In this document: piece by piece, positions 1 to 64,000 of the stretch
How the letters are laid out: each line of letters opens with the position of its first letter
Numbering within the stretch: position 1 is the first letter of the stretch
Source: Flavobacterium geliluteum
Lineage (GTDB): Bacteria > Bacteroidota > Bacteroidia > Flavobacteriales > Flavobacteriaceae
DNA: 64,000 nucleotides
Reading direction: 5' to 3'
Assembly (NCBI RefSeq): GCF_017948595.1
Contig: NZ_JAGFBV010000013.1
Span: 1-64,000, forward strand
Translations under genes and position numbers: made by a program
Notes under the pieces: model-generated
Databases searched by the model: none
Seen by the model: only the letters and a program-made list of their open reading frames with translations
Told to the model about the DNA's origin: nothing

Positions 1-122
1 TCGATTCCATTACTCTTATTCTTTTGTTCTAACATCTCTGTTAAAACGGCTGTCAATTCAATATGTCTACGAACGTGTATTTCTTTATTCTTTTCGCTTT
101 TCGTTGTTTCTCAAAGCGGGTG
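1..122 (-). other. Probable transcribed leader of a stable-RNA (rRNA) operon lying left of the window
   Basis: There is no open frame of note. Read on the minus strand, this is the sequence just downstream of three promoters that all point out of the window to the left. It resembles the pre-16S leader of flavobacterial rRNA operons, with a segment containing ATTGAATTGACAGCC and then an A/G-rich stretch. The rRNA itself is not in the window, so this identity is an inference. Confidence 0.45.
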
Positions 123-154
123 CAAAAGTAGAAAACTTATTTCTAACTGGCAAA
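123..154 (-). promoter_or_regulatory. Tandem stable-RNA promoter, copy closest to the gene
   Basis: Minus strand: -7 element TACTTTTG at 130-123, followed by CACCCGC; TTG of a -33 box at 153-151; 20-nt spacer. This fits the Bacteroidota sigma-A consensus (TTG, 17-20 nt, TAnnTTTG). Confidence 0.6.
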
Positions 155-247
155 TGTTTTTGAAGATTTTTTTAAAAAAATTTCTTTTCCTTTTTTACTT
201 CTCAACCTTACCAATCTATCAATGAACTTTCCGTGTTTTGCGGGGTG

Positions 248-279
248 CAAATGTAACATCTGTTTTCAAATCTCACAAG
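248..279 (-). promoter_or_regulatory. Tandem stable-RNA promoter, middle copy
   Basis: Minus strand: -7 element TACATTTG at 255-248, followed by CACCCCGC; TTG at 278-276; 20-nt spacer. It lies 125 nt upstream of the first copy. Its initially transcribed region (GTTCATTGATAG) resembles that of the third copy (GTTCACTGAGAT), which points to tandem duplication. Confidence 0.6.
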
Positions 280-369
280 CTTTTTACAATCTTTTTTTGA
301 AAATATTTTTTCGTTTTGATTATCTTAACTTGTCAGTATCTCAGTGAACGTCTATCGCTGTTGCGGGTG

Positions 370-400
370 CAAAAGTAACACCTTTATTTACATTTACAAG
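370..400 (-). promoter_or_regulatory. Tandem stable-RNA promoter, distal copy
   Basis: Minus strand: -7 element TACTTTTG at 377-370, followed by CACCCGC; TTG at 399-397; 19-nt spacer. It is the third of three promoters spaced 122-125 nt apart, an arrangement typical of strongly expressed rRNA operons. Confidence 0.6.
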
Positions 401-782
401 ACTTTTTACCACATATTTTAATCCTTTATTAAAACTTTTTCTTAACTTTCTGATAACACCAAACTTAGCTTTTATACCTTTTTAGCATTTGTAAGAATTG
501 TCATCGTACGATTGAAGATTCTTTATTCATCTCTTCGCTTAGACTCCCGCTTTTGTACACTTCCTAGCTTTACAAACCCTTTTTTAACCAATTCGAAACT
601 ACACCTAAACAACACTTTTTTCTCCTTAACACCATATTTAAACCTTTTAAAACGTTTTAATCGTGAATGCAAAGGCGATATCTTTTCGTTTGTATGTAAT
701 ATATAGTATAAGACTTTAATAATAGCATGATGCTTTGTTCTTATATAGTATTAACTACATCTCTTCCTATGAAAACAACAAC

Positions 783-865
783 CCCTAGCCCTGATAGAAG
801 TGGAAATCCTTTTGTGACGGGGTTCGGCACAAAAGATTGAAACGAAGAGCAGGAAATAGCTACTC
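783..865 (+). ncRNA. Dispersed structured repeat RNA, copy 1
   Basis: This element has the core CCCTAGCCCTGAT, then GTGGAAATCCTTTT, a hairpin (CTTTTGTG/CACAAAAG), AAAAGATT, and AGCAGGAAATAGCT. Two other copies in the window (26843-26931 plus, 61901-61980 minus) share the same blocks, and each hairpin is closed by its own complementary arms. I recognise it as a sequence common between genes in flavobacterial genomes. It may correspond to a catalogued motif such as Flavo-1, but I cannot confirm that. There is no gene between 401 and 1074 otherwise. Confidence 0.6.
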
Positions 866-1074
866 AAAAAATACATTATATATAGGTGTCACTTTCTGCT
901 TTTAAAGGCGAAATCTGCCGGGAAACGCTCTTTTGAAAATTTGTATAATCTTCTTGTTTATTATGACCTTTATATTAAATCTAATTATTTAGATTTGCTT
1001 TTGGAAACAAAATACCTGCGATATCTAAAAAGACCCACTTTTTAGAATCTGCAGGAACTCTTAAAAACCCTACT

Positions 1075-1527
1075 ATGATGAAAACTTTACCTTTATTATT
1101 TATTGCACTTTGCCTTGGTGCTACGCAGTCTCATGCTCAGATCAAGATTACTCCGATTACGTATAAAAATCATGAGCACTTTATTACTACTACTATTGGC
1201 TATCCTGTTGACGGTATTTTTACGGTTGGTGACCAAAAGGAACCTATCATACAACTGAATCCTGATGGAACGGGTATTTATCAGTCTGAAGATCTTACTA
1301 AAAAAAATATTAATTGGGGGATTGAATGCTCTGAAGAAGGGATTCCTATTTTTAAAGAAGGGTTTAATAGTGCTTCGTACTCCTTTTGGTACAAGCCTTC
1401 GGATGAGGAAAACTGGACTACAACGCAGTTCTCTATACATTTTAATAAGAGAAAAATGTTTATCATGGGCGAACGCGTTAAAGAGTATGTTGATTATAAT
1501 GATTTGCCAAAACCGAAATCTAAATAA
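1075..1527 (+). CDS. Secreted hypothetical protein
   Basis: A 150-residue protein with a clear Sec signal peptide: MMKTLPLLFIALC followed by a short polar stretch, with likely cleavage after SHA-Q at about residue 21. The mature part is mainly beta-prone, contains one cysteine (in WGIECSEEG) and ends in a basic PKPKSK tail. I do not recognise a domain. It stands alone, 150 nt before the acyl-CoA synthetase gene, with its own upstream region. The start could equally be the second Met at 1078. It is probably a periplasmic or exported protein. Confidence 0.6.
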   Translation: MMKTLPLLFIALCLGATQSHAQIKITPITYKNHEHFITTTIGYPVDGIFTVGDQKEPIIQLNPDGTGIYQSEDLTKKNINWGIECSEEGIPIFKEGFNSASYSFWYKPSDEENWTTTQFSIHFNKRKMFIMGERVKEYVDYNDLPKPKSK

Positions 1528-1678
1528 TCGGAAACATTTATTCGAAAAATTACTACAAAAAAGAAAACGTTTTCGTTAGATTTTAATTGTAGGCAAAAAA
1601 TTCCGCATTTAATTTCACAAAATTAAATATTATACTTAATTTTTATTTAATTTGCGATAAAATTCAATATATCATACA

Positions 1679-3457
1679 ATGGTTTCAATCACACGCCTTT
1701 TTGATTTTCCTTACTATCAACAAGAAAACTACAATACAGAAGTTGCCTTAGCCACCAAACAAAACGGTGTCTGGGAAAAGACTTCCAGCCAAGAATATAT
1801 TGCAAAAGCAAATGCTGTTTCGAGAGCATTATTGCGCATGGGCGTTCAGAAAGACGACAAAATAGCGTTGATCACTTCGAACAATCGTTCCGAATGGAAC
1901 ATCATGGATATTGGTATTCTACAAACTGGTGCTCAAAATGTACCTATATACCCAACGATTTCTGAGGAAGATTACGAATACATATTAAACCATAGTGGCA
2001 GCATGTACTGCTTTGTTTCGGATGAGGAAGTGCTTCGCAAAGTAAATTTGATTAAAGCCAACGTGCCGAGTCTGAAAGAAGTATATTCTTTTAATAAAAT
2101 CGAAGGCTGTAAACACTGGTCTGAATTACTGACTCTTGGCGAAGACGCCAGTAATCAAAGCGAAGTAGAAGCCCGAAAAGACAGTATTACCGCTGATGAT
2201 TTGGCTACTATCATTTATACGTCTGGAACAACGGGCAGACCAAAAGGTGTGATGCTTTCGCACCGAAATATTGTTTCGAATGTATTGGACAGTGCACCAA
2301 GGATTCCGTTTGATGCGGGCAAAAGCACTGCGTTAAGCTTCTTACCTATCTGTCATATTTTTGAAAGAATGATTTTGTACCTCTATCAATATTATGGTGT
2401 GTCGGTTTATTTTGGAGAATCTATTGAAAAAATCAGTGATAACTTAAAAGAAGTTCGACCAACTGTGATTACCGCAGTACCGCGACTTCTTGAAAAAGTT
2501 TACGATAAAATTTACGCAAAAGGCGGAGAATTGTCAGGTATCAAGAAAAAACTATTTTTCTGGGCTATTGATTTAGGTTTGCGATATGAGCCATACGGCA
2601 CCAATGGTGCTTGGTATGAATTTCAGTTGAAGATTGCGAGAAAACTTATTTTCAGTAAATGGAAAGAAGGTTTGGGAGGCAATCTTGATTTGATGGTTTC
2701 CGGAAGTGCTGCTTTACAGCCTCGTTTGGCGAGAGTTTTTGCTGCTGCCGAAATTCCGGTAATGGAGGGTTACGGTTTATCTGAAACTTCTCCCGTAATT
2801 GCTGTAAACGATATTCGAAACAAAGGTTTTAAAATTGGAACCGTAGGAAAAGTGATTCGCAACGTAGAAGTAAAAATTGCCGAAGATGGCGAAATCCTTT
2901 GCAAAGGCCCTAACGTAATGATGGGCTATTATAAAGATACCGAAAAAACAGCCGAAGCTATGCAAGGAGGTTATTTTCATACGGGAGATATTGGCGAAAT
3001 AGACAGCGAAGGCTTCCTGAAAATTACCGACCGTAAAAAAGAAATGTTTAAGACTTCTGGCGGAAAATACATTGCGCCTCAGTTGATCGAAAACGCAATG
3101 AAACAATCTCGCTTTATTGAGCAAATTATGGTAATTGGTGACGGCGAAAAAATGCCAGCAGCTTTTATTCAGCCTAATTTTGAGTTTGTAAAAGAATGGG
3201 CGAAGATTCATAAGATAGCTTTAGGAAGTACCAACGCAGAAATTGCTGCAAATCCTGAAGTAATAAAACGTATTGACAGCGAAGTAGAAACTATAAATGA
3301 GAAGTTTGGAAACTGGGAAAAAATAAAACGTTTTGAGCTCACTCCAGATGTTTGGTCTATAGACGGTGGCCAGCTCACTCCTACTCTTAAACTAAAACGT
3401 AAGATTATCAAAGAAATCTACAAAGATCTTTACGCCAAAATCTACGATCATAATTAA
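1679..3457 (+). CDS. Long-chain fatty acid--CoA ligase (AMP-forming, FAA1/FadD-like)
   Basis: A 592-residue ANL-superfamily adenylating enzyme that activates fatty acids to acyl-CoA via acyl-AMP. The P-loop-like A3 motif YTSGTTGRPKGV is near residue 180. The A5 motif GYGLSETSPV is near 362, followed by the conserved TGD (HTGDIGEID) and the A8 hinge ITDRKKEMFKTSGGKYIAP, which is the signature of bacterial and plant long-chain ligases (COG1022). The length fits that family. It is monocistronic with a strong terminator directly after the stop. It would supply substrate to the beta-oxidation genes at 28802-34830. Chain-length preference cannot be read from the sequence. Confidence 0.92.
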   Translation: MVSITRLFDFPYYQQENYNTEVALATKQNGVWEKTSSQEYIAKANAVSRALLRMGVQKDDKIALITSNNRSEWNIMDIGILQTGAQNVPIYPTISEEDYEYILNHSGSMYCFVSDEEVLRKVNLIKANVPSLKEVYSFNKIEGCKHWSELLTLGEDASNQSEVEARKDSITADDLATIIYTSGTTGRPKGVMLSHRNIVSNVLDSAPRIPFDAGKSTALSFLPICHIFERMILYLYQYYGVSVYFGESIEKISDNLKEVRPTVITAVPRLLEKVYDKIYAKGGELSGIKKKLFFWAIDLGLRYEPYGTNGAWYEFQLKIARKLIFSKWKEGLGGNLDLMVSGSAALQPRLARVFAAAEIPVMEGYGLSETSPVIAVNDIRNKGFKIGTVGKVIRNVEVKIAEDGEILCKGPNVMMGYYKDTEKTAEAMQGGYFHTGDIGEIDSEGFLKITDRKKEMFKTSGGKYIAPQLIENAMKQSRFIEQIMVIGDGEKMPAAFIQPNFEFVKEWAKIHKIALGSTNAEIAANPEVIKRIDSEVETINEKFGNWEKIKRFELTPDVWSIDGGQLTPTLKLKRKIIKEIYKDLYAKIYDHN

Positions 3458-3478
3458 TCAAAATAGTATATAACCACC

Positions 3479-3509
3479 AAAGGCCTTCTTTCTGAGAAGG
3501 CCTTTTTTA
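3479..3509 (+). terminator. Rho-independent terminator of the acyl-CoA ligase gene
   Basis: Perfect 11-bp hairpin AAAGGCCTTCT / AGAAGGCCTTT with a 5-nt loop and a T tract. It could also serve the convergent DUF4132 gene ending at 3555. Confidence 0.85.
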
Positions 3510-3554
3510 TTTTTTATTTCTATTTTAAAATTCCGTTTTAAAATCAACTATTTA

Positions 3555-6500
3555 TTAAACATACGTTTTATCAATCTGACTTAAAATAGTTGGATCCTGA
3601 ATTTCATCATCTTTTGCAAACAATAAAACTTTAGACATTACCTCAGCCGATTTCGGGTCATCATCTGCAAATGGAAGAAACAAACGGCCTCTGTGCTGCG
3701 AGTGAATTGGCAGTACCGATAAATATTTTCCTGGAATTTGATGCACTACTGCACTTCCTAAATGAATACTGTACTCGCCCATTTTTCCCTTGACAATGGC
3801 ATGATTTTCTTTGATCTCGACATTTTTGATTTTAAACAAGCGCAATGTTTCTCTCAATAAAACACCTCTCATTTCGATAGAAGAATGGCTCACTTCTGGA
3901 TCAACGCCTCCAACATGAGCAACACTTACTACCAAATCAATATCTCGCATTACTTCTGAGAAAATTCTCGGGTTTATGTCTTCAAATGCAATGTTTTTAT
4001 AACCTTTTAGCGAATGAAACTCAATCGTTTCTAAAGTAGGACTTTCGACATCTGCGGGCGAGAACCAGTCGGCTAGCGCGTACATTTTTACCTGATAGCC
4101 TTCTTTATGGAAAACTTTCTGCAGTCCTTCCTCATAATCAACTTTCCATCCTCTGGTTTTTAGTAAAGCCAAAGTTTGGTTGGGCTGTACCTGATGTCCG
4201 GCATAACGTCTTGAAATTGATTTCTCTTTTAATTCGTCTGGAGTTGGAACATATAATTCTCTGAAAACCTGCTTAAACGGCTGCTGTAATTTGTTATCGA
4301 AACAATAGCTTTGAAAATCTGTCCAGACATTATTTTTATGCAGATCATAACAATGCGCAATTCTAAAAGTCTGATTTTCATTTATTGAATTAACTTCGCC
4401 TAAAGCCGTAACCAGATTTCCATCAATATAAAAACCAATTTTATCATCATTGGTAATGAAAACTAATTTTTCTAAATGTTTCGAAATAATTGGGTGCTCA
4501 AAAAGATGCTGCATTTCGGCATATAAAAATTCGTCCCCACGAATCATACTTTCTTCCAGTCCTTTTCTCGAACGTGTCCATTGTTCGCGCATCGTTTTTC
4601 TGTAATTGGTCAATTCCAGGATTCCTTTGTCTTTTTTATATTTTGGCGGAATCGCTTTTAGCTCTTTATCTGCTTTAAAAGTAACCAGGTCTGCTTTTCC
4701 TTCTTTATTAATCACCAGATTTACTTTTATATCATCTAAAACAACTTCAGTTTCTTTTGATAAAATATTCTGAATTTGTTTCGTTTCCATCGCCCAGGTC
4801 AAACGAACGGGATCTGGATAACCTGCATTTCTAGCTAAATTTTCTAACGCCACACGAATTGCCAAAGCTTCACTCGCCTGTTTCATCGAACCAAATTCTT
4901 TGCTTTCTTTTTTAAACTGTTGCAAATATTCATAGCGCGCCAAAATATCTTTTTCCGGACTCGCTTTGCTTAAAGGAACCAATCCGTAAACTCGTAAATA
5001 ATCCTGATCGCGTTTGTCTTTTACTTTGGCTATTACTTCCCTTATTTTTAAATCACCCGTAATCGTGTCTGCATACAAGCGCGCACGTCGGTGTCCGTTT
5101 CCGTCGGTTACATATTTTGCCGATTCGTACAGCATTTCCCATTTGGCTTTGCCTAATTGTTTGTAAGCCGATACGAACCAGTTTTTATCAACCGCTCCAT
5201 CTTTAAAATCCTGAAGATCGATAGATGAAAACTTCGCCATTTCACTTTCTAGTTCCGAATTTTCGGCACTGTAACTTGCTGTTTTCGTATGCGCATGAAA
5301 CCACCAAATTCCTTCATCAAGACCTTTCCAGTTTAAATAATTGCTAATAAACTTCTGCCATTGCGGTGCATAAATTGCGGCCTGAATTAATCTTTCTTCA
5401 GAGATTTTGGCTTTTTTAATGGCCTCGTTAAAAACTTCCTGCGTGTCTGAATCCAGCGGATAACATCTTTTTAACAAATAACTAAACAGTTTCTGCTTCG
5501 TTAATTCGGTGTAGCTCCACGAATAAATATAGCCTTTATATAAACTTGATTTTCCGAGTGCTGTGAGCATTTCTACCAAACGATTGATGCCGAAAATCTT
5601 CTGGAAACTCTGAACCAAATGTGTAACCGATGTATTCGAATCGCCTCTTTTGACTTCAATATCCAAAAAGGTTTCGCGGATTTTAGCCATCATCGGAACC
5701 AAAAATGGAAATCTTTTTATTAAATCTTCACTTCCAAAATGTCTGTAATGTTTGGTTTCGCTGGTTAAAACAGAGATTCTTTCACTTTCTAAAATACCTT
5801 CGTACAATTCACCTTCGGTAATTAAATTTTGCTCAAAAGCCACGCAATACAAATAAATTGTTGGTTTAGTGTAAGGAATATTTCTTTCTAATCCGTTTAA
5901 TTGTCGCCATCTGTGTAGGTTCCAAATCTTATTATTTTGTTCTTCTGACAAATCATGGAAACTGATTGTATTCAGATAAATATCAAAAAAGCCTTGATTC
6001 TGCCAACCATTTCCGTTATCTGAATTATAATAGTATTCGTCTTTTGATGGTTTGTATTCAAACTCTAAAACAGATTTTGGAAGATCTGCATATAAGGTAC
6101 TGCAGGCGTCGATTAAAAAATCTACTTTTTCTTTAAAGGAATATTTAAGCTGTAAAGCATTTAAAATTTGTAAAATAGCATTGTCCCAATCGTAACCTCT
6201 TTTGTTTTGATGCGGCAGTAATTCTTTAAAATAAAAAACATGTTTTTCCAGAAAATCACGCCAAATTTTTCGGTCGCAATTGCTTATCAGCGTCATTAAA
6301 AACAAATCCTTTTCAGTTAATCCCGAATGCTCAAACCAGCCCGACCAAACTTCATATAAAGGATAATTTGTCGCTGCGATTTCAGAATCTTTGTTGTCTT
6401 TTAGATTTTTTACAGGCCTAAAACTATTGGACAGTAAAACAGTCGATTTACTATTGTCGTAGTTTTCGATTTCGTATTCGTAATTTTTGTTTTCTTCGTA

Positions 6501-8627
6501 TAATTTATACAATTTAGAAATCTCCGATTGTATATGAGACATCGATTTGGAGAAACCGTATTGATGTTCTTTAATCGATTTTACATATAAAGAATCTGCT
6601 TTCGGTTTTGGCAGTGCATAAGGCGAAACTTCATTTGGAGTATAGAAACCAAATCCGTTTTCTGCGCTTAGAATATTTTTCTTTTTTGAAGGCTCTAACT
6701 GCTCGATAAATTTGGTTTCTTTTTCGGTGATTTTCGGTCGAGCAGAATATACCGCAACCCAGTCATTTACTTTATCGGTAAGTTTAGCATTTTTTTGCAA
6801 TTGCAACATCAAATCTAAAACGGACATGCGCTGCTCTAAATCACCTTTTTCTAACGTATTTTCTACAAAAGAAGTTATTTTTTGATCTTCTTGTTTTAAT
6901 AAAATTGCGGTTAAGTTTTTCTTTAAATTAGAGTTTTTACGTTTGTATAATTCCTGAAAAATATCCAGTTCCTCTTCAGTTAAACTCAAATTATTCAAAG
7001 TATTTATTGCCGAAGCTACCAAAGATTCTCCCCTGTCTTTTAAGATGCGAAGCGCAAAATTTCGTTGAAAATCGGTTGGTTCTTTTTTGCCTTTTTCGCC
7101 ATTGCTTTTAAAGTTGTAAAAAGAATAACAATAATAATCACCCAAAATTTGTCGGGTTAGTTTTTCTCTTAGGCTGATGGCAAAACCTTCAAAATGATTT
7201 AGAATAATTTCTAATCTTTCGCTGTTATCACCAATTAAATTTATAGCTGCAGAATACAATGCATCTTTCTCAAACTTAGCATTCAGCCACGAAAACACCT
7301 TCCCCTCAAAAGTCTTTTCTTTTTCGGTTATTGTCTGTGTGAGATTGTAAACTTTATTGAAGAAATTAGGATAATCTGCATTTTCAGCATAATATCTCGA
7401 TTTGGCATTGGCCTCAAGCAAGGCATTTAATCTCGGAAGCGCAAATGCCAAAACCTGAAGATTTTCATCGTCTAGCGCTTTAAAATACAACGGCATTTCG
7501 ATATAAGGATCGTTGGTTTCTCCTCCAAATTTCAAGGCCAGCGATTTCTTTTCGATCGAACCTTTCTCTAATAAAAGCTGCAGATACGGAACGGTTTTTT
7601 CGACATCAAAAACACCCTGAACCCAAAGCGCCATATAAACTTCGTTGTTGTTTTTACTCTGAATTCCCGCCGGAATCGTTTCGGGATTGGAGAAATATCC
7701 ATACGCCAGATTGATGATGTTTCGAACCGTAGTTTCTTTTTCAGAATCCCAGCCCAAACCTGTCCAAGTATCAATGCTGCGCACGACAGATGAAAAACGG
7801 GTTAATTTATTATCGATAATCACCTTTATCATATATTGCAAAGCGCCAATACTGGTTTCGTCCAGCGCTTCCAGAACCGTTTGTCGTAAACCTTCCTGAC
7901 GCTGTGCAGCCAACAAAAGTTTTTCGACCAGTTCCCAACTTTCTTTTTTCTCGCTGTTTAAAAGTGCTTTGATAATGTTTCGCGACACTTTTCCTCTGGG
8001 GTCTTTATTGAAAATAATATCTTCAAATAACTGAAACAGATTTTCTTTATTCAAATCTATAGCCGCCGACCAAAGCATGAACTGATTCGTAGAACTTGAA
8101 ACTTCAGTATCAAAACGAATTTGTTCCTCAATATCTAAATCATAATACACGCTATTGCTGTCGTGGTAATTATAAATATTTGGACCAGTAAGCAGCGAAC
8201 GCAAAAAATTAACCTGATTGACAAGCAAGTATTTTTTATTGTTTGGCGCCCTGAACGAACGTCGCGCATAACCGCTCTGATACATTTTTTGAGGCAGTCG
8301 GTTCCAGGCTTCTTTTACATAAACAGCATTTTGTTCACCAAAAAAGTAAACCAAAAGATCGTAGTATTTTTTATTTTCCCACAAATCTTCTTTTACCCAT
8401 TTTTCGAATTCGGTGCATTCTTTAGAACCCAAAGATATATAGGTGTTGTAATAATTGTCTTTTAGCTTTAAAAGTTGCAGACCAAACTCGGCTACTTCTT
8501 TTGTAAGCTTTGTTTTTAATAATAATTTCGAAACCAAATTGCTGTTTACAATTTCTTCCAGTTCCTTTTTAAATCTCTTAATTGGATTTTCAATTACCTT
8601 GTTTTTCAGAAGATCTTCTATCGTCAT
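3555..8627 (-). CDS. DUF4132 domain-containing giant protein
   Basis: A 1690-residue cytoplasmic protein with no signal peptide or membrane segment. The N-terminal two thirds is a long alpha-helical, HEAT-like repeat region. A DUF4132 module lies around residues 1170-1330, marked by GHRRARLYADTITGDL and by YPDPVRLTWAMETKQ. A conserved C-terminal domain of the same family follows (SHSSIEMRGVLLRETLRLF, then QHRGRLFLPFADDD). E. coli MolR/YehI are distant members and the biochemical function is unknown. A small gene 165 nt upstream on the same strand is probably co-transcribed. The assignment to DUF4132 is firm; no activity should be inferred. Confidence 0.85.
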   Translation of the reverse strand: MTIEDLLKNKVIENPIKRFKKELEEIVNSNLVSKLLLKTKLTKEVAEFGLQLLKLKDNYYNTYISLGSKECTEFEKWVKEDLWENKKYYDLLVYFFGEQNAVYVKEAWNRLPQKMYQSGYARRSFRAPNNKKYLLVNQVNFLRSLLTGPNIYNYHDSNSVYYDLDIEEQIRFDTEVSSSTNQFMLWSAAIDLNKENLFQLFEDIIFNKDPRGKVSRNIIKALLNSEKKESWELVEKLLLAAQRQEGLRQTVLEALDETSIGALQYMIKVIIDNKLTRFSSVVRSIDTWTGLGWDSEKETTVRNIINLAYGYFSNPETIPAGIQSKNNNEVYMALWVQGVFDVEKTVPYLQLLLEKGSIEKKSLALKFGGETNDPYIEMPLYFKALDDENLQVLAFALPRLNALLEANAKSRYYAENADYPNFFNKVYNLTQTITEKEKTFEGKVFSWLNAKFEKDALYSAAINLIGDNSERLEIILNHFEGFAISLREKLTRQILGDYYCYSFYNFKSNGEKGKKEPTDFQRNFALRILKDRGESLVASAINTLNNLSLTEEELDIFQELYKRKNSNLKKNLTAILLKQEDQKITSFVENTLEKGDLEQRMSVLDLMLQLQKNAKLTDKVNDWVAVYSARPKITEKETKFIEQLEPSKKKNILSAENGFGFYTPNEVSPYALPKPKADSLYVKSIKEHQYGFSKSMSHIQSEISKLYKLYEENKNYEYEIENYDNSKSTVLLSNSFRPVKNLKDNKDSEIAATNYPLYEVWSGWFEHSGLTEKDLFLMTLISNCDRKIWRDFLEKHVFYFKELLPHQNKRGYDWDNAILQILNALQLKYSFKEKVDFLIDACSTLYADLPKSVLEFEYKPSKDEYYYNSDNGNGWQNQGFFDIYLNTISFHDLSEEQNNKIWNLHRWRQLNGLERNIPYTKPTIYLYCVAFEQNLITEGELYEGILESERISVLTSETKHYRHFGSEDLIKRFPFLVPMMAKIRETFLDIEVKRGDSNTSVTHLVQSFQKIFGINRLVEMLTALGKSSLYKGYIYSWSYTELTKQKLFSYLLKRCYPLDSDTQEVFNEAIKKAKISEERLIQAAIYAPQWQKFISNYLNWKGLDEGIWWFHAHTKTASYSAENSELESEMAKFSSIDLQDFKDGAVDKNWFVSAYKQLGKAKWEMLYESAKYVTDGNGHRRARLYADTITGDLKIREVIAKVKDKRDQDYLRVYGLVPLSKASPEKDILARYEYLQQFKKESKEFGSMKQASEALAIRVALENLARNAGYPDPVRLTWAMETKQIQNILSKETEVVLDDIKVNLVINKEGKADLVTFKADKELKAIPPKYKKDKGILELTNYRKTMREQWTRSRKGLEESMIRGDEFLYAEMQHLFEHPIISKHLEKLVFITNDDKIGFYIDGNLVTALGEVNSINENQTFRIAHCYDLHKNNVWTDFQSYCFDNKLQQPFKQVFRELYVPTPDELKEKSISRRYAGHQVQPNQTLALLKTRGWKVDYEEGLQKVFHKEGYQVKMYALADWFSPADVESPTLETIEFHSLKGYKNIAFEDINPRIFSEVMRDIDLVVSVAHVGGVDPEVSHSSIEMRGVLLRETLRLFKIKNVEIKENHAIVKGKMGEYSIHLGSAVVHQIPGKYLSVLPIHSQHRGRLFLPFADDDPKSAEVMSKVLLFAKDDEIQDPTILSQIDKTYV

Positions 8628-8791
8628 AATTTTATTTTATTTGTGAGATGTGAAATGATGTGTGTGAAATGCGGGTGTCTGTTTTTTAAAATATGATATG
8701 CAACAGAATCAAAACTAATCATTGAATTATTATTTATCTGACTCTTATCTTCTTGCTTTTCACATTTTACAAAAAGCATTTTACAATTAGA

Positions 8792-9226
8792 TTACCAATA
8801 ACTTCCCGCCAAAAAAGTCAGCCTGATAAAAGTGATGGATTTGTTTTGGGATAAATCGATTTCCTCGTTTAAAGATTCGAGTTGGTCATCTCCTTGAAAA
8901 AGAGCGTATAAACCATCTTCAAAAGCGACAATGGCATTTTCCTGTGCTTTGGCAATATCTACTTTGTTATGGTTGTAAACGGCTCCAAAACCTACTTTTC
9001 CGGTATCGGTTAAAATGGGAAGGTAATTTTCTTTTGGAAGATGAATTGTATCTTCATCTTCCCATTCAAATGAAGAAGCATGAAATAGCTCGACCTGATG
9101 TTTTACAATTAATTCTAAGAAAGTACGAACAGAAACAACCGAATCGGAAGTATCTAAACTGATGCTTTTTTCCTGAAGTACAGGATGCTTTTTCCCTAAC
9201 TGCTTGACGGATATGTTGATATTCAT
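8792..9226 (-). CDS. Small hypothetical protein upstream of the DUF4132 gene
   Basis: 144 residues, acidic, no signal peptide. The N-terminus (MNINISVKQLGKKHPVLQEK) followed by alternating strands and a helix suggests a small alpha/beta fold. A central block reads GKVGFGAVYNHNKVDIAKA and the protein ends in LTFLAGSYW. I do not recognise the family. Its position 165 nt upstream of the DUF4132 gene, in the same direction, suggests the two work together. The region between them contains only GTGAAATG-type simple repeats. Confidence 0.65.
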   Translation of the reverse strand: MNINISVKQLGKKHPVLQEKSISLDTSDSVVSVRTFLELIVKHQVELFHASSFEWEDEDTIHLPKENYLPILTDTGKVGFGAVYNHNKVDIAKAQENAIVAFEDGLYALFQGDDQLESLNEEIDLSQNKSITFIRLTFLAGSYW

Positions 9227-9359
9227 TTTTTACCGGCTTTTAATTGAACTTGTAAAATAATAAATTAAAAAATACGATTATACTGCGATAACTTATTTTA
9301 ATGTTAAAAAATTACGTTGACAAGTTGAAAATAAAAGTAGTTTTTTATTTCAAAAAAAT

Positions 9360-9385
9360 ACCCCGCCAATTGGTATTTGCGGGGT
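9360..9385 (-). terminator. Terminator downstream of the lipoprotein gene
   Basis: Inverted repeat ACCCCGC / GCGGGGT with a 12-nt loop. Read on the minus strand it is followed by TATTTTTTT. It ends the 12765-9430 transcription unit. Confidence 0.65.
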
Positions 9386-9393
9386 TTGGGTTT

Positions 9394-9423
9394 TTATTGG
9401 TATAATTCTTCGTGGATTTTGAT
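9394..9423 (-). pseudogene. Ten-codon gene remnant ending EELYQ-stop
   Basis: The minus strand reads IKIHEELYQ-stop with no start. The same ending (ISIREELYQ-stop) occurs at 15829, and the DNA around the two stops matches (TTATTGGTAyAATTCTTC on the plus strand). Both lie at the downstream edge of accessory genes, so they look like 3' ends of related, otherwise lost genes. Confidence 0.35.
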
Positions 9424-9429
9424 TAAATT

Positions 9430-11388
9430 TCAAGATTTAAAATATGCAAATTGTAATGATTTGTTTTTCCAAAATATTAAAGATTTTTTTTCCTCTCCGT
9501 TTATTTTGAAATTAATTGGTTTAAATGGTATTTCGATAGCATCAATACCATAACTGCCACTTACTTTTCCGAGTAGTAATAGCTCGTGCTCGGGTGCTAA
9601 TTTAATCATATCTAAAAATTTGCCCGCACCAATACCTATTGTAGCCAAGTTTAATAAATTACTTATAGGACATTTTAATTGGAATTCTGGGTCTAAAAGC
9701 AAACTATGTAATGGACTAGGATTTATTGATGCATTATATCGAACTTTGTCTACTTGTATATTTAAAAATAAATCTTCTCCTTCTTGTCTTGGAGTTATCG
9801 ATATTTTTGAGTTAACTTCTGGAATATCTACATTTATAGTACTGGAAATCTTTTTATCGTAGTTGGTAAAGCAAAAAAAGATATTCCCTAAATCAATTGG
9901 TTTTAATTCCAAATTAGCTTTTAATTTTGCATCAACTCCTCCTGAATATTTTAGGATGATTTCTGAAAGATCAGGATTAAAATTAAAAGAGTTAAGATTA
10001 ATCGTTGCTTTTCCACTTCCTGACACATCCCCTTTAAATCTCCCTAAAGCTAAAAGACCAGTCGTTTCTCTCCAAATATTACATGCACCTACTTTTGCTT
10101 CATTTTCTACTTGATTCGCAATGCGAGCAGTTTCACGAGCAATTTGCCATGCGACTCTTTCCGCTTCTACTCTAATTCTACAAGCTCGTCTTGTTGCAGC
10201 ACATACAGGGTCTTCCACTCTAATTCGTGCCCAAGGAGGTCCTATTGTATGCATACAATCCCAATTACAACTGTCTCCATTAAAATTAGGATAATTAAAA
10301 TCAGTTCTTACTTTTTGACAATCAATATCTGCTTTTTTTACCTCTAATTTTTCATTGAATGTCGCCTCAGGAATAATGAAATTTTGTTTCAAAATTATTT
10401 GCTTAGACAACGTCTCATTTAAAATATTTGAAATTTCTAATTTGCTAATATTTGTAACAGCTAAATGTTTTGTATCAATCGGTTCAAAAATGCTTATCCA
10501 TGTACTATCATACTTTTCATTGAATGTATTAAATATCTTTTTCAATTCTAAATTAGTTTTCTCAGTAATTGCCGGAGTAGTTAATGTATCCATTGTTGGT
10601 TTATCTTTCATCAATTGAATCATTACTGAAATGCCATCAGATTTTATACGAATGCAAGATTTCTTAATAAATCGAGTTGCTTTTAATGAGTCAGCTATAA
10701 CTTCTGTATTTGGGTCTTTAAACATTTTTTTGAGACTCACTTTGTAAGTCTCCCCCCAACCAGTATAGATTACTGTTGGTTTTTTTAAAAAAGCCCCATT
10801 TAAATTTTCAATGTAGTTTTTAAGAATTGGAGAAATTAATTTTGCTAAAGTTTCTTTTGGTAATTTTGTTTTTTTTCTAAACTTTATGCTCTTTACTTTT
10901 AATGAATTTACTGCGCTTCTTAAATATAAGGAATCTGATTTAGTAGAAACTGCAGTCAAACCGTTTAAATATCCTTTGATTTCTATGCTTTCTTTGGGAA
11001 TTTTAATTTTTGCATTTTCATTTAAAATTTTAATTTCTACATCATTTTTGGGAATAAGAATTGAAAAATCAGCTCCAATAAGAATACCTTGCCTGTCCAA
11101 AGATACTTTTGGTTCAATATTTTGAATTATAATGTTTTCATCATCGATTGATTCTGCTTCATTTTTGATTTCTGTAGGTAAATATTTTAGGATAATGTCT
11201 TTATCAATATTTATTCCTACGTGTGGTTCAAAGTCCGATATTTCTACAAGGTTTCTTTCAATAGATGCGTATTGTTGATCAATTGTAGAAAGTGGAGGAA
11301 ATTGATTATTTATAGCCGTTTTTAGAGGTTTGCAACTTGTAAATGCAATTGCAGCTACCAATATCGAAAGGTATTTAGTGTATTTCAT
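9430..11388 (-). CDS. Large lipoprotein of unknown function
   Basis: A 652-residue lipoprotein. The signal MKYTKYLSILVAAIAFTSC has a lipobox with acylated Cys at residue 19. Residues 20-340 and 430-640 are beta-rich and end in FAYFKS. Between them is an unusual insert, about 355-430, with five cysteines and many Arg and Ala residues (CNWDCMHTIGPPWARIR, then CAATRRACRIRVEAERVAW). It probably forms a disulfide-linked helical hairpin. A TULIP/DUF4403-like lipid-binding fold is possible but only a guess. It lies 102 nt downstream of the outer-membrane-like gene at 12765-11491 on the same strand, so the pair is probably one operon under the dyad-bearing promoter. Confidence 0.6.
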   Translation of the reverse strand: MKYTKYLSILVAAIAFTSCKPLKTAINNQFPPLSTIDQQYASIERNLVEISDFEPHVGINIDKDIILKYLPTEIKNEAESIDDENIIIQNIEPKVSLDRQGILIGADFSILIPKNDVEIKILNENAKIKIPKESIEIKGYLNGLTAVSTKSDSLYLRSAVNSLKVKSIKFRKKTKLPKETLAKLISPILKNYIENLNGAFLKKPTVIYTGWGETYKVSLKKMFKDPNTEVIADSLKATRFIKKSCIRIKSDGISVMIQLMKDKPTMDTLTTPAITEKTNLELKKIFNTFNEKYDSTWISIFEPIDTKHLAVTNISKLEISNILNETLSKQIILKQNFIIPEATFNEKLEVKKADIDCQKVRTDFNYPNFNGDSCNWDCMHTIGPPWARIRVEDPVCAATRRACRIRVEAERVAWQIARETARIANQVENEAKVGACNIWRETTGLLALGRFKGDVSGSGKATINLNSFNFNPDLSEIILKYSGGVDAKLKANLELKPIDLGNIFFCFTNYDKKISSTINVDIPEVNSKISITPRQEGEDLFLNIQVDKVRYNASINPSPLHSLLLDPEFQLKCPISNLLNLATIGIGAGKFLDMIKLAPEHELLLLGKVSGSYGIDAIEIPFKPINFKINGEEKKSLIFWKNKSLQFAYFKS

Positions 11389-11490
11389 AAAAATTGATTT
11401 TAATGATTAGAAATTGTCTAAGTTGTTTTTAAAACTTATTTACAACGAACTGCTTAGCAGTATTTTTAATTGTAAGGTCGTTTGCAGTAC

Positions 11491-12765
11491 CTAATTTTCT
11501 TCAATTCCTTTATCCAAACTTATTTTCTTAACTTTAGATAAATTGTACGTTATTCCGAAAAATTTCCCAAATTTGAATTGGCTTTGTGTAGGTATAGTTC
11601 CGGAGTCACCCAAATTGTAAGAGCTACCAACTTGATATCCATCTGCAATTCTATCAACTTTTCCCATAGAAATACCTGCCGAAAAAATAATACGTTCCTG
11701 CTTTCCTAATATAGCCCCAAGACCCAGAAGTACTTGTAGCTTCTGATTTTGAGTTATTACTGCACCAAAATTAAGGGTTGGAACCACCCACGAATTCATT
11801 CGGATATAAGTGTTAATTGTAGAACCAAATGCCATGTCATAATCTCCACTATTTTTTAGCATGATGATTTTATTACCTGAAGTTGCCGGATCGTCTCTTT
11901 TATCATATTCTGAATCATAAAGTGATGTGAAAAATATTCCGGCACTAACATCTATTTTTAAGCCTCCTTTAATCCATATATTATAAGGAGTTGATGCGAA
12001 ATTAGCGTCTTCCTCTTTTGTTTCTTTATTAAAACGACTCAATTTAAATTCTAAAACATCGATGTTTTTACCTTGGATATCGATTGGTAAAGTATAAATA
12101 TCTAAATTGATAGTGTAGAATTTTTGTATAATTGATTCAATACTTTTCTCAGATTTTTCTTTTGTTTCAAGTAAGTTTTTTTGCGTATCTGAGTAACTAG
12201 AACTATTATCTTCAATATTTTGTAAATCATTTAATAAACTATAAATCTTGCCTAATTGTATTTTTGAATTGTCTAAAAATTCTTTCCTTTTAACATTGTA
12301 ATCATCTTCAACAAGCTTGCTTTTTTGCTTTAAAATTTCATAAAAATTTTCTACTTGAAAGTTTAAACTATCTATACTTTTAATCACATTTTCGTTTTCT
12401 TTGATAATTCTTTTTATAGAATCATTCAGAAGAACTAGTTCTGGAATTTCATTATTTACTAGTACTTTTATTCCTTCAATAATACTATCTAGCTTTTTTT
12501 TGTCATTAAAAAAAGAAAGCTCTTTCGTGTCAATTTTATAAGTGTGCTTTAAAGGATTCCAATTTATTAATTTAATAGAGACTAGATCTCTAGATCTTAC
12601 AGAAAGCCATTTACTGCTATCTAAAGCGGTAGATAATGAATCTGTATAAATCGTAATACTTTTTTTGTGTGGCTTCCCTAAATCGACTTCTATGACTTTG
12701 GTTGCTACCTGGCTATAACCAATAATTCCAAAGAATAAATAAAGAATAATTAATGTCGTTTTCAT
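11491..12765 (-). CDS. Secreted coiled-coil protein with probable outer-membrane C-terminus
   Basis: The start chosen is the ATG at 12765, because it begins a signal peptide (MKTTLIILYLFFGIIGYSQ). The longer open frame adds 18 unlikely residues. About 424 residues: an N-terminal strand-rich part, a long coiled coil (about 90-220, rich in Lys, Glu and Ile), then a Gly/aromatic C-terminal part (FGAVITQNQKLQVLLGLG, FGKFFGITYNL) like a small outer-membrane beta-sheet or barrel. I know no named family. It is transcribed divergently from the two-component operon, and both promoters carry the same dyad. It is therefore a likely regulatory target of that system, together with the downstream lipoprotein. 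Confidence 0.6.
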   Translation of the reverse strand: MKTTLIILYLFFGIIGYSQVATKVIEVDLGKPHKKSITIYTDSLSTALDSSKWLSVRSRDLVSIKLINWNPLKHTYKIDTKELSFFNDKKKLDSIIEGIKVLVNNEIPELVLLNDSIKRIIKENENVIKSIDSLNFQVENFYEILKQKSKLVEDDYNVKRKEFLDNSKIQLGKIYSLLNDLQNIEDNSSSYSDTQKNLLETKEKSEKSIESIIQKFYTINLDIYTLPIDIQGKNIDVLEFKLSRFNKETKEEDANFASTPYNIWIKGGLKIDVSAGIFFTSLYDSEYDKRDDPATSGNKIIMLKNSGDYDMAFGSTINTYIRMNSWVVPTLNFGAVITQNQKLQVLLGLGAILGKQERIIFSAGISMGKVDRIADGYQVGSSYNLGDSGTIPTQSQFKFGKFFGITYNLSKVKKISLDKGIEEN

Positions 12766-12791
12766 GATTTCTATGTTTTTAGTTGATGTCC

Positions 12792-12843
12792 CAAATGTAT
12801 TTACAGAACTCCATATCAATCAATTACCCGTTTGGGTGATATT
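12792..12843 (-). promoter_or_regulatory. Promoter and dyad operator of the 12765-9430 operon
   Basis: Minus strand: -7 box TACATTTG at 12799-12792. Upstream at 12843-12822 is a dyad with core ACCCAAACGGGT. There are 26 nt between the dyad core and the -7 box. It is the mirror image of the site at 12920-12941 with one mismatch over 22 nt. Confidence 0.6.
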
Positions 12844-12919
12844 TTATTTTCTTACATTCTTATATTTTTTTGTAAGTTTATTGAATGTTAATTTTATATC
12901 CGGATTAAGCTTATTTTTA

Positions 12920-12970
12920 AATATCACCCAAAAGGGTAATTGCGCTCAATGGGCTTATTACTCAACTTTG
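12920..12970 (+). promoter_or_regulatory. Promoter and dyad operator of the two-component operon
   Basis: A dyad with core ACCCAAAAGGGT (22-nt element 12920-12941), then TTG at the expected -33 position and CAACTTTG (-7-like) at 12963-12970. The dyad-to--7 gap is 25 nt, almost the same as at the divergent promoter. This suggests one activator or repressor acts at both, most simply the response regulator encoded directly downstream. Confidence 0.6.
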
Positions 12971-12988
12971 TAATGAAAATATAACACC

Positions 12989-13618
12989 ATGAATATAAGA
13001 GTTGCTATAGTAGAGGATGATAAAAATTACAGTCAGGCGCTGAAGAATATCATCGACTTTCAAGAAGATATGGAATGTGTAGCTCAGTTTTTTAATGGTA
13101 AAAATGCTTTGCAAAAATTGGAAGCCCTCGAACCAGACGTGGTTTTAATGGACATTCAACTGCAGGATTTATCGGGTATTGATATTGTTTTTAAACTAAC
13201 AGAGTTAATGCCCAGCACTACTTTCGTCATGTGTACCAGTTTTGAAAATGATGAAAAAATCTTTTCTGCCTTGCGTGCCGGCGCGAGTGGTTATCTGGTA
13301 AAAGGTGATTCTTTGGCTAAAATCATTCAGGCGATTCTGGAAGCACACAAAGGTGGAGCGCCCATGAGTTTTGCTATTGCCAAGCGTGTTTTACAGCATT
13401 TTCAGGAATCAAAAGTACAAGTACAAAGTTTAGCATTACTGACTGTAACCGAAAAAGAAGTGCTGGAATTACTGGCGCAGGGACTTCTGTATAAAGAAAT
13501 TGCCGATAAAAAAAGTGTCACCATTGACACCATTAAAAAACACATTGGCAACATTTACAGAAAATTACAGGTAAGCAACAAAATTGAAGCAATTAATAAA
13601 TTTAACCACAAAAACTAA
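12989..13618 (+). CDS. Response regulator, NarL/FixJ (LuxR-HTH) type
   Basis: 209 residues. Receiver domain 1-120 with acidic pocket E9-D10-D11, phospho-acceptor D55 (VVLMDIQLQD), a T/S position in MCTSFEN, and K105 in GYLVKGDS. A LuxR-type HTH follows at about 145-205 (LTVTEKEVLELLAQGLLYKEIA, read in two parts, then TIDTIKKHIGNIYRKL). It is the first gene of a four-gene operon whose last gene is the partner histidine kinase. It probably binds the ACCC-N4-GGGT dyads in its own promoter and in the divergent one; this is inferred from the layout only. Confidence 0.93.
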   Translation: MNIRVAIVEDDKNYSQALKNIIDFQEDMECVAQFFNGKNALQKLEALEPDVVLMDIQLQDLSGIDIVFKLTELMPSTTFVMCTSFENDEKIFSALRAGASGYLVKGDSLAKIIQAILEAHKGGAPMSFAIAKRVLQHFQESKVQVQSLALLTVTEKEVLELLAQGLLYKEIADKKSVTIDTIKKHIGNIYRKLQVSNKIEAINKFNHKN

Positions 13619-13624
13619 GAAATC

Positions 13625-14287
13625 ATGGAATTAGAAAAATTACAAGACAAAGGAATTGATCAAAAAGACTTTTTTATAAAAAAAATTAAAAAAGAGATCG
13701 AAGATATTTTTGTTGAGAGATACAGAAATTTAGGAAAAGGTATTAGTGGATTAACTAAAAGCTTTTTTATAGATCTGGAAATATTTAAAAAGTTACTTAA
13801 AGATAATCAAAACAAAAAATATTGTAAGTTTTATTACATTCAAAAAGATACTTCTTTGAATATAGGTATATGCTTCTCTGATAACTACCAATGTACTATT
13901 AAAGAGAAGGAGGACAAATTATATAACTTATTAGGTGAGACTATACCAGATGAAAATTTTATAAAAATGAAAAATGATTTTGAGAATGGCTTAGCAGATA
14001 AATTATCTCCTTATACTAATAAAATTAAAGATGTTTTGACTTTTTACACTTTGGAAGACATTCAAACTTACTTTGAAACAATCAAAAATTCACACCCTAA
14101 TATTACTATTAATGGCCTAAAATTTAACATGTGGCAGTACTGCCCCACCAATATAGATTCTAGACTTTCAGCAGAATTTATAAAAAGAAATAATAGAATA
14201 TCTTTTTGTGTCCATGCACTATTTAATAAAAAAAATGATTTATATGATGAAGGTGATGCCTATGATTTAGGAAATCTAATGCCTTAA
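13625..14287 (+). CDS. Hypothetical protein in the two-component operon
   Basis: 220 residues, Lys/Asn-rich, no signal peptide or membrane helix. The N-terminus is helical and charged, the middle is strand-rich (YCKFYYIQKDTSLNIGICF), and the C-terminus contains FNMWQYCPTNIDSRLSAEF and ends in DAYDLGNLMP. I do not recognise a family. It begins 6 nt after the response regulator stop and ends 1 nt before the membrane gene, so it is co-transcribed. Its base composition is more AT-rich than that of the flanking regulator genes. It may be an accessory or effector of the signalling system; nothing in the sequence says which. Confidence 0.65.
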   Translation: MELEKLQDKGIDQKDFFIKKIKKEIEDIFVERYRNLGKGISGLTKSFFIDLEIFKKLLKDNQNKKYCKFYYIQKDTSLNIGICFSDNYQCTIKEKEDKLYNLLGETIPDENFIKMKNDFENGLADKLSPYTNKIKDVLTFYTLEDIQTYFETIKNSHPNITINGLKFNMWQYCPTNIDSRLSAEFIKRNNRISFCVHALFNKKNDLYDEGDAYDLGNLMP

Positions 14288-14288
14288 T

Positions 14289-14930
14289 ATGAATAGTATT
14301 TACGAAATAATATTACTTATAACACTACTAAAATCAATAGTTTTGGTTAGAAAGTTCAGTCTTTCCAGCCAAAACTATTTGTTCATATACCTTCTTATTA
14401 CTTTTTTGGTAGAAGTACTTTCGTGGATCATTCTTTTAATAAATAAAGATTCTAAATTTAGTTTTCAATATACTGTATATTGTATATTCTGCATACTATT
14501 TTTCTGGTTTCATTATTCCAGACAATGCCATAAAAAACTAAGAAAAAAAGTCAATATATTATCTGTTATTCTCATAGTTTATGTTTTAGTATTCCCTAGC
14601 TTTTTGGGAGAAGACTTAGTATCAAGATTAGTCATTGCTTTACCTATTTTTTATATCTTATATTCTATGCTATGGTTTTATCAAAAAGTAGCTTTCCCAT
14701 CCAAAGACAAAATTACAGATGATCCTAATTTTTGGATTTCAACCGCTTTACTTCTTTGGAGTTGTTTCTTTATTTTTAGAGTAATTCCGAGATATTTTTT
14801 TGATACTACAGATAAAGATTTTTTAATTTTATTGAGAGAATTGGTATATATCATAAATAGTATAATGTATCTTTTATTTTTCAAAGCTTTGATGAAATAC
14901 GAAATCCTTGCAAAAAATCTAAATAAATGA
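14289..14930 (+). CDS. Multi-pass membrane protein, probable sensor partner
   Basis: 213 residues with about six or seven hydrophobic segments (for example IYEIILLITLLKSIVLV, LFIYLLITFLVEVLSWII, YTVYCIFCILFFWFHY, ILSVILIVYVLVF). No enzymatic motif is visible. Its last four bases overlap the start of the histidine kinase gene (ATGA overlap), which implies translational coupling and equal amounts. The kinase has only one membrane segment and almost no periplasmic part, so this protein may supply the sensing function. That role is inferred from context. Confidence 0.7.
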   Translation: MNSIYEIILLITLLKSIVLVRKFSLSSQNYLFIYLLITFLVEVLSWIILLINKDSKFSFQYTVYCIFCILFFWFHYSRQCHKKLRKKVNILSVILIVYVLVFPSFLGEDLVSRLVIALPIFYILYSMLWFYQKVAFPSKDKITDDPNFWISTALLLWSCFFIFRVIPRYFFDTTDKDFLILLRELVYIINSIMYLLFFKALMKYEILAKNLNK

Positions 14931-15721
14931 GCCAGCTTCCACACGAAATAAAACTGACTTACATCATTGCCATCATCGTAATGTTCATTTTTGTATGTTT
15001 CATAATAATGGTGGTGTTTATTTACAATAAAAAGCAATTGATTCAACAGCAAGAAGATCAAATACGGGAAAGCGAATTCAAAAATCAATTGCTGCAGAAA
15101 GAACTAGAGCGGCAAAAAGCGATTCAGTTAGAAAGAGAACGTATCTCACAAGATATGCATGATGATTTAGGCGCGGGAATTTCGGCCATAAAACTTCAGG
15201 CTGAGTTTTTAAAATATAAAATGCCAAAGGAAAATTATTCCGAAGATTTAGAAGCGATTATCACTACTTCTGAAGATATGAATTTGGCCATGCGGGAAAT
15301 TCTCTGGAGTTTGAATTCTCAAAATGATACTATTGGAAATTTTATAGAATACACCAGTTTGTATATTAAACGTTTTTTGGACAAAACCACAATTAATACA
15401 CAATTAGATTCGAACGTTCTTGAAAAAGAAACCAATTTATCTGTAAAAGCAAGACGAAACCTTTTTTTAGTGGTTAAAGAAGCCATTCATAATGTGTACA
15501 AACACAGTCAGGCAACTAACATCCTTATCCAATTTGAGAAAACCGATACTTCTTTTAAAATTACTGTAACTGATGACGGCATTGGATTATCAGATAGTAT
15601 TCAAAAAGGAAATGGTTTAACCAATATGTCTCTACGAATGGAGAGTATAAACGGAACTTTTAAGATTGTTCCTGTTCAAAAAGGATCTTCTTTGTTGTTT
15701 GTGTGTCCATTAGAGTATTAA
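14927..15721 (+). CDS. Sensor histidine kinase, HisKA_3/NarX type
   Basis: 264 residues. A single membrane helix (about 10-33, IIAIIVMFIFVCFIIMVVF) is followed by a coiled-coil linker rich in Gln and Glu, then the HisKA_3 H-box ERISQDMHDDLGAGISAI with phospho-accepting His78. The HATPase_c domain has an N-box (VVKEAIHNVYKHS) and G boxes (VTDDGIGLS, GNGLTNMSLRME). There is no periplasmic sensor domain. It ends the operon with the response regulator, a hypothetical protein and a membrane protein. Family and partner are clear; the signal is unknown. Confidence 0.92.
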   Translation: MSQLPHEIKLTYIIAIIVMFIFVCFIIMVVFIYNKKQLIQQQEDQIRESEFKNQLLQKELERQKAIQLERERISQDMHDDLGAGISAIKLQAEFLKYKMPKENYSEDLEAIITTSEDMNLAMREILWSLNSQNDTIGNFIEYTSLYIKRFLDKTTINTQLDSNVLEKETNLSVKARRNLFLVVKEAIHNVYKHSQATNILIQFEKTDTSFKITVTDDGIGLSDSIQKGNGLTNMSLRMESINGTFKIVPVQKGSSLLFVCPLEY

Positions 15722-15828
15722 TATTCAGATTTTTTATTTGATACGATCAAAATTAAGATAATTAAAGAAAATTTATAATCAACTTATTTACACCAACGGA
15801 TATTTTAAGCATTCAAAAGGCACTTTTT

Positions 15829-15952
15829 TTATTGGTACAATTCTTCCCGAATACTTATTAAGGTCTGAATAGCTTTTGCCTCATCTGGTTTTTCGGGCAA
15901 AGCAGAACTACTTCGAAAAGAATTAGATTTTGGGATTTTAGGTTTTGGATGG
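15829..15952 (-). pseudogene. Fragment of a lost gene (Pro-rich linker and C-terminus)
   Basis: The minus frame just beyond the kinase stop reads a Pro/Lys-rich segment (HPKPKIPKSNSFRSSS) followed by AIQTLISIREELYQ-stop, without its own start. The open frame extends backward into the kinase gene only by chance. The DNA of the Pro-rich part is repeated at 16651-16693, and the terminal EELYQ is repeated at 9394. It is best read as the 3' remnant of another gene. Confidence 0.4.
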
Positions 15953-15953
15953 T
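15911..15953. repeat. Cassette-end repeat, left copy
   Basis: A 43-nt sequence beginning CTTCGAAAAG and ending TTTGGATGGT. It matches 16651-16693 in 38 of 43 positions in direct orientation. The two copies flank the polyvalent-type kinase gene. Confidence 0.6.
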
Positions 15954-16582
15954 CATGGTTTGTAGAACTGTTCTGTAATGTAGAAAACGGTGTCGATAAA
16001 ATACAAATTACCTTCAAGAGTCAGTACGTTTTCGTCGTGTAAATCTTCCAGAATGATTCCTAAATCTGGATTAAAATAATCGTTGTTTCTTGTGTTCACA
16101 AAGCCATTTTCATTTAGAAATTTTTTGACAATGTCTAATTCTGTTAATTCATCAAATTTTATAAAATCCTGCTCAACAACGGCATACAAAACTTCTTCGG
16201 ATTCATAAAACCCAACTAATTTGTAAGCTGTGTCTGGAAAAAAGAAATTATTCAATAATAAGTTATTAAAATAATCTTCCCACGATAAATAATAAATGGA
16301 ATCATTGAGTTTAAAAACGGTAAACTCATCCTGATGAAGATACACCTTTTGCTCAGCACCACTGGAAACAAAAGAATTGATATTAATATTTGTATTCCAA
16401 AAATTATTTTGGTTACAATATTGCTTTATGATCTCTGCTTCTTCTCTTTTGATTTGCTTGCTGTCTTTAGCTTCGCAACCTGAGCCCTTGCTTCTTCTAA
16501 GGTAATCGGCGACCTCTTGGATAGCATCTCCATGCCTAACTTGGCTCTTTCCTGAAATGATATTTTGTAGTTCATTTTTCAT
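15953..16582 (-). CDS. Putative polyvalent-protein-type kinase
   Basis: 209 residues. The N-terminal helical region (IQEVADYLRRSKG) is typical of this Bacteroidota family. A minimal protein-kinase-like fold follows: glycine loop SSGAEQKVYL near 73-82, candidate ATP-binding lysine K91 (TVFKLND), catalytic loop LEDLHDENVL with H182, D183 and N185, and a metal-binding Asp in LYFIDTVFY (D197). This matches the Ser/Thr/Tyr-like kinase found in polyvalent proteins of phages and mobile elements. It lies next to the IetAS-like pair, and the flanking DNA is directly repeated, consistent with a mobile cassette. The substrate is unknown. Confidence 0.72.
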   Translation of the reverse strand: MKNELQNIISGKSQVRHGDAIQEVADYLRRSKGSGCEAKDSKQIKREEAEIIKQYCNQNNFWNTNININSFVSSGAEQKVYLHQDEFTVFKLNDSIYYLSWEDYFNNLLLNNFFFPDTAYKLVGFYESEEVLYAVVEQDFIKFDELTELDIVKKFLNENGFVNTRNNDYFNPDLGIILEDLHDENVLTLEGNLYFIDTVFYITEQFYKP

Positions 16583-16650
16583 GAATTTTATAATGCAAAT
16601 ATAAAGGTTTTAATGTTAGGATTTAACGAGCGATATACTTCTTGAAATAA

Positions 16651-16693
16651 CTTCGAAAAGGATTAGGGTTTGGGGTTTTAGGGTTTGGATGGT
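16651..16693. repeat. Cassette-end repeat, right copy
   Basis: Direct repeat of 15911-15953 (38 of 43 identical). It sits between the subtilase stop codon and the start of the kinase gene. Its minus frame also encodes a Pro-rich peptide (HPNPKTPNPNPFRS), similar to that of the left copy. Confidence 0.6.
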
Positions 16694-16700
16694 AATATTG

Positions 16701-19145
16701 TTACAAAGGAATAGTCAATTGATTCATTACTGGAGTATATAAATCAATTTCATTTTCTTCGGTCTCTAAACTAACAATTAAACTATAACGAACTTTTTCA
16801 TTAAATTTATTTTGTCTTTTCAAATTCTTGTACCAACCATTTTTAGGAAAAACTGCCAAAGTATTTCTTTCGGACATAACACGACCAGGCATTGTAATAA
16901 AATCTTTTCGGATTGAACCTTTTGAACTAGTATTAAATCCTATTTCCCATTCAGCACCGTTCCTTTTAGGTTTATTTTCTTTTGTTTCGTCTTCAGGTTT
17001 TGAAATTCTTATCTGAAATTCAGGAATAGTCTCATTTCTTTTAATCAAATCAAAATCTAATTGATGTGAATGATATGAATAATGTGTTGCAAGTCTTCTA
17101 CTTCCTGGATTTGGCTCAATATAATAAGATAATGTTACAATTAGTTTTACTGATTTTTCTTCTAAACTTTGTAAAGCATCAATTGGCCAAGGAAGATTAA
17201 ACAAATGATATTCTTTATATTGCCCTCTAGATTTTTCGTATTTATAAGGTTGTATTTCTCTTTCAGCTATAAGCGTCAATGAATTCTCAACACTATACAT
17301 TGCTTTTTGAATACTCGGAACACCATAACCGACTGTTCGTAATAAATTTCTTTTAACTTGAGCATTTTTCTTCATTGCGTTAGTCCAATCAGCAGAATGA
17401 ACCATTAAACCTCTTATAGTTTCAACCCAATAATTTGGGTAATTAGTTCTTAATTCCGCTGCCATTTTTGATGCTAAAGCTGCTGCTCCGCTAGTATCTC
17501 CAAAAGAAATAAACATATCATTAGCAAAATCGGAATCTGTAGTTAATAGCCTCAATTCTGAATGATCAGATGTATAAACTCCATCTGTAGATCTATTTCC
17601 TCCTTCAAAGACTATATCTGGCTTATTTGGCCAACTATTATCAAATAGAATTGAAGTTGAATTACTTGGAGACATTGCTCCATTTTCTACCAATGGTTTA
17701 TAACCTGTTGAAATATCTATTTTATCTTTTCTTGTGTATGTACCAACAGTTAATGCGTTGTATGCTTGTCCAGGATCACTTATACTTTGTAATTCATTTA
17801 AAACTGGGTAATCATCGTGTTTATTTATTACGACATTTCCTCCACTTACAATAAATAATTGCTGTCCTAATTCCTTTCCAAAACAAATTTTATCAATAGT
17901 AGCTGAACTTGCAGATGGTCTACCGTTAAAAACATTATTTCTTAAAATAGTTAAACAATAAATCCTTAAATTATTTGGTTTATTTATTAATGGTATACTA
18001 ACTGCATTTTCAAATTTGGGACCATCAAATTTTTCGTCTTCTTGAATATTATTAAATATTTTAAATGACTCTAAACCGTGATAAATATTAATATTTTCAG
18101 AAGAACTTAATGCGTCAGTTAAATCTCCATATAATGCTAAACCTGCAACACCAGTTCCATGTCCACCATTCGGATAATTATCTTGAACACCCCAAGATTC
18201 ATTGTGAGAATGTAAATTTTCATCAAAAACAAAGTTTTCTAATAATGGATGTTTATTATTTATACCAGTATCTAATAAGCAGATTAACACACTATTTTCA
18301 TTGAAACTATTTTCTGTCCTGTCTTTCAAATCGTTTAACCATTCTCTTTTGTCTTCATAAGATTCAATAAAATTTGCAATTTCTTGAGGTTTTCTTAATT
18401 CAGCCAAGTTATCCAGCAACAATAAAGAATCTGAAAGTTGTTTTGAAGTTGCTTTAACTAATTTAACAATATATTCTGCTAATTCTATTTGTGATTGTCC
18501 TATTTGACAACCTAAAATATCTAAATTATTATAAACACTATTTAATTTATCAATGCTATTATCTGACTTTCGAAACCAAACCTCCCACCAAACATTTTCA
18601 TTTTCGTTTGGAAATGGAAAATGTAATCCATCTACCCAAAACGATTTTAAAGTAGCAATCTCAATACTTTTAATATTGTTTAATAATGCTTGATTTTTAA
18701 AATTCCCTTTTTCGGAATCTTTTGATGGATCTAGAAATTGTTTAATTTTTTTTATGAACTCAGAAACTCCATTTTCATTAACTACAACTAACAAAGAATA
18801 TCTAAATTCTTTTTTCTCTTCGCTAATTCTTTCTTCTTCCTCAATTTTTAAAAGTTGGAAAAGAATTTTGTTTTTCCTGACACCATCTTTATCAAACTTG
18901 TCAAATTCAAATTTAGTACCCCATTCTGAAACAAACTCAATATATACAGAATCATCAATAAGTAAGTCAGAATTCTCAATCACCTGAATTTCAAATACTT
19001 TCTTTATTTCCTCAATTTTGTTAAGAAGGTAATTACCGTGTGACCTTTCTCTAGCTACTGGTTTATCAGAAATAAGTCTTTTAGGTGTTTTGTATATGTT
19101 TTCTTTGAAATGACCTTCAAATTTAATGTGTGCCTTATTTTTCAT
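16701..19145 (-). CDS. ietS: Subtilisin-like (S8) protease, IetS-like defence protein
   Basis: An 814-residue cytoplasmic protein without signal peptide. Residues 1-280 are a charged N-terminal region. The S8 catalytic triad is complete: Asp292 in LLDTGINNKHP, His329 in GGHGTGVAGLA, and Ser552 in GDTSGAAALAS. An oxyanion Asn is present in VSGGN (about 437). A strand-rich C-terminal domain follows. Its start overlaps the end of the AAA+ ATPase gene by 11 bp, so the two are translated as a pair. An AAA+ ATPase plus a subtilase is the composition of IetAS, an anti-phage system reported in the 2020 survey by Gao and colleagues and earlier linked to plasmid incompatibility. I did not compare against reference sequences. 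Confidence 0.8.
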   Translation of the reverse strand: MKNKAHIKFEGHFKENIYKTPKRLISDKPVARERSHGNYLLNKIEEIKKVFEIQVIENSDLLIDDSVYIEFVSEWGTKFEFDKFDKDGVRKNKILFQLLKIEEEERISEEKKEFRYSLLVVVNENGVSEFIKKIKQFLDPSKDSEKGNFKNQALLNNIKSIEIATLKSFWVDGLHFPFPNENENVWWEVWFRKSDNSIDKLNSVYNNLDILGCQIGQSQIELAEYIVKLVKATSKQLSDSLLLLDNLAELRKPQEIANFIESYEDKREWLNDLKDRTENSFNENSVLICLLDTGINNKHPLLENFVFDENLHSHNESWGVQDNYPNGGHGTGVAGLALYGDLTDALSSSENINIYHGLESFKIFNNIQEDEKFDGPKFENAVSIPLINKPNNLRIYCLTILRNNVFNGRPSASSATIDKICFGKELGQQLFIVSGGNVVINKHDDYPVLNELQSISDPGQAYNALTVGTYTRKDKIDISTGYKPLVENGAMSPSNSTSILFDNSWPNKPDIVFEGGNRSTDGVYTSDHSELRLLTTDSDFANDMFISFGDTSGAAALASKMAAELRTNYPNYWVETIRGLMVHSADWTNAMKKNAQVKRNLLRTVGYGVPSIQKAMYSVENSLTLIAEREIQPYKYEKSRGQYKEYHLFNLPWPIDALQSLEEKSVKLIVTLSYYIEPNPGSRRLATHYSYHSHQLDFDLIKRNETIPEFQIRISKPEDETKENKPKRNGAEWEIGFNTSSKGSIRKDFITMPGRVMSERNTLAVFPKNGWYKNLKRQNKFNEKVRYSLIVSLETEENEIDLYTPVMNQLTIPL

Positions 19146-20121
19146 TTACAACATTTCTCGATTTTAATAATTTTTTCAACGTTGCTAATTCTAATTTATC
19201 CATATCATTCAAAATCATTTCTTTGATGGTATCATTACATATTCTAACAATTTCAGAATAGTTTAATCCTAAAGCAAGCTTGGATAAAACTTTATAATCT
19301 ACTTTTGTTGAAAAAGAAAATGCTTTTGTATGTTTCTTTATTATTTCAACTATATGATTCTCATCAGGTAATGGATATTCTATAATTTCATCAAATCTTC
19401 TAAATAATGCCTTATCAAGAGATTCTGGCAGATTTGTTGCCGCAATTATTATACTATTACTTTGGTCTTTCTCAATATTTATTAAGAAAGAATTTAATAC
19501 TCTCTTTATTTCTCCAATATCCTGATTTTGATTTCTATGTGAACCAATAGAATCGAATTCATCAAAAAGATAAACAGCTCTTTGGTCATTCATTGCATCG
19601 AAAATCAATCTTAGTTTTGCTATTGATTCTCCCAAATATTTAGACATTAAACCATCTAATCTTATAATAAAAACAGTGATACCCAATTCTCCAGCAATTG
19701 CTTGAGCGGTCATCGTTTTACCTGTTCCAGGTGCTCCTGTCAATAATAATTTACGCTTAGGTTCTAAATTATGAGCTTTTAAAATTTGCCATTTTTCTTG
19801 TTCTTTAATAACTTTATAAAGAGTTTCTTTAATATTTTCATCCAAAACCATATCACTTAAATTAATTTTAGGTTGAAAAACCTCAATTAATTCTTGCAAT
19901 TCTCTTTTTGGCAAATTTAAAGGTAAAGCCTTGTTATGGATAGCACTTACTGACCTATCCTTTTTTGCTACATCAATTAGTTTTTTTAATTCTTGAGCAA
20001 ATGTTGTATGTCCTTGCTTTGCTTCGGTAGCAGCAATTTGCAAAGCAATTGAAAAGAAACGACTTTCATCGTCATCTCCAAAAGACTTAATCAAGGATTT
20101 TATTTGGTCTGCTGCTGCCAT
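19135..20121 (-). CDS. ietA: AAA+ ATPase, IetA-like defence protein
   Basis: 328 residues. The N-terminal helical part (1-90, MAAADQIKSLIKSFGDDDES) is followed by an AAA core with Walker A GAPGTGKT (129-136), Walker B YLFDEFDS (184-191), sensor 1 IIAATNLPESLD and arginine finger FRRFDEI. This is the FtsH/spastin-like AAA class. It is directly upstream of, and overlaps by 11 bp, the S8 protease gene. In IetAS the ATPase is thought to control the protease; the trigger is unknown. The high AT content and position among other accessory genes fit horizontal transfer. Confidence 0.82.
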   Translation of the reverse strand: MAAADQIKSLIKSFGDDDESRFFSIALQIAATEAKQGHTTFAQELKKLIDVAKKDRSVSAIHNKALPLNLPKRELQELIEVFQPKINLSDMVLDENIKETLYKVIKEQEKWQILKAHNLEPKRKLLLTGAPGTGKTMTAQAIAGELGITVFIIRLDGLMSKYLGESIAKLRLIFDAMNDQRAVYLFDEFDSIGSHRNQNQDIGEIKRVLNSFLINIEKDQSNSIIIAATNLPESLDKALFRRFDEIIEYPLPDENHIVEIIKKHTKAFSFSTKVDYKVLSKLALGLNYSEIVRICNDTIKEMILNDMDKLELATLKKLLKSRNVVNEK

Positions 20122-20173
20122 TATGTTTTTTTTATGAACAAAAATAAACTAATTCTATTAAAAATATAAATCT

Positions 20174-20920
20174 TTACATAATCATTTCCCTAAAAAAAAT
20201 ATCCAACTCCTCATTCATCTTCTTCCCACTTCCCAAAGCACTTGCATGTTCCTGATTAAACTTTACAGTTTCTAACAAAAAATTAGTTATTAAGACCTCT
20301 TTTGGGTGCAAATATTTTTCGTCTTTGGTGGCTTTTATGGCCAGTAACTCTTTTACTTTGGCTTGTACGGGCAAGGGCGCTATGGGCAACAAATCGGCAA
20401 AAGCAACAGGTGGAAACGTATGGTTTGCTATGATCCACTTGCCTGCCAATGCGGTACGTAAGGCGTAGCAATAACTTTTTAGTTTTACTTCTTGCATTTC
20501 GCACACCTCCATAAAATTCTTTGTTGTTCCTAAGTAGTGATGCAGCGTCGCTATGGGCGAAAAACATCCTACGGCTAAGTCCTGCATTTGTTGTACAAAG
20601 GTTTCGTCTTGGTAATACACCACCGGCGAGAACAACCACTCTATCAAAGGTGCGTTGGATTTTGCTAACAATCTTACGGTTTTCCGTAAGTCCCAACCAG
20701 AACCGTCAAGATCGTCTGCCGTCATAAACTCGATTACGTCGGGTTGCTCCCAAAGCGACAAATAATACTCTGGCGGGTGTTGGTATATAAAACGAATATC
20801 ATAATCGCTGTCTGGCGAGGCAAATCCCCAAGCACGACTTCCCGATTCTACCGCTAACAGTATTTTGACATTCTTGCTTTCTTCTATTTCTTTTAATTTT
20901 GCTAGTATCTTTTCTTTCAT
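20174..20920 (-). CDS. RlaP-type nucleotidyltransferase (RNA ligase-associated, YcgL family)
   Basis: 248 residues from the ATG at 20920; the longer frame begins with TTG. It is a DNA polymerase beta-like nucleotidyltransferase: the active-site motif GSRAWGFASPDSDYDIRF begins at about residue 27, with metal-binding Asp39 and Asp41. The conserved C-terminal helices (SPIATLHHYLGTTKNF, LKSYCYALRTALAGKW) mark the PF10127/COG3541 family, named RlaP for its association with RNA ligases. It is the last gene of the ligase and kinase-phosphatase transcription unit. It may add nucleotides to, or modify, broken RNA ends before sealing. The family is clear; the reaction is not established. Confidence 0.85.
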   Translation of the reverse strand: MKEKILAKLKEIEESKNVKILLAVESGSRAWGFASPDSDYDIRFIYQHPPEYYLSLWEQPDVIEFMTADDLDGSGWDLRKTVRLLAKSNAPLIEWLFSPVVYYQDETFVQQMQDLAVGCFSPIATLHHYLGTTKNFMEVCEMQEVKLKSYCYALRTALAGKWIIANHTFPPVAFADLLPIAPLPVQAKVKELLAIKATKDEKYLHPKEVLITNFLLETVKFNQEHASALGSGKKMNEELDIFFREMIM

Positions 20921-21072
20921 GATGGTTGTCAAATATAATTAAACAAAAAGCCTTTAAACCCAGTACAAATACCTGTTTTAAAACCAAAAACCAGTATTGT
21001 ACCACTAAAATACTTGTTCTTTTATGGGTTCAGCCCCCTATTGTTGGTATTGTATCGAGAAGTAGGCTTTAC
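20921..21072. other. Spacer upstream of the nucleotidyltransferase gene
   Basis: There is no open frame. It contains one imperfect inverted repeat (GTACAAATACCTG and CAGTATTGTAC, about 20963-21001) that could form a hairpin in the minus-strand transcript between the kinase and nucleotidyltransferase genes. Confidence 0.4.
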
Positions 21073-21325
21073 ACCCCTTCGTTTAGGTGCTAAGGTGAAG
21101 TGTTTCGGTTGTTTACCTAAACGTTTAGGTCGGGAACCCAAAATTTTAGCGATTGCACCCAAACGTTTAGGTCTTGCTACCTAAAGTTTTAGGTTCAGAG
21201 GGTAAAACTTTAGCCTAGGAACCTAAAAACTTCATGACAGGACCTAAACGTTTGGGTACAGGACCTAAAACTTTGATCAAAAGACCCAAAAACTGCATCA
21301 AACCACCTAAATAAGTTTTATCCGC
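21073..21325. repeat. Twelve-unit tandem array with a 21-nt period
   Basis: Units begin near 21073, 21094, 21115, 21136, 21157, 21179, 21200, 21221, 21242, 21263, 21284 and 21305. The period is 21 nt, with one 22-nt step. The core ACC(T/C)AAA starts most units, and many units are 16-nt palindromes or near-palindromes such as ACCTAAACGTTTAGGT. Read on the plus strand the units encode a heptapeptide like PKRLGTG, but a frameshift at 21179 and an in-frame TAG interrupt it. There is no start, so a functional protein is unlikely. The array lies inside the RNA-repair transcription unit. Confidence 0.75.
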
Positions 21326-21360
21326 TGCAACTTTGAACCTTTGAACCTTTGCACCTCCCT

Positions 21361-22233
21361 TTAAAAATCCCCGTAATACACCTGAAAACAAGGCAATTTT
21401 AAGTCATTTCGCCAAGTATCTACCACCTGATTTCTATCGTCTAAGACAAATTCTACAAAATAATGCTCTTTGATAGAATCGTTATAGATTTCTGTTTTAA
21501 TGATCGAATCTTTTCGGTTGTCCTTTGTTTTTCGCATGATTAGCTCGTCATATTCTATCTCGTGTTGCGTTAAAAACCGCAATGTTGGTTCTTTGTATCG
21601 GTCTTCTCTTCCTGACACCAAGAGTATTTTGTACCCCAGTTTTTTATAATTCTTCAAGACATTGGCAACCGGAGTATTGATCAAATCTTGGTCGCATGTA
21701 CTGGCATCAAACGGATTTCTACCATTCATCAACGCCAAGGTTCCGTCAAGATCGCAAATAATGGCTTTTGGCAAAGCTGGGTTTTGTGGGGCGTATTCTG
21801 GAGAATCTTTAAAGAACTGACGGTGCATCTTACGAATAACTTTTTCTCCAACAGGCTTTTCTCTCAACCCGTCTCTTTCTATACAAACTGCCACATCTGT
21901 ATTTACCTCCATCACTTCTACCGTAACCTTTTCATTGTATTTTGCATTATATTCCTGCACCAATTGCGATATTCTTCTTAGATTTGTTTCAGACAAATTG
22001 GTATCATCTACCACGATACTCTTACCTTCTTCTAAAGATTTTACGATCAAGATGTCACGTACCTTTTTGACAAATTTTTCGTTACTAGAACTCGTGATTG
22101 CGTTATCAAACATCGCACGCAAATCGTCTCTGTTGATTCGTTTGTATGTTTCAGGATTTTCTGCTACTATCTTTTTTGCCATGGTCGATTTTCCACTTCC
22201 CGGTAATCCTCTCATCAAAATAACTTTTCTCAT
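21361..22233 (-). CDS. Polynucleotide 5'-kinase/3'-phosphatase, T4 Pnkp-like
   Basis: 290 residues from the ATG at 22233, which lies 1 nt after the ligase stop. The longer frame would overlap the ligase by 32 bp. N-terminal P-loop kinase: GLPGSGKST at 9-17 and an RDDLR motif at about 35-39. C-terminal HAD acylphosphatase domain: DxDGT motif ICDLDGTLA with nucleophile Asp161 and acid Asp163, later SGREDRY and FVLDDRNQV. This is the T4 PseT/Pnkp arrangement. It prepares RNA ends by phosphorylating 5'-OH and removing 3'-phosphate. It is translated directly after the ligase gene and very probably works with it. Confidence 0.92.
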   Translation of the reverse strand: MRKVILMRGLPGSGKSTMAKKIVAENPETYKRINRDDLRAMFDNAITSSSNEKFVKKVRDILIVKSLEEGKSIVVDDTNLSETNLRRISQLVQEYNAKYNEKVTVEVMEVNTDVAVCIERDGLREKPVGEKVIRKMHRQFFKDSPEYAPQNPALPKAIICDLDGTLALMNGRNPFDASTCDQDLINTPVANVLKNYKKLGYKILLVSGREDRYKEPTLRFLTQHEIEYDELIMRKTKDNRKDSIIKTEIYNDSIKEHYFVEFVLDDRNQVVDTWRNDLKLPCFQVYYGDF

Positions 22234-22234
22234 T

Positions 22235-23251
22235 TTATTCTTCTCTTTTATTAAACGGTTTTTCAAATTTTGGCCGAATCATCTTCCAGATAATCATTGC
22301 ATAGTCTCTATTGTTAAGCATCGCAAACAATACTGCCGGATGCTTGCAAGTCATAAAATACAGGGCAGTTTCTTTACGTGATTCCAAAACTTTAAAATCG
22401 TTTTTGCATTGATTTTCTATTACCGAATATTTATTTTCTAAATCGCTTTTGGTTTGTTTTACCCAATCGAAAAATTCATCAGAAACACGCTCCAGAATTT
22501 CCTCCATTGGCTGATTGGTTTGTAGATATTCCCAGATATTCAAATTAGAAACCTGAGTAATAATCCGATGCAAACGAAGATACTCTTCAAATTTAATTTT
22601 TACTCTGAAATTGTTCGAATATTTAATGATAAAACCTTCTTTATTGTTGCTGTTCATTTGTTTTAAAGAAAGAATATCATTGATTCCGTCGTATCGTTCT
22701 ACCAAAGGAAAACCAATATCTTCGAGTGGAAACTCTTCACAAGATTTGACATCAATAATCGCCAGCAAAACCAATTCTTCTGCTGCACCGTAATCTAAAA
22801 CAATTCGGTTTTCGGGATAAATAATTTCGAATAAATAAGTTTTATTTTTATCCAAAAGTGACCACGAATTTCGGTACTTCTCATGAAGCATTTTATTTGC
22901 TCTATCCGACTGATCGCTGGCAAAAGAGCCTCGGCTGGCTATAAAAGGAACATCTTCGATCCAATACAAAATTCCTAGCGAACCATCCATTTTATCATAG
23001 ACTTCAAAAGCAACTTTAGGCAGCACTTGATTTTCCATTTCGCCCAAATTGAAAAACTTAGGAAATGGTCTGGCAATCATATTCTCTTTTTCATCTAAAA
23101 TTAAACCTCTACAACTTAAAGTTACATCATTCCAAACTCTTTCAAATTGAGCATTTTGGGTATAATTATAAATGTATAAATTATGTTCAGGGTGTTTATT
23201 TACCCTTACGTAATTTTTTGCAATCATTTCTTTTAAAAGCGTTGTATTCAT
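22235..23251 (-). CDS. RNA ligase, T4 Rnl1-like
   Basis: 338 residues. ATP-dependent nucleotidyltransferase fold: motif I KMDGSLG with the adenylated Lys87, upstream RGLI at 48-51, KFFNLGE (as in Rnl1, which has KFFN), motif III YLFEIIYP, motif IV EGFIIKYS and motif V KIKFEEYL. It seals 5'-phosphate and 3'-OH RNA ends, the second step after Pnkp healing. In phage T4 this pair repairs tRNA-Lys cut in its anticodon loop. Here the gene begins a unit with the kinase-phosphatase and RlaP genes. It is preceded by a dyad and AATCTTTG box also found upstream of the leader RNA array. Confidence 0.92.
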   Translation of the reverse strand: MNTTLLKEMIAKNYVRVNKHPEHNLYIYNYTQNAQFERVWNDVTLSCRGLILDEKENMIARPFPKFFNLGEMENQVLPKVAFEVYDKMDGSLGILYWIEDVPFIASRGSFASDQSDRANKMLHEKYRNSWSLLDKNKTYLFEIIYPENRIVLDYGAAEELVLLAIIDVKSCEEFPLEDIGFPLVERYDGINDILSLKQMNSNNKEGFIIKYSNNFRVKIKFEEYLRLHRIITQVSNLNIWEYLQTNQPMEEILERVSDEFFDWVKQTKSDLENKYSVIENQCKNDFKVLESRKETALYFMTCKHPAVLFAMLNNRDYAMIIWKMIRPKFEKPFNKREE

Positions 23252-23268
23252 TAGTTCTTATCTTTCAA

Positions 23269-23305
23269 CAAAGATTCAAAATTCTGTGCGCAATTATTTT
23301 GCGTA
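23269..23305 (-). promoter_or_regulatory. Dyad operator A and promoter-like box upstream of the RNA ligase gene
   Basis: Minus strand: TACGCAAAATAATTGCGCA (23305-23287), 10 nt, then AATCTTTG (23276-23269), 18 nt before the start codon. The arms TACGCAA and TTGCGCA are near-complementary. The same dyad, spacing and box occur at 26189-26153. There is no TTG at the usual -33 distance, which suggests an activator-dependent promoter. Confidence 0.6.
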
Positions 23306-23438
23306 GCTATTTTTTTTTTAAAAGGTGCAGGTTTTCAAAGATTTATAGGGACAAAGGTTTTATTTAGCCACAGATTGTATAGATTAAAATGATTTTTGAC
23401 TTTATAACTTTGAACCTTTACAACTTTGTACCTTTCTC

Positions 23439-25679
23439 CTAATCTATTAATAATTGTGTAACAACCGCAGGATTCATGGCCCATTGTGCAGTATATACCT
23501 CATCGGCAATTTCATTTTCGGTAATGGTTAAACCTTGAGCTTCTGCTTTTAGTTGTAACAAATTACCAATATTTAATTTACTACTCAACTTGGCTAACAA
23601 TGCCTGAACACCTTTACTATCTAAACCTTGCACTACCTGACCTCCAAAAGTCATCTCTAACCAAACAATTTCTCTTTTGGCTACATCTAACACTCCAAAA
23701 ACCAAACCTTTGGAAACATTTTGTGTCACACGAACCTGATGATCTACACAAGACGGATCGTAGGCAACACCCGTTTTTTCAGAGATTTTCATCGGGTGCT
23801 TGCTGTTCATCCAACCCACTACAAGATTGGGTGTGATACTTCCGTTACTATACGCATTGCAAGTAAAAGTTACAAATTTTGCTTTGGCTTTCGCCAAATC
23901 ATCGATGTTGATATTGATGTATTCAGCAGTTCCAATTTTATTTGGAATACTTCTAATATCACCACTATGTTTACAACCAACAGTTTCCAATCGGCTATAA
24001 GAGCATATATCTGTACTGTTTTCGTATGCGATATGACAGCTTAAATCCATATCCAAATGTTGAGCAGGCAAATCTTTACCCCACTGCATAAACAATCGTA
24101 CTTCATTACCCTCAATCGGGAAACGTGTCCCCATTAGTGCAACCGGTAAATCCTGAACTGTCTCGCTTCTATCGCCAATCGAAACTGGCATATTAAACAA
24201 TTGCGGATCGATATAGATCGTTTTGTTTGTGTTTGTAAGGGCCGCAAATCTTTTCTTCATAGCCAAAATACACAAATCCTCAACCTGCTTTTTCATCGCT
24301 TCCAATTGAAAATCGTCATACAATTTTAACAACGCATTTGGGTTTACTCGTTTGTTGGTTCCACCCAACGGTTTCACACTTCTCTGCATGTTTGGATCAA
24401 AATAATTTTGAGCATACATATTTAAAGTAAATACCAATCTGGCTGGCACTTTGTCAATAATTTCAGAAAAATGTGCTACAGACTCGTCCGCACCAAACCA
24501 AAGCATGTTGGAGAATAACGAACGTGCAAACAATCCAGGACGCTGTTTTAACAAAGCAAATGTTTTATCGGCATCAAACTTCAAGCGTGACGTGTTTACT
24601 TTACTTTGCCAAACATCATACACCTGATTGTAAAATACATCCATTAAAAAAGACAATTTTTCAAAGCCTTTTCTTTTGCTGTATTCTGCCAAACGCAAGG
24701 CTCGGATAAAACGAACCCACATACCTCTTTTTGGATGCATGATTTCGCACATGGCCTCTACTTCCATATCCAAATTATTCAACCAAGTTGCCACCATCAA
24801 ACATTCTTTTCTTGAATATTTAAGTTTTAAATCTTTTTGAGCTGCAATTTTTGCTTTCGCAATCGCATCCATAAATTCATACAAATGTGTCTCGTTTTTG
24901 GCCGCTCTTTTGATGATCGTTTTTGGCTCGATAATTTGCAATAATCCCGTATTCTTAAACCACAAATATCTCAAGATATCGGTTGGTGATTTAAAGTACT
25001 GAGAAGCATTTTCGGCTTGACCTTGTTCAATTAAAACATCAATCACCAACATCAACGTTTCTTTGATGGCGATATCTGTTTTTGGCAAAGGCAAGTATTT
25101 CAAGGACGTTTTTAAACTTTCTACCTGCGTAGCGTCTAAAGCCGTTTTGGATTGCAACAACGATTTATAAAAGTCTTCTAAGTCCGTTTCTGTCCATAAA
25201 TCCAATACTTTTAACTTGCTTCCTTGTCCGAAGTTTTCGATTTCACCAAATTCAAATGGAGTTCCGCAAAAAGGGCAACCATTGTATCTTTCTAAAGGAA
25301 AAGTACGATCTGGTATGATGTGCCCGCATTGCAAAGTTGTTCCGCTTTTTACATTCAAAACATTCCAAAAGTATGTTAGTATATGGTCCAAAAGAGATTC
25401 TCCCGTCGGAATATTCCATTCTTTCACCAAAGGCGTCCAGTTTTTATCCGTTCCTAAAACTTCTTTTAGCACTTCTAAAACTTCCGCTTTATAATTTGGG
25501 TTTACATTATTTAAAGCGTGCAATAAAGCTTCGGAAAATGTAAATCCGAGTTTTGAAACATTGGCCACTAAAACCGATGTTGTTCCTGATAAATTTTTAA
25601 TATCATTCGCAATCATTGCTGATGGAATGAAAATGGCGTTCTGACGCAAACTGATTTTTAATACTTCTTTTGTTTTCAT
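23439..25679 (-). CDS. MXAN_6230/SCO0854-like protein with RING-type zinc finger and TerD-like C-terminus
   Basis: 746 residues, cytoplasmic. A RING-like zinc site lies at 118-138 (LQCGHIIPDR with C118 and H120; YNGCPFCGTPF with C135 and C138). A long helical repeat region, about 200-480, is next. A C-terminal domain resembling TerD follows, with Trp/Asp-rich strands (FMQWGKDLPAQHLDMDLSC, then WMNSKHPMKIS). The family is of unknown function; TerD relatives occur in stress and conflict systems. It has no vWA or TROVE domain that I can see. Its 550-nt leader carries the five-copy RNA array, so leader and protein may form a ribonucleoprotein, by analogy with Ro60 and Y RNA. That link is inference. 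Confidence 0.72.
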   Translation of the reverse strand: MKTKEVLKISLRQNAIFIPSAMIANDIKNLSGTTSVLVANVSKLGFTFSEALLHALNNVNPNYKAEVLEVLKEVLGTDKNWTPLVKEWNIPTGESLLDHILTYFWNVLNVKSGTTLQCGHIIPDRTFPLERYNGCPFCGTPFEFGEIENFGQGSKLKVLDLWTETDLEDFYKSLLQSKTALDATQVESLKTSLKYLPLPKTDIAIKETLMLVIDVLIEQGQAENASQYFKSPTDILRYLWFKNTGLLQIIEPKTIIKRAAKNETHLYEFMDAIAKAKIAAQKDLKLKYSRKECLMVATWLNNLDMEVEAMCEIMHPKRGMWVRFIRALRLAEYSKRKGFEKLSFLMDVFYNQVYDVWQSKVNTSRLKFDADKTFALLKQRPGLFARSLFSNMLWFGADESVAHFSEIIDKVPARLVFTLNMYAQNYFDPNMQRSVKPLGGTNKRVNPNALLKLYDDFQLEAMKKQVEDLCILAMKKRFAALTNTNKTIYIDPQLFNMPVSIGDRSETVQDLPVALMGTRFPIEGNEVRLFMQWGKDLPAQHLDMDLSCHIAYENSTDICSYSRLETVGCKHSGDIRSIPNKIGTAEYININIDDLAKAKAKFVTFTCNAYSNGSITPNLVVGWMNSKHPMKISEKTGVAYDPSCVDHQVRVTQNVSKGLVFGVLDVAKREIVWLEMTFGGQVVQGLDSKGVQALLAKLSSKLNIGNLLQLKAEAQGLTITENEIADEVYTAQWAMNPAVVTQLLID

Positions 25680-25708
25680 TTTTTTTAATTTTTAAAATTT
25701 AGATAATG

Positions 25709-25755
25709 GTGTTTCTGGTTCTACCTAAAAGATTTGAAGTAAGAAACACTTGACC
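25709..25755 (-). ncRNA. Leader RNA motif, copy 5
   Basis: Minus strand: GGTCAA (25755-25750), 8-nt strand GTGTTTCT (25749-25742), TACTTC (25741-25736), an inner segment with small hairpin GGT-AGA-ACC, then AGAAACAC (25716-25709), a perfect complement of the 8-nt strand. It ends 30 nt before the RING/TerD start codon. Confidence 0.75.
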
Positions 25756-25773
25756 TTAAATTTGAGTGTAATG

Positions 25774-25825
25774 GATTAACTGTTTATCAGATGGGTTTCC
25801 CCGAAGAAGTAAGTTAATCTTGACC
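25774..25825 (-). ncRNA. Leader RNA motif, copy 4
   Basis: Minus strand: GGTCAA (25825-25820), GATTAACT (25819-25812), TACTTC (25811-25806), an inner hairpin GGG-GAAA-CCC, then AGTTAATC (25781-25774), a perfect 8-bp complement. The stem sequence is unrelated to those of the other copies. Confidence 0.75.
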
Positions 25826-25848
25826 CTCATTTTTTATTAATGATGATT

Positions 25849-25908
25849 TTAAAACTCGCCGGATTCGAACCGGAAATACCAATTTCCTGAAGTAAGTTTT
25901 AATTGACC
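25849..25908 (-). ncRNA. Leader RNA motif, copy 3, with tRNA T-arm
   Basis: Minus strand: GGTCAA (25908-25903), TTAAAACT (25902-25895), TACTTC (25894-25889), hairpin GGAAAT-TGGT-ATTTCC, a tRNA-like T-arm CCGG-TTCGAAT-CCGG, then AGTTTTAA (25856-25849), a perfect 8-bp complement. The 8-bp stem sits where an acceptor stem would be, giving a minimal tRNA-like shape without D or anticodon arms. Confidence 0.75.
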
Positions 25909-25917
25909 ATTAATTGT

Positions 25918-26034
25918 GGAGCAGGTGGGATTCGAACCCACGACCTGGACGTTAAAAGTGTAAGAAGTAAGTTTTGATTGACCTTTTGAGGATAATTTCA
26001 AAACTACCTGCTCTAACCGCTGAGCTACTGCCTC
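25918..26034 (-). ncRNA. Interrupted tRNA-Lys(UUU)-like element
   Basis: Minus strand, 117 nt. The 5' part GAGGCAG-TA-GCTC-AGCGGTTA-GAGC has acceptor and D-arm features. The 3' part has CTTTTAA (the classic Lys UUU anticodon loop), CGTCC, AGGTC variable region, a perfect T-arm GTGGG-TTCGAAT-CCCAC, and CTGCTCC, which pairs with the 5' end apart from one A-C mismatch and one G-U. No CCA is encoded. Between the halves is motif copy 2. The anticodon stem is not intact (GGTAG against CGTCC), so it is not an ordinary tRNA gene. It is either a decoy, a splicing substrate or a decayed tRNA. Confidence 0.65.
25964..26005 (-). ncRNA. Leader RNA motif, copy 2, permuted and inside the tRNA-like element
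   Basis: Minus strand: AGTTTTGA (26005-25998), a loop containing CCT-CAAA-AGG, GGTCAA (25983-25978), TCAAAACT (25977-25970), TACTTC (25969-25964). The 8-bp stem is perfect, but the partner strand is upstream rather than downstream. GGTCAA is therefore inside the loop and TACTTC outside. The conserved junction (GGTCAA, 8 nt, TACTTC) is unchanged. Confidence 0.72.
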
Positions 26035-26059
26035 ATTTAAATTGTATTAACCGATAATG

Positions 26060-26106
26060 GTATAAGTGTGTACGTGGAAAGTTTTCGAAGTAACTCATAC
26101 TTGACC
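26060..26106 (-). ncRNA. Leader RNA motif, copy 1
   Basis: Minus strand: GGTCAA (26106-26101), GTATGAGT (26100-26093), TACTTC (26092-26087), an inner segment with GAAA-AC-TTTC, then ACTTATAC (26067-26060), which pairs over all 8 positions with one G-U. It is the copy nearest the putative promoter. Confidence 0.72.
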
Positions 26107-26152
26107 TTGTTAACACAATTCTTATTTCAATGAACTTGTTTTATTTCTTGAG

Positions 26153-26189
26153 CAAAGATTTCAGAACTACTACGCAGTTATTTTGCGCA
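26153..26189 (-). promoter_or_regulatory. Dyad operator B and promoter-like box for the leader RNA/RING-TerD unit
   Basis: Minus strand: TGCGCAAAATAACTGCGTA (26189-26171), 10 nt, then AATCTTTG (26160-26153). The architecture and spacing equal those of site A at 23305-23269. Transcription from here would produce the five-motif leader and then the RING/TerD gene. The dyad also covers the -33 box of the divergent HD-hydrolase promoter. Confidence 0.62.
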
Positions 26190-26212
26190 GAAAAAAAAGA
26201 ATGCTATATTTG
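26183..26212 (+). promoter_or_regulatory. Promoter of the HD phosphohydrolase gene
   Basis: TTG at 26183-26185 (within TTTTG), 19-nt spacer, TATATTTG at 26205-26212, an excellent match to the Bacteroidota consensus. The start codon is 16 nt further on. The -33 box lies inside dyad B, so a protein bound there would affect both directions. Confidence 0.65.
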
Positions 26213-26228
26213 AGTAAAAAAGAATATA

Positions 26229-26840
26229 ATGGTAAAGGAAATTTATACCGATTTACTTTTGAATATTGGTTTTGATGAAAATAAAATCCAACAAAAATGG
26301 TTGGATTTAGAGAAGGCATACACCAAAAAATCAAGACATTACCACAACCTGACGCATCTTGAGGATATGATTGTTAGTTTTGAAACGTATCGCGATCAAA
26401 TTCAAAATCCTAATGAAATAATGTTTGCTATTTTTTATCACGATTACATTTATAAAAGCAGTAAAAAAGACAACGAAATCAAAAGTGCCGAATTTGCGTT
26501 GTCTATTTTGCCCGAAAACGCTAGGCTTGACAAACAATTGGTATTTGATACGATTTGTGCTACGCAATTGCATCAACATCATGAAATTGAGGATATTAAT
26601 TGGCTGATCGATTTTGATTTGAAGATTCTCGCCCGAGATTGGAACGAGTATCAAATGTATTTTGAACAGATTCGGAAAGAATACCGCATCTATCCTGATT
26701 TTCTTTATAAGCCGGGAAGAGCAAAGGCGCTACAACATTTTCTGGAGAATGAATTTATTTTTCAGACCGAAGAATTTAGGAAATTATATGAAGAAAAAGC
26801 GAGAAAAAATATTGAAAAGGAGATTTCCTTATTAACGTAA
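26229..26840 (+). CDS. HD-superfamily metal-dependent phosphohydrolase (COG4339-like)
   Basis: 203 residues, cytoplasmic. HD-type metal ligands: H37/H39/H43 in RHYHNLTHLED, then H71-D72 in FAIFYHDYIYKSS, and a later Asp in LIDFDLKILAR. This is the predicted metal-dependent phosphohydrolase family COG4339. HD domains act as RNA end-healing phosphoesterases in some bacterial repair enzymes (HD-Pnk of Runella). Its position here, divergent from the leader RNA and ligase units, makes a role in removing 2',3'-cyclic or 3'-phosphate ends plausible but unproven. The WYL regulator gene follows 104 nt downstream. Confidence 0.82.
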   Translation: MVKEIYTDLLLNIGFDENKIQQKWLDLEKAYTKKSRHYHNLTHLEDMIVSFETYRDQIQNPNEIMFAIFYHDYIYKSSKKDNEIKSAEFALSILPENARLDKQLVFDTICATQLHQHHEIEDINWLIDFDLKILARDWNEYQMYFEQIRKEYRIYPDFLYKPGRAKALQHFLENEFIFQTEEFRKLYEEKARKNIEKEISLLT

Positions 26841-26842
26841 AT

Positions 26843-26931
26843 GCGTGAGGGATTGCTGTGGAAATCCTTTTGCTTTTTTCTTTAAAAAGCAAAAGATTGT
26901 AACGAAAAGCCCGACCCGTAGGGACACGCCC
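26843..26931 (+). ncRNA. Dispersed structured repeat RNA, copy 2 (variant ends)
   Basis: Core GATTGCTGTGGAAATCCTTTT, given here as GATTGCTGTGG and AAATCCTTTT, then a hairpin (CTTTTGCTTTTT/AAAAAGCAAAAG), AAAAGATTGTAACGAAAAGC, and a different 3' end (CCCGACCCGTAGGGACACGCC). Terminal GCGTG (26843-26847) can pair with CACGC (26926-26930). It fills the gap between the HD and WYL genes and would form a stem-loop in their shared transcript. Confidence 0.55.
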
Positions 26932-26944
26932 GAAAAACAAGACT

Positions 26945-27958
26945 ATGTCACAAAACAAAAATGCCTTAATTCGTTACAAAACGATAGACAAATGTTTGCA
27001 GAATAAATACCGACAATGGACTTTGGAGGATTTGATCGAATGCTGTTCTGAAGCTTTGTTTGAATATGAAGGTCGGGACAACCCGATTAGCAAACGCACG
27101 ATTCAGATGGATATTCAGTTGATGCGAAGTGAAAAGCTGGGCTATAATGCTCCCATTGTTGTGTATGATAAAAAGTATTACAAATATGAGGATGACGATT
27201 TCTCGATCACTGATATACCGCTCACAGAAACCGATATGAATGTGTTGACCGAGACGGTTGCTATGCTGAAACAGTTTAAAGATTTCTCTTTATTTAATGA
27301 TGTATCGGATATCTTACAACGTTTGGAGGATAAAATCTATTCTGAAAAATCGCATACCAAACCCGTTATTTACCTCGATAAAAACGATAATCTAAAAGGG
27401 TTGCATTATCTGGACGAAATTTATCAGGCGATTATCAAGAAGGTAGTTTTGGTGATCACGTACAAATCTTTTAAGTCACGAGACGAAAGCAAGTTTCATT
27501 TTCATCCCTTTATTTTGAAGGAATTTAACAATCGCTGGTTTTTGATAGGAAAAACAAAAGGTTCGCAGCCTATTACCAATCTGGCTCTGGATCGCATCTT
27601 GAGTATCGATTATGATTTTAACCTACCTTATATAGAAGAAAATTTTGATGCCGAATTGTATTATAAAAATGTGGTAGGCGTTACTGTAAATACGGGGTTA
27701 CACCCAACAAAAATCGAACTCTGGATCGATGCCGAGAATACTCCTTATGTGCTTACAAAACCTTTGCACAATACGCAAAGACTTATTAAACAAAATGAAG
27801 ACGGGAGTATTATTATTCATTTATTTATCATTCCGAATTATGAAATGGAACGTCTTTTATTGGGTTTTGGTGGTGGAATTGAAATTATTAGGCCCGAGAA
27901 TCTGAGAAATCGCATGAAAAAAATTCTTCAAAAAGCAATTACTCGATATGAGTTGTAA
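26945..27958 (+). CDS. WYL domain-containing transcriptional regulator
   Basis: 337 residues. The N-terminal winged-HTH-like part (about 1-75, RYKTIDKCLQNKYRQWTLED) is followed by a helical linker, the WYL domain at about 130-215 (VLVITYKSFKSRDE, FHPFILKEFNNRWFLIG) and a WCX C-terminal region (LLLGFGGGIEIIRPE). WYL regulators bind nucleic-acid-derived ligands and control DNA-damage, CRISPR and phage-defence genes. It is the only DNA-binding regulator within the RNA-repair island, so it is the best candidate to bind dyads A and B. This is inferred from position. Confidence 0.88.
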   Translation: MSQNKNALIRYKTIDKCLQNKYRQWTLEDLIECCSEALFEYEGRDNPISKRTIQMDIQLMRSEKLGYNAPIVVYDKKYYKYEDDDFSITDIPLTETDMNVLTETVAMLKQFKDFSLFNDVSDILQRLEDKIYSEKSHTKPVIYLDKNDNLKGLHYLDEIYQAIIKKVVLVITYKSFKSRDESKFHFHPFILKEFNNRWFLIGKTKGSQPITNLALDRILSIDYDFNLPYIEENFDAELYYKNVVGVTVNTGLHPTKIELWIDAENTPYVLTKPLHNTQRLIKQNEDGSIIIHLFIIPNYEMERLLLGFGGGIEIIRPENLRNRMKKILQKAITRYEL

Positions 27959-28151
27959 TTTTTGGCAACGAAGAAAGGATTTTTTTACAGAAAGAAGAAT
28001 TAAAACGTGATTTTGAATCAAAAAGTAATTTTAGGCTTGCTTACATTATCAAAATCTCAAAAAAGAATAGTATATTTCACTTAAAAAACAACCCTAAAAC
28101 ACTCTATTCCAGAGTTATTTTTTAATTAACCAAAAAAATATCATAAAATTA

Positions 28152-28183
28152 TATGCATGCATAGTATTTTTTGATTATATTTG
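28152..28183 (+). promoter_or_regulatory. Palindromic operator and -7 box upstream of the MarR gene
   Basis: Perfect 12-bp palindrome TATGCATGCATA at 28152-28163, then TATATTTG (-7) at 28176-28183. No TTG lies at the usual -33 distance; the palindrome occupies that place. It is a plausible autoregulatory site for the MarR protein. Confidence 0.5.
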
Positions 28184-28201
28184 AAATCGATATAGTTACC
28201 T

Positions 28202-28660
28202 ATGAAAGACAAAACAATAGATTATATTTTGAGAGCTACATGGCAGGCTGTTTCAAGAATGTATAATGAAGAAGCTGCAAAGTACGACGCTACAATGGCC
28301 ACTGGATTTGCGCTATTAAGCATCGACAAAGAAGAAGGAACTCCTTCGACAGCTTTAGGGCCAAGAATGGGAATGGAAGCCACAAGCCTCACCAGAACAT
28401 TAAAATCTATGGAAGACAAAGGGTTGATTGTTCGCAAAAAAAACCCCACAGACGGACGAGGTGTTTTGATCTACCTGACCGAATTTGGAAAAGAAAAGAG
28501 AGATTTATCAAAAAATACTGTATTGAAATTTAATGAAACCGTGAGAAAACATGTTTCGGATGAAAGCCTACAGCATTTTATTGAAGTTTCTGAAATCATC
28601 AACGAATTAATTCAAGACAAAAACATATTTAATCAAACAGAAAAACTGGAAAATGAATAG
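28202..28660 (+). CDS. MarR-family transcriptional regulator of the beta-oxidation cluster
   Basis: 152 residues, a dimeric winged-HTH. The recognition region reads TPSTALGPRMGMEATSLTR, and the wing GLIVRKKNPTDGRGVLIYLT carries the MarR DxRxxxxxLT signature. Helices at both ends form the dimer interface. The gene starts a same-strand series with beta-oxidation genes beginning 141 nt downstream, so it is expected to repress them until acyl-CoA is present. A palindrome in its own promoter supports autoregulation. The ligand cannot be told from sequence. Confidence 0.9.
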   Translation: MKDKTIDYILRATWQAVSRMYNEEAAKYDATMATGFALLSIDKEEGTPSTALGPRMGMEATSLTRTLKSMEDKGLIVRKKNPTDGRGVLIYLTEFGKEKRDLSKNTVLKFNETVRKHVSDESLQHFIEVSEIINELIQDKNIFNQTEKLENE

Positions 28661-28744
28661 CCTTAATTCCTTAACGGGAATGGCAAAATCAAATTCTAAC
28701 TAAAAACAAATAATAACAAATTATGAAATCGCCACTTTTATTTT

Positions 28745-28775
28745 TTTGAATAATAAAAAAGCGATAACATATTTG
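28745..28775 (+). promoter_or_regulatory. Promoter of the beta-oxidation genes
   Basis: TTTG (-33) at 28745-28748, 19-nt spacer, CATATTTG (-7, one mismatch to TAnnTTTG) at 28768-28775; the start codon is at 28802. A hairpin-capable ATCGC/GCGAT pair brackets the -33 region. Confidence 0.55.
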
Positions 28776-28801
28776 ACCTTCAAAAAACAAAATTAACAAA
28801 T

Positions 28802-31192
28802 ATGAAACGCACAATTAAAAAAGTTGCTGTAATCGGATCCGGAATTATGGGTTCAGGAATAGCTTGTCATTTTGCCAACATTGGTGTTGAGGTTTTACTG
28901 CTTGACATCGTACCACGCGAGTTGACAGAAGCCGAAGCTAAAAAAGGATTAACACTTGAAAGCAAAGCAGTTCGCAACCGTTTGGTAAACGAACACTTGG
29001 CGAATTCATTGAAATCGAAACCCTCTCCTATTTACAGTCAAAAATTTGCAAGTCGAATTACCACTGGAAATACGACTGATGACATGGCAAAAATTGCTAA
29101 TGTTGACTGGATTATTGAGGTAGTTGTGGAGCGTTTGGATATCAAAAAATTGGTATTTGAGCAAATCGAGAAATTCCGTAAACCGGGAACATTGGTTACT
29201 TCCAACACTTCTGGTATTCCAATTCATTTTATGAGCGAAGGAAGAAGCGAAGATTTTCAGCAACATTTCTGCGGCACACACTTTTTTAACCCTGCGCGTT
29301 ATTTAAAATTATTCGAAATCATTCCTGGTCCAAAAACTTCAACAGAGGTATTGGATTTCTTAAACGAATACGGATCTAAATTTTTAGGAAAAACATCTGT
29401 TGTTGCCAAAGATACTCCTGCGTTTATTGGAAACAGAATTGGTATTTACGGCATTCAAAGTTTATTCCATTTAGTGAAAGAAATGGGACTGACAATTGAA
29501 GAAGTTGATAAATTAACTGGTCCTGTAATTGGTCGTCCAAAATCTGCTACTTTCCGTACGGTTGACGTGGTTGGTTTGGATACTTTGGTACACGTTGCCA
29601 ATGGTATTTATGAAAACTGCCCTAACGACGAACAACACGAATTGTTTAAACTTCCGGATTTCGTCAACAAAATGATGGAAAACAATTGGCTTGGAAGCAA
29701 AACTGGACAAGGTTTCTACAAAAAACTAGACAAAGACATTCTTTCTCTTGACTTAGATACATTAGAATACCGCGCTGCAAAAAAAGCAAATTTTGCCACA
29801 CTTGAATTGACAAAAACGATCGACAAACCAATCAATCGTTTTAAAGTTTTGGTAAAAGGAAAAGACAAAGCGGGAGAATTCTATCGCAAGAGTTTCGCCG
29901 GAATGTTTGCGTATGTATCCAACAGAATTCCTGAAATCTCAGACGAATTATACAAAATTGATGATGCGATGAAAGCTGGTTTTGGATGGGAAAATGGTCC
30001 ATTCGAAATTTGGGATGCCATTGGTGTTGCCAACGGAATCGAAATCATGAAAGCAGAAGGTCTTACGCCTGCTGCATGGGTTACTGAAATGTTGGCTTCT
30101 GGAAGCGAAAGTTTCTACTCTGTAAAAGAAGGAGCAACTTATTTCTACAATATTCCAACAAAATCTCAAACGAAAGTTCCAGGACAAGATGCATTCATTA
30201 TTCTGAACAACATCCGCGAAAGCAAAAAAGTTTGGAGCAATAGCGGTGCAATTATTCAGGATTTGGGAGATGGAATTTTGAACTTAGAATTCCAATCTAA
30301 AATGAATACTATTGGTGGCGATGTTCTTCAAGCGATCAATAAAGCAATCGACCTATCGGAGAAAGAATATCAAGGTTTAGTTATTGGAAACCAAGCAGCG
30401 AATTTCTCTGTTGGAGCCAATATCGGAATGATTTTTATGATGGCAGTTGAGCAGGAATATGACGAATTGAACATGGCGATCAAAATGTTCCAAGACACAA
30501 TGATGCGCGTGCGTTACTCAGGAATTCCTGTTGTGGTCGCACCTCACGGAATGACTTTTGGTGGTGGATGCGAAATGAGTTTACACGCTGATAAAGTAGT
30601 AGCTGCTGCAGAAACCTACATGGGATTAGTTGAATTTGGTGTTGGTGTACTTCCTGGTGGTGGTGGTTCTAAAGAAATGGCTTTAAGAGCATCTGATTTA
30701 TTCCGTAAAAACGATGTCGAATTGAACGTTCTGCAAGAGTATTTCTTAACTATTGCGATGGCAAAAGTATCTACTTCAGGATACGAAGCTTTTGATACAG
30801 GACTTTTGCAACATGGTAAAGACATTATCGTGGTAAACAAAGACCGTCAGATTGCTGAAGCTAAAAAACATGCTTTGTTAATGGCAGAAGCAGGCTATAC
30901 ACAACCTATCAGAAGAACTGATGTTAAGGTTTTAGGAAAACAAGCATTAGGGATGTTTTTAGTGGGAACCGATCAAATGGAAGCTGGAAAATACATCTCT
31001 GAACACGACAAGAAAATCGCAAACAAACTGGCTTACGTTATGGCCGGAGGTGATTTATCTGAAGCGACTTTAGTATCGGAACAATATTTATTAGATATCG
31101 AACGTGAAGCTTTCTTATCTCTTTGTACAGAGAGAAAAACATTAGAAAGAATTCAATATATGTTAACTAAAGGAAAACCACTTCGTAATTAG
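28802..31192 (+). CDS. 3-hydroxyacyl-CoA dehydrogenase/enoyl-CoA hydratase fusion
   Basis: A 796-residue bifunctional beta-oxidation enzyme with the dehydrogenase first. NAD-binding Rossmann motif VAVIGSGIMGSGIA at residues 8-21. Catalytic His region HFFNPARYLKLFEIIPG, then the C-terminal dehydrogenase helices. The hydratase (crotonase) domain occupies about 480-720, with oxyanion-hole glycines in NFSVGANIGMIF and FGGGCEMSLHADKVV and LPGGGGSKEMAL. It catalyses hydration and NAD-dependent oxidation of acyl-CoA intermediates. The domain order is the reverse of E. coli FadB and is common in Bacteroidota. The thiolase gene follows. No symbol is given because fadB/fadJ orthology is not strict. Confidence 0.93.
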   Translation: MKRTIKKVAVIGSGIMGSGIACHFANIGVEVLLLDIVPRELTEAEAKKGLTLESKAVRNRLVNEHLANSLKSKPSPIYSQKFASRITTGNTTDDMAKIANVDWIIEVVVERLDIKKLVFEQIEKFRKPGTLVTSNTSGIPIHFMSEGRSEDFQQHFCGTHFFNPARYLKLFEIIPGPKTSTEVLDFLNEYGSKFLGKTSVVAKDTPAFIGNRIGIYGIQSLFHLVKEMGLTIEEVDKLTGPVIGRPKSATFRTVDVVGLDTLVHVANGIYENCPNDEQHELFKLPDFVNKMMENNWLGSKTGQGFYKKLDKDILSLDLDTLEYRAAKKANFATLELTKTIDKPINRFKVLVKGKDKAGEFYRKSFAGMFAYVSNRIPEISDELYKIDDAMKAGFGWENGPFEIWDAIGVANGIEIMKAEGLTPAAWVTEMLASGSESFYSVKEGATYFYNIPTKSQTKVPGQDAFIILNNIRESKKVWSNSGAIIQDLGDGILNLEFQSKMNTIGGDVLQAINKAIDLSEKEYQGLVIGNQAANFSVGANIGMIFMMAVEQEYDELNMAIKMFQDTMMRVRYSGIPVVVAPHGMTFGGGCEMSLHADKVVAAAETYMGLVEFGVGVLPGGGGSKEMALRASDLFRKNDVELNVLQEYFLTIAMAKVSTSGYEAFDTGLLQHGKDIIVVNKDRQIAEAKKHALLMAEAGYTQPIRRTDVKVLGKQALGMFLVGTDQMEAGKYISEHDKKIANKLAYVMAGGDLSEATLVSEQYLLDIEREAFLSLCTERKTLERIQYMLTKGKPLRN

Positions 31193-31199
31193 AAAATAG

Positions 31200-31272
31200 A
31201 ACAAAGAGAATAGAATATAGATTTTAAGACTGAGTAAAGTCTATTTTCTATACTCTATTATCTATACTCTTA
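31200..31272 (+). repeat. AT-rich imperfect hairpin between the fused dehydrogenase and thiolase genes
   Basis: AATAGAATATAGA and TATACTCTATT arms with an inner AGACT/AGTCT stem form a long imperfect hairpin. A similar AGAGAATAGAATATAGAA sequence follows the thiolase gene at 32467, so this is a dispersed intergenic element. Confidence 0.45.
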
Positions 31273-31285
31273 AAAAACAAAACAA

Positions 31286-32467
31286 ATGAAAACAGCATAT
31301 ATAGTAAAAGCTTATCGTACAGCGGTAGGAAAAGCTCCAAAAGGGGTTTTTAGATTTAAAAGACCTGATGAATTGGCAGCAGAGACCATTCAGTTTATGA
31401 TGGATGAACTGCCTGATTTTGACAAAAAACGTATCGATGACGTAATGGTAGGAAATGCCATGCCGGAAGCAGAACAAGGTTTAAACGTTGGCCGTTTGAT
31501 CTCTTTGATGGGATTAAAAGTAGAAGATGTTCCTGGTGTAACGGTAAACCGTTATTGCGCTTCTGGATTAGAAACTATCGGAATGGCAACTGCAAAAATT
31601 CAATCAGGAATGGCAGATTGTATCATTGCTGGTGGTGCAGAAAGTATGAGTTTTATTCCGATGGGAGGTTACAAACCAACTCCAGATTATAAAGTAGCGG
31701 CTGCAGGTCACGAAGATTACTACTGGGGAATGGGTTTAACTGCTGAAGCGGTTGCCAATCAATATAAAATTTCGAGAGAAGATCAGGATGAGTTTGCTTA
31801 CAACTCTCACATGAAAGCTTTAAAAGCACAAGCAGAAGGAAAATTCGATAAACAAATCGTTCCTATTACTGTAGACCAAACTTTCATCAATGAAAATGGT
31901 AAAAAAGAAACTAAATCTTACGTTGTAAAACAAGACGAAGGCCCAAGAGCTGGAACATCTGTTGCTGCCTTATCTGGACTAAGACCTGTTTTTGCAGCTG
32001 ATGGAAGCGTTACAGCGGGTAACTCATCTCAAATGAGTGACGGAGCTGCTTTTGTTTTAATCATGAGTGAGGACATGGTTAAAGAATTAAACTTGGAGCC
32101 AATTGCAAGATTAGTAAACTTCGCCTCTTCTGGTGTTGAGCCAAGAATTATGGGTATCGGGCCAGTAAAAGCGATTCCGAAAGCATTAAAACAAGCAGGT
32201 TTAGAACTGAAAGATATTGACTTAGTCGAATTGAATGAGGCATTTGCTTCTCAGTCTTTGGCTGTAATTCGTGAGTTAGGATTAAATCCGGATATCGTAA
32301 ACGTAAACGGAGGAGCAATCGCTTTAGGACATCCACTAGGTTGTACAGGGGCAAAACTTTCTGTTCAATTATTCGACGAAATGAAACGCAGAGGAAACAA
32401 ATACGGAATCGTGAGTATGTGTGTTGGAACTGGACAAGGAAGTGCCGGGATTTACGAAGTACTATAA
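31286..32467 (+). CDS. Acetyl-CoA C-acyltransferase (3-ketoacyl-CoA thiolase)
   Basis: 393 residues, normal thiolase length. Nucleophilic Cys in [15 protein letters not shown] (about 92), catalytic His in [17 protein letters not shown], and a second Cys in [14 protein letters not shown]. It cleaves 3-ketoacyl-CoA to acetyl-CoA and a shortened acyl-CoA, the last step of the cycle. It lies between the dehydrogenase/hydratase fusion and the acyl-CoA dehydrogenase gene in the same direction, so it belongs to the MarR-linked operon. Degradative rather than biosynthetic function is inferred from this context. Confidence 0.93.
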
Positions 32468-32503
32468 AAAGAGAATAGAATATAGAATAAAGAGAATAGA
32501 AGA
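32467..32503 (+). repeat. AT-rich repeat left of the four-helix-bundle gene
   Basis: Two copies of AGAGAATAGAA. With the T-rich segment at 32968-33008 (TCCATATTCTTTTTTCTATT) on the other side of the small gene it could form a long weak hairpin. The four-helix-bundle gene would then sit in the loop. Confidence 0.4.
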
Positions 32504-32615
32504 TTTGTGAAAATAAAGAGATAAGGCTTTTGGAATAACAGAATGTTCTGGAAGTAACTTAAAAATAGTATTAATCTTATTTTTTTATTTTAATTTCTTA
32601 TCTTGAATCAAAAAA

Positions 32616-32966
32616 ATGAGACATAATTATAAGAATTTAAAGATTTGGCAACTCGGAATTACAATCGCTAATGATATCTCAGATTTATTATTAGATTTTC
32701 CAAAACATGAAAGATATGATTTAAGATCTCAAATTAGCAGATGTTCTGTTTCAATGCCTAGTAATATTGCTGAAGGTTCTTCAAGGACAGATAAATCTTT
32801 CAGTCATTTTTTAGACATTTCTCTAGGTTCTTCATTTGAACTAATTACGCAATTATTAATTGCTACACATAGAAAATACATAAACGAAATACAATTTAAC
32901 CAATTAGAAATTAAAATAGAAGAATTTCAAAGAATGACAATGGGTTTTCAAAACGGCTTAAAGTAA
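32616..32966 (+). CDS. Four-helix bundle protein (S23/23S rRNA intervening-sequence family)
   Basis: 116 residues, all helical. Family signatures: YKNLKIWQLGITIANDI at the start, then DLRSQISRCSVSMPSNIAEG and HFLDISLGSSFELITQL. Members are encoded in intervening sequences of 23S rRNA genes in some bacteria and as free-standing genes in many Bacteroidota; the function is unknown. Here it lies within the beta-oxidation operon between thiolase and acyl-CoA dehydrogenase, flanked by AT-rich inverted repeats, and has no metabolic link to them. It looks like an insertion that keeps the operon open. Confidence 0.88.
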   Translation: MRHNYKNLKIWQLGITIANDISDLLLDFPKHERYDLRSQISRCSVSMPSNIAEGSSRTDKSFSHFLDISLGSSFELITQLLIATHRKYINEIQFNQLEIKIEEFQRMTMGFQNGLK

Positions 32967-33024
32967 AGTCTACTCTAAAATCCATATTCTTTTTTCTATT
33001 TTCTTTTCTCCAAAAAAAATAAAA

Positions 33025-34830
33025 ATGGCAGATACAATCGAAAAAAACGTAACCCGTGGTGGTCAGTTTTTAGTTAAAGAAACAAAGTGCGAAGATATCT
33101 TTACACCAGAAGATTTTTCGGAAGAGCAACTAATGATGCGTGACTCTGTAAAAGAGTTCGTTGACAAAGAATTATGGGCGCACAAAGATCGTTTTGAAAA
33201 GAAAGATTATGCGTATACAGAATCATCTATGCGTAAAGCGGGTGAATTAGGACTTTTGGGAGTTGCAGTTCCTGAAGAATACGGCGGATTAGGAATGGGA
33301 TTCGTATCTACAATGTTAGTTTGCGATTACATTTCTGGTGCAACAGGTTCTTTCTCAACTGCTTTTGGAGCACATACCGGAATTGGTACTATGCCAATTA
33401 CCCTTTATGGTTCTGAAGAGCAAAAGAAAAAATACGTTCCTAAATTGGCTTCTGGCGAATGGTTTGGAGCATATTGCTTGACTGAGCCAGGTGCAGGATC
33501 TGATGCCAACTCTGGAAAAACAAAAGCGGTTCTGTCTGAAGACGGAACGCATTACAAAATTACAGGTCAAAAAATGTGGATTTCGAATGCAGGTTTTTGT
33601 AGCCTTTTCATCGTTTTTGCCCGTATTGGTGATGATAAAAACATTACAGGTTTTATTGTGGAAAACGATCCATCAAACGGAATTTCTATGAATGAAGAAG
33701 AGCATAAATTAGGAATCCGTGCTTCTTCTACACGTCAGGTTTTCTTTAATGATACTAAAGTTCCTGTAGAAAACATGTTGTCTGAAAGAGGAAACGGTTT
33801 CAAAATTGCAATGAATGCTTTGAACGTTGGTCGTATCAAATTGGCTGCCGCTTGTCTGGACGCACAACGTAGAGTAACTTCAGGAGCAGTAAAATATTCA
33901 AACGAAAGAATTCAATTTAATACAGCAATTTCAAGTTTTGGTGCTATTCGTTCAAAATTAGCCGAAATGGCAACAAACTGTTACGCAGGTGAAAGTGCCT
34001 CTTACAGAGCTGCAAAAGATATCGAAGACAGAATTGCTGCTCGTGAAGCAGAAGGATCTACACATCAGGAAGCTGAATTAAAAGGTGTTGAAGAATATGC
34101 TATCGAATGTTCTATTTTGAAAGTAGCCGTTTCTGAAGATGTTCAGAACTGTGCCGATGAAGGAATTCAGGTTTTTGGCGGAATGGGCTTCTCTGAAGAT
34201 ACTCCGATGGAAAGTGCCTGGAGAGATGCTCGTATCGCTCGTATCTACGAAGGAACAAACGAAATCAACAGAATGCTTTCTGTAGGAATGCTGATCAAAA
34301 AAGCAATGAAAGGTCATGTTGATCTACTAGGACCAGCTATGAAAGTTCAGGAAGAATTGATGGGAATTCCTTCTTTTGACACTCCGGATTTCTCTGAATT
34401 ATTTGCTGAAGAAAAAGGAATACTTGCTAATCTGAAAAAAGTTTTCTTGATGGTTGCCGGAAGTGCTGTGCAAAAATACGGACCAGATTTAGATTCTCAC
34501 CAACAGTTATTAATGGCTGCTTCAGACATCTTGATCGAAATCTATATGGCTGAAAGTACTATTTTAAGAACCGAGAAATTGGCCAAAAAAGAAGGTGAAG
34601 CTAAAGTACAAGAGCAAATTGCTATGGCAAAATTATACTTATACAAAGCTGTAGATATCGTAAACTCTAAAGGAAAAGAAGGAATTATTTCTTTTGCCGA
34701 AGGTGACGAGCAACGTATGATGCTAATGGGATTAAAACGTTTTACAAAATACACAAACAATCCAAATGTTGTAGCTTTAAGAGAGGTTATTACATCTAAA
34801 TTAGTGGCAGAAAACGAATACTGCTTCTAA
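33025..34830 (+). CDS. Acyl-CoA dehydrogenase
   Basis: A 601-residue flavoenzyme that introduces the first double bond of beta-oxidation. N-terminal helical domain (FSEEQLMMRDSVKEFVDKE), the ACAD signature WFGAYCLTEPGAGSDANS, then GQKMWISNAGF in the middle domain, and a C-terminal helical domain with IQVFGGMGFSEDTPMESAWR and the RIYEGTNEINRM motif. The extra C-terminal 150 residues are as in the larger Bacteroidota/VLCAD-like members. It is the last gene of the operon and is followed by a strong terminator. The acyl chain length used is not readable. Confidence 0.93.
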   Translation: MADTIEKNVTRGGQFLVKETKCEDIFTPEDFSEEQLMMRDSVKEFVDKELWAHKDRFEKKDYAYTESSMRKAGELGLLGVAVPEEYGGLGMGFVSTMLVCDYISGATGSFSTAFGAHTGIGTMPITLYGSEEQKKKYVPKLASGEWFGAYCLTEPGAGSDANSGKTKAVLSEDGTHYKITGQKMWISNAGFCSLFIVFARIGDDKNITGFIVENDPSNGISMNEEEHKLGIRASSTRQVFFNDTKVPVENMLSERGNGFKIAMNALNVGRIKLAAACLDAQRRVTSGAVKYSNERIQFNTAISSFGAIRSKLAEMATNCYAGESASYRAAKDIEDRIAAREAEGSTHQEAELKGVEEYAIECSILKVAVSEDVQNCADEGIQVFGGMGFSEDTPMESAWRDARIARIYEGTNEINRMLSVGMLIKKAMKGHVDLLGPAMKVQEELMGIPSFDTPDFSELFAEEKGILANLKKVFLMVAGSAVQKYGPDLDSHQQLLMAASDILIEIYMAESTILRTEKLAKKEGEAKVQEQIAMAKLYLYKAVDIVNSKGKEGIISFAEGDEQRMMLMGLKRFTKYTNNPNVVALREVITSKLVAENEYCF

Positions 34831-34863
34831 TATAAAAATAGTTTTTAGCTTTTAATTTTGTTT

Positions 34864-34902
34864 AAACCCGCACTTGTCCGAAACAGTGCGGGTTTATTTT
34901 TT
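34864..34902 (+). terminator. Terminator of the beta-oxidation operon
   Basis: Perfect 11-bp hairpin AAACCCGCACT / AGTGCGGGTTT with a 10-nt loop and a T-rich tail. Confidence 0.88.
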
Positions 34903-35143
34903 GCCAATATAAGCTGTAAAAATTCATTTAAAAAAATACTGACTTTTTACCTAATATACGTTTGGTTATTTTTTATTTCAACCTTTACTTTTATAAAATT
35001 TCGTTTACAACACGCTACATATATTCTCTTAGATAATATCATTTCATAAATCTTTATTAAAATTGATTTTCTGTTGCATATTCTATAGTAAATTTTCACT
35101 TCTAATGTTTTATCTTTAGCATTTCAAAAACTAAAAGCTTAAA
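34903..35143. other. Non-coding AT-rich spacer before the GH18 gene
   Basis: An open frame across the terminator (34858-35049) is T-rich and has no family resemblance, so I do not call it. Nothing else is apparent. Confidence 0.5.
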
Positions 35144-36238
35144 ATGAAACAAATTCACCTACTCGCCTTCTTTTTATTGTGTTTGTATACCACAAATACT
35201 TTTGCACAAAAAAACAAAAAACTGGACATTATCGCCTATTATACGGGTGATGACAAACTCATTAATGATTATGAGGTTTCTCAAATTGATCAAATCATTT
35301 TTAGTTTCTGTCATTTAAAAGAAGGGAAATTAAATGTAGATTCTGCCAAAGATTCAACAACTATACAAGATTTGGTTGCCCTAAAAGCGAAAAATCCACA
35401 ACTAAAAATTGTACTTTCTCTTGGAGGTTGGGGTGGTTGCGAGCCTTGCTCTGCCGCTTTTTCTACAGCAGAAGGAAGATTGACTTTTGCAAAATCTGTA
35501 AAACAAGTAAGTGATTATTTTAAAGTAGATGGGCTGGACCTCGACTGGGAATATCCAACGATAGAAGGACTTCCGGGACATTTATACCAAGCAGTTGATA
35601 AAACCAACTTTACTGAGTTAATAAAAATTTTACGCTCTACACTAGGTAAAAAATACGAGCTAAGTTTTGCAGCGGGAGGTTTTCAAAAATATTTAGATGA
35701 ATCTGTCGAGTGGAAAAAAATAATGCCTTTGGTCAATCGTGTCAATATTATGAGTTATGATTTAGTAAATGGATATTCAAAAGTTACGGGACATCATACG
35801 CCATTATTTAGTACGAATACAAAGGAAGAGTCGGTTGATAAAGCCGTTTCCTATTTATTAAAATTAGGTATTCCTTCTGAAAAATTAGTTATTGGAGGTG
35901 CTTTTTACACAAGAACTTGGAAAAATGTTGCCAATATAAACAACGGTTTATACCAAGCAGGAGAACATGTTGAAGGTGTAAATTATAAAAATTTTGCCAC
36001 TACCTATACCGAACCAAATGGCTGGAAATATTTTTGGGATGACAAAGCTAAAGCACCATATTGGTATAATGAAAGTACCAAAACATTTGCAACCGGAGAT
36101 AATATTCGTTCTGTGAAAGCAAAAACAGAATATGCAAAAACTAAAAAATTAGGTGGAATTATGTTTTGGGAACTCACATTAGATGTTACGCAAAATGGCT
36201 TACTAAATGCTATTTACGAAGTAAAAAAACAGAATTAA
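35144..36238 (+). CDS. Secreted glycoside hydrolase family 18 protein (chitinase-like)
   Basis: 364 residues. Signal peptide about 1-22 (LLAFFLLCLYTTNTFAQ). GH18 TIM barrel: strand 3 motif LSLGGWGGC (91-99) and catalytic strand 4 motif DGLDLDWEYP with acid Glu136 (DxxDxDxE). The later MSYDLVNGY and GGIMFWELTLD motifs close the substrate pocket. All catalytic residues are present, so it should hydrolyse chitin or peptidoglycan-type GlcNAc polymers. No Por sorting tag is seen at the C-terminus, so it is periplasmic or surface-attached in some other way. Confidence 0.9.
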   Translation: MKQIHLLAFFLLCLYTTNTFAQKNKKLDIIAYYTGDDKLINDYEVSQIDQIIFSFCHLKEGKLNVDSAKDSTTIQDLVALKAKNPQLKIVLSLGGWGGCEPCSAAFSTAEGRLTFAKSVKQVSDYFKVDGLDLDWEYPTIEGLPGHLYQAVDKTNFTELIKILRSTLGKKYELSFAAGGFQKYLDESVEWKKIMPLVNRVNIMSYDLVNGYSKVTGHHTPLFSTNTKEESVDKAVSYLLKLGIPSEKLVIGGAFYTRTWKNVANINNGLYQAGEHVEGVNYKNFATTYTEPNGWKYFWDDKAKAPYWYNESTKTFATGDNIRSVKAKTEYAKTKKLGGIMFWELTLDVTQNGLLNAIYEVKKQN

Positions 36239-36245
36239 AAAATTC

Positions 36246-36292
36246 AAAAAACAGAAAGTGCAGTTGTTTTAATTGCTCTTTCTGTTTTTAAT
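36246..36292 (+). terminator. Terminator after the GH18 gene
   Basis: Hairpin AAAAACAGAAAG / CTTTCTGTTTTT with a 19-nt loop, usable in both directions between convergent genes. Confidence 0.65.
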
Positions 36293-36321
36293 AATTTAAC
36301 TTTCGATAATTAAATTGCTTA

Positions 36322-36843
36322 TTATTTTAATTCATTTGCCTTGGATGCTCTAATGTTTCCATCGTAAGAAATAGGAGCTCTTTTATTACTATTGATAGAG
36401 ACTGTGGTTCCTCCTTCAAAATAAATCATTAAAAAAATAGTGTAAACATCTTCTTTTCCTTTTACCGTAGCTTTGAGTTCGTAATGTTTTTTCTTCTTTT
36501 CAATTTTTAAATTCTCAGGTTTTCCTTCAAATTTAATTCCGCCATCATTAGAACCATATCCTACATTAAAAGCACGTCCAAAAAAGGGTAAATCACACTC
36601 GATTTTATCCTCTGTAAACTTCAAAAAATAAGTATTGAAGTCAATTATGATAGTTCGAAAACCTTGTGGCAAAACTCTCTCTGCATCAAAAACAAAATTT
36701 TTATTTTCGATTAATGCTTCAATTTCCTTTTCTTTTTTTAGCTTCTCTTGTGCTTTCAATTCTTTTTTAGTCATTTTTTGCGCATGAACCTGAGTATTCA
36801 AAAAACAAACTAATAGTAGTAAAATTGATATTTTAGATTTCAT
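36322..36843 (-). CDS. DUF4251 domain-containing secreted protein
   Basis: 173 residues from the ATG at 36843; two codons upstream there is only a TTG. Signal peptide MKSKISILLLLVCFLNTQVHA, a Lys/Glu-rich helix, then the DUF4251 fold with FVFDAERVLPQG, FLKFTEDKIECDLPFFGRAF, KFEGKPENL and the final TVSINSNKRAPISYDG. The family is common in Bacteroidetes periplasm and has no known function. It lies close to another exported gene on the same strand (36891-37328). Confidence 0.85.
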   Translation of the reverse strand: MKSKISILLLLVCFLNTQVHAQKMTKKELKAQEKLKKEKEIEALIENKNFVFDAERVLPQGFRTIIIDFNTYFLKFTEDKIECDLPFFGRAFNVGYGSNDGGIKFEGKPENLKIEKKKKHYELKATVKGKEDVYTIFLMIYFEGGTTVSINSNKRAPISYDGNIRASKANELK

Positions 36844-36890
36844 AAACAAAAATTTAAAAGTTCTACATCTATAATTTAAAGAAGCGATAT

Positions 36891-37328
36891 TTACTTTTTC
36901 TCAAATCGCATCATAGCAATATCACCAGAAATAAAAGTTAACGTTTTACCATCCGCAGAAATATCGTAACTGGTAATTTTTTGCAAGGTACTCATAAAAA
37001 CCTCTTCACCCTGAACATCCATACACATCATTTTGGTACTTGCCATCGGCTGATCGCCAAAGTTTACTTTATTGCCCTCTACCTTAAGTTTTCCTGTATA
37101 CGAGTTACACCCATTATTACCTGAAACCAGATTTTCCTTTACATTAAAATTAATCGTCGGCTTTTTATTTGGGTATAAACCATCAAAAGCGATTCTTGGT
37201 CCAGATATATAATTGAGTTTCCAACTTCCGTCCAGCTGTACAGCTGCATCATTTTTTTTACATTTAAAAACATTGCAGGAAGCTAAAACAACTCCAAAAA
37301 AAACTAATAACAAAACTTTCTTTATCAT
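36891..37328 (-). CDS. META domain lipoprotein (HslJ-like)
   Basis: 145 residues. Lipobox LASC with acylated Cys at about residue 18. The META/HslJ domain follows: LDGSWKLNYISG at the start, NNGCNSYTGKLKVEGNKVNF with the conserved NGCN, MASTKMMCMD and a final MMRFEKK. E. coli HslJ is a heat-shock-induced outer-membrane lipoprotein linked to novobiocin resistance. Here a periplasmic stress role is only presumed. It is 41 nt upstream of the DUF4251 gene on the same strand and may be co-transcribed. Confidence 0.87.
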   Translation of the reverse strand: MIKKVLLLVFFGVVLASCNVFKCKKNDAAVQLDGSWKLNYISGPRIAFDGLYPNKKPTINFNVKENLVSGNNGCNSYTGKLKVEGNKVNFGDQPMASTKMMCMDVQGEEVFMSTLQKITSYDISADGKTLTFISGDIAMMRFEKK

Positions 37329-37525
37329 GGCATAAGTAATTAAATTAAAAAAAACGACAAACTCATTTTTAAGCTATGTACTAATTTACGCATAAATATG
37401 TGGTTTTATCTCAAAGTAATCATAAATTACAAACGATAGTTTCAGATTTATTTAACTTCTGTAGGCAAAGTATTTCCTCATTTTAGACTAAATTTACTTA
37501 ATATTTAATTTTAAAAGTCTCAAAA

Positions 37526-38053
37526 ATGAAAAAGATCCTTATTTCTTTAGCTATAATTACTGCAATATTTATTGGTTGTAAGACCAGTACAAAATCAGCA
37601 GATACAAAAAACCTGACTATCACACTCGAGCCAAAAAGCAATAGTACAGTAACGGGTACAGCCACTTTTACAGAAAAAAACGGAAAAGTAACTTTTGTAG
37701 CCAAAATGGCTGGTTTAGAACCGGGTGTTCATGCAATACACATTCACGAAAAATCTGATTGTACTGCTGCAGACGGAAGTTCTGCGGGAGGACACTGGAA
37801 TCCAACCTTTAAAAAACATGGAAAATGGGGAGTTGGAGAATATCACAAAGGCGATATTGGTAACTTTACAGCTGATGCAAAAGGTAACGGAACCATTACC
37901 ATGACCACAGACGAATGGTCTATTGGCGGGGATGACGAAACCAAAAACATTTTAGGAAAAGGTTTGATTGTACATCAGGGAGCAGATGATTTTACCTCGC
38001 AACCAGCAGGTAATGCTGGCGCAAGAGTTGCTTGTTCGGGCATTATTAAATAA
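37526..38053 (+). CDS. sodC: Copper/zinc superoxide dismutase-like lipoprotein
   Basis: 175 residues. Lipobox IFIGC gives acylated Cys17. SodC fold: GVHAIHIHEKSDC with two copper-ligand His residues, GGHWNPTFKKHG with bridging and zinc-site His, YHKGDIGNFTAD (zinc His and Asp), and GKGLIVHQGADDF with the fourth copper His. The two disulfide cysteines (SDC and ARVACSG) are present, so the enzyme appears complete. It would remove superoxide in the periplasm. It stands alone with its own promoter region. Confidence 0.92.
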   Translation: MKKILISLAIITAIFIGCKTSTKSADTKNLTITLEPKSNSTVTGTATFTEKNGKVTFVAKMAGLEPGVHAIHIHEKSDCTAADGSSAGGHWNPTFKKHGKWGVGEYHKGDIGNFTADAKGNGTITMTTDEWSIGGDDETKNILGKGLIVHQGADDFTSQPAGNAGARVACSGIIK

Positions 38054-38076
38054 TTTTTTAATAGAAAATCTCTTTT

Positions 38077-38646
38077 GTGGAATATCCAGAGCCTCTATAT
38101 TTTAAAAATGCAGATGAATGGCGAGAATGGTTGCATGAGAACCATGCGAGTTCAAAAGGTATTCATTTAATTTTTTATAAAGTGAGTAGCACCAGCGAAA
38201 GCATGCGCTGGGAAGAAGCCGTTCAGGTAGCCCTTTGCTATGGATGGATCGACTCTACTGTTCGTAAAATAGACGAAGACTGCCGAAAACAATTTTTTTC
38301 GCCCAGAAAAGACAAAAGTGTTTGGAGTAAACTGAACAAAACTTATATTGAGAAACTGATAGAGAACGATTTGATGCATCAAAGTGGTTTGGCAAAAATT
38401 GCGGTCGCCAAACAAAATGGTTCCTGGAATTCGCTGGATGCAGTTGAGGAGTTGCTATTGCCGGAAGATCTTCAATTAGCTTTTGAAGCTAATAAAATAG
38501 CCTTTGATAATTATCTGAATTTTAGTAAAACATACAGAAAAAGTTATTTGTACTGGCTCAATCAGGCTAAAAGAATGGATACCCGAAATAATAGAATTGC
38601 AGAAATTATTGCCCTTTGTGCGCAAAATAAAAAAGCAAGAGATTAA
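38077..38646 (+). CDS. YdeI/OmpD-associated family protein
   Basis: 189 residues starting at GTG (38077), the first start after the preceding stop and the one that keeps the family N-terminus (EPLYFKNADEWREWLHENH). Family motifs: WEEAVQVALCYGWIDS, CRKQFFSPRKDKSVWSKLN and FNSFSKTYRKSYLYW-like FLNFSKTYRKSY. The family has been linked to bacteriocin or peptide protection, but the biochemical role is unknown. It begins 24 nt after sodC and may be read through from it. Confidence 0.85.
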   Translation: MEYPEPLYFKNADEWREWLHENHASSKGIHLIFYKVSSTSESMRWEEAVQVALCYGWIDSTVRKIDEDCRKQFFSPRKDKSVWSKLNKTYIEKLIENDLMHQSGLAKIAVAKQNGSWNSLDAVEELLLPEDLQLAFEANKIAFDNYLNFSKTYRKSYLYWLNQAKRMDTRNNRIAEIIALCAQNKKARD

Positions 38647-38685
38647 TTTTTAGATCTGATAAAAATCTCATTGAATACTTAAAAT

Positions 38686-38721
38686 AATAACCACTATTTT
38701 TAACAAAAATCAGTGGTTATT
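38686..38721 (+). terminator. Terminator-like hairpin after the YdeI-like gene
   Basis: AATAACCACT / AGTGGTTATT with an AT-rich loop and a weak T tail. Confidence 0.55.
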
Positions 38722-38782
38722 TAATTTTAAATCAATTTTAAAACCAGAAAAAGATATAGCTTTGTAACCTCAAATAAATGTA

Positions 38783-39985
38783 ATGATTAACCCATCGGCT
38801 CCAGGTTGGATAGATAAATTTTTTAGCGAACAAAAGATTTCAGAATTGATTCCTTTTGAGACTGCTGACACCTTCTATGATAAAGTAAGAGAAACTGGTT
38901 TTATCTACGGTCATATCATTGGTATAGACTCTCAGGTACCAATTACAATAAAAGGGTGGTTTAAAACCGAAATCTCAAAAGCAGCTTTATTAAATACTCT
39001 TTATGGTGTCTTTTGCTTAGAAAAAAGAAATTCTGAGCCGAATAACTTTATTAGCGAAGTTTTAAAATTTTATAAAGAAATGAGTCCGGAAGGTTTTAAT
39101 TTATTTAAAATTTTGCTTCCAAAAGATACCCCTTCCCTTTCTTTAGAAAATGTAATTGACCAAAGAGTTCAAACAAACGATAGTATCATTAGTAAAAACT
39201 TTTCTCATTTGGTTACCAATGCCTTGTTATTTATTGATGTTTTAGCTTTTAGACATTATCTGGAACACGGTGTTATTCAGGAAAAATATTTAAAAAGGAT
39301 TGAAGAAACAGTTCTTGGCGTTGTAGGTTTGGCTTTAAGAACGAAAACCGTCAAATCGCAATATGATGATTTACTGATCAAACTTTTTGAAGCCTCAATT
39401 CGCTATTCAAAATTTTCAAAAGTAACGGTTGATACACTAGAAACCTTAGAATTAGAATATTTCGGAAATAAATTGGAACAATATTATTTAATCGATATGG
39501 CTGGGATGGCCTTATGGAGCGATGGAATTGTAGAAAATGAAGAAGCATACTTTTTGTATTCTTTGGGTTCAAAACTTTCGGTTCCAGATGAATTTGTGAC
39601 CAAAAGCATCACAACAACCAACCATTTTATCACTACCCATAAAAAGAAGATTCCTTATTTTAATTACTCGAATCCTGTAAAACATTTTTACGATCAGATG
39701 ACGCACAGTGTTGTAAAACTAATAACAAGAAATAAAAACAGACTAATAAAAGAGATTGTACAAAGTAAAGAATTGATGATTTTACTGGCCCATTCTACAC
39801 ATCGCGATCTTGATGCTAAAGAAAAGAAAAAAGTTAAAAAGCAAATTTTGGATATCTGCAAAACGATCCCGTCATTGACCATATTTTTACTTCCAGGCGG
39901 AGGATTATTATTACCGATATTAATCAAGTTTATCCCTACGATGCTACCCTCTGCATTCAACGAGAATTTAGACGAAAACGAATAA
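38783..39985 (+). CDS. LETM1-related protein
   Basis: 400 residues, no signal peptide. A TerB-like helical segment lies near 235-275 (DGIVENEEAYFLYSLG). The C-terminus has the LETM1-like ribosome-binding-type signature (KVKKQILDICKTIPSLTIFLLPGGGLLLPILIK, cited in parts: KQILDICKTIPSLTIFLLPG and GLLLPILIKFIP). Flavobacterial relatives are annotated as LETM1-related biofilm-associated proteins. The hydrophobic LLPGGGLLLPILIKF stretch may associate with membrane. The function is not established, and the gene is monocistronic. Confidence 0.82.
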   Translation: MINPSAPGWIDKFFSEQKISELIPFETADTFYDKVRETGFIYGHIIGIDSQVPITIKGWFKTEISKAALLNTLYGVFCLEKRNSEPNNFISEVLKFYKEMSPEGFNLFKILLPKDTPSLSLENVIDQRVQTNDSIISKNFSHLVTNALLFIDVLAFRHYLEHGVIQEKYLKRIEETVLGVVGLALRTKTVKSQYDDLLIKLFEASIRYSKFSKVTVDTLETLELEYFGNKLEQYYLIDMAGMALWSDGIVENEEAYFLYSLGSKLSVPDEFVTKSITTTNHFITTHKKKIPYFNYSNPVKHFYDQMTHSVVKLITRNKNRLIKEIVQSKELMILLAHSTHRDLDAKEKKKVKKQILDICKTIPSLTIFLLPGGGLLLPILIKFIPTMLPSAFNENLDENE

Positions 39986-39987
39986 AA

Positions 39988-40018
39988 AAAATCGCCCTTG
40001 TGAGGCGATTTTACTTTT
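39988..40018. terminator. Bidirectional terminator between LETM1-related and carbonic anhydrase genes
   Basis: Hairpin AAAATCGCC / GGCGATTTT with a 7-nt loop. There are T tracts on both strands between convergent genes. Confidence 0.85.
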
Positions 40019-40656
40019 TATAAATTATTCAATTGATAAACATCATCTAATTCATCATTCGAACTAATATTTACTTCTAAGTCGGTTACAAAGCCCGAAT
40101 TCAAACCGTAAACCCATCCGTGCAACATTAATTCCTGACCATTTTGCCAAGCTCCTTGCACAATAGATGTTTTGGCCAGATTGTATACTTGCTCTTTTGC
40201 ATTGATTTCTACAAAGGCATTAAAACGCTCCGTTTCATCTTCAATAGCATTCAAATATTTATCATGCAAACGGTACTCGTCTTTAATATGGCGAATCCAG
40301 TTGTCTATAATTCCCACTGACATATTGCCCATAGCAGCTTTTACACCACCACAACCATAATGGCCACATACAATTACGTGTTTAACTTTTAGAACGTTTA
40401 CAGCATAATCAAGAACGCTCAGCATATTCATGTCTGAATGCACAACCATGTTGGCAATGTTACGGTGAACAAAAACTTCTCCTGGTTTTGCACCAATAAT
40501 TTCGTTTGCAGGAACACGACTGTCAGAACAACCAATCCATAACAATGGCGGCGTTTGTCCTTTGGCTAAATCTGCAAAATAATTGGGATCTAATGCTAAT
40601 GATTTTTCTACCCACTCTTTATTGTTTTCTAATATTTGCTTATAAAAATCTTTCAT
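40018..40656 (-). CDS. can: Beta-carbonic anhydrase
   Basis: 212 residues. Zinc ligands Cys43 and Asp45 in LLWIGCSDSRVPANE, and His99/Cys102 in VIVCGHYGCGGVKAA. The dimer and substrate motif VFVHRNIANMV is present. It interconverts CO2 and bicarbonate in the cytoplasm. It lies downstream of, and in the same direction as, a SulP anion transporter, a frequent pairing for bicarbonate supply. The gap of 126 nt allows a separate promoter. Confidence 0.93.
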   Translation of the reverse strand: MKDFYKQILENNKEWVEKSLALDPNYFADLAKGQTPPLLWIGCSDSRVPANEIIGAKPGEVFVHRNIANMVVHSDMNMLSVLDYAVNVLKVKHVIVCGHYGCGGVKAAMGNMSVGIIDNWIRHIKDEYRLHDKYLNAIEDETERFNAFVEINAKEQVYNLAKTSIVQGAWQNGQELMLHGWVYGLNSGFVTDLEVNISSNDELDDVYQLNNL

Positions 40657-40782
40657 TTTTTTTTAATTTTTGGCTGGCATTTCTGTGTAATTAGGCTTAT
40701 CAAAAAGAACGTTGTAACAAAGTTACTTAAAATTTTAATATCTCCTATTACCCAGAAAAACCATTAATTTATTTAACCTCTT

Positions 40783-42432
40783 TTAAAAATCTTCTTTACT
40801 ATCTTTTTTTATTATTTGCCTTTTCGCTACATCATAATAATGCTCAATAGAGACGTGATTGTTTACTTCGGGCGTATTTTCTAATTTGTATGCCTTTTTA
40901 AATCCTTTTAATTTTACTTTGATGTTTTCATCAATAGCCCGAGTTTCTTTAAACTCACGAATCAAATCCAAGACATCATGCGCGATATATTCTGTATCAT
41001 GTGCATTGATGATTACTTTTGAATTTTGAGGAATCTCACTCAGCGTTTCTTTGATTGCTGCTTTATTCAAAAACGAAACCTCCTGTGCCAAATCGATATG
41101 AATGATATCTCCATCTTCATACTCTTCTTTTTTGAAACTGTAGGCTCTTTTTAGGTTACCTCTCAAAACAAAAATAACGCTAATCACAATTCCTAATGCA
41201 ACCCCTTTTAGCAAATCTGTCGCTACAACAAACACTAAAGTGGCAATAAATGGAATAAATTGATAAACTTTATCTTTTTTCCAAAAATGAATAACTGTAG
41301 AAGGCTTGGCTAATTTGTATCCAACCAAAATCAAAACAGTTGCCAAAGTTGCCAATGGAATTTTGTTTAGAATATTTGGAATCGCTAAAACACTTATCAT
41401 TAAGAGCACGCCATGAATAATTGTAGACATTTTAGATTTTGCCCCAGCACTATTATTTGCTGACGATCTTACTACAACCGATGTCATGGGTAAACCTCCT
41501 AATAATGAACTTAAAACATTTCCAATTCCTTGTGCTCTAAGCTCTACATTGGTATTGGTATATCGCTTTTGAATATCCATTCTATCTGCTGCCTCAATAC
41601 ATAATAACGTTTCAATAGATGCTACAACGGCAATTGTTACTCCGGTAATCCAAACTCTACCTTGGGTAACCGCAGTAAAATCAGGAAGAATCAGGATAGA
41701 TTTAAATTCATCAAAAGATTTTGGAACAGGTAAAGAAACCAGATGTTCTTTTGAAATAGCCAATGGACTTCCTGATGAAATAAAAATTTCATTTAAAACT
41801 ACTCCTGCCAAAACCGCTATTAATGCGCCCGGAACTAATTTTAATTTCTTTAAAAAAGAAACTTTATCCCAAGATATTAAAATAACAAAAGAAACTAGCG
41901 AAATGACAACTGCTCCCAACTGAACATGATTGATTGCATCGAAAAGGAACGAAAACGTATTGGTTCCGTCATGCTGAATAAAAGCCTGATCACCTTCAAA
42001 ATCTGCATCGTAACCAAAAGCGTGAGGCAATTGTTTTAAGATGATAATGATTCCGATACCGGCTAACATTCCTTCTATTACATTGGTCGGAAAATAATTT
42101 GAAATACTTCCTGCTTTTAAAAACCCTAACGCTAATTGAATTAGTCCTGCAATAAAAACAGACATCAAAAATACATCAAAAGCACCAAAACTTGTTATCG
42201 CAGTTAACACTATTGCTGTCAAACCAGCTGCAGGCCCGGAAACGCTAATGTGAGATTGACTCAAATAGCCCACGACTATACCACCAATAACACCAGAAAT
42301 AATACCTGAAAATAAAGGCGCTCCAGATGCCATTGCAATGCCCAAACACAATGGAAGGGCCACTAAGAAAACTACTAAACCTGAAGCAAAATCAGATTTG
42401 AGATTGGCAAAAAGATTGATTTTTTTTGTCAT
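40783..42432 (-). CDS. SulP-family anion transporter with STAS domain (probable bicarbonate transporter)
   Basis: A 549-residue inner-membrane carrier with about 12-14 hydrophobic segments starting at FASGLVVFLVALPLCLG. SulP signature: VSGPAAGLTAIVLTAI near 65-80. It has MTSVVVRSSANNSAGAKSKMS in the core. The cytoplasmic STAS-like domain (about 445-535) includes VSFLNKAAIKETLSEIPQN and AHDTEYIAHD. SulP members move sulfate, bicarbonate or organic anions. Adjacency to carbonic anhydrase points to bicarbonate, with uptake probably coupled to sodium; that specificity is inferred. Confidence 0.9.
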   Translation of the reverse strand: MTKKINLFANLKSDFASGLVVFLVALPLCLGIAMASGAPLFSGIISGVIGGIVVGYLSQSHISVSGPAAGLTAIVLTAITSFGAFDVFLMSVFIAGLIQLALGFLKAGSISNYFPTNVIEGMLAGIGIIIILKQLPHAFGYDADFEGDQAFIQHDGTNTFSFLFDAINHVQLGAVVISLVSFVILISWDKVSFLKKLKLVPGALIAVLAGVVLNEIFISSGSPLAISKEHLVSLPVPKSFDEFKSILILPDFTAVTQGRVWITGVTIAVVASIETLLCIEAADRMDIQKRYTNTNVELRAQGIGNVLSSLLGGLPMTSVVVRSSANNSAGAKSKMSTIIHGVLLMISVLAIPNILNKIPLATLATVLILVGYKLAKPSTVIHFWKKDKVYQFIPFIATLVFVVATDLLKGVALGIVISVIFVLRGNLKRAYSFKKEEYEDGDIIHIDLAQEVSFLNKAAIKETLSEIPQNSKVIINAHDTEYIAHDVLDLIREFKETRAIDENIKVKLKGFKKAYKLENTPEVNNHVSIEHYYDVAKRQIIKKDSKEDF

Positions 42433-42512
42433 AATACAATACTAAAAAATTATTCATAAAGGTACGAATCTATTTACACAAATATAGATTCGCGAAAAAA
42501 TAACGAGAAGTA

Positions 42513-42797
42513 TTATATCAAGTTGGGTGGTGGAGCAAATATGCTCGGAGAAATATTATCTAATTTTACAATATTTTCTGAAAGTATCAATTTTGATTCT
42601 GTAACGACAAAAAATATAAATTCATGCTCAAAAACAGGAGAATAAACAGCTGCTTTTAATTCTTTATGCGCCTTTTCTTCTTCAGAAAAACTAAAAAATA
42701 TTGACGTATCACTGCTTTTCTTGATCACCGTTACAATAGTAGGTGTAGACAAGAATGCAATAAATATAAATAAAAGTATCTGAGCAATTAATTTCAT
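42513..42797 (-). CDS. Small exported or membrane-anchored hypothetical protein
   Basis: 94 residues from the ATG at 42797, which begins a hydrophobic helix (MKLIAQILLFIFIAFLST). The longer frame adds eight residues before it. The remainder is polar with a conserved-looking FSFSEEEKAHKELKAAV segment and ends PPPNLI. I have no family name. It may be cleaved to a periplasmic peptide or remain as a single-pass membrane protein. It lies 80 nt upstream of the SulP gene on the same strand. Confidence 0.6.
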   Translation of the reverse strand: MKLIAQILLFIFIAFLSTPTIVTVIKKSSDTSIFFSFSEEEKAHKELKAAVYSPVFEHEFIFFVVTESKLILSENIVKLDNISPSIFAPPPNLI

Positions 42798-42931
42798 TTG
42801 AGCAAAAATAGAATTTAACAAATAAAATCAGCGCAAGAAGCAGAAAAATTTATACAAATTTAACATTCCTAAGAAACAAGCCAAACAAAATCTTATCAGA
42901 CTCTACTTATAAAAAATTCAAAAACAGCTCT

Positions 42932-43411
42932 TTATAATTCTTCCTCAAGCCATGCGCGCATCATCCAGATTGTTTTTTCTTGCTCAGCAATAAAGTCACT
43001 CATCATAGAATTGGTCCCCTCATCGTTGATTTCTCCAGATTTATTCAAAATTTCTCTTTCAATTTTTAATAAATCAGACAAAGAATGAACGATTAATTGA
43101 ACTGCTTTCTCATCATTAGAAATATTTTTACCTACAGTAAGTTTATTGTTTTTAATATAATCTTCGAAAGTATGCAAGGGTATCCCGCCAATTGTTAAAA
43201 CTCTTTCGGCTATCATGTCTATTTTTAGTTGTGAATCTGTATACAACTCTTCAAATTTTACATGTAAATCAAAGAATCGTTTTCCACGAATATTCCAATG
43301 AATTCCTCTTAAATTTTGATAATATACCTGAAAATTGGCCAATAAAACATTTAACTTTTCTACTAATAATTCTGATTCTTTTACGGGTAATCCTAAAATA
43401 TTTGTTTTCAT
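42932..43411 (-). CDS. dps: Dps-family DNA-binding, iron-storing protein
   Basis: 159 residues from the ATG at 43411; eight upstream residues of the longer frame are discarded. The Dps ferroxidase site at the subunit interface is visible in HWNIRGKRFFDLHVKFEELY (His, Asp and Glu) and in the following DSQLKIDMIAERVLTIGG. The four-helix ferritin-like fold ends in EKTIWMMRAWLEEEL. It protects DNA by oxidising iron with peroxide. It is divergent from oxyR, which probably activates it. A TAAATTTG -7 box lies at 43446-43439. Confidence 0.93.
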   Translation of the reverse strand: MKTNILGLPVKESELLVEKLNVLLANFQVYYQNLRGIHWNIRGKRFFDLHVKFEELYTDSQLKIDMIAERVLTIGGIPLHTFEDYIKNNKLTVGKNISNDEKAVQLIVHSLSDLLKIEREILNKSGEINDEGTNSMMSDFIAEQEKTIWMMRAWLEEEL

Positions 43412-43518
43412 GATTTTTAATTTTACAGTATACAACTACAAATTTAAGGTAAGTTTTTTAAAATTATTATAAATAAAAATTATATTTCATTATTTTTGCA
43501 TCAAAAAATACTATCCAA

Positions 43519-44460
43519 ATGACGATAACTCAATTACAATATGTATTAGCTGTTGCCGAACACAAAAATTTTACGCTGGCTGCAGAAAAATGTTTTGTGA
43601 CTCAGCCGACTTTGAGCATGCAAATTCAGAAAATTGAAGAAGAACTTAATATCCAGATTTTTGATCGAACAAAAAAGCCTATCCAACTTACCGATATTGG
43701 CCAAAAAATTGTAAATCAAGCCAAGAATATTGTCAATGAAGCCAATAGAATTAAAGATATTGTAGAACAGCAGAAAGGTTTTATTGGTGGCGAATTTCGT
43801 TTAGGAATCATTCCGACCATCATGCCAACGCTTTTACCAATGTTCCTGAATAATTTTATAAAAAAATATCCAAAAGTAAAATTATTAATAGAAGAATTAA
43901 ATACAGACGAAATTATTGTAAAATTGAAAAATGGTCATCTGGACGCTGCGATTGCCGCTACGCCGCTGGAAGATGAAAAAATAAAAGAAATTGTTTTGTA
44001 TTTTGAGCCTTTTGTCGCCTATATACCGGAGCATCACGCAAGTTTTGAAAAGCAGGAAATTGAAGTTTCTGATTTGAATCTGAATGAAATATTGCTTTTG
44101 CAGGATGGCCATTGTTTTAGAGATGGCATTTTAAATTTATGCAAAAATGGTTCAGACATCGACCAAAATAATTTTCAGATTCAGAGCGGAAGTTTTGAAA
44201 CCTTAATAAAACTGGCAGACGAAGGGTTGGGTACGACATTGCTTCCGTACTTGCATACTTTAGATTTGAAAGATTCAGACAAATTAAAACTTCGCAACTT
44301 TAAGGAACCAAAACCCGCTCGCGAGGTGAGTTTAATTTATCCCAAAAGTGAATTGAAAATGCAAATCATAGACGCACTTCGCTCAACCATTGCAGGAGTT
44401 GTAAAAGGCGCAATTGTTTTTCAAAATGTGCAAATAGTGAGTCCGCTCTCTAAAAAATAG
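43519..44460 (+). CDS. oxyR: OxyR, LysR-family peroxide sensor
   Basis: 313 residues. N-terminal LysR HTH (LAVAEHKNFTLAAEKCFVTQ, QPTLSMQIQKIEEEL) and a periplasmic-binding-like effector domain. The redox cysteines fall exactly at Cys199 and Cys208 (GHCFRDGILNLC), the positions of the E. coli OxyR disulfide pair. Conserved Thr in GIIPTIMPTLLP fits the peroxide pocket. It is transcribed divergently from dps with a 107-nt shared promoter region. A TATTTTTG -7 box lies at 43491-43498. Confidence 0.95.
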   Translation: MTITQLQYVLAVAEHKNFTLAAEKCFVTQPTLSMQIQKIEEELNIQIFDRTKKPIQLTDIGQKIVNQAKNIVNEANRIKDIVEQQKGFIGGEFRLGIIPTIMPTLLPMFLNNFIKKYPKVKLLIEELNTDEIIVKLKNGHLDAAIAATPLEDEKIKEIVLYFEPFVAYIPEHHASFEKQEIEVSDLNLNEILLLQDGHCFRDGILNLCKNGSDIDQNNFQIQSGSFETLIKLADEGLGTTLLPYLHTLDLKDSDKLKLRNFKEPKPAREVSLIYPKSELKMQIIDALRSTIAGVVKGAIVFQNVQIVSPLSKK

Positions 44461-44465
44461 AGCCT

Positions 44466-44496
44466 AAAAAAGGAGCCGATTTGGCTCCTTTTTTTA
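44466..44496. terminator. Terminator after oxyR
   Basis: Hairpin AAAAAGGAGCC / GGCTCCTTTTT with a 5-nt loop. T tracts on both strands allow it to serve the convergent small gene as well. Confidence 0.88.
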
Positions 44497-44691
44497 TACT
44501 TTGATTAATAATAAACTTGGTTCTAATTCTGGTTTTTCAATTATAAAATTTAATAACCATTCTTGCAATTGCTCCATCTCGTATGGTAAGAGCGTTTTTA
44601 TTGCTTTTTCTAACTCTTTATAGAAAAGTATCGGATCAAAACTCACTCGTTCAAGTATTGATTTTGTGTAATCAAACATCATTTTTGACAT
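44494..44691 (-). CDS. Small conserved-looking hypothetical protein
   Basis: 65 residues, helical, mildly acidic, no signal peptide (MSKMMFDYTKSILERVSFDP, then a Lys/Glu-rich amphipathic helix and EKPELEPSLLLIKV). Similar short proteins with FDYTKxILExVSFDPxLF are, to my memory, common in flavobacteria, which supports it being a real gene. It ends inside the oxyR terminator. The function is unknown; it could be a small regulatory or chaperone-like protein. Confidence 0.6.
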   Translation of the reverse strand: MSKMMFDYTKSILERVSFDPILFYKELEKAIKTLLPYEMEQLQEWLLNFIIEKPELEPSLLLIKV

Positions 44692-44857
44692 AGTAAAATA
44701 AGATTTTGGGGTTTATCTTTATTTTTAAACTCCCGGTAAAAGTAAACAAATAACAAATATAACAACAGCATTTAACTATTTTTTTTGAAAATTTTATCAA
44801 CGAAAACGTTTTCTAAATAATTATAAATCAATATAGAATTATTCTAAATAGCTTGCT

Positions 44858-45523
44858 TTAAACCTTTTTAGTTGCTCTGAACATCTCTCGTTTTCCTGGC
44901 GGTCCTGCCAATTTTTCTACAGCAAAACCCACTTCGATCATACTCCTTTTTACGACTCCTCGCGCTGCGTATGTTACCAAAACGCCATTTGGCTTTAAAC
45001 TATTGTACATTTTTCTAAAAATTTCGGTACTCCACAACTCGGGTTGCACTCGAAATCCAAAGGCATCAAAGTAAATCAAATCAAAAATTTCTAAATCGTC
45101 TATTTCATCAAAAAATTGTTTTCTTTTGGTTAACGAAAAACTCCTGCTTAACATCACCTTTTGGTTCCATTCGCACTCGTGCATTTTTTTAAATATATCT
45201 TCAAACAACGAAGCTTCCAGCTCAGCAACATAATTCATCTGCAAAACTTCTTCTGCAGGAACCGGATACGCTTCTACTCCAACATAATTTATAGGTTGCT
45301 CTTTCAAATTTGATTCTAAAAAAGTGATAAAAGCATTCAAACCAGTTCCAAAACCAATTTCAAGCAACGAAACCTCTTTATTTTCAAACAATGAGAGACC
45401 GTTTTTTATAAAAACATGTTTGGCTTCCTGAATGGCTCCGTGTTTTGAGTGATAGCATTCATCCCATTCATCCAAATGAATTGTAGTTGAGCCATCTAGC
45501 GTTTTAATTATTTCTCTTTTCAC
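44858..45523 (-). CDS. mnmD: MnmD-type tRNA 5-methylaminomethyl-2-thiouridine methyltransferase
   Basis: 221 residues corresponding to the methyltransferase half of MnmC, without the FAD oxidoreductase half. SAM motif LLEIGFGTGLNAFIT (about 51-65), DAFGFRVQPELWS near 153, and a C-terminal GFAVEKLAGPPGKREMFRA (the GPPGKREM signature). The N-terminal STTIHLDEWDECYHSKHGA, cited as TIHLDEWDECYHSKHGA, is typical. It performs the last methylation of the wobble uridine in tRNAs such as tRNA-Lys(UUU). The gene is monocistronic. Confidence 0.88.
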   Translation of the reverse strand: MKREIIKTLDGSTTIHLDEWDECYHSKHGAIQEAKHVFIKNGLSLFENKEVSLLEIGFGTGLNAFITFLESNLKEQPINYVGVEAYPVPAEEVLQMNYVAELEASLFEDIFKKMHECEWNQKVMLSRSFSLTKRKQFFDEIDDLEIFDLIYFDAFGFRVQPELWSTEIFRKMYNSLKPNGVLVTYAARGVVKRSMIEVGFAVEKLAGPPGKREMFRATKKV

Positions 45524-45830
45524 TTTTTTAAAATTTATTGTAAGGCCTAACCGATTTTAAAATCGTATTATGAGTCAAATTTAGTCAAAACAAATGCGTA
45601 AAGCCTTAAAAAACCACACGTTTTTCATAAATTCTTTATAAAAATGTCTTAAATTTTTAAGTTTATTATAAGATAGATAAATCTCAGTCAAACGGTATAA
45701 ATAATGCAGTTTTAGTAAGTAAATTATATATTTTTACTTAATTTTGCATATTACAAATTCTATTTACACCAAATCATTGCTTTAGATTTTTTCTATAGAA
45801 ATGAATTTTACAATAAAACCTTACATAATT
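45524..45830. promoter_or_regulatory. Non-coding region between mnmD and ilvE
   Basis: No gene. A -7 match TAATTTTG at 45739-45746 lies 84 nt before the chosen ilvE start without a clear -33 box. I see no attenuator or leader peptide. Confidence 0.35.
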
Positions 45831-46901
45831 ATGAGTACAACTCAAACAAGCAAAATTGAAATCAGAAAAGCCACTTCATCAAAAATAGATGCGGTAGACT
45901 TTGAAAACTTAAGCTTTGGTGCTGTTTTTACAGACCATTTATTTGAATGTGATTTTAAAAATGGTCAGTGGCAAAATCCTGTCATTAAGCCTTACGCACC
46001 CATTTTAATGGATCCTTCATCAAAAGTCTTTCACTACGGGCAAGCTATTTTTGAGGGAATGAAAGCTTACAAAGACGACAATAATGATGTTTGGTTGTTT
46101 AGACCTGATGAAAACTACAAGCGTTTTAATAAATCTGCAACCCGTATGGCAATGCCAGAAGTTCCGGAGGATATTTTTATGGATGGTTTGAATGAATTAT
46201 TGAAATTAGACAAAGACTGGATTCAGAAAGGAAACGGAAGCAGCATGTACATTCGACCATTTATGATTGCAACTGGGGCCGGTGTTGTTGCTAATCCATC
46301 TGAAGAATATAAATTTATGATTTTACTTTCTCCTGCAAAATCCTATTATTCTGGAGAAGTAAAAGTAATTATTGCAGAGCATTACAGTAGAGCTGCCAAC
46401 GGTGGTATCGGAGCGGCAAAAGCTGCAGGAAATTACGCAGCGCAATTTTACCCAACAACTTTGGCCAATAAAGAAGGTTTTCAGCAAATAATCTGGACAG
46501 ACGATGCCACGCACACCAAACTGGAAGAAGCGGGAACAATGAATGTCTTTTTTAGAATAAATGACACTTTGCTGACAGCACCAACAAGCGAAAGAATTTT
46601 AGACGGAATCACCAGAAAAAGTTTGATTGCAATGGCTGAAAAAGAAGGTCTAAATGTTGATGTACGCCCTGTTATTGTTTCTGAATTGGTAGAGGCTGCA
46701 AAAAATGGTTCTCTAAAAGAAATTTTTGGTGCCGGAACCGCTGCAGTTGTAAGCGTTATCAAGGGATTTTCGTATCAGGATGTTTATTACGAAATGGCGC
46801 CTGTTGAGAATTCTTATGCCTCTCTTTTAAAAGAAAAACTAACAAATCTTCAAAACAAACTTTCAGAAGATACTTTTGGATGGACTGTAAAAGTTCAATA
46901 A
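45831..46901 (+). CDS. ilvE: Branched-chain amino acid aminotransferase
   Basis: 356 residues from the ATG at 45831 (MSTTQTSKIEIRKATSSK), preferred over the frame start at 45801, whose ten extra residues look unlike the family. Fold-type IV PLP enzyme: FHYGQAIFEGMKAYKDD, YIRPFMIATGAGVVANPSEE, the PLP lysine in GIGAAKAAGNYAAQ, and EEAGTMNVFFRIND with LDGITRKSL. It belongs to the larger eukaryote-like BCAT class (about 355 residues). It transaminates valine, leucine and isoleucine with 2-oxoglutarate. The gene is monocistronic with a terminator. Confidence 0.93.
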   Translation: MSTTQTSKIEIRKATSSKIDAVDFENLSFGAVFTDHLFECDFKNGQWQNPVIKPYAPILMDPSSKVFHYGQAIFEGMKAYKDDNNDVWLFRPDENYKRFNKSATRMAMPEVPEDIFMDGLNELLKLDKDWIQKGNGSSMYIRPFMIATGAGVVANPSEEYKFMILLSPAKSYYSGEVKVIIAEHYSRAANGGIGAAKAAGNYAAQFYPTTLANKEGFQQIIWTDDATHTKLEEAGTMNVFFRINDTLLTAPTSERILDGITRKSLIAMAEKEGLNVDVRPVIVSELVEAAKNGSLKEIFGAGTAAVVSVIKGFSYQDVYYEMAPVENSYASLLKEKLTNLQNKLSEDTFGWTVKVQ

Positions 46902-46922
46902 CTAAAAGATAATTATAAAAAC

Positions 46923-46957
46923 AAACCCGACAGATTTTAAAATTTGTCGGGTTTTCT
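46923..46957. terminator. Terminator after ilvE
   Basis: Perfect 10-bp hairpin AAACCCGACA / TGTCGGGTTT with a 12-nt loop, shared by convergent genes. Confidence 0.85.
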
Positions 46958-46960
46958 ATT

Positions 46961-47341
46961 TTATAAAAGTTTTGAAAAATCAGGTTTAAAATAATTTGGT
47001 CCTTTCATTACCTTTCCGTCTTCACGATAAATTGGCTGTCCGTCTTCGCCTAATTTACTCATATTACTGCGCTGGATTTCATCAAAAACAGCTTCAATTT
47101 TACCCTGCAAACCATGTTCTATAATTGTTCCGCACAAAATGTACATCATATCTCCAAGCGCATCAGCAATTTCTACTAAATCATTATTCTGTACTGCTTC
47201 CAGATATTCCTCATTTTCTTCTTTCATCAAATTATAACGCAAAATATTTTTGGCTTGACCTAAGTCTGCAATGGGAGTTTCGCTATGACCAATTTTAAAA
47301 GCAGTATGAAACTCTTTCACCGCATCAAGTTGTTTTTTCAT
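46961..47341 (-). CDS. MazG-like nucleoside triphosphate pyrophosphohydrolase
   Basis: A 126-residue all-alpha NTP pyrophosphatase. The metal-binding pattern is visible as KEENEEYLEA (ExxE) followed by EIADALGDMMYILCGT (ExxD). The C-terminal part MSKLGEDGQPIYREDGKVMKG is typical of the phage and Bacteroidetes type. It is likely to hydrolyse non-canonical or excess NTPs, as a house-cleaning enzyme. Substrate is not predictable. Confidence 0.87.
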   Translation of the reverse strand: MKKQLDAVKEFHTAFKIGHSETPIADLGQAKNILRYNLMKEENEEYLEAVQNNDLVEIADALGDMMYILCGTIIEHGLQGKIEAVFDEIQRSNMSKLGEDGQPIYREDGKVMKGPNYFKPDFSKLL

Positions 47342-47423
47342 AATTTTTATTTGATTAAATGAGTGGCCAAATTAGCAACAATTCATATACAATTAGCTAT
47401 TTTTGTCAAAAAAAATTAAAATC

Positions 47424-47612
47424 ATGTTTAGTCAGGGACAATTAATATTTGGATTATGTTTTTTTATCGCATTTGTAATAGCTATTGTATTTGCTTATAG
47501 AAAAGATTTAGCATTACACAAGATTTTTTACAAAGGAAATTATAAAGTATTAATCGCTTTTCTTCTTTTTATCGCGATCCTTTTTTTTATTAAAATATTT
47601 TTGAAGCGATAA
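47424..47612 (+). CDS. Small two-helix membrane protein
   Basis: 62 residues from the ATG at 47424; the longer frame opens at TTG 47403. Two membrane helices (LIFGLCFFIAFVIAIVFAY and VLIAFLLFIAILFFIKIFL) are separated by a basic loop with YRKDLALHKIFYKGNYK. The N-terminus MFSQGQLIF is, to my memory, conserved in flavobacteria. The positive loop should face the cytoplasm. The function is unknown. Confidence 0.7.
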   Translation: MFSQGQLIFGLCFFIAFVIAIVFAYRKDLALHKIFYKGNYKVLIAFLLFIAILFFIKIFLKR

Positions 47613-47802
47613 TTCGGCTAAATTTTTAGGGATTTAATTCAAAAATATTTTTAAGATTTATACCCATAAAAGTTTATTGTTTTTTGTCTAAAAACGTTTT
47701 TTGTTTGAACCACTATTTTCAAAAAGCGAGTAATATTTTGCTTTCTTATAGTACGACTACTAATAAAATTTATAACTTTACGACTCAAACAATACATTAC
47801 CG

Positions 47803-48930
47803 ATGAAAATCTTAAAATATTTATTCCTTTTATTATTACTAAGCTTTATTGCTCTCACCGTTTTTGTAGCGACTCAAAAAGGTGATTTTTCTGTAGAAAG
47901 AAGTAAAGTGATCAATTCACCAAAAGCTACTGTTTATAGTTATGTAAATGACTTTAGAAACTTTGAAGATTTTGAATCATGGGCAGTTGAAGATCCTTCT
48001 GTAAAAATTGTATTTCCTGAAAAAACGATTGGTAATGGCGCTTCTTATTCCTGGAGTGGCGATGACGGAACGGGAAATGCGATAACATTGGAAGCCAAAG
48101 AAGGCGAAAGTATTCATCAAAAAATGAACTACGACGGTAATGAAGCTGATGTTAATTGGATTTTTAAAGATACTCTGGCCGGAAAAACAAAAGTGACATG
48201 GAAAGCTACAGGAACAATGAGTTTTTTATTTAAAATCTACACGGCTTTAAATGGTGGTTCAGACAATATAATTGGTACAATTTCAGAAAAAAGCTTGGCC
48301 AATATTGATAAAAATTTAGATTACGAAACCAAGACTTTTGCAATAAAAGTAAACGGTCTGGTTAAGAAAACTGAAGTTTTTTACATCAAGCAAACTTTTA
48401 CTAGCGAAATAAAAAAAGTTAATAAAAATGCCCGTATCGTAATTCCGAAACTTATGGAGTTTTGCAAAACGGGTAATTTAATTCAAAGAGGAAAACCTTT
48501 TATCATTTATCATACGTACGACACCGTTACGGGTCTAGCAAAAATATCGATCTGTTTGCCTATTAATAAAGAAATTTTTACCAGTTCCGGAAGTGATATT
48601 TTGGCTGGAAAACTCAATTCTTTTGAAGCCGTAAAATCTACATTAACAGGAGACTACACGCATTTAGACAAAGCCATTACAAAAACCAGAGTCTTTATCA
48701 ACAAAGAAAAATTAACCCCAGAACTTAGCTGGTCACATCTGGAAATTTTAGCAATTAACAAAATGGATGTTAAAAGTCCGTCAAAACTAATGACTGAAAT
48801 CTATTTGCCGGTAAAACCAAAAGTAGCACCAATAACAATAGCTCCTGTCTACAAACCTCAAACTACAGAACCTATTCCTACGCCAGCAGAAAAACCTGCT
48901 AAACAAGAAGAAGAGCAATCTGAATTTTAA
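47803..48930 (+). CDS. SRPBCC/polyketide-cyclase family protein with membrane anchor
   Basis: 375 residues. An N-terminal helix (YLFLLLLLSFIALTVFVATQ) anchors or exports it. A START-like SRPBCC domain fills about 25-180 (VINSPKATVYSYVNDFRNFE, FPEKTIGNGASYSW, KVTWKATGTMSFLFKI). A GyrI-like ligand-binding part follows, about 185-340. The C-terminus is a Pro/Thr/Glu-rich tail. Such proteins bind hydrophobic small molecules. The sigma-factor operon starts 61 nt downstream on the same strand, but co-transcription is uncertain. Confidence 0.8.
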   Translation: MKILKYLFLLLLLSFIALTVFVATQKGDFSVERSKVINSPKATVYSYVNDFRNFEDFESWAVEDPSVKIVFPEKTIGNGASYSWSGDDGTGNAITLEAKEGESIHQKMNYDGNEADVNWIFKDTLAGKTKVTWKATGTMSFLFKIYTALNGGSDNIIGTISEKSLANIDKNLDYETKTFAIKVNGLVKKTEVFYIKQTFTSEIKKVNKNARIVIPKLMEFCKTGNLIQRGKPFIIYHTYDTVTGLAKISICLPINKEIFTSSGSDILAGKLNSFEAVKSTLTGDYTHLDKAITKTRVFINKEKLTPELSWSHLEILAINKMDVKSPSKLMTEIYLPVKPKVAPITIAPVYKPQTTEPIPTPAEKPAKQEEEQSEF

Positions 48931-48991
48931 AAAAAAGTTTCGTTTTAAACCTTTTGTCCTAAATTCATTCTAACAAGATAAAGAATCAGAC

Positions 48992-49534
48992 TTGACAAAC
49001 GAGGAGGAATTTATAGGACAATTATTAAATCCTAAAACGCAAAATACTGCGTTTCAAAAACTCTTGTCAGAATATCAAAGACCTTTGTATTCTCATATTC
49101 GGAACATTGTTTTGAATCATGATGATGCCGATGATGTTTTGCAAAATACATTTGTAAAAGTTTTTCAATATTTAAAAAATTTCAAAGGTGAAAGCAAATT
49201 GTTTTCATGGATGTACCGTATAGCTACTAACGAAGCGTTGACTTTTTTAAATCAAAAGGCAAAATTAAATCAGCTCACATCTGAAGCTTTACAAAATAAA
49301 ACCATTGACAATCTTCCTGCCGATGTGTATTTTGATGGAAGCGAGATTCAGATAAAACTTCAAAAAGCGATAGCAACATTGCCTCAAAAACAGCAGTTGG
49401 TCTTTAAAATGAAGTATTTTGAAGAATTAAAATATGAAGAAATAGCTGAAATTTTGGGTACTTCTGTGGGTGCATTAAAAGCTTCCTATCATCATGCTGT
49501 AAAAAAAATTGAATTATATGTTACCACAAATTAA
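48992..49534 (+). CDS. RNA polymerase ECF-type sigma factor
   Basis: 180 residues starting at TTG 48992, which is the only possible start: the frame is closed upstream at 48971 with no ATG between. Region 2: FQKLLSEYQRPLYSHIRNIV, DADDVLQNTFVKVFQYLKNF, GESKLFSWMYRIATNEA. Region 4: LPQKQQLVFKMKYFEELKYE and EIAEILGTSVGALKASYHHA. It directs RNA polymerase to stress-type promoters. The next two genes encode a membrane protein and an exported sensor-like protein, the usual control module. Confidence 0.92.
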   Translation: MTNEEEFIGQLLNPKTQNTAFQKLLSEYQRPLYSHIRNIVLNHDDADDVLQNTFVKVFQYLKNFKGESKLFSWMYRIATNEALTFLNQKAKLNQLTSEALQNKTIDNLPADVYFDGSEIQIKLQKAIATLPQKQQLVFKMKYFEELKYEEIAEILGTSVGALKASYHHAVKKIELYVTTN

Positions 49535-49567
49535 ACCTTTTGGCAAAACAGATATCTTATAGACACT

Positions 49568-49981
49568 ATGAAAACATTTAAATTAGAAAACGAGCCAAAA
49601 ATTAAATCAGGATTTAAAACTCCTGATGATTATTTTGATACTTTTTCGACTAAAGTTTTGGAACAAGTAGACAAAAAAGAAGTAAAAGTTATTGCCCTTA
49701 ACAGACGTAAAAAAGTGATCTCTATTGTTGCTGCAGCTGTAATCTTGATCGGATTAATGATTCCGATAGTAAATAATTACAATAGCAAATCAAAAGAACT
49801 TGATGCTGAGACTTTAGAAACCTATTTATCGTATCAGTCAAATTTAAACCAATATGATTTAATTAAAGAATTAGACAATACTGACATTCAAAAATTGGGC
49901 AAAAATGTAGCACTTGAAGATGAAACGATAGAAGATATTTTATCATCTAATCCAAATATTGAAAACTTAATTTCGGAATAA
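49568..49981 (+). CDS. Probable anti-sigma factor, single-pass membrane protein
   Basis: 137 residues. The cytoplasmic N-terminus carries the short motif FKTPDDYFDTFSTKVLEQV, common in Bacteroidetes proteins that follow ECF sigma genes. A membrane helix spans about 49-66 (VISIVAAAVILIGLMIPIV), followed by an acidic periplasmic part. It is the second gene of the sigma operon, 33 nt after the sigma stop. The anti-sigma role is inferred from order and topology. Confidence 0.7.
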   Translation: MKTFKLENEPKIKSGFKTPDDYFDTFSTKVLEQVDKKEVKVIALNRRKKVISIVAAAVILIGLMIPIVNNYNSKSKELDAETLETYLSYQSNLNQYDLIKELDNTDIQKLGKNVALEDETIEDILSSNPNIENLISE

Positions 49982-49996
49982 CTAAATTTTAAAAAG

Positions 49997-50455
49997 ATGA
50001 AAATCAAAAACATACTATCAATACTTTTCTTTCTGGTCAGCTTTTCATTTTATGCACAAAATGGAAACCTAGATGAAAAACGTGAAAAAATAAAAGAATA
50101 CAAAGTTGCTTTTTTAACGACTGAACTCGAGCTTACTTCAGCAGAAGCTGAAAAATTTTGGCCGATTTATAACGCTTATGATGACAAGCAATTTGAATTG
50201 CGCCATGATAAGATGAAAACGTATCTACGCAAATTGAATGACGATACTATTAATTCGATTTCAGAAAAAGAGGCTACTACGCTTCTATCACAAATAGAAA
50301 GTACAGATAAAGAATTGTATTTGTTAAAAGAAAAATACATTCAAAGCCTAAAAAAAATACTTTCGGCAAAAAAGATATTAAAGCTTAAAAAATCGGAAGA
50401 TGATTTTAATAGAAAATTATTAAAGCAATACAGAGACAAAGCAGGTAAAAATTAA
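49997..50455 (+). CDS. Exported sensor-like protein of the ECF sigma operon
   Basis: 152 residues. Signal peptide MKIKNILSILFFLVSFSFYA. The mature protein is helical and charged, with FLTTELELTSAEAEKFWPIY and repeats of Lys-rich helices, resembling Spy/CpxP (LTxxQ-like) periplasmic proteins and annotated in relatives as sensor of ECF-type sigma factor. It begins 15 nt after the probable anti-sigma gene. It may sense envelope stress and act on the anti-sigma factor; that is an inference. Confidence 0.75.
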   Translation: MKIKNILSILFFLVSFSFYAQNGNLDEKREKIKEYKVAFLTTELELTSAEAEKFWPIYNAYDDKQFELRHDKMKTYLRKLNDDTINSISEKEATTLLSQIESTDKELYLLKEKYIQSLKKILSAKKILKLKKSEDDFNRKLLKQYRDKAGKN

Positions 50456-50477
50456 TTACCCAAAGAAACAACAGCTG

Positions 50478-50524
50478 AAAGAACCCTATATAATAATACT
50501 TACTTTATTATTTAGGGTTCTTTC
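50478..50524. terminator. Terminator of the sigma-factor operon
   Basis: Perfect 11-bp hairpin AAAGAACCCTA / TAGGGTTCTTT with a 24-nt AT-rich loop. Confidence 0.75.
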
Positions 50525-50556
50525 TATTTAAACTGATGTTATTTTTTATTATTTAA

Positions 50557-51630
50557 TTAAGGCTCTTGTCTCTTAAAACGAAGTCTAACTACCTTATTGT
50601 ATCCCGCAGCAATTGCAGTAGTTTTGTTGATAAAACGAATGGTAAAAAGTGAATTATCATTAGAGTATTTTATCCAATTTACTCCTCCGTCCAGTGAGTA
50701 CATTATTCCTGATTGTCCCACGCAAACTAATTCTTTGGCATTCGTACCCGGCACATATTGTACACAAGAAGCATATCCAAATCCTTTGTCCTGAGCTACT
50801 AATTGCCAAGTTTGACCACCATCATTGGTTATCGCTTTATTGTCTGTCTTTTTATCCAGATCTTCAAAATCTCCACCGGCTATAATTCCGTGTTTAGAAT
50901 CATAAAAATCGGCTGTAAAAATTCCAGCCATTGCTTTTCCTTGTATGATAGGGGTATCGATCACTTTCCATGTTTTTCCTTTATCTCCCGAATAAAAAAC
51001 ACGTGATTTTTTTCCACCAGAAACGATCCATGTATCATCTCCTTTAACTACCACATTTGTATTACTGGCTGCAAAAGCGCCTTCGCCAACAGCATTTGTT
51101 GGTAATTTATCAGACAATAATTTTGCCCAAGTTTCACCACCATCACGGGTTACAATAACCGAAAAAGTATCTTCTGTTGGATCTCCAATAGCGATTCCTT
51201 CATTTTCATTCCAAAATTGCATACTATCGTAAAAAACTTTTGAATGAATTTCCTTGTAAACCAATTTTACTTTTTGCGTTTTTTTAGAAACCTGATACAA
51301 TAATCCCGGGTTTGCAACACTTAATAAATAGATATTTTGCGAAGTTTGTGCAATACTTCTAAACTCTAATTTAAGCGTATCACGATAAATATGCTCCTCA
51401 AATCTTGACTTTTTACTCAAATCATAATAACCAAAACGAGAGTTATCTGCTCCATACCATACTTTATCACCATCAATAGCAATGGCACGAATACTGATTT
51501 TATCCTGAAATAAAGTATCTACTTGCATAGATGTAAAACCATAATATAATGCGCGCTTGTTACCATCATTTGCAGTTCTAAAAGACATTAATAAAACAAA
51601 GGCTCCTAGAAACAAAACTAATTTTCTCAT
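50557..51630 (-). CDS. YCF48-like beta-propeller protein, exported
   Basis: 357 residues. Signal peptide about 1-19 (LVLFLGAFVLLMSFRTA). Repeated BNR/Ycf48-type blades with Asp-box-like motifs TRDGGETWAKL, SGDKGKTWKVI, TNDGGQTWQLV and SLDGGVNWIKY, each about 50-60 residues apart. The blades form a seven-bladed propeller related to photosystem II assembly factor Ycf48. In non-photosynthetic Bacteroidetes the role is unknown; some are annotated as oxidoreductases without evidence. The gene is monocistronic. Confidence 0.87.
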   Translation of the reverse strand: MRKLVLFLGAFVLLMSFRTANDGNKRALYYGFTSMQVDTLFQDKISIRAIAIDGDKVWYGADNSRFGYYDLSKKSRFEEHIYRDTLKLEFRSIAQTSQNIYLLSVANPGLLYQVSKKTQKVKLVYKEIHSKVFYDSMQFWNENEGIAIGDPTEDTFSVIVTRDGGETWAKLLSDKLPTNAVGEGAFAASNTNVVVKGDDTWIVSGGKKSRVFYSGDKGKTWKVIDTPIIQGKAMAGIFTADFYDSKHGIIAGGDFEDLDKKTDNKAITNDGGQTWQLVAQDKGFGYASCVQYVPGTNAKELVCVGQSGIMYSLDGGVNWIKYSNDNSLFTIRFINKTTAIAAGYNKVVRLRFKRQEP

Positions 51631-51745
51631 ACAGATTTTTTTTTTGCGCTAAAATACAATTATTTATAAGATATGAAAAGCTTTCGCTTTTTTTCTGGCA
51701 CAGTAATTGGATATCTCAGAATATTAATCTTAAAAATGATTTGCC

Positions 51746-52975
51746 ATGAAAACCAATCTACTTTTAATAGCAATGCTAACTTTGGGTTTTAGCACTTTTC
51801 AAGTTCAGGCTCAAACAACTGTTTATGCAAAAAATTCAGATATAAGCGATAATTTAGATCTAAGAGCTGTTGCTTCTATTTTTGGAGAATCGAATAACTT
51901 ACAAGATTTTGAGAGACGTTTAAACGATCCAAAATATCAAATTTCGAATCTTGATTTAAATGATGACAACGATGTTGATTATTTACGTGTAATAGAATCT
52001 GTAGAAAACAGAACGCACGTTGTTATAATTCAGGCGGTATTAGACAGAGATGTTTACCAAGACATTGCAACAATTGATGTTGAAAGAGACAATTACAACA
52101 AAGTAAGCGTACAGGTGGTAGGAAACTCTTATTTATATGGAGACAATTATATTTATGAGCCAGTTTACCATGTATCTCCAGTAATTTACACATCGTTTTG
52201 GGTAAATAATTACAGACCTTATTACTCTAGCTGCACATGGAATGTTTATCCTACCTATTACTATGCATGGAGACCTTACCCTATTTACAGATACAGAAGA
52301 AACATCAATGTTTGTATTAATGTAAGCAACAATTATAACTATGTAAACTATAGAAGAAGCTATAGAGCTCCTGCCATCTGTGAAACAAGACGTGCTTATG
52401 GGTACGAAAAAATGCGTCCTAATCATAGTTTTTCGCAAAGAAATTCAAATGTAAACAACAGATACGAATTAGATCAAAGACGTGTTGCAAGTAGAGAATC
52501 CAGCAGAAGCAATGGTGTTTACACTAATGCTAACAGATCAAACGAAGGAAGATCTTCATCTTTAGATAATAAAAATAGAAATTACACCGAAAATAGAGGA
52601 TCATCAAACAAAAATTATAATACAGAGCGAGTTGCATACAATAGAGATAATACTGTAAAAGCAGCTACTCCCGCAAGAGTTGAAAGTACAAGAAGACCAG
52701 AATCTCAAAGAAGCTACGGCGAGAATAATATGAGTTCTTCAAGGGGAAGTTCAGAAAGCAGAAATAATTCTAATAGAGTTGCTACTGAGCAAAGAGCAGC
52801 AGAGCCACAAAGAAATTATTCTCAAAACAGAAGCAACTCAGAAAACAGAAACAGCACTTCGAGACCGCAAGCTACTCAACGCTCCGAAGCTCCGAGAGCC
52901 AATCAGGAAGCAAGGGGTAATCAAGGCTCCAGAGAAAGTTCTTCCTCTTCTAGAAGTGGTGGCAGAAGAATTTAA
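51746..52975 (+). CDS. Secreted protein with low-complexity Arg/Asn/Ser-rich C-terminus
   Basis: 409 residues. Signal peptide 1-22 (LIAMLTLGFSTFQVQA). Residues 30-145 form a compact domain with an acidic, possibly Ca-binding loop DLNDDNDVDYLRV. A Tyr/Arg-rich stretch with hydrophobic strands is next. The last 180 residues are low-complexity (for example RSSSLDNKNRNYTENRG), rich in Arg, Asn, Ser and Gln, basic and probably disordered. I know no named function. The tail suggests binding to polyanions or surface attachment. Confidence 0.7.
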   Translation: MKTNLLLIAMLTLGFSTFQVQAQTTVYAKNSDISDNLDLRAVASIFGESNNLQDFERRLNDPKYQISNLDLNDDNDVDYLRVIESVENRTHVVIIQAVLDRDVYQDIATIDVERDNYNKVSVQVVGNSYLYGDNYIYEPVYHVSPVIYTSFWVNNYRPYYSSCTWNVYPTYYYAWRPYPIYRYRRNINVCINVSNNYNYVNYRRSYRAPAICETRRAYGYEKMRPNHSFSQRNSNVNNRYELDQRRVASRESSRSNGVYTNANRSNEGRSSSLDNKNRNYTENRGSSNKNYNTERVAYNRDNTVKAATPARVESTRRPESQRSYGENNMSSSRGSSESRNNSNRVATEQRAAEPQRNYSQNRSNSENRNSTSRPQATQRSEAPRANQEARGNQGSRESSSSSRSGGRRI

Positions 52976-52997
52976 ATTAAGAGAATTCACGATAACT

Positions 52998-53030
52998 AAA
53001 AAGCACAATTTTACGATTGTGCTTTTTTTT
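52998..53030 (+). terminator. Terminator before kup
   Basis: Hairpin AAAAAGCACAAT / ATTGTGCTTTTT with a short loop and T8 tail. Confidence 0.85.
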
Positions 53031-53071
53031 ATCTTTTTAATTATAATTGACGTTAATTTATTTTAAAACAG

Positions 53072-53079
53072 TAAATTTG
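53072..53079 (+). promoter_or_regulatory. -7 element of the kup promoter
   Basis: TAAATTTG at 53072-53079, 24 nt before the chosen ATG. A TTG at 53047-53049 is 22 nt upstream, slightly longer than the usual spacer. Confidence 0.45.
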
Positions 53080-53103
53080 CAACCGTCTTTTATAAAAACA
53101 TAC

Positions 53104-55068
53104 ATGAGCGCATCACATAAAAACTTACATAGTAAGTTGTCTGTAGGAGGTTTATTGATCACATTAGGAATTATTTACGGAGATATTGGTACTTCTCCTT
53201 TATATGTAATGAAAGCCATACTTGGTGAACATACCATTGATGCAGATATCGTTTTAGGGGGTATCTCCTGCGTTTTTTGGACATTAACTTTACAAACTAC
53301 CATAAAGTATGTTCTTATCACTTTAAGCGCTGACAACCATGGCGAAGGAGGGATCTTTGCTTTGTATGCTTTGGTAAAAAAAACAAAAATTCAGTGGCTC
53401 ATTGTGCCCGCCATTATTGGAGGAAGTGCCTTATTAGCTGATGGAATTATAACACCGCCGATTTCGGTTTCGTCCGCCGTAGAAGGAATAAAAACCTACT
53501 ATCCGGAGATAAACACGATCCCGATCGTTATCGGAATTTTGTTCGTTTTATTTACTATACAACAATTTGGGACCAAATTAGTTGGAAAATTCTTTGCTCC
53601 GATGATGCTCATCTGGTTCGCCATGTTAGGTACGCTAGGAATAATTCAAATCTTAGATCACCCTGAAGTAATAAAAGCAATCAACCCTTATTATGCTTAT
53701 CACTTATTACAAATACATCCGGATGGTTTTTTTGTACTTGGCTTTGTGTTTTTGTGTACAACGGGAGCAGAAGCTTTGTATTCGGATATGGGACATTGCG
53801 GACGCAAAAACATCAGAATTAGTTGGATTTTCGTCAAGATAACTTTGGTTTTAAATTATTTTGGACAAGCAGCTTATCTAATAAATAATGAAGGTCAAAC
53901 ACTTAAAGGTTTAGGTGGTGAAAACGGAAACCCATTCTACCTAATCATGCCAGATTGGTTTCAGCCGGCGGGTATTGTTATCGCTACTTTGGCTGCTGTT
54001 ATTGCTTCTCAAGCACTTATTAGCGGTTCGTTTACTTTGATAAATGAAGCGATGCGACTAAACTTCTGGCCAAAAGTAAAAATCAAATACCCTACAGAAG
54101 TCAAAGGTCAATTGTACATTCCGTCAATCAACTGGTTGTTGTTTTTTGGTTGTGTTGGAATCGTTTTACATTTTGAAAAATCAAGTAATATGGAGCATGC
54201 CTATGGTCTTGCAATCGTATTGTGCATGATCATGACAACCATCTTACTCAATTATTATTTAATCATGAAAAGAGTAAAACTCTATTTTATGATTCCGCTG
54301 ATTACTATTTATTTAATAATTGAATTTAGCTTTTTGATTGCCAACATTACAAAATTTAGCGAAGGCGGATATGTTACTTTAATTATTGCCGTTCTGTTAA
54401 TTTCTGTAATGACTACTTGGTATTTAGCTAAAAAAATTAACAAAAGTTACACCAAAATTGTCAAGATTGACGATTATAAAAAGGTGTTAATGGAATTGAG
54501 TCAGGACTTAACGATTCCAAAATATGCTACCCATTTAGTATACATGACTAATGCTAATCGTGTAGATGAATTAGAGCAAAAAGTAATGTATTCTATTTTG
54601 CAAAAGCGACCAAAAAGAGCCGATATTTATTGGTTTGTACACGTAAATATTTTGACAGAGCCATATAAAACGCAATATAAAGTTACCGAAATAGTAAAAG
54701 ATGATATTTATAGAATCGATTTTAATCTCGGATTTAGAGAACCTACCAAAATCAATTTAATGTTTCGTGAAGTGATTCGAGATATGGTAAAACGAGGAGA
54801 AGTAGATATTACCAGCCGTTATGAATCATTAAACAAAAACAATATTATTGGCGACTTTAAATTTGTATTATCAGAAAAATTCCTTTCGAATGATAGTGAT
54901 TTAAAATGGCATGAGAATATTATCATGAACTCTTATTTCTTCATCAAGAAACTAAGTTTGTCTGAAGAAAGAGCTTTTGGTCTGGACAGCAGCTCTGTAA
55001 AAATAGAGAAATTCCCGATGGTGCTTCATGCTCCCGAAAACATTGGATTAACTCGAATAATAAAATAA
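53104..55068 (+). CDS. kup: Kup-type potassium uptake transporter
   Basis: 654 residues from the ATG at 53104 (MSASHKNLHSKLSVGGLLIT); the longer frame from 53047 would start inside the promoter. K_trans signature GIIYGDIGTSPLYVMKAILG at about 20-39, DNHGEGGIFALYALV near 77, about 12 membrane helices (IIGGSALLADGIITPPISV in helix 4) and a C-terminal cytoplasmic region of about 200 residues starting near YLAKKINKSYTKIVK. It imports K+ with H+. The gene is monocistronic with its own terminator. Confidence 0.93.
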   Translation: MSASHKNLHSKLSVGGLLITLGIIYGDIGTSPLYVMKAILGEHTIDADIVLGGISCVFWTLTLQTTIKYVLITLSADNHGEGGIFALYALVKKTKIQWLIVPAIIGGSALLADGIITPPISVSSAVEGIKTYYPEINTIPIVIGILFVLFTIQQFGTKLVGKFFAPMMLIWFAMLGTLGIIQILDHPEVIKAINPYYAYHLLQIHPDGFFVLGFVFLCTTGAEALYSDMGHCGRKNIRISWIFVKITLVLNYFGQAAYLINNEGQTLKGLGGENGNPFYLIMPDWFQPAGIVIATLAAVIASQALISGSFTLINEAMRLNFWPKVKIKYPTEVKGQLYIPSINWLLFFGCVGIVLHFEKSSNMEHAYGLAIVLCMIMTTILLNYYLIMKRVKLYFMIPLITIYLIIEFSFLIANITKFSEGGYVTLIIAVLLISVMTTWYLAKKINKSYTKIVKIDDYKKVLMELSQDLTIPKYATHLVYMTNANRVDELEQKVMYSILQKRPKRADIYWFVHVNILTEPYKTQYKVTEIVKDDIYRIDFNLGFREPTKINLMFREVIRDMVKRGEVDITSRYESLNKNNIIGDFKFVLSEKFLSNDSDLKWHENIIMNSYFFIKKLSLSEERAFGLDSSSVKIEKFPMVLHAPENIGLTRIIK

Positions 55069-55089
55069 AAATTCTTTTAAAATACATTC

Positions 55090-55130
55090 AAAAACACTCA
55101 TTTAGTTACTATCTGAGTGTTTTTTTTCTT
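55090..55130 (+). terminator. Terminator after kup
   Basis: Hairpin AAAAACACTCA / TGAGTGTTTTT with a 13-nt loop and T tail. Confidence 0.82.
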
Positions 55131-55214
55131 TTTATTGAAGGTCAAAATAACATTCAAAATTAAAAATTTAACTTTCAATCAATTAATAGTACCTTTGCAA
55201 ATCAAATAATTAAA

Positions 55215-56429
55215 ATGAGATTACACAGAAATTTAGTTTATACTACCATCGATTCTTTGAACGCAATTTTCAATGAAGGAGAATATGCAGACAAAGTGGT
55301 AGCAAGAGCCTTAAAAAAAGACAAACGTTGGGGAAGTTCTGACAGGAAGTTTGTTGCTGAAACCATATACGAAGTTGTTCGTTGGAAACGATTATATGCA
55401 GAAATTGCCGAAGTAAAAGAACCTTTTGACAGAGACAATCTTTGGAGAATGTTTTCTGTTTGGGCAGTTTTAAGAGGATATCCTATCCCAGATTGGAGAC
55501 AATTGGAAGGAACGCCAGAGCGAAAAATAAAAGGACGTTTTGACGAACTTTCTAAAATTAGAGCATTAAAAGAATCCATTCCGGACTGGATGGACGAATT
55601 GGGCGTAAAGGAACTTGGCGAAAAAGTATGGGCAAAAGAAATTGCTGCTCAAAACCAACCTGCCAAAGTTATTTTAAGAACCAACACGCTTAAAGGAACC
55701 AAAGAAAACCTTAGAAACACCTTGATGGATTTAAATATCGAAACCGAATATTTAAACGATCAACCTGAAGCTTTGGTTCTGAAAGAAAGAGCCAATGTGT
55801 TTTTGACAGACGCTTTTAAACAAGGACTTTTTGAGGTACAAGATGCCAACTCACAATTGGTAGCTGGTTTTCTTGATGTAAAACCAGGAATGCGAGTTGT
55901 AGATACGTGTGCAGGTGCAGGAGGAAAAACATTGCATATTGCATCTTTGATGGAAAACAAAGGACAACTAATTGCAATGGATTTGTACGAAAGCAAATTG
56001 AAGCAACTTAAATTAAGAGCGAAGAGAAACGGCGCTTTCAATATAGAATACCGCATTATCGACAGTACAAAAGTGATCAAAAAATTGCACGAAAAAGCAG
56101 ACCGTGTTTTGATTGACGCACCTTGTAGTGGTTTGGGAGTACTAAAAAGAAATCCTGACGCTAAGTGGAAATTGCAACCGGAGTTTATTGATAACATTCG
56201 AAAAGTACAAAGTGAAGTTTTGGAAAGCTATTCTAAAATTGTAAAACCAGGCGGAAAATTAGTATATGCAACTTGCTCTGTTTTGCCTTCTGAAAATCAG
56301 GAACAAGTAGAAAAATTTCTAAAAACAGAAATTGGACAACAGTTTAATTTTATCAAAGACAGAAAAATTTTGGCTTCAGAATCAGGTTTTGATGGTTTTT
56401 ACATGGCGCTTTTAGAAAGAAAAGAATAA
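55215..56429 (+). CDS. RsmB/NOP2-family RNA cytosine-5 methyltransferase
   Basis: 404 residues. SAM-binding motif I VVDTCAGAGGKTLHIASLM (about 231-249). Motif IV RVLIDAPCSGLGVLKRNPDA has the PC cysteine and motif VI LVYATCSVLPSENQEQV has the catalytic TC cysteine, so both cysteines of m5C RNA methyltransferases are present. The N-terminal 150 residues resemble the RsmB helical part. It probably methylates rRNA (or tRNA) at C5 of cytosine. A -7 box TACCTTTG lies at 55190-55197 just upstream. Confidence 0.88.
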   Translation: MRLHRNLVYTTIDSLNAIFNEGEYADKVVARALKKDKRWGSSDRKFVAETIYEVVRWKRLYAEIAEVKEPFDRDNLWRMFSVWAVLRGYPIPDWRQLEGTPERKIKGRFDELSKIRALKESIPDWMDELGVKELGEKVWAKEIAAQNQPAKVILRTNTLKGTKENLRNTLMDLNIETEYLNDQPEALVLKERANVFLTDAFKQGLFEVQDANSQLVAGFLDVKPGMRVVDTCAGAGGKTLHIASLMENKGQLIAMDLYESKLKQLKLRAKRNGAFNIEYRIIDSTKVIKKLHEKADRVLIDAPCSGLGVLKRNPDAKWKLQPEFIDNIRKVQSEVLESYSKIVKPGGKLVYATCSVLPSENQEQVEKFLKTEIGQQFNFIKDRKILASESGFDGFYMALLERKE

Positions 56430-56449
56430 ATTTTAAATTCTAAAACAAT

Positions 56450-56492
56450 AAAATCCAAATTCCAACACTAAAACTTGGAATTTGGATTTTTG
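56450..56492. terminator. Bidirectional terminator between the methyltransferase and menE
   Basis: Perfect 16-bp arms (AAAATCCAAATTCCAA / TTGGAATTTGGATTTT) with a 9-nt loop between convergent genes. Confidence 0.85.
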
Positions 56493-56496
56493 TTTT

Positions 56497-57540
56497 TTAG
56501 GATTCTAAACTTGGCTTTCGGAGCATTTTGCCGTTTCCTGTTTCTTTAAATTTAGGTACAAAAACAATTTCTTTGGGTTTTTCAAATTTGCCTAAAAAAT
56601 CAAAGAAATCTGACACAAACTCTTGTTTTTCACCTTCAATGACTAAAATTAATTTTTCGCCCAAAGCGATATCCGGAACTCCTGTTACAAAAAATCGTGC
56701 ATTTATTTTTCCTGTCAGTTTTGCTTCAATTTGTTCGGGAATCAATTTTACACCGCCACTATTAATAACGTTATCTATTCGGCCAATAAAAACAAATTGG
56801 CGGTCGTTTATAAGTTCAACCAAATCATTAGTAACGATAGGATCAGCAGATACGGAAGGCAAATAAATCACCAGACATTCTCTTTCGTCCTTTGCAATTT
56901 TTACGTTTGGCAAAACAGAGAAAACCTTCTCTCCTACTCGCTTGGCGGCAATATGAGTAATTGTCTCGGTCATGCCATACGTTTCGTAAACTTCCGTTTT
57001 TAGAGGTAATAATTTTTCTTCTAGAGAAGCATCCATTTTTGTGCCTCCTACGATTAGTTTCTTTACATTTATTAATTGTTTTATACTATTTTGAACCTGT
57101 AAAGGTACCATAGCCACAAAATCGTATTTTACTGTATTTCTAGCCAAAGGCTCAAGACTTGGTTCTACGATGTCTATTTCGAGACCGAGAATTAAACTTC
57201 GCACAAGCATCATTTTTCCCGCAATAAATTTTACCGGAAGACACAATAACGCCTTATCACCCGGGCTTAAATCAAAAAAATCACCCGTTGCCAGAGCCGA
57301 ATGAATCATGGCTTGTTTTTGAAGCCTTACTTCCTTCGGAAGCCCTGTAGACCCAGATGTCGTCATTTCAATATACTCTTTATTATCAAACCAATCCAGC
57401 AAAAATTCGCCAATTGCTTTTTCGTAAAGATCGCCTTCTTTAATATAACTGTAGGCAATGTTCCCGAGTTCTTTAGCATTAAAATGATGACCATTTAATT
57501 TAAAAAAATTATGTACGTTGTGGTGTATTAAGTTTGACAT
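56497..57540 (-). CDS. menE: O-succinylbenzoate--CoA ligase-like AMP-binding enzyme
   Basis: A 347-residue compact ANL enzyme. A3 motif MTTSGSTGLPKEVRL, A5 motif YETYGMTETITHIAAKRVG (here VYETYGMTETITHIA), hinge FIGRIDNVINSGGVKLIPEQ, and a short C-terminal domain ending in GNGKMLRKP with the catalytic Lys. The size and the NSGG hinge match MenE of menaquinone synthesis, which makes succinylbenzoyl-CoA. It lies 4 nt downstream of a CPBP protease gene. The symbol depends on context-free similarity; no other men gene is in the window. Confidence 0.82.
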   Translation of the reverse strand: MSNLIHHNVHNFFKLNGHHFNAKELGNIAYSYIKEGDLYEKAIGEFLLDWFDNKEYIEMTTSGSTGLPKEVRLQKQAMIHSALATGDFFDLSPGDKALLCLPVKFIAGKMMLVRSLILGLEIDIVEPSLEPLARNTVKYDFVAMVPLQVQNSIKQLINVKKLIVGGTKMDASLEEKLLPLKTEVYETYGMTETITHIAAKRVGEKVFSVLPNVKIAKDERECLVIYLPSVSADPIVTNDLVELINDRQFVFIGRIDNVINSGGVKLIPEQIEAKLTGKINARFFVTGVPDIALGEKLILVIEGEKQEFVSDFFDFLGKFEKPKEIVFVPKFKETGNGKMLRKPSLES

Positions 57541-57544
57541 AGCG

Positions 57545-58480
57545 CTATTGATTTGATGATTCTACAACATTTATTTTTCCCGTTAATCTTTGTTTCCAGT
57601 CGCTCCATTTGTATTTTTTTGAAAAAATATAAAGCAAAATAGGATATACTATCACCACCGGCAAAATCACATCAAAACCAGCGGAAGGTTCAGACAAATC
57701 TCTAAAAATAGAATGCGTCTGAAAAACTGACCAATCTGATGTAACCAGTAATGCTCCCGTTAGGTTGTTGGCAGCATGAAAACCAAGTGCCAACTCTATA
57801 CCTTCGTCCATTAAGGTAATGATACCCAATAAAAAACCGGTCCCGATATAATAAATCATGACAATGCTTCCCATTTTGGTAACTTCTGGATTGAACCAAT
57901 GCATCGAACCAAAAATAAGTGAAGTCATAACTAAAGGAAACCATTTATTATGCGCCAAATTGGCAAATCCCTGCATCAAATATCCTCTAAAAATATATTC
58001 TTCTGTACTGGTTTGTATCGGAATAAAAATTACTCCGATAAAACATAATATCAAAAAAGGCTCCCATTTAAAATTACTGATAAACTTGTCTGGCGCATTA
58101 AAATAAAGAATAAAAAAACTTACTACGGAAAAAGTTGCCCACAACGCAAAGGAGAAAAAAACACGTTTCCAATCTATTTTTTTTCGAGAAGTGGTAATAG
58201 ACAACAACGTTTGACTGTGCCAATATTTTACGACAAAAAATACTCCTGCAAAAGCAAAAACGAACGAGAGCATGACTAAAAACAACGTAAGATTGGGCTC
58301 AAAAACTTTCATTATAACAGCATTTTCGCTGGGAAAATCCTGTTTGTTTATATAACTTTTATAAAGAACCGCTACTGAAAACGGTATTTGGCCGATAAAT
58401 GAAGCCGCAATTATAAATACCGAGCCAATCAGATATTTCCAAAATTTATTCTCTGGTGAAATTCCTTGTTCTAAAAACAT
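57545..58480 (-). CDS. CPBP-family intramembrane glutamic endopeptidase
   Basis: 311 residues with about eight membrane helices. The Abi/CPBP motifs are EEYIFRGYLMQG (motif 1, catalytic Glu-Glu and Arg), FGSMHW (motif 2, His), and ALGFHAANNLTGAL (motif 3, His and Asn). The family includes CAAX prenyl proteases and bacteriocin-immunity proteins. The bacterial substrate is unknown. Stop and start are 4 nt from menE, so the two are co-transcribed, although no functional link is obvious. Confidence 0.88.
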   Translation of the reverse strand: MFLEQGISPENKFWKYLIGSVFIIAASFIGQIPFSVAVLYKSYINKQDFPSENAVIMKVFEPNLTLFLVMLSFVFAFAGVFFVVKYWHSQTLLSITTSRKKIDWKRVFFSFALWATFSVVSFFILYFNAPDKFISNFKWEPFLILCFIGVIFIPIQTSTEEYIFRGYLMQGFANLAHNKWFPLVMTSLIFGSMHWFNPEVTKMGSIVMIYYIGTGFLLGIITLMDEGIELALGFHAANNLTGALLVTSDWSVFQTHSIFRDLSEPSAGFDVILPVVIVYPILLYIFSKKYKWSDWKQRLTGKINVVESSNQ

Positions 58481-58595
58481 ACATTTGAAAGTTTAAAAAA
58501 TGAGAGTTTAGTTGTACAACTAATAATTATTTTGGGGAATGCTAAAATACTTATTTTTTATTTTAACTACCTTTATATCCTCTAAAAATACAAAA

Positions 58596-58940
58596 ATGAT
58601 ACAAATTTATCATAATCCACGTTGTGGAAAATCTAGAAATTGTCTTGCTTTTATTGAGCAAAGCAATCAACCGTACGAAATTATTCCGTATCTCATTGAA
58701 AATCCATCTTTTGAGGATTTAAAAATTATACTCGAAAAATTAAATATAAAACCAATTCAATTGATTCGAATTAAAGAGAAAATATGGATCGAAAACTATA
58801 AAAGCAAAAACTTACAAGACAACGAAATCATTCAGGCAATGGTCGATCATCCTATTTTAATCGAAAGACCCATTGTAGTAAAAGATAAAAAAGCCATTAT
58901 TGGTAGAGATTTAGATGAGGTTGCTTCTTTTTTAGAATAA
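58596..58940 (+). CDS. ArsC/Spx-family protein (arsenate reductase-like)
   Basis: 114 residues from the ATG at 58596 (MIQIYHNPRCGKSRNCLAF); the longer frame adds 19 hydrophobic residues outside the family. Thioredoxin-like fold with active-site Cys in NPRCGKSRN, the arginine-rich C-terminal loop HPILIERPIVV (arsenate-binding Arg) and AIIGRDLDEV. This is the glutaredoxin-coupled ArsC/YfgD type. It may reduce arsenate, but in a genome context without other ars genes a general redox role is equally possible. Confidence 0.82.
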   Translation: MIQIYHNPRCGKSRNCLAFIEQSNQPYEIIPYLIENPSFEDLKIILEKLNIKPIQLIRIKEKIWIENYKSKNLQDNEIIQAMVDHPILIERPIVVKDKKAIIGRDLDEVASFLE

Positions 58941-59035
58941 TTGTAAAGAATAATATTAACATATTTTTGTGATTCTTATCATTAAACCAAAAGGTACATT
59001 TGCAGTCTAAAGACTGAATGAAACCCAAAACACCA

Positions 59036-61483
59036 ATGAAAAAATTGAAATTTGCTGTATTACTTGTATTTCTTTTTACAAGTTTTTACAACTACGCTCA
59101 ACAAGCACCATTACCCAAAAACAAAGTTAAAGTTACCGGAAAAGTTTTCGAAAAAGTAAGCAAACAACCTCTTGAATATGCCACGATCTCTATCATGGCA
59201 GCCAATGACACGAAAGTTATTGCAGGAGGGATCACCAACCCAAAAGGTGAATTTGAAGTAGCCGTTGCACCAGGAATATATGATATTAAGATTGAATTTA
59301 TCTCTTTTAAAGCAACAGAAATTAAGCAAAAAAGCATTGAAAGCGACACTAATCTTGGTGCCGTAAATCTTTCTGAAGATGCGGCACAATTGAATGAAGT
59401 TGTCATTCGTGCAGAAAAATCAACGGTAGAAATTAAACTGGACAAAAAAGTATATAACGTAGGTCAGGATATGATGGTAAAAGGCGGAACCGTAAGCGAT
59501 GTTCTGGACAATGTACCATCTGTTTCTGTAGATACAGAAGGAAATGTAAGTTTAAGAGGAAGTGACAATATTCGAATATTAATTGACGGAAGACCTTCTA
59601 ACGCAATTAATATGGCAGAAGCGTTGCGTCAGCTTCCGGCAGATGCTATTGATAAAGTAGAAGTGATTACCAATCCATCAGCTCGTTATGATGCAGAAGG
59701 AGGATCAGGATTAATTAATATCATTCTTAAAAAAGGTAAAAACCAAGGTTTTAACGGAACTTTTATTGCCTCAACTGGTATACCAGAAACGTACGGTTTA
59801 AGCGCTAATTTAAATTATAAAACTGAAAAATTAAATTACTTTACAACTGCTGGTTACAACTACAGAACCAATGAAGGTCGCGGTAAAACTGATTCAGAAT
59901 ATTTTAACGAAGACGGCACAACTAAAAACTTTTTGGATGAAGACCGTGATACCAAAAGAATCAGAGACGGTTTTAATGCAAGAGCGGGATTGGAATGGAC
60001 CATTACCCCTACTACTTTTTGGACCAACTCTATTAATTATCAAAATAATACCGGAGAAGACAGAGACTTGATCAATTATAATAATTATGATGCCTCTCGT
60101 AATTTTACAGGTGCTACTTTTCGATTGAATGACGGAAATACCAGTAGCGAAAATGTAGAATATAGCTCAAATTTGATCAAAAACTTTAATAATGAAGGCC
60201 ATAAATTAACTGCCGATCTATCGATTTCAAGAAATACAGACGATAGCAACAGTCTTATTACGGGTACAGATGATTTTAACAATACGTTAAATGATCAGGT
60301 TCAAAAACAAGTTCAGTTGCAGGCAGATTATGTTTTACCAATCGGCGAAGGAAGTCAGTTTGAAGCAGGATACAAAGGAAACTTTGCCGATTTGAACAAT
60401 GAATATTATGTTCTTGACGAAAACGGTACCGCACTTCCAAATTTATCCAATACGTTAGAGTATAAAGAAAACATCAATGCAATCTACACTCAGTACGGCT
60501 TCAAAGTAAATAAATTCTCTTATTTATTTGGTTTACGCTGGGAGGATACCAATATTCAGGTTAACCTTTTAGATACAAATGATTTTAATACTAAAAAATA
60601 CAACAACTTGTTTCCAAGTGCATTTGTTAGTTATGAAATTTCAGATCAAAGTAATTTCACTGTCAGCTACAGTAAACGTCTGTCAAGACCAAGAGGACGT
60701 TTCATGAATCCTGCAGTAAATTATTCAAGTAATATCAATATTTTTCAAGGAAATCCGGATCTGGATCCCTCTTTAACTGACAAATATGACGTTGGTTATC
60801 TCAAACGTTGGGAAAAAGTAACCTTTAATACTTCTGCTTATTATGAAGATACTAAAGATGTTTTCAGTTTTGTGAGATCTCCTACTGGTGAAGAAGTAAA
60901 TGGTGTTCCTGTCATTTTAAGCAGACCTATCAACTTAGGAAAAGAGCAAAAATTTGGTTTCGAATTCACATTAAATTATACACCTTTTAAATGGTGGAGA
61001 TTAAATAGTAACTTCAATCTTTATAACGTAAAAACCAGTGGAGAAAACAGCTATACAGATGCCAATGGAGAACTTGTCGTTCAAAATCTTGACAACAAAG
61101 CCAATACATGGTTTGCTAGAATCAGCTCAAAAGTTACATTGCCTTATAAAATTGACTGGCAGTTAACAGGCGTGTACAACGGAGAACAAAAAACAGCCCA
61201 AGGTAAAAATCTAGGACAATTTGGAATGAACACTTCATTTAGCAAAGATATTTTAAAAGAACAGGCAACAGTCGCCTTCAATGTTAGTGATATTTTCAAT
61301 TCTCGTGTCATGAGGTCTTATACCTATCTTGAAAATCAAACCTCTTATGGCGAAATGCAGTTTCGCAGACGACAGATCAACTTATCGTTTACGTACCGTT
61401 TCAACAAAAAGAAAACCGATAGAGATAAAAATGCTCCTAAAAACGGTAATGACGAAAACGGAGGTGGTGAATTTCCAGGATAA
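59036..61483 (+). CDS. TonB-dependent receptor, outer-membrane beta-barrel family with CarboxypepD_reg-like domain
   Basis: 815 residues from the ATG at 59036 (MKKLKFAVLLVFLFTSFYNY, signal peptide), preferred over 59018. A CarboxypepD_reg-like beta-sandwich occupies about 30-115 (VKVTGKVFEKVSKQPLEYAT). The plug domain follows, with GGTVSDVLDNVPSVSVDTEG and RLLIDGRPSN-like RILIDGRPSNAINMAEALRQ. The C-terminal barrel (FGFEFTLNYTPFKWWRLNSN, then FTYRF) fills the rest. It belongs to the OMP_b-brl_3 group and has no SusD partner nearby, so it is more likely an uptake or structural receptor than a SusCD pair. The substrate is unknown. Confidence 0.88.
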   Translation: MKKLKFAVLLVFLFTSFYNYAQQAPLPKNKVKVTGKVFEKVSKQPLEYATISIMAANDTKVIAGGITNPKGEFEVAVAPGIYDIKIEFISFKATEIKQKSIESDTNLGAVNLSEDAAQLNEVVIRAEKSTVEIKLDKKVYNVGQDMMVKGGTVSDVLDNVPSVSVDTEGNVSLRGSDNIRILIDGRPSNAINMAEALRQLPADAIDKVEVITNPSARYDAEGGSGLINIILKKGKNQGFNGTFIASTGIPETYGLSANLNYKTEKLNYFTTAGYNYRTNEGRGKTDSEYFNEDGTTKNFLDEDRDTKRIRDGFNARAGLEWTITPTTFWTNSINYQNNTGEDRDLINYNNYDASRNFTGATFRLNDGNTSSENVEYSSNLIKNFNNEGHKLTADLSISRNTDDSNSLITGTDDFNNTLNDQVQKQVQLQADYVLPIGEGSQFEAGYKGNFADLNNEYYVLDENGTALPNLSNTLEYKENINAIYTQYGFKVNKFSYLFGLRWEDTNIQVNLLDTNDFNTKKYNNLFPSAFVSYEISDQSNFTVSYSKRLSRPRGRFMNPAVNYSSNINIFQGNPDLDPSLTDKYDVGYLKRWEKVTFNTSAYYEDTKDVFSFVRSPTGEEVNGVPVILSRPINLGKEQKFGFEFTLNYTPFKWWRLNSNFNLYNVKTSGENSYTDANGELVVQNLDNKANTWFARISSKVTLPYKIDWQLTGVYNGEQKTAQGKNLGQFGMNTSFSKDILKEQATVAFNVSDIFNSRVMRSYTYLENQTSYGEMQFRRRQINLSFTYRFNKKKTDRDKNAPKNGNDENGGGEFPG

Positions 61484-61503
61484 GCTTACCCAACAGACAT
61501 AAA

Positions 61504-61535
61504 AAAAAGGACTCGTATAAACGGGTCCTTTTTTT
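61504..61535. terminator. Terminator after the TonB-dependent receptor gene
   Basis: Hairpin AAAAAGGACTCGT / ACGGGTCCTTTTT with one G-U and a 4-nt loop; T tracts on both strands. Confidence 0.85.
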
Positions 61536-61552
61536 ATGAAATCAATTCAAAA

Positions 61553-61723
61553 TTAAATTGATTGTTCTTGCTTTTTCTTTGCTCTTTTCTCTTTGATCAT
61601 CTCCCAGCTTGCCCCCGTTACCCAATAGCCAACGAAACCAACTAAGAAAAACATCAACCAAAACCCTATAGTTAGTATGGTCAAGAAAAGTAAAAAACCT
61701 AAGTACTGTGAAAATTCAAACAT
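61553..61723 (-). CDS. Small single- or double-pass membrane protein
   Basis: 56 residues from the ATG at 61723 (MFEFSQYLGFLLFLTILTIG); ten upstream residues of the longer frame are discarded. Two closely spaced hydrophobic stretches (FLLFLTILTIGFWLMFFLVG, then YWVTGASWEM) and a basic C-terminus KEKRAKKKQEQS. Similar short proteins occur widely in flavobacteria as far as I recall. The function is unknown. Confidence 0.65.
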   Translation of the reverse strand: MFEFSQYLGFLLFLTILTIGFWLMFFLVGFVGYWVTGASWEMIKEKRAKKKQEQSI

Positions 61724-61900
61724 GTTTTCCGGAATTTTTGAATGTAAGTACAAATGTATGTTTTAAATTTTTCGTTAGCAATAAAAACCAAATCAATTTT
61801 TATAAAATCACAATAATCCGTATATTTAAACTCATTTTAAATAAGCTTTTCTTTCGATTATTTTTTAATTAACTAAATCACAAGAATATGAGTGTTTTCA

Positions 61901-61980
61901 GGAGCTGTTTCCTGCTGTCCCCTGTATCTTTTCCTGTCTAAAGAAGCCAGAAAAAGGATGCCGGTCCCATCAGGGCTAGG
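61901..61980 (-). ncRNA. Dispersed structured repeat RNA, copy 3
   Basis: On the minus strand: CCTAGCCCTGAT, CCGGCATCCTTTTT, a hairpin (CTTTTTCTG/CAGGAAAAG), AAAAGATACAGG, and AGCAGGAAACAGCTCC. It shares all blocks with 783-865 while the hairpin arms differ in sequence but still pair. It lies between the small membrane gene and fumC, opposite in direction to fumC. Confidence 0.6.
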
Positions 61981-62034
61981 ACACTTGTTTTCATAATAAA
62001 ATTTATTCAATACTATCTGGTTGAGCGATTTCAT

Positions 62035-62097
62035 AAATTACAGATAACATTTTAGAGAGTACAGACAACATTTCACAAATTACAGATAACATTTTAC
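62035..62097 (+). repeat. Three tandem 21-nt repeats directly before fumC
   Basis: Units start at 62035, 62056 and 62077. The first and third are nearly identical (AAATTACAGATAACATTTTA), the second diverged. The last ends 9 nt before the fumC ATG, so the repeats lie in the promoter or 5' leader. Confidence 0.6.
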
Positions 62098-62106
62098 AAA
62101 AAAATC

Positions 62107-63492
62107 ATGAAATACAGAATAGAAAAAGACACCATGGGCGAAGTTCAGGTTCCGGCAGACAAATATTGGGGAGCCCAAACCGAACGTTCAAGAAACAATT
62201 TCAAAATTGGCGCAGCAGCCTCTATGCCGCAAGAAATAATAGAAGGTTTTGCTTATCTTAAAAAAGCTGCCGCATTTGCCAATACCGATTTAGGTGTTTT
62301 ACCCGCCGAAAAAAAAGACGCTATTGCAGCAGTTTGCGACGAAATTTTGGCAGGCCAACTACACGATCAATTTCCTTTGGTTATTTGGCAAACAGGGTCA
62401 GGAACACAAAGTAATATGAATATCAATGAAGTCATTGCCAATCGTGCGCAAGTCCTTAAAGGCTTTAATATTGGCGAAGGCGAACCTTTTATAAAAGCCA
62501 ACGACGATGTCAATAAATCGCAATCTTCCAACGATACTTTTCCTACTGCGATGCACATTGCAGCTTACAAAATGGTCGTAGAAACGACCCTTCCGGGAGT
62601 TGAAAAATTAAGAGATACATTACACCAAAAAGCAACCGAATTTAAAGATGTTGTAAAAATAGGCCGCACCCATCTTATGGATGCCACGCCACTAACATTA
62701 GGACAAGAAATTTCTGGCTATGCAGCGCAATTGAGTTACGGCATCAAAGCGCTTAAAAATACTTTAGCACATTTATCAGAAATCGCTTTAGGAGGAACTG
62801 CTGTAGGAACAGGACTTAACGCACCAGAAGGCTACGATGTAAAAGTGGCCACATATATTGCACAATTTACCAATCATCCTTTTGTAACTGCCGAAAACAA
62901 GTTTGAAGCTTTGGCCGCCCACGATGCCATTGTAGAAACGCATGGAGCATTAAAACAATTGGCGGTTTCTCTAAATAAAATAGCCAATGACATTAGAATG
63001 CTGGCTTCTGGACCACGCTCTGGAATTGGCGAAATTCATATTCCTGAAAACGAACCAGGGTCTTCTATCATGCCCGGAAAAGTAAATCCAACACAATGCG
63101 AAGCGCTGACTATGGTTTGCGCACAAGTGATCGGGAACGATGTTGCTATTGCCGTGGGCGGTATGCAAGGTCATTACGAACTCAATGTTTTTAAACCGAT
63201 GATGGCTGCAAACTTCCTGCAATCAGCGCGACTATTAGGAGATGCATGTGTGTCTTTTGATGAACATTGCGCTCAGGGAATTGAACCCAACTACAAAAGA
63301 ATCAAAGAATTAGTAGACAACTCTCTCATGCTCGTAACGGCATTGAACACAAAAATAGGATATTATAAAGCCGCTGAAATCGCCCAAACTGCGCACAAAA
63401 ACGGAACTACTCTTAAAGAAGAAGCCGTTCGTTTAGGTTATGTCACCTCCGAAGATTTTGATGCTTGGGTGAAACCTGAGGAGATGGCTTAG
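62107..63492 (+). CDS. fumC: Fumarate hydratase class II
   Basis: A 461-residue tetrameric TCA-cycle enzyme converting fumarate to malate. N-terminal [20 protein letters not shown], substrate loops [17 protein letters not shown] and [14 protein letters not shown], catalytic His in [16 protein letters not shown], and the superfamily signature [16 protein letters not shown]. The iron-free class II family length is 460-465, so it is complete. It is monocistronic, preceded by three 21-nt repeats and followed by a heptamer microsatellite and a terminator. Confidence 0.95.
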
Positions 63493-63503
63493 TTGCAATT
63501 GTT

Positions 63504-63597
63504 CAGGTTTCAGGTTTCAGGTTTCAGGTTTCAGGTTTCAGGTTTCAGGTTTCAGGTTTCAGGTTTCAGGTTTCAGGTTTCAGGTTTCAGGTTTCAG
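63504..63597 (+). repeat. Heptamer microsatellite (CAGGTTT)n
   Basis: About 13.4 perfect copies of a 7-nt unit, starting 12 nt after the fumC stop. Inverted forms (TGAAACCTGAAAC, near 63664) follow the terminator, so a snap-back structure is possible. Confidence 0.95.
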
Positions 63598-63605
63598 CCC
63601 TATAA

Positions 63606-63641
63606 AAAAATCCCATCCGTTAAACGAATGGGATTTTTTTT
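63606..63641. terminator. Terminator after fumC
   Basis: Hairpin AAAAATCCCAT / ATGGGATTTTT with inner CGTT/AACG pairing; T tracts on both strands. Confidence 0.88.
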
Positions 63642-63719
63642 ACGCTATTTGTCTAGTCCACTAACTTGAAACCTGAAACTTTTTAAACTTGAAACTTCTT
63701 TTCTAAAAAACTAGAAACT

Positions 63720-64000
63720 TTATTTTCCATCCACATAATCCTGCAGATAGCTAAATCTTGGCGTTAGTTTTCCTTTTTCGGTGATTTTGGCTCTTTCTAG
63801 AATTCCGTCTTTATCACCATTGAAGAAAGCAGGAATCACATGCTCCATAAACTGTTCTCCAAAACCTTCGCTGGCGTCTTTCGGAATTTCGCAAGGCAAA
63901 TTATCAACAGCCATCACGACCACTGCGGCAGGATGAAAAACATCTACTTCTTTATTTTCTAATGGCCAATAACCGTACAGAGGTTCTGCAATCGTAGAAG
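63720..64000 (-). CDS. Saccharopine dehydrogenase-like protein, C-terminal part (cut by the window edge)
   Basis: The minus frame is open from the window edge and reads AEPLYGYWPLENKEVDVFHP, then AVVVMAVDNLPCEIPKDASEGFGEQF and ends RFSYLQDYVDGK-stop (each cited in part). The VDNLP-E-P-DAS-FG motif is the C-terminal signature of NAD-dependent saccharopine/lysine-type dehydrogenases of the alanine dehydrogenase superfamily. About 93 codons are in the window; the N-terminus and NAD-binding domain are outside. The internal ATG at 63923 is not the true start. Confidence 0.75.
   Translation of the reverse strand, partial: STIAEPLYGYWPLENKEVDVFHPAAVVVMAVDNLPCEIPKDASEGFGEQFMEHVIPAFFNGDKDGILERAKITEKGKLTPRFSYLQDYVDGK

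Follow-up and report, generated by a model that had tools for sequence, protein, structure and literature searches.

Among NarL/LuxR-type response regulators, NarL reads inverted heptamer half-sites and ComA reads inverted half-sites separated by an N4 gap, and class-II activators of this family usually sit centred near −44. The Bacteroidota sigma-A promoter carries a TTG as its −33 element. Variable genes behind a constant promoter are known from integron-like cassette arrays. For LiaR of S. mutans, PMC4447274 describes a 25-bp binding motif with an inverted repeat.

Here we analyze a 64,000-nucleotide stretch of the Flavobacterium geliluteum genome (the window; positions 1 to 64,000 of contig NZ_JAGFBV010000013.1), in which a two-component operon and a second gene group diverge from a short intergenic region (Table 1). 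The operon resembles LiaFSR and VraTSR in having a short HisKA_3-type kinase, a separate membrane protein and a NarL/LuxR-type regulator, and the solved regulators that match best carry the name VraR. However, its motif differs and its cargo, as we call the genes behind the second operator, is exchanged. The 213-aa hydrophobic protein, probably the membrane partner of the kinase, matched no family, LiaF-type or other, in Pfam (E 1e-3) or NCBIfam (E 0.01), and the kinase scored 57.9 bits against Strep_LiaS, whose cut-off is 450. As no LiaF-like protein was found and the kinase falls well short of the LiaS threshold, the operon does not belong to the LiaFSR systems. Searches of the open-licence literature returned no description of this two-component system among the matches listed. 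On sequence grounds, we consider it likely that two dyads in the intergenic region are operators of the adjacent LuxR-type regulator, autoregulated class-II-type activator sites that tag interchangeable, mostly exported cargo.

Table 1 Features of the two-component locus and its predicted control region (window coordinates)
Feature	Position	Strand	Remarks
Second cargo gene, 652-aa putative lipoprotein	9430..11388	−	No Pfam family above cut-off
First cargo gene, 424-aa exported protein	11491..12765	−	
Intergenic region between divergent gene groups	12766-12988		
−7 box TACATTTG, divergent promoter	12792..12799	−	Start predicted near 12787 (arithmetic)
Divergent-side operator (predicted)	12821..12844	−	Conserved 20-mer 12840-12821, minus strand; last 3 bases 12823-12821 = −33 TTG
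Regulator-side (RR-side) operator (predicted), 24-nt arm	12919..12942	+	Conserved 20-mer 12923-12942; last 3 bases = −33 TTG
−7 box CAACTTTG, regulator promoter	12963..12970	+	Start predicted near 12975 (arithmetic)
LuxR/NarL-type response regulator, proposed binder of both dyads	12989..13618	+	Pfam Response_reg + GerE; co-occurrence
220-aa protein without family	13625..14287	+	Often replaced or diverged in relatives
213-aa hydrophobic protein	14289..14930	+	
Histidine kinase (HisKA_3, HATPase_c), short, without large sensor domain	14927..15721	+	

Genes of the locus

The regulator combines a receiver (Response_reg, 80.4 bits; cut-off 30.2) with a GerE/LuxR helix-turn-helix domain (GerE, 50.2 bits; cut-off 23.5), the make-up of the NarL/LuxR type. 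A low-confidence structural model of the 424-aa protein (mean pLDDT 55.3, pTM 0.34) has a helical middle and a strand-rich C-terminal part. None of four cargo proteins was named by NCBIfam, and neither the 652-aa nor the 220-aa protein was named by PADLOC.

Adjoining the locus on the minus strand (16701-20121), a subtilase that matches PADLOC IetS (best E 8e-37) and an AAA ATPase that matches PADLOC IetA (best E 1e-73) probably form an IetAS anti-phage defence pair. A Kinase-PolyVal domain protein (E 2.9e-60) is encoded at 15953-16582, also on the minus strand, and shortened relatives of it stand beside the locus in L046 and L049.

Paired dyads at predicted divergent promoters

A sequence-only reading of the window had picked out two 22-nt mirror-image sites with one mismatch, and we recovered them at the same coordinates (12822-12843 and 12920-12941, inverted copies with one mismatch in 22 nt). 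Dinucleotide-shuffled versions of the 223-bp intergenic region (n = 200) yielded no inverted 22-mer pair with fewer than 4 mismatches, the best pair of each version having 4-9 (mode 7); the natural arms can be extended to the 24-nt operators of Table 1 with 96% complementarity. The proposed distance of 25-26 nt from site to −7 box also held, at 25 nt on the RR side and 26 nt on the divergent side when measured to TTTG. The dyads had further been said to abut the −33 region; they in fact overlap the −33 element, as the conserved motif ATCACCC-N4-GGGTAATTG ends in its TTG.

The −7 box of the divergent promoter (TACATTTG) matches the Bacteroidota sigma-A pattern TAnnTTTG exactly, and that of the regulator promoter (CAACTTTG) departs from it at the first base. 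PMC9723704 places TAnnTTTG at −12 to −5. With that placement, arithmetic on the predicted starts puts the dyad centres at −43.5 and −44.5, so that both dyads lie within the class-II range (centre near −41 to −45) and touch the −33/−35 element. Class-II activation is most likely, given a centre near −44 and the reach into the −33 element. From the A of ATCACCC to the TTTG of the −7 box there are 44 bases on the RR side of the window and 45 on the divergent side, a distance that varies little across other loci. Dyad-to-dyad spacing, compared without L042 (Ns in that stretch), differs between loci (82-102 and 120 bp), so each promoter probably works alone; a loop joining both dyads at a fixed helical phase is unlikely, given this variation.

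An element between the dyads, TTTTTTTGTAAGTTTATT (at about 12863-12885, plus strand), is kept by eye in most Flavobacterium loci and may be the −33 portion of a promoter that serves the regulator operon independently of the operators.

A long motif specific to the locus

Upstream regions of 26 loci (the window, 22 Flavobacterium and 3 Chryseobacterium/Kaistella) gave the full site as AATATCACCC-N4-GGGTAATTG; on the strand that runs toward the promoter, the N4 is mostly A-rich. A perfect palindrome would be ATTACCC-N4-GGGTAAT; most Flavobacterium copies have C in place of T at the third base of the half farther from the promoter, which gives the site a direction.

The short core ACCC-N4-GGGT occurs at 10 places in the 4.38-Mb genome versus 12 for its reversed control, and was dropped as a search key in favour of the long motif because it did no better than that control; the other 8 places (7 in open frames, 1 intergenic) all have at least 3 mismatches to the long motif. 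At up to 3 mismatches the long motif was found at 24 places versus 10 for the control: 2 perfect, 1 with 2 mismatches and 21 with 3. The only perfect places in the genome are the two dyads, both at the regulator's divergent promoters. The 2-mismatch place (G000:C25:323946) lies inside a gene and was dropped as chance, and a weight-matrix hit of 13.6 at 33926 in the window is at chance level.

The site tracks the regulator in Flavobacterium

The sequence-only reading depended on the dyads being kept in orthologous divergent regions, and they are present across 23 Flavobacterium loci (window + 22). All 23 carry the RR-side dyad, 22 of them perfectly and L053 with 2 mismatches; the divergent dyad, at up to 2 mismatches, is found in 22, the exception (L049) having no divergent cargo operon. 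The two dyads of L053 share an identical C-to-A change, and the site of L003 lies 0.94 kb upstream of the regulator.

Nineteen of 398 Flavobacterium genomes encode the regulator at E 1e-70 or better. The motif at up to one mismatch was found in 32 of the 398, namely all 19 regulator-positive genomes and 13 others with single hits, and side-by-side site pairs in 17/19 regulator-positive genomes versus 0/379 others (G201 and G337 have one site each at this threshold). The 12 regulator-negative hits that were fetched (all except G398) lie in open frames of at least 150 codons without a −7 box, and we rejected them as regulon members. When the motif was combined with a −7 box pattern, the divergent promoter was found at up to one mismatch in 18/19 genomes, G201 missing, and the RR promoter in 19/19 (17 with 1 mismatch, 2 with 3). 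G201 and L049, probably one record, have a single operator and no divergent cargo operon. Named loci and the genome set overlap (L039/G004, L049/G201), and genomes within a genus are related, so these counts overstate independence, though two genera with different layouts agree.

Upstream of regulators with at most 45% identity, no N4-spaced site was found within 150 nt. Balneola-group regulators (34-35% identical; L066, L067, L069) have ATACCC-N6-GGGTAT within 150 nt upstream (score 12 versus shuffle maxima of 10-11), perhaps a related half-site with a wider gap.

Chryseobacterium-type genomes as test and control

The regulator is present at E 1e-60 in 81/98 Chryseobacterium-type genomes (the genus of G040), with internal stops in G425 and G482. 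Twenty of the 81, picked by eye down the list among long contigs, were fetched and scanned with a weight matrix trained on Flavobacterium sites only (threshold 13). A site was found upstream of the regulator in 20/20 loci, at −66 to −72 in 19 and at −374 in L215, and a second site behind the kinase and before cargo in 19/20; in the remaining locus, L216, eno follows the kinase and there is no cargo. One extra gene separates kinase and second site in L222, L226 and L228. The second operator is thus downstream of the kinase in the Chryseobacterium type and divergent from the regulator in Flavobacterium, with cargo behind both. The weakest scores (13.1 for the RR side of L217, 13.6 for L227) do not exceed the chance hit of the window, and these two sites rest on position. 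A relaxed core, written after such loci had been seen, was found without mismatch in 20/20 RR-side regions and at 18/20 second sites (one mismatch in L227, no site in L216), and GTAATTG stands 24 bases from TTTG in 19/20 RR-side and 18/19 second sites.

In the same genus, 17 genomes have no regulator at E 1e-60, and 14 of these had no promoter-like match at up to one mismatch. The other three (G457, G479 and G494) had one or two such matches each, and their regulators are damaged: that of G457 lies in two segments in different frames, and the match ends early in G479 and G494. Three Chryseobacterium-type loci (L242, L243, L244) keep one or more operators beside a damaged or shortened regulator and constitute natural loss-of-function strains. 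No plasmid record searched encodes the regulator at E 1e-40. Four motif matches in viral contigs were discarded, as judged by eye they had no TTTG at the right distance.

Sites away from the locus

Applied to 10 regulator-positive Chryseobacterium-type genomes, the promoter pattern at up to one mismatch returned 26 matches, of which 19 belong to the locus and 7 lie elsewhere, versus 0 for the reversed control. Behind the distant site of G422 are genes for a 132-aa and a 415-aa protein, the second sharing 42-44% identity with known cargo (E 7e-110 to 9e-116). The distant site of G436:C2 precedes a gene for an exported protein of 281 aa with weak similarity to the 424-aa family (31-35% over 71 aa, E about 1e-5 to 8e-5). 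Genes behind the other 5 of the 7 had no match to the cargo set.

A third site with a −7 box was found in two Flavobacterium genomes, G158 and G272, 8.7 and 15.5 kb away, before a gene for a 421-aa exported protein. This family occurs in 4/398 Flavobacterium genomes, all regulator-positive; in G004 and G208 its member lies within the divergent gene run. The 1-mismatch distant sites of G300 and G084 are inside genes and were dropped as chance. Three distant promoter matches with 3 mismatches also turned up in Flavobacterium, in G410 (divergent-type pattern) and in G396 and G181 (RR-type pattern); the reversed control gave 3 matches in the search that returned G396 and G181 and none in that which returned G410. 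The sites at G396:C1:26570 and G181:C48:29510, both off-locus in regulator-positive Flavobacterium, resemble each other (ATCACCAAAATTGGTGATTG).

Cargo is exchanged behind a conserved promoter

Grouped by blastp, the main genes behind the divergent operator make up 9 families across 22 loci (counting the window but not L049); a shorter gene precedes the main gene in L041, L042, L063 and L062, and in L050 the gap before it is unresolved. On the regulator-gene tree, which is partly resolved (7/20 inner branches well supported), the 9 families require at least 11 changes, the least possible being 8 and the shuffled mean 12.5, and 15 of 200 shuffles were as low. Well-supported neighbours with different cargo are L045/L048, L054/L055, L052/L053 and L041+L042/L043. 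Among locus pairs that differ in cargo (n = 10), identity is 84-99% over the 80 nt upstream of the cargo start codon and 33-47% over codons 21-120; the sole same-cargo pair has 91% and 71%, respectively.

Over both genera, 104 genes behind operators (up to four same-strand genes per operator, a set that may include non-cargo neighbours) form 39 families, 4 of them common to both: the 424-aa family, a 320/326-aa family, a family of ~385-aa exported proteins, and a membrane family that includes the pYEATS protein of L056. Pfam put a name to few of the proteins. Its domain DUF4403 was found in 3/10 cargo proteins tested and is absent from the window's own lipoprotein. Relatives of the 424-aa protein were found at E 1e-6 in 27/398 genomes, 11 regulator-positive and 16 regulator-negative (15 weak, E 4e-13 to 9e-7, and G388 strong, 2e-47); relatives of the window's cargo therefore also occur without the system.

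pYEATS and YLATT proteins are components of bacterial conflict systems. Among 10 cargo proteins, domains above Pfam cut-offs included pYEATS (L056:2360-3427, E 7e-14) and YLATT (L223:1307-2128, E 1e-11). The first gene behind the post-kinase operator often encodes a protein of 108-110 aa that has a single hydrophobic stretch and matches no family (L217:4049-4375; similar in L215, L218, L220, L221, L224, L225, L229 and L233).

Two loci carry additional operators. L040 has a third operator before an older cassette, followed by an intergenic-region remnant whose similarity stops inside the RR-side dyad position, and L050 has a third operator and a decayed fourth of RR type, beyond which the sequence resembles the beginning of the regulator gene. 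The arrangement in both loci suggests that a new cassette was inserted beside the regulator together with a fresh promoter region, the older cassette keeping its operator.

Discussion

The site, its geometry, its distribution and the exchange of cargo behind it are read directly from the genomes. We infer the binding, phosphorylation, activation and stimulus of the regulator. The kinase and the hydrophobic protein would sense something at the envelope, a guess prompted by the VraR name of the best-matching solved regulators. The regulator, presumably phosphorylated, would then bind the dyad, and the distribution of the site strongly supports binding. Its dimer would read a pair of ATTAC(C/A)C half-sites separated by four bases, with the centre near −44 and one end in the −33 element, and may help polymerase at −33/−7, as the position of the dyads relative to the predicted starts suggests. 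The bound regulator would raise its own operon (regulator, variable protein, hydrophobic protein and kinase) and the other tagged promoters, that is, the divergent operon here, the post-kinase operon of the Chryseobacterium relatives and a small number of distant genes. Promoter and leader with this tag stay stable, and the mostly exported or envelope protein genes behind them are exchanged between strains. A single regulator, the LuxR-type protein encoded next door, had been proposed from the window, and the motif tracking that regulator across two genera supports this. The accompanying view that its target is the divergent operon fits this genome but is too narrow, as the gene behind the divergent operator changes between species and further copies of the site precede other genes.

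Since the −33 TTG of each promoter falls within the dyad, the same regulator could instead act as a repressor, blocking RNA polymerase at both until a signal arrives. We regard this as unlikely: centres near −44 from the predicted starts coincide with the usual class-II activator position, and the imperfect −7 box of the regulator promoter is as expected where a promoter needs help. It is very improbable that a different regulator encoded elsewhere reads the dyads, with the two-component operon as one target among several. The role of the neighbouring regulator is itself a prediction, and a few sites lie away from the locus; yet the site follows the adjacent regulator gene in two genera, the 3 apparent exceptions keep fragments of it, and most matches in the 10 Chryseobacterium genomes (19/26) are at the locus.

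The exchange of cargo, the duplicated intergenic remnants in L040 and L050 and the end of similarity inside the RR-side dyad of L040 would also suit mobile-cassette ends or recombination sites, such as terminal inverted repeats or attachment sites, a reading to which we give hardly any credence. The copies point at a −7 box from a nearly fixed distance, their placement differs between the two genera, dyad-to-dyad spacing varies, and the L050 remnant continues through the promoter into regulator-like codons. Transposon terminal inverted repeats mark the two ends of a mobile unit; these copies lie at promoters, at a fixed distance from the −7 box, and their pair spacing varies.

Taking the dyads as operators of the adjacent regulator, a bolder and doubtful extension is a Flavobacteriia plug-in system, in which the operator-promoter block serves as regulatory address and as homology socket for cargo capture. 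New cassettes might land beside the regulator and push older ones outward with a copy of the operator, as L040 and L050 suggest. If so, the cargo, including outer-membrane and secreted proteins, DUF4403 lipoproteins, and pYEATS and YLATT proteins, would form a polymorphic repertoire for conflict or envelope defence that one signal switches on.

The motif provides a specific candidate binding site for a two-component system of 81/98 Chryseobacterium-type and 19/398 Flavobacterium genomes. As a search key it may gather nameless, mostly exported proteins into one co-regulated, interchangeable set and find what a little-known sensing system controls. Loci in which promoter and leader are 84-99% identical but the cargo differs offer natural experiments.

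The system shares with NarL-type regulators (NarL, ComA) its domain make-up and a palindromic site with a short gap, but its half-site is ATTAC(C/A)C with N4, and it has two promoters plus few others rather than a broad regulon. With integron-like arrays it shares a constant promoter, variable genes and, in L040 and L050, an older cassette behind a newer one, whereas older cassettes here keep their own tagged promoter. The unusual feature is a dedicated operator with an exchanged target.
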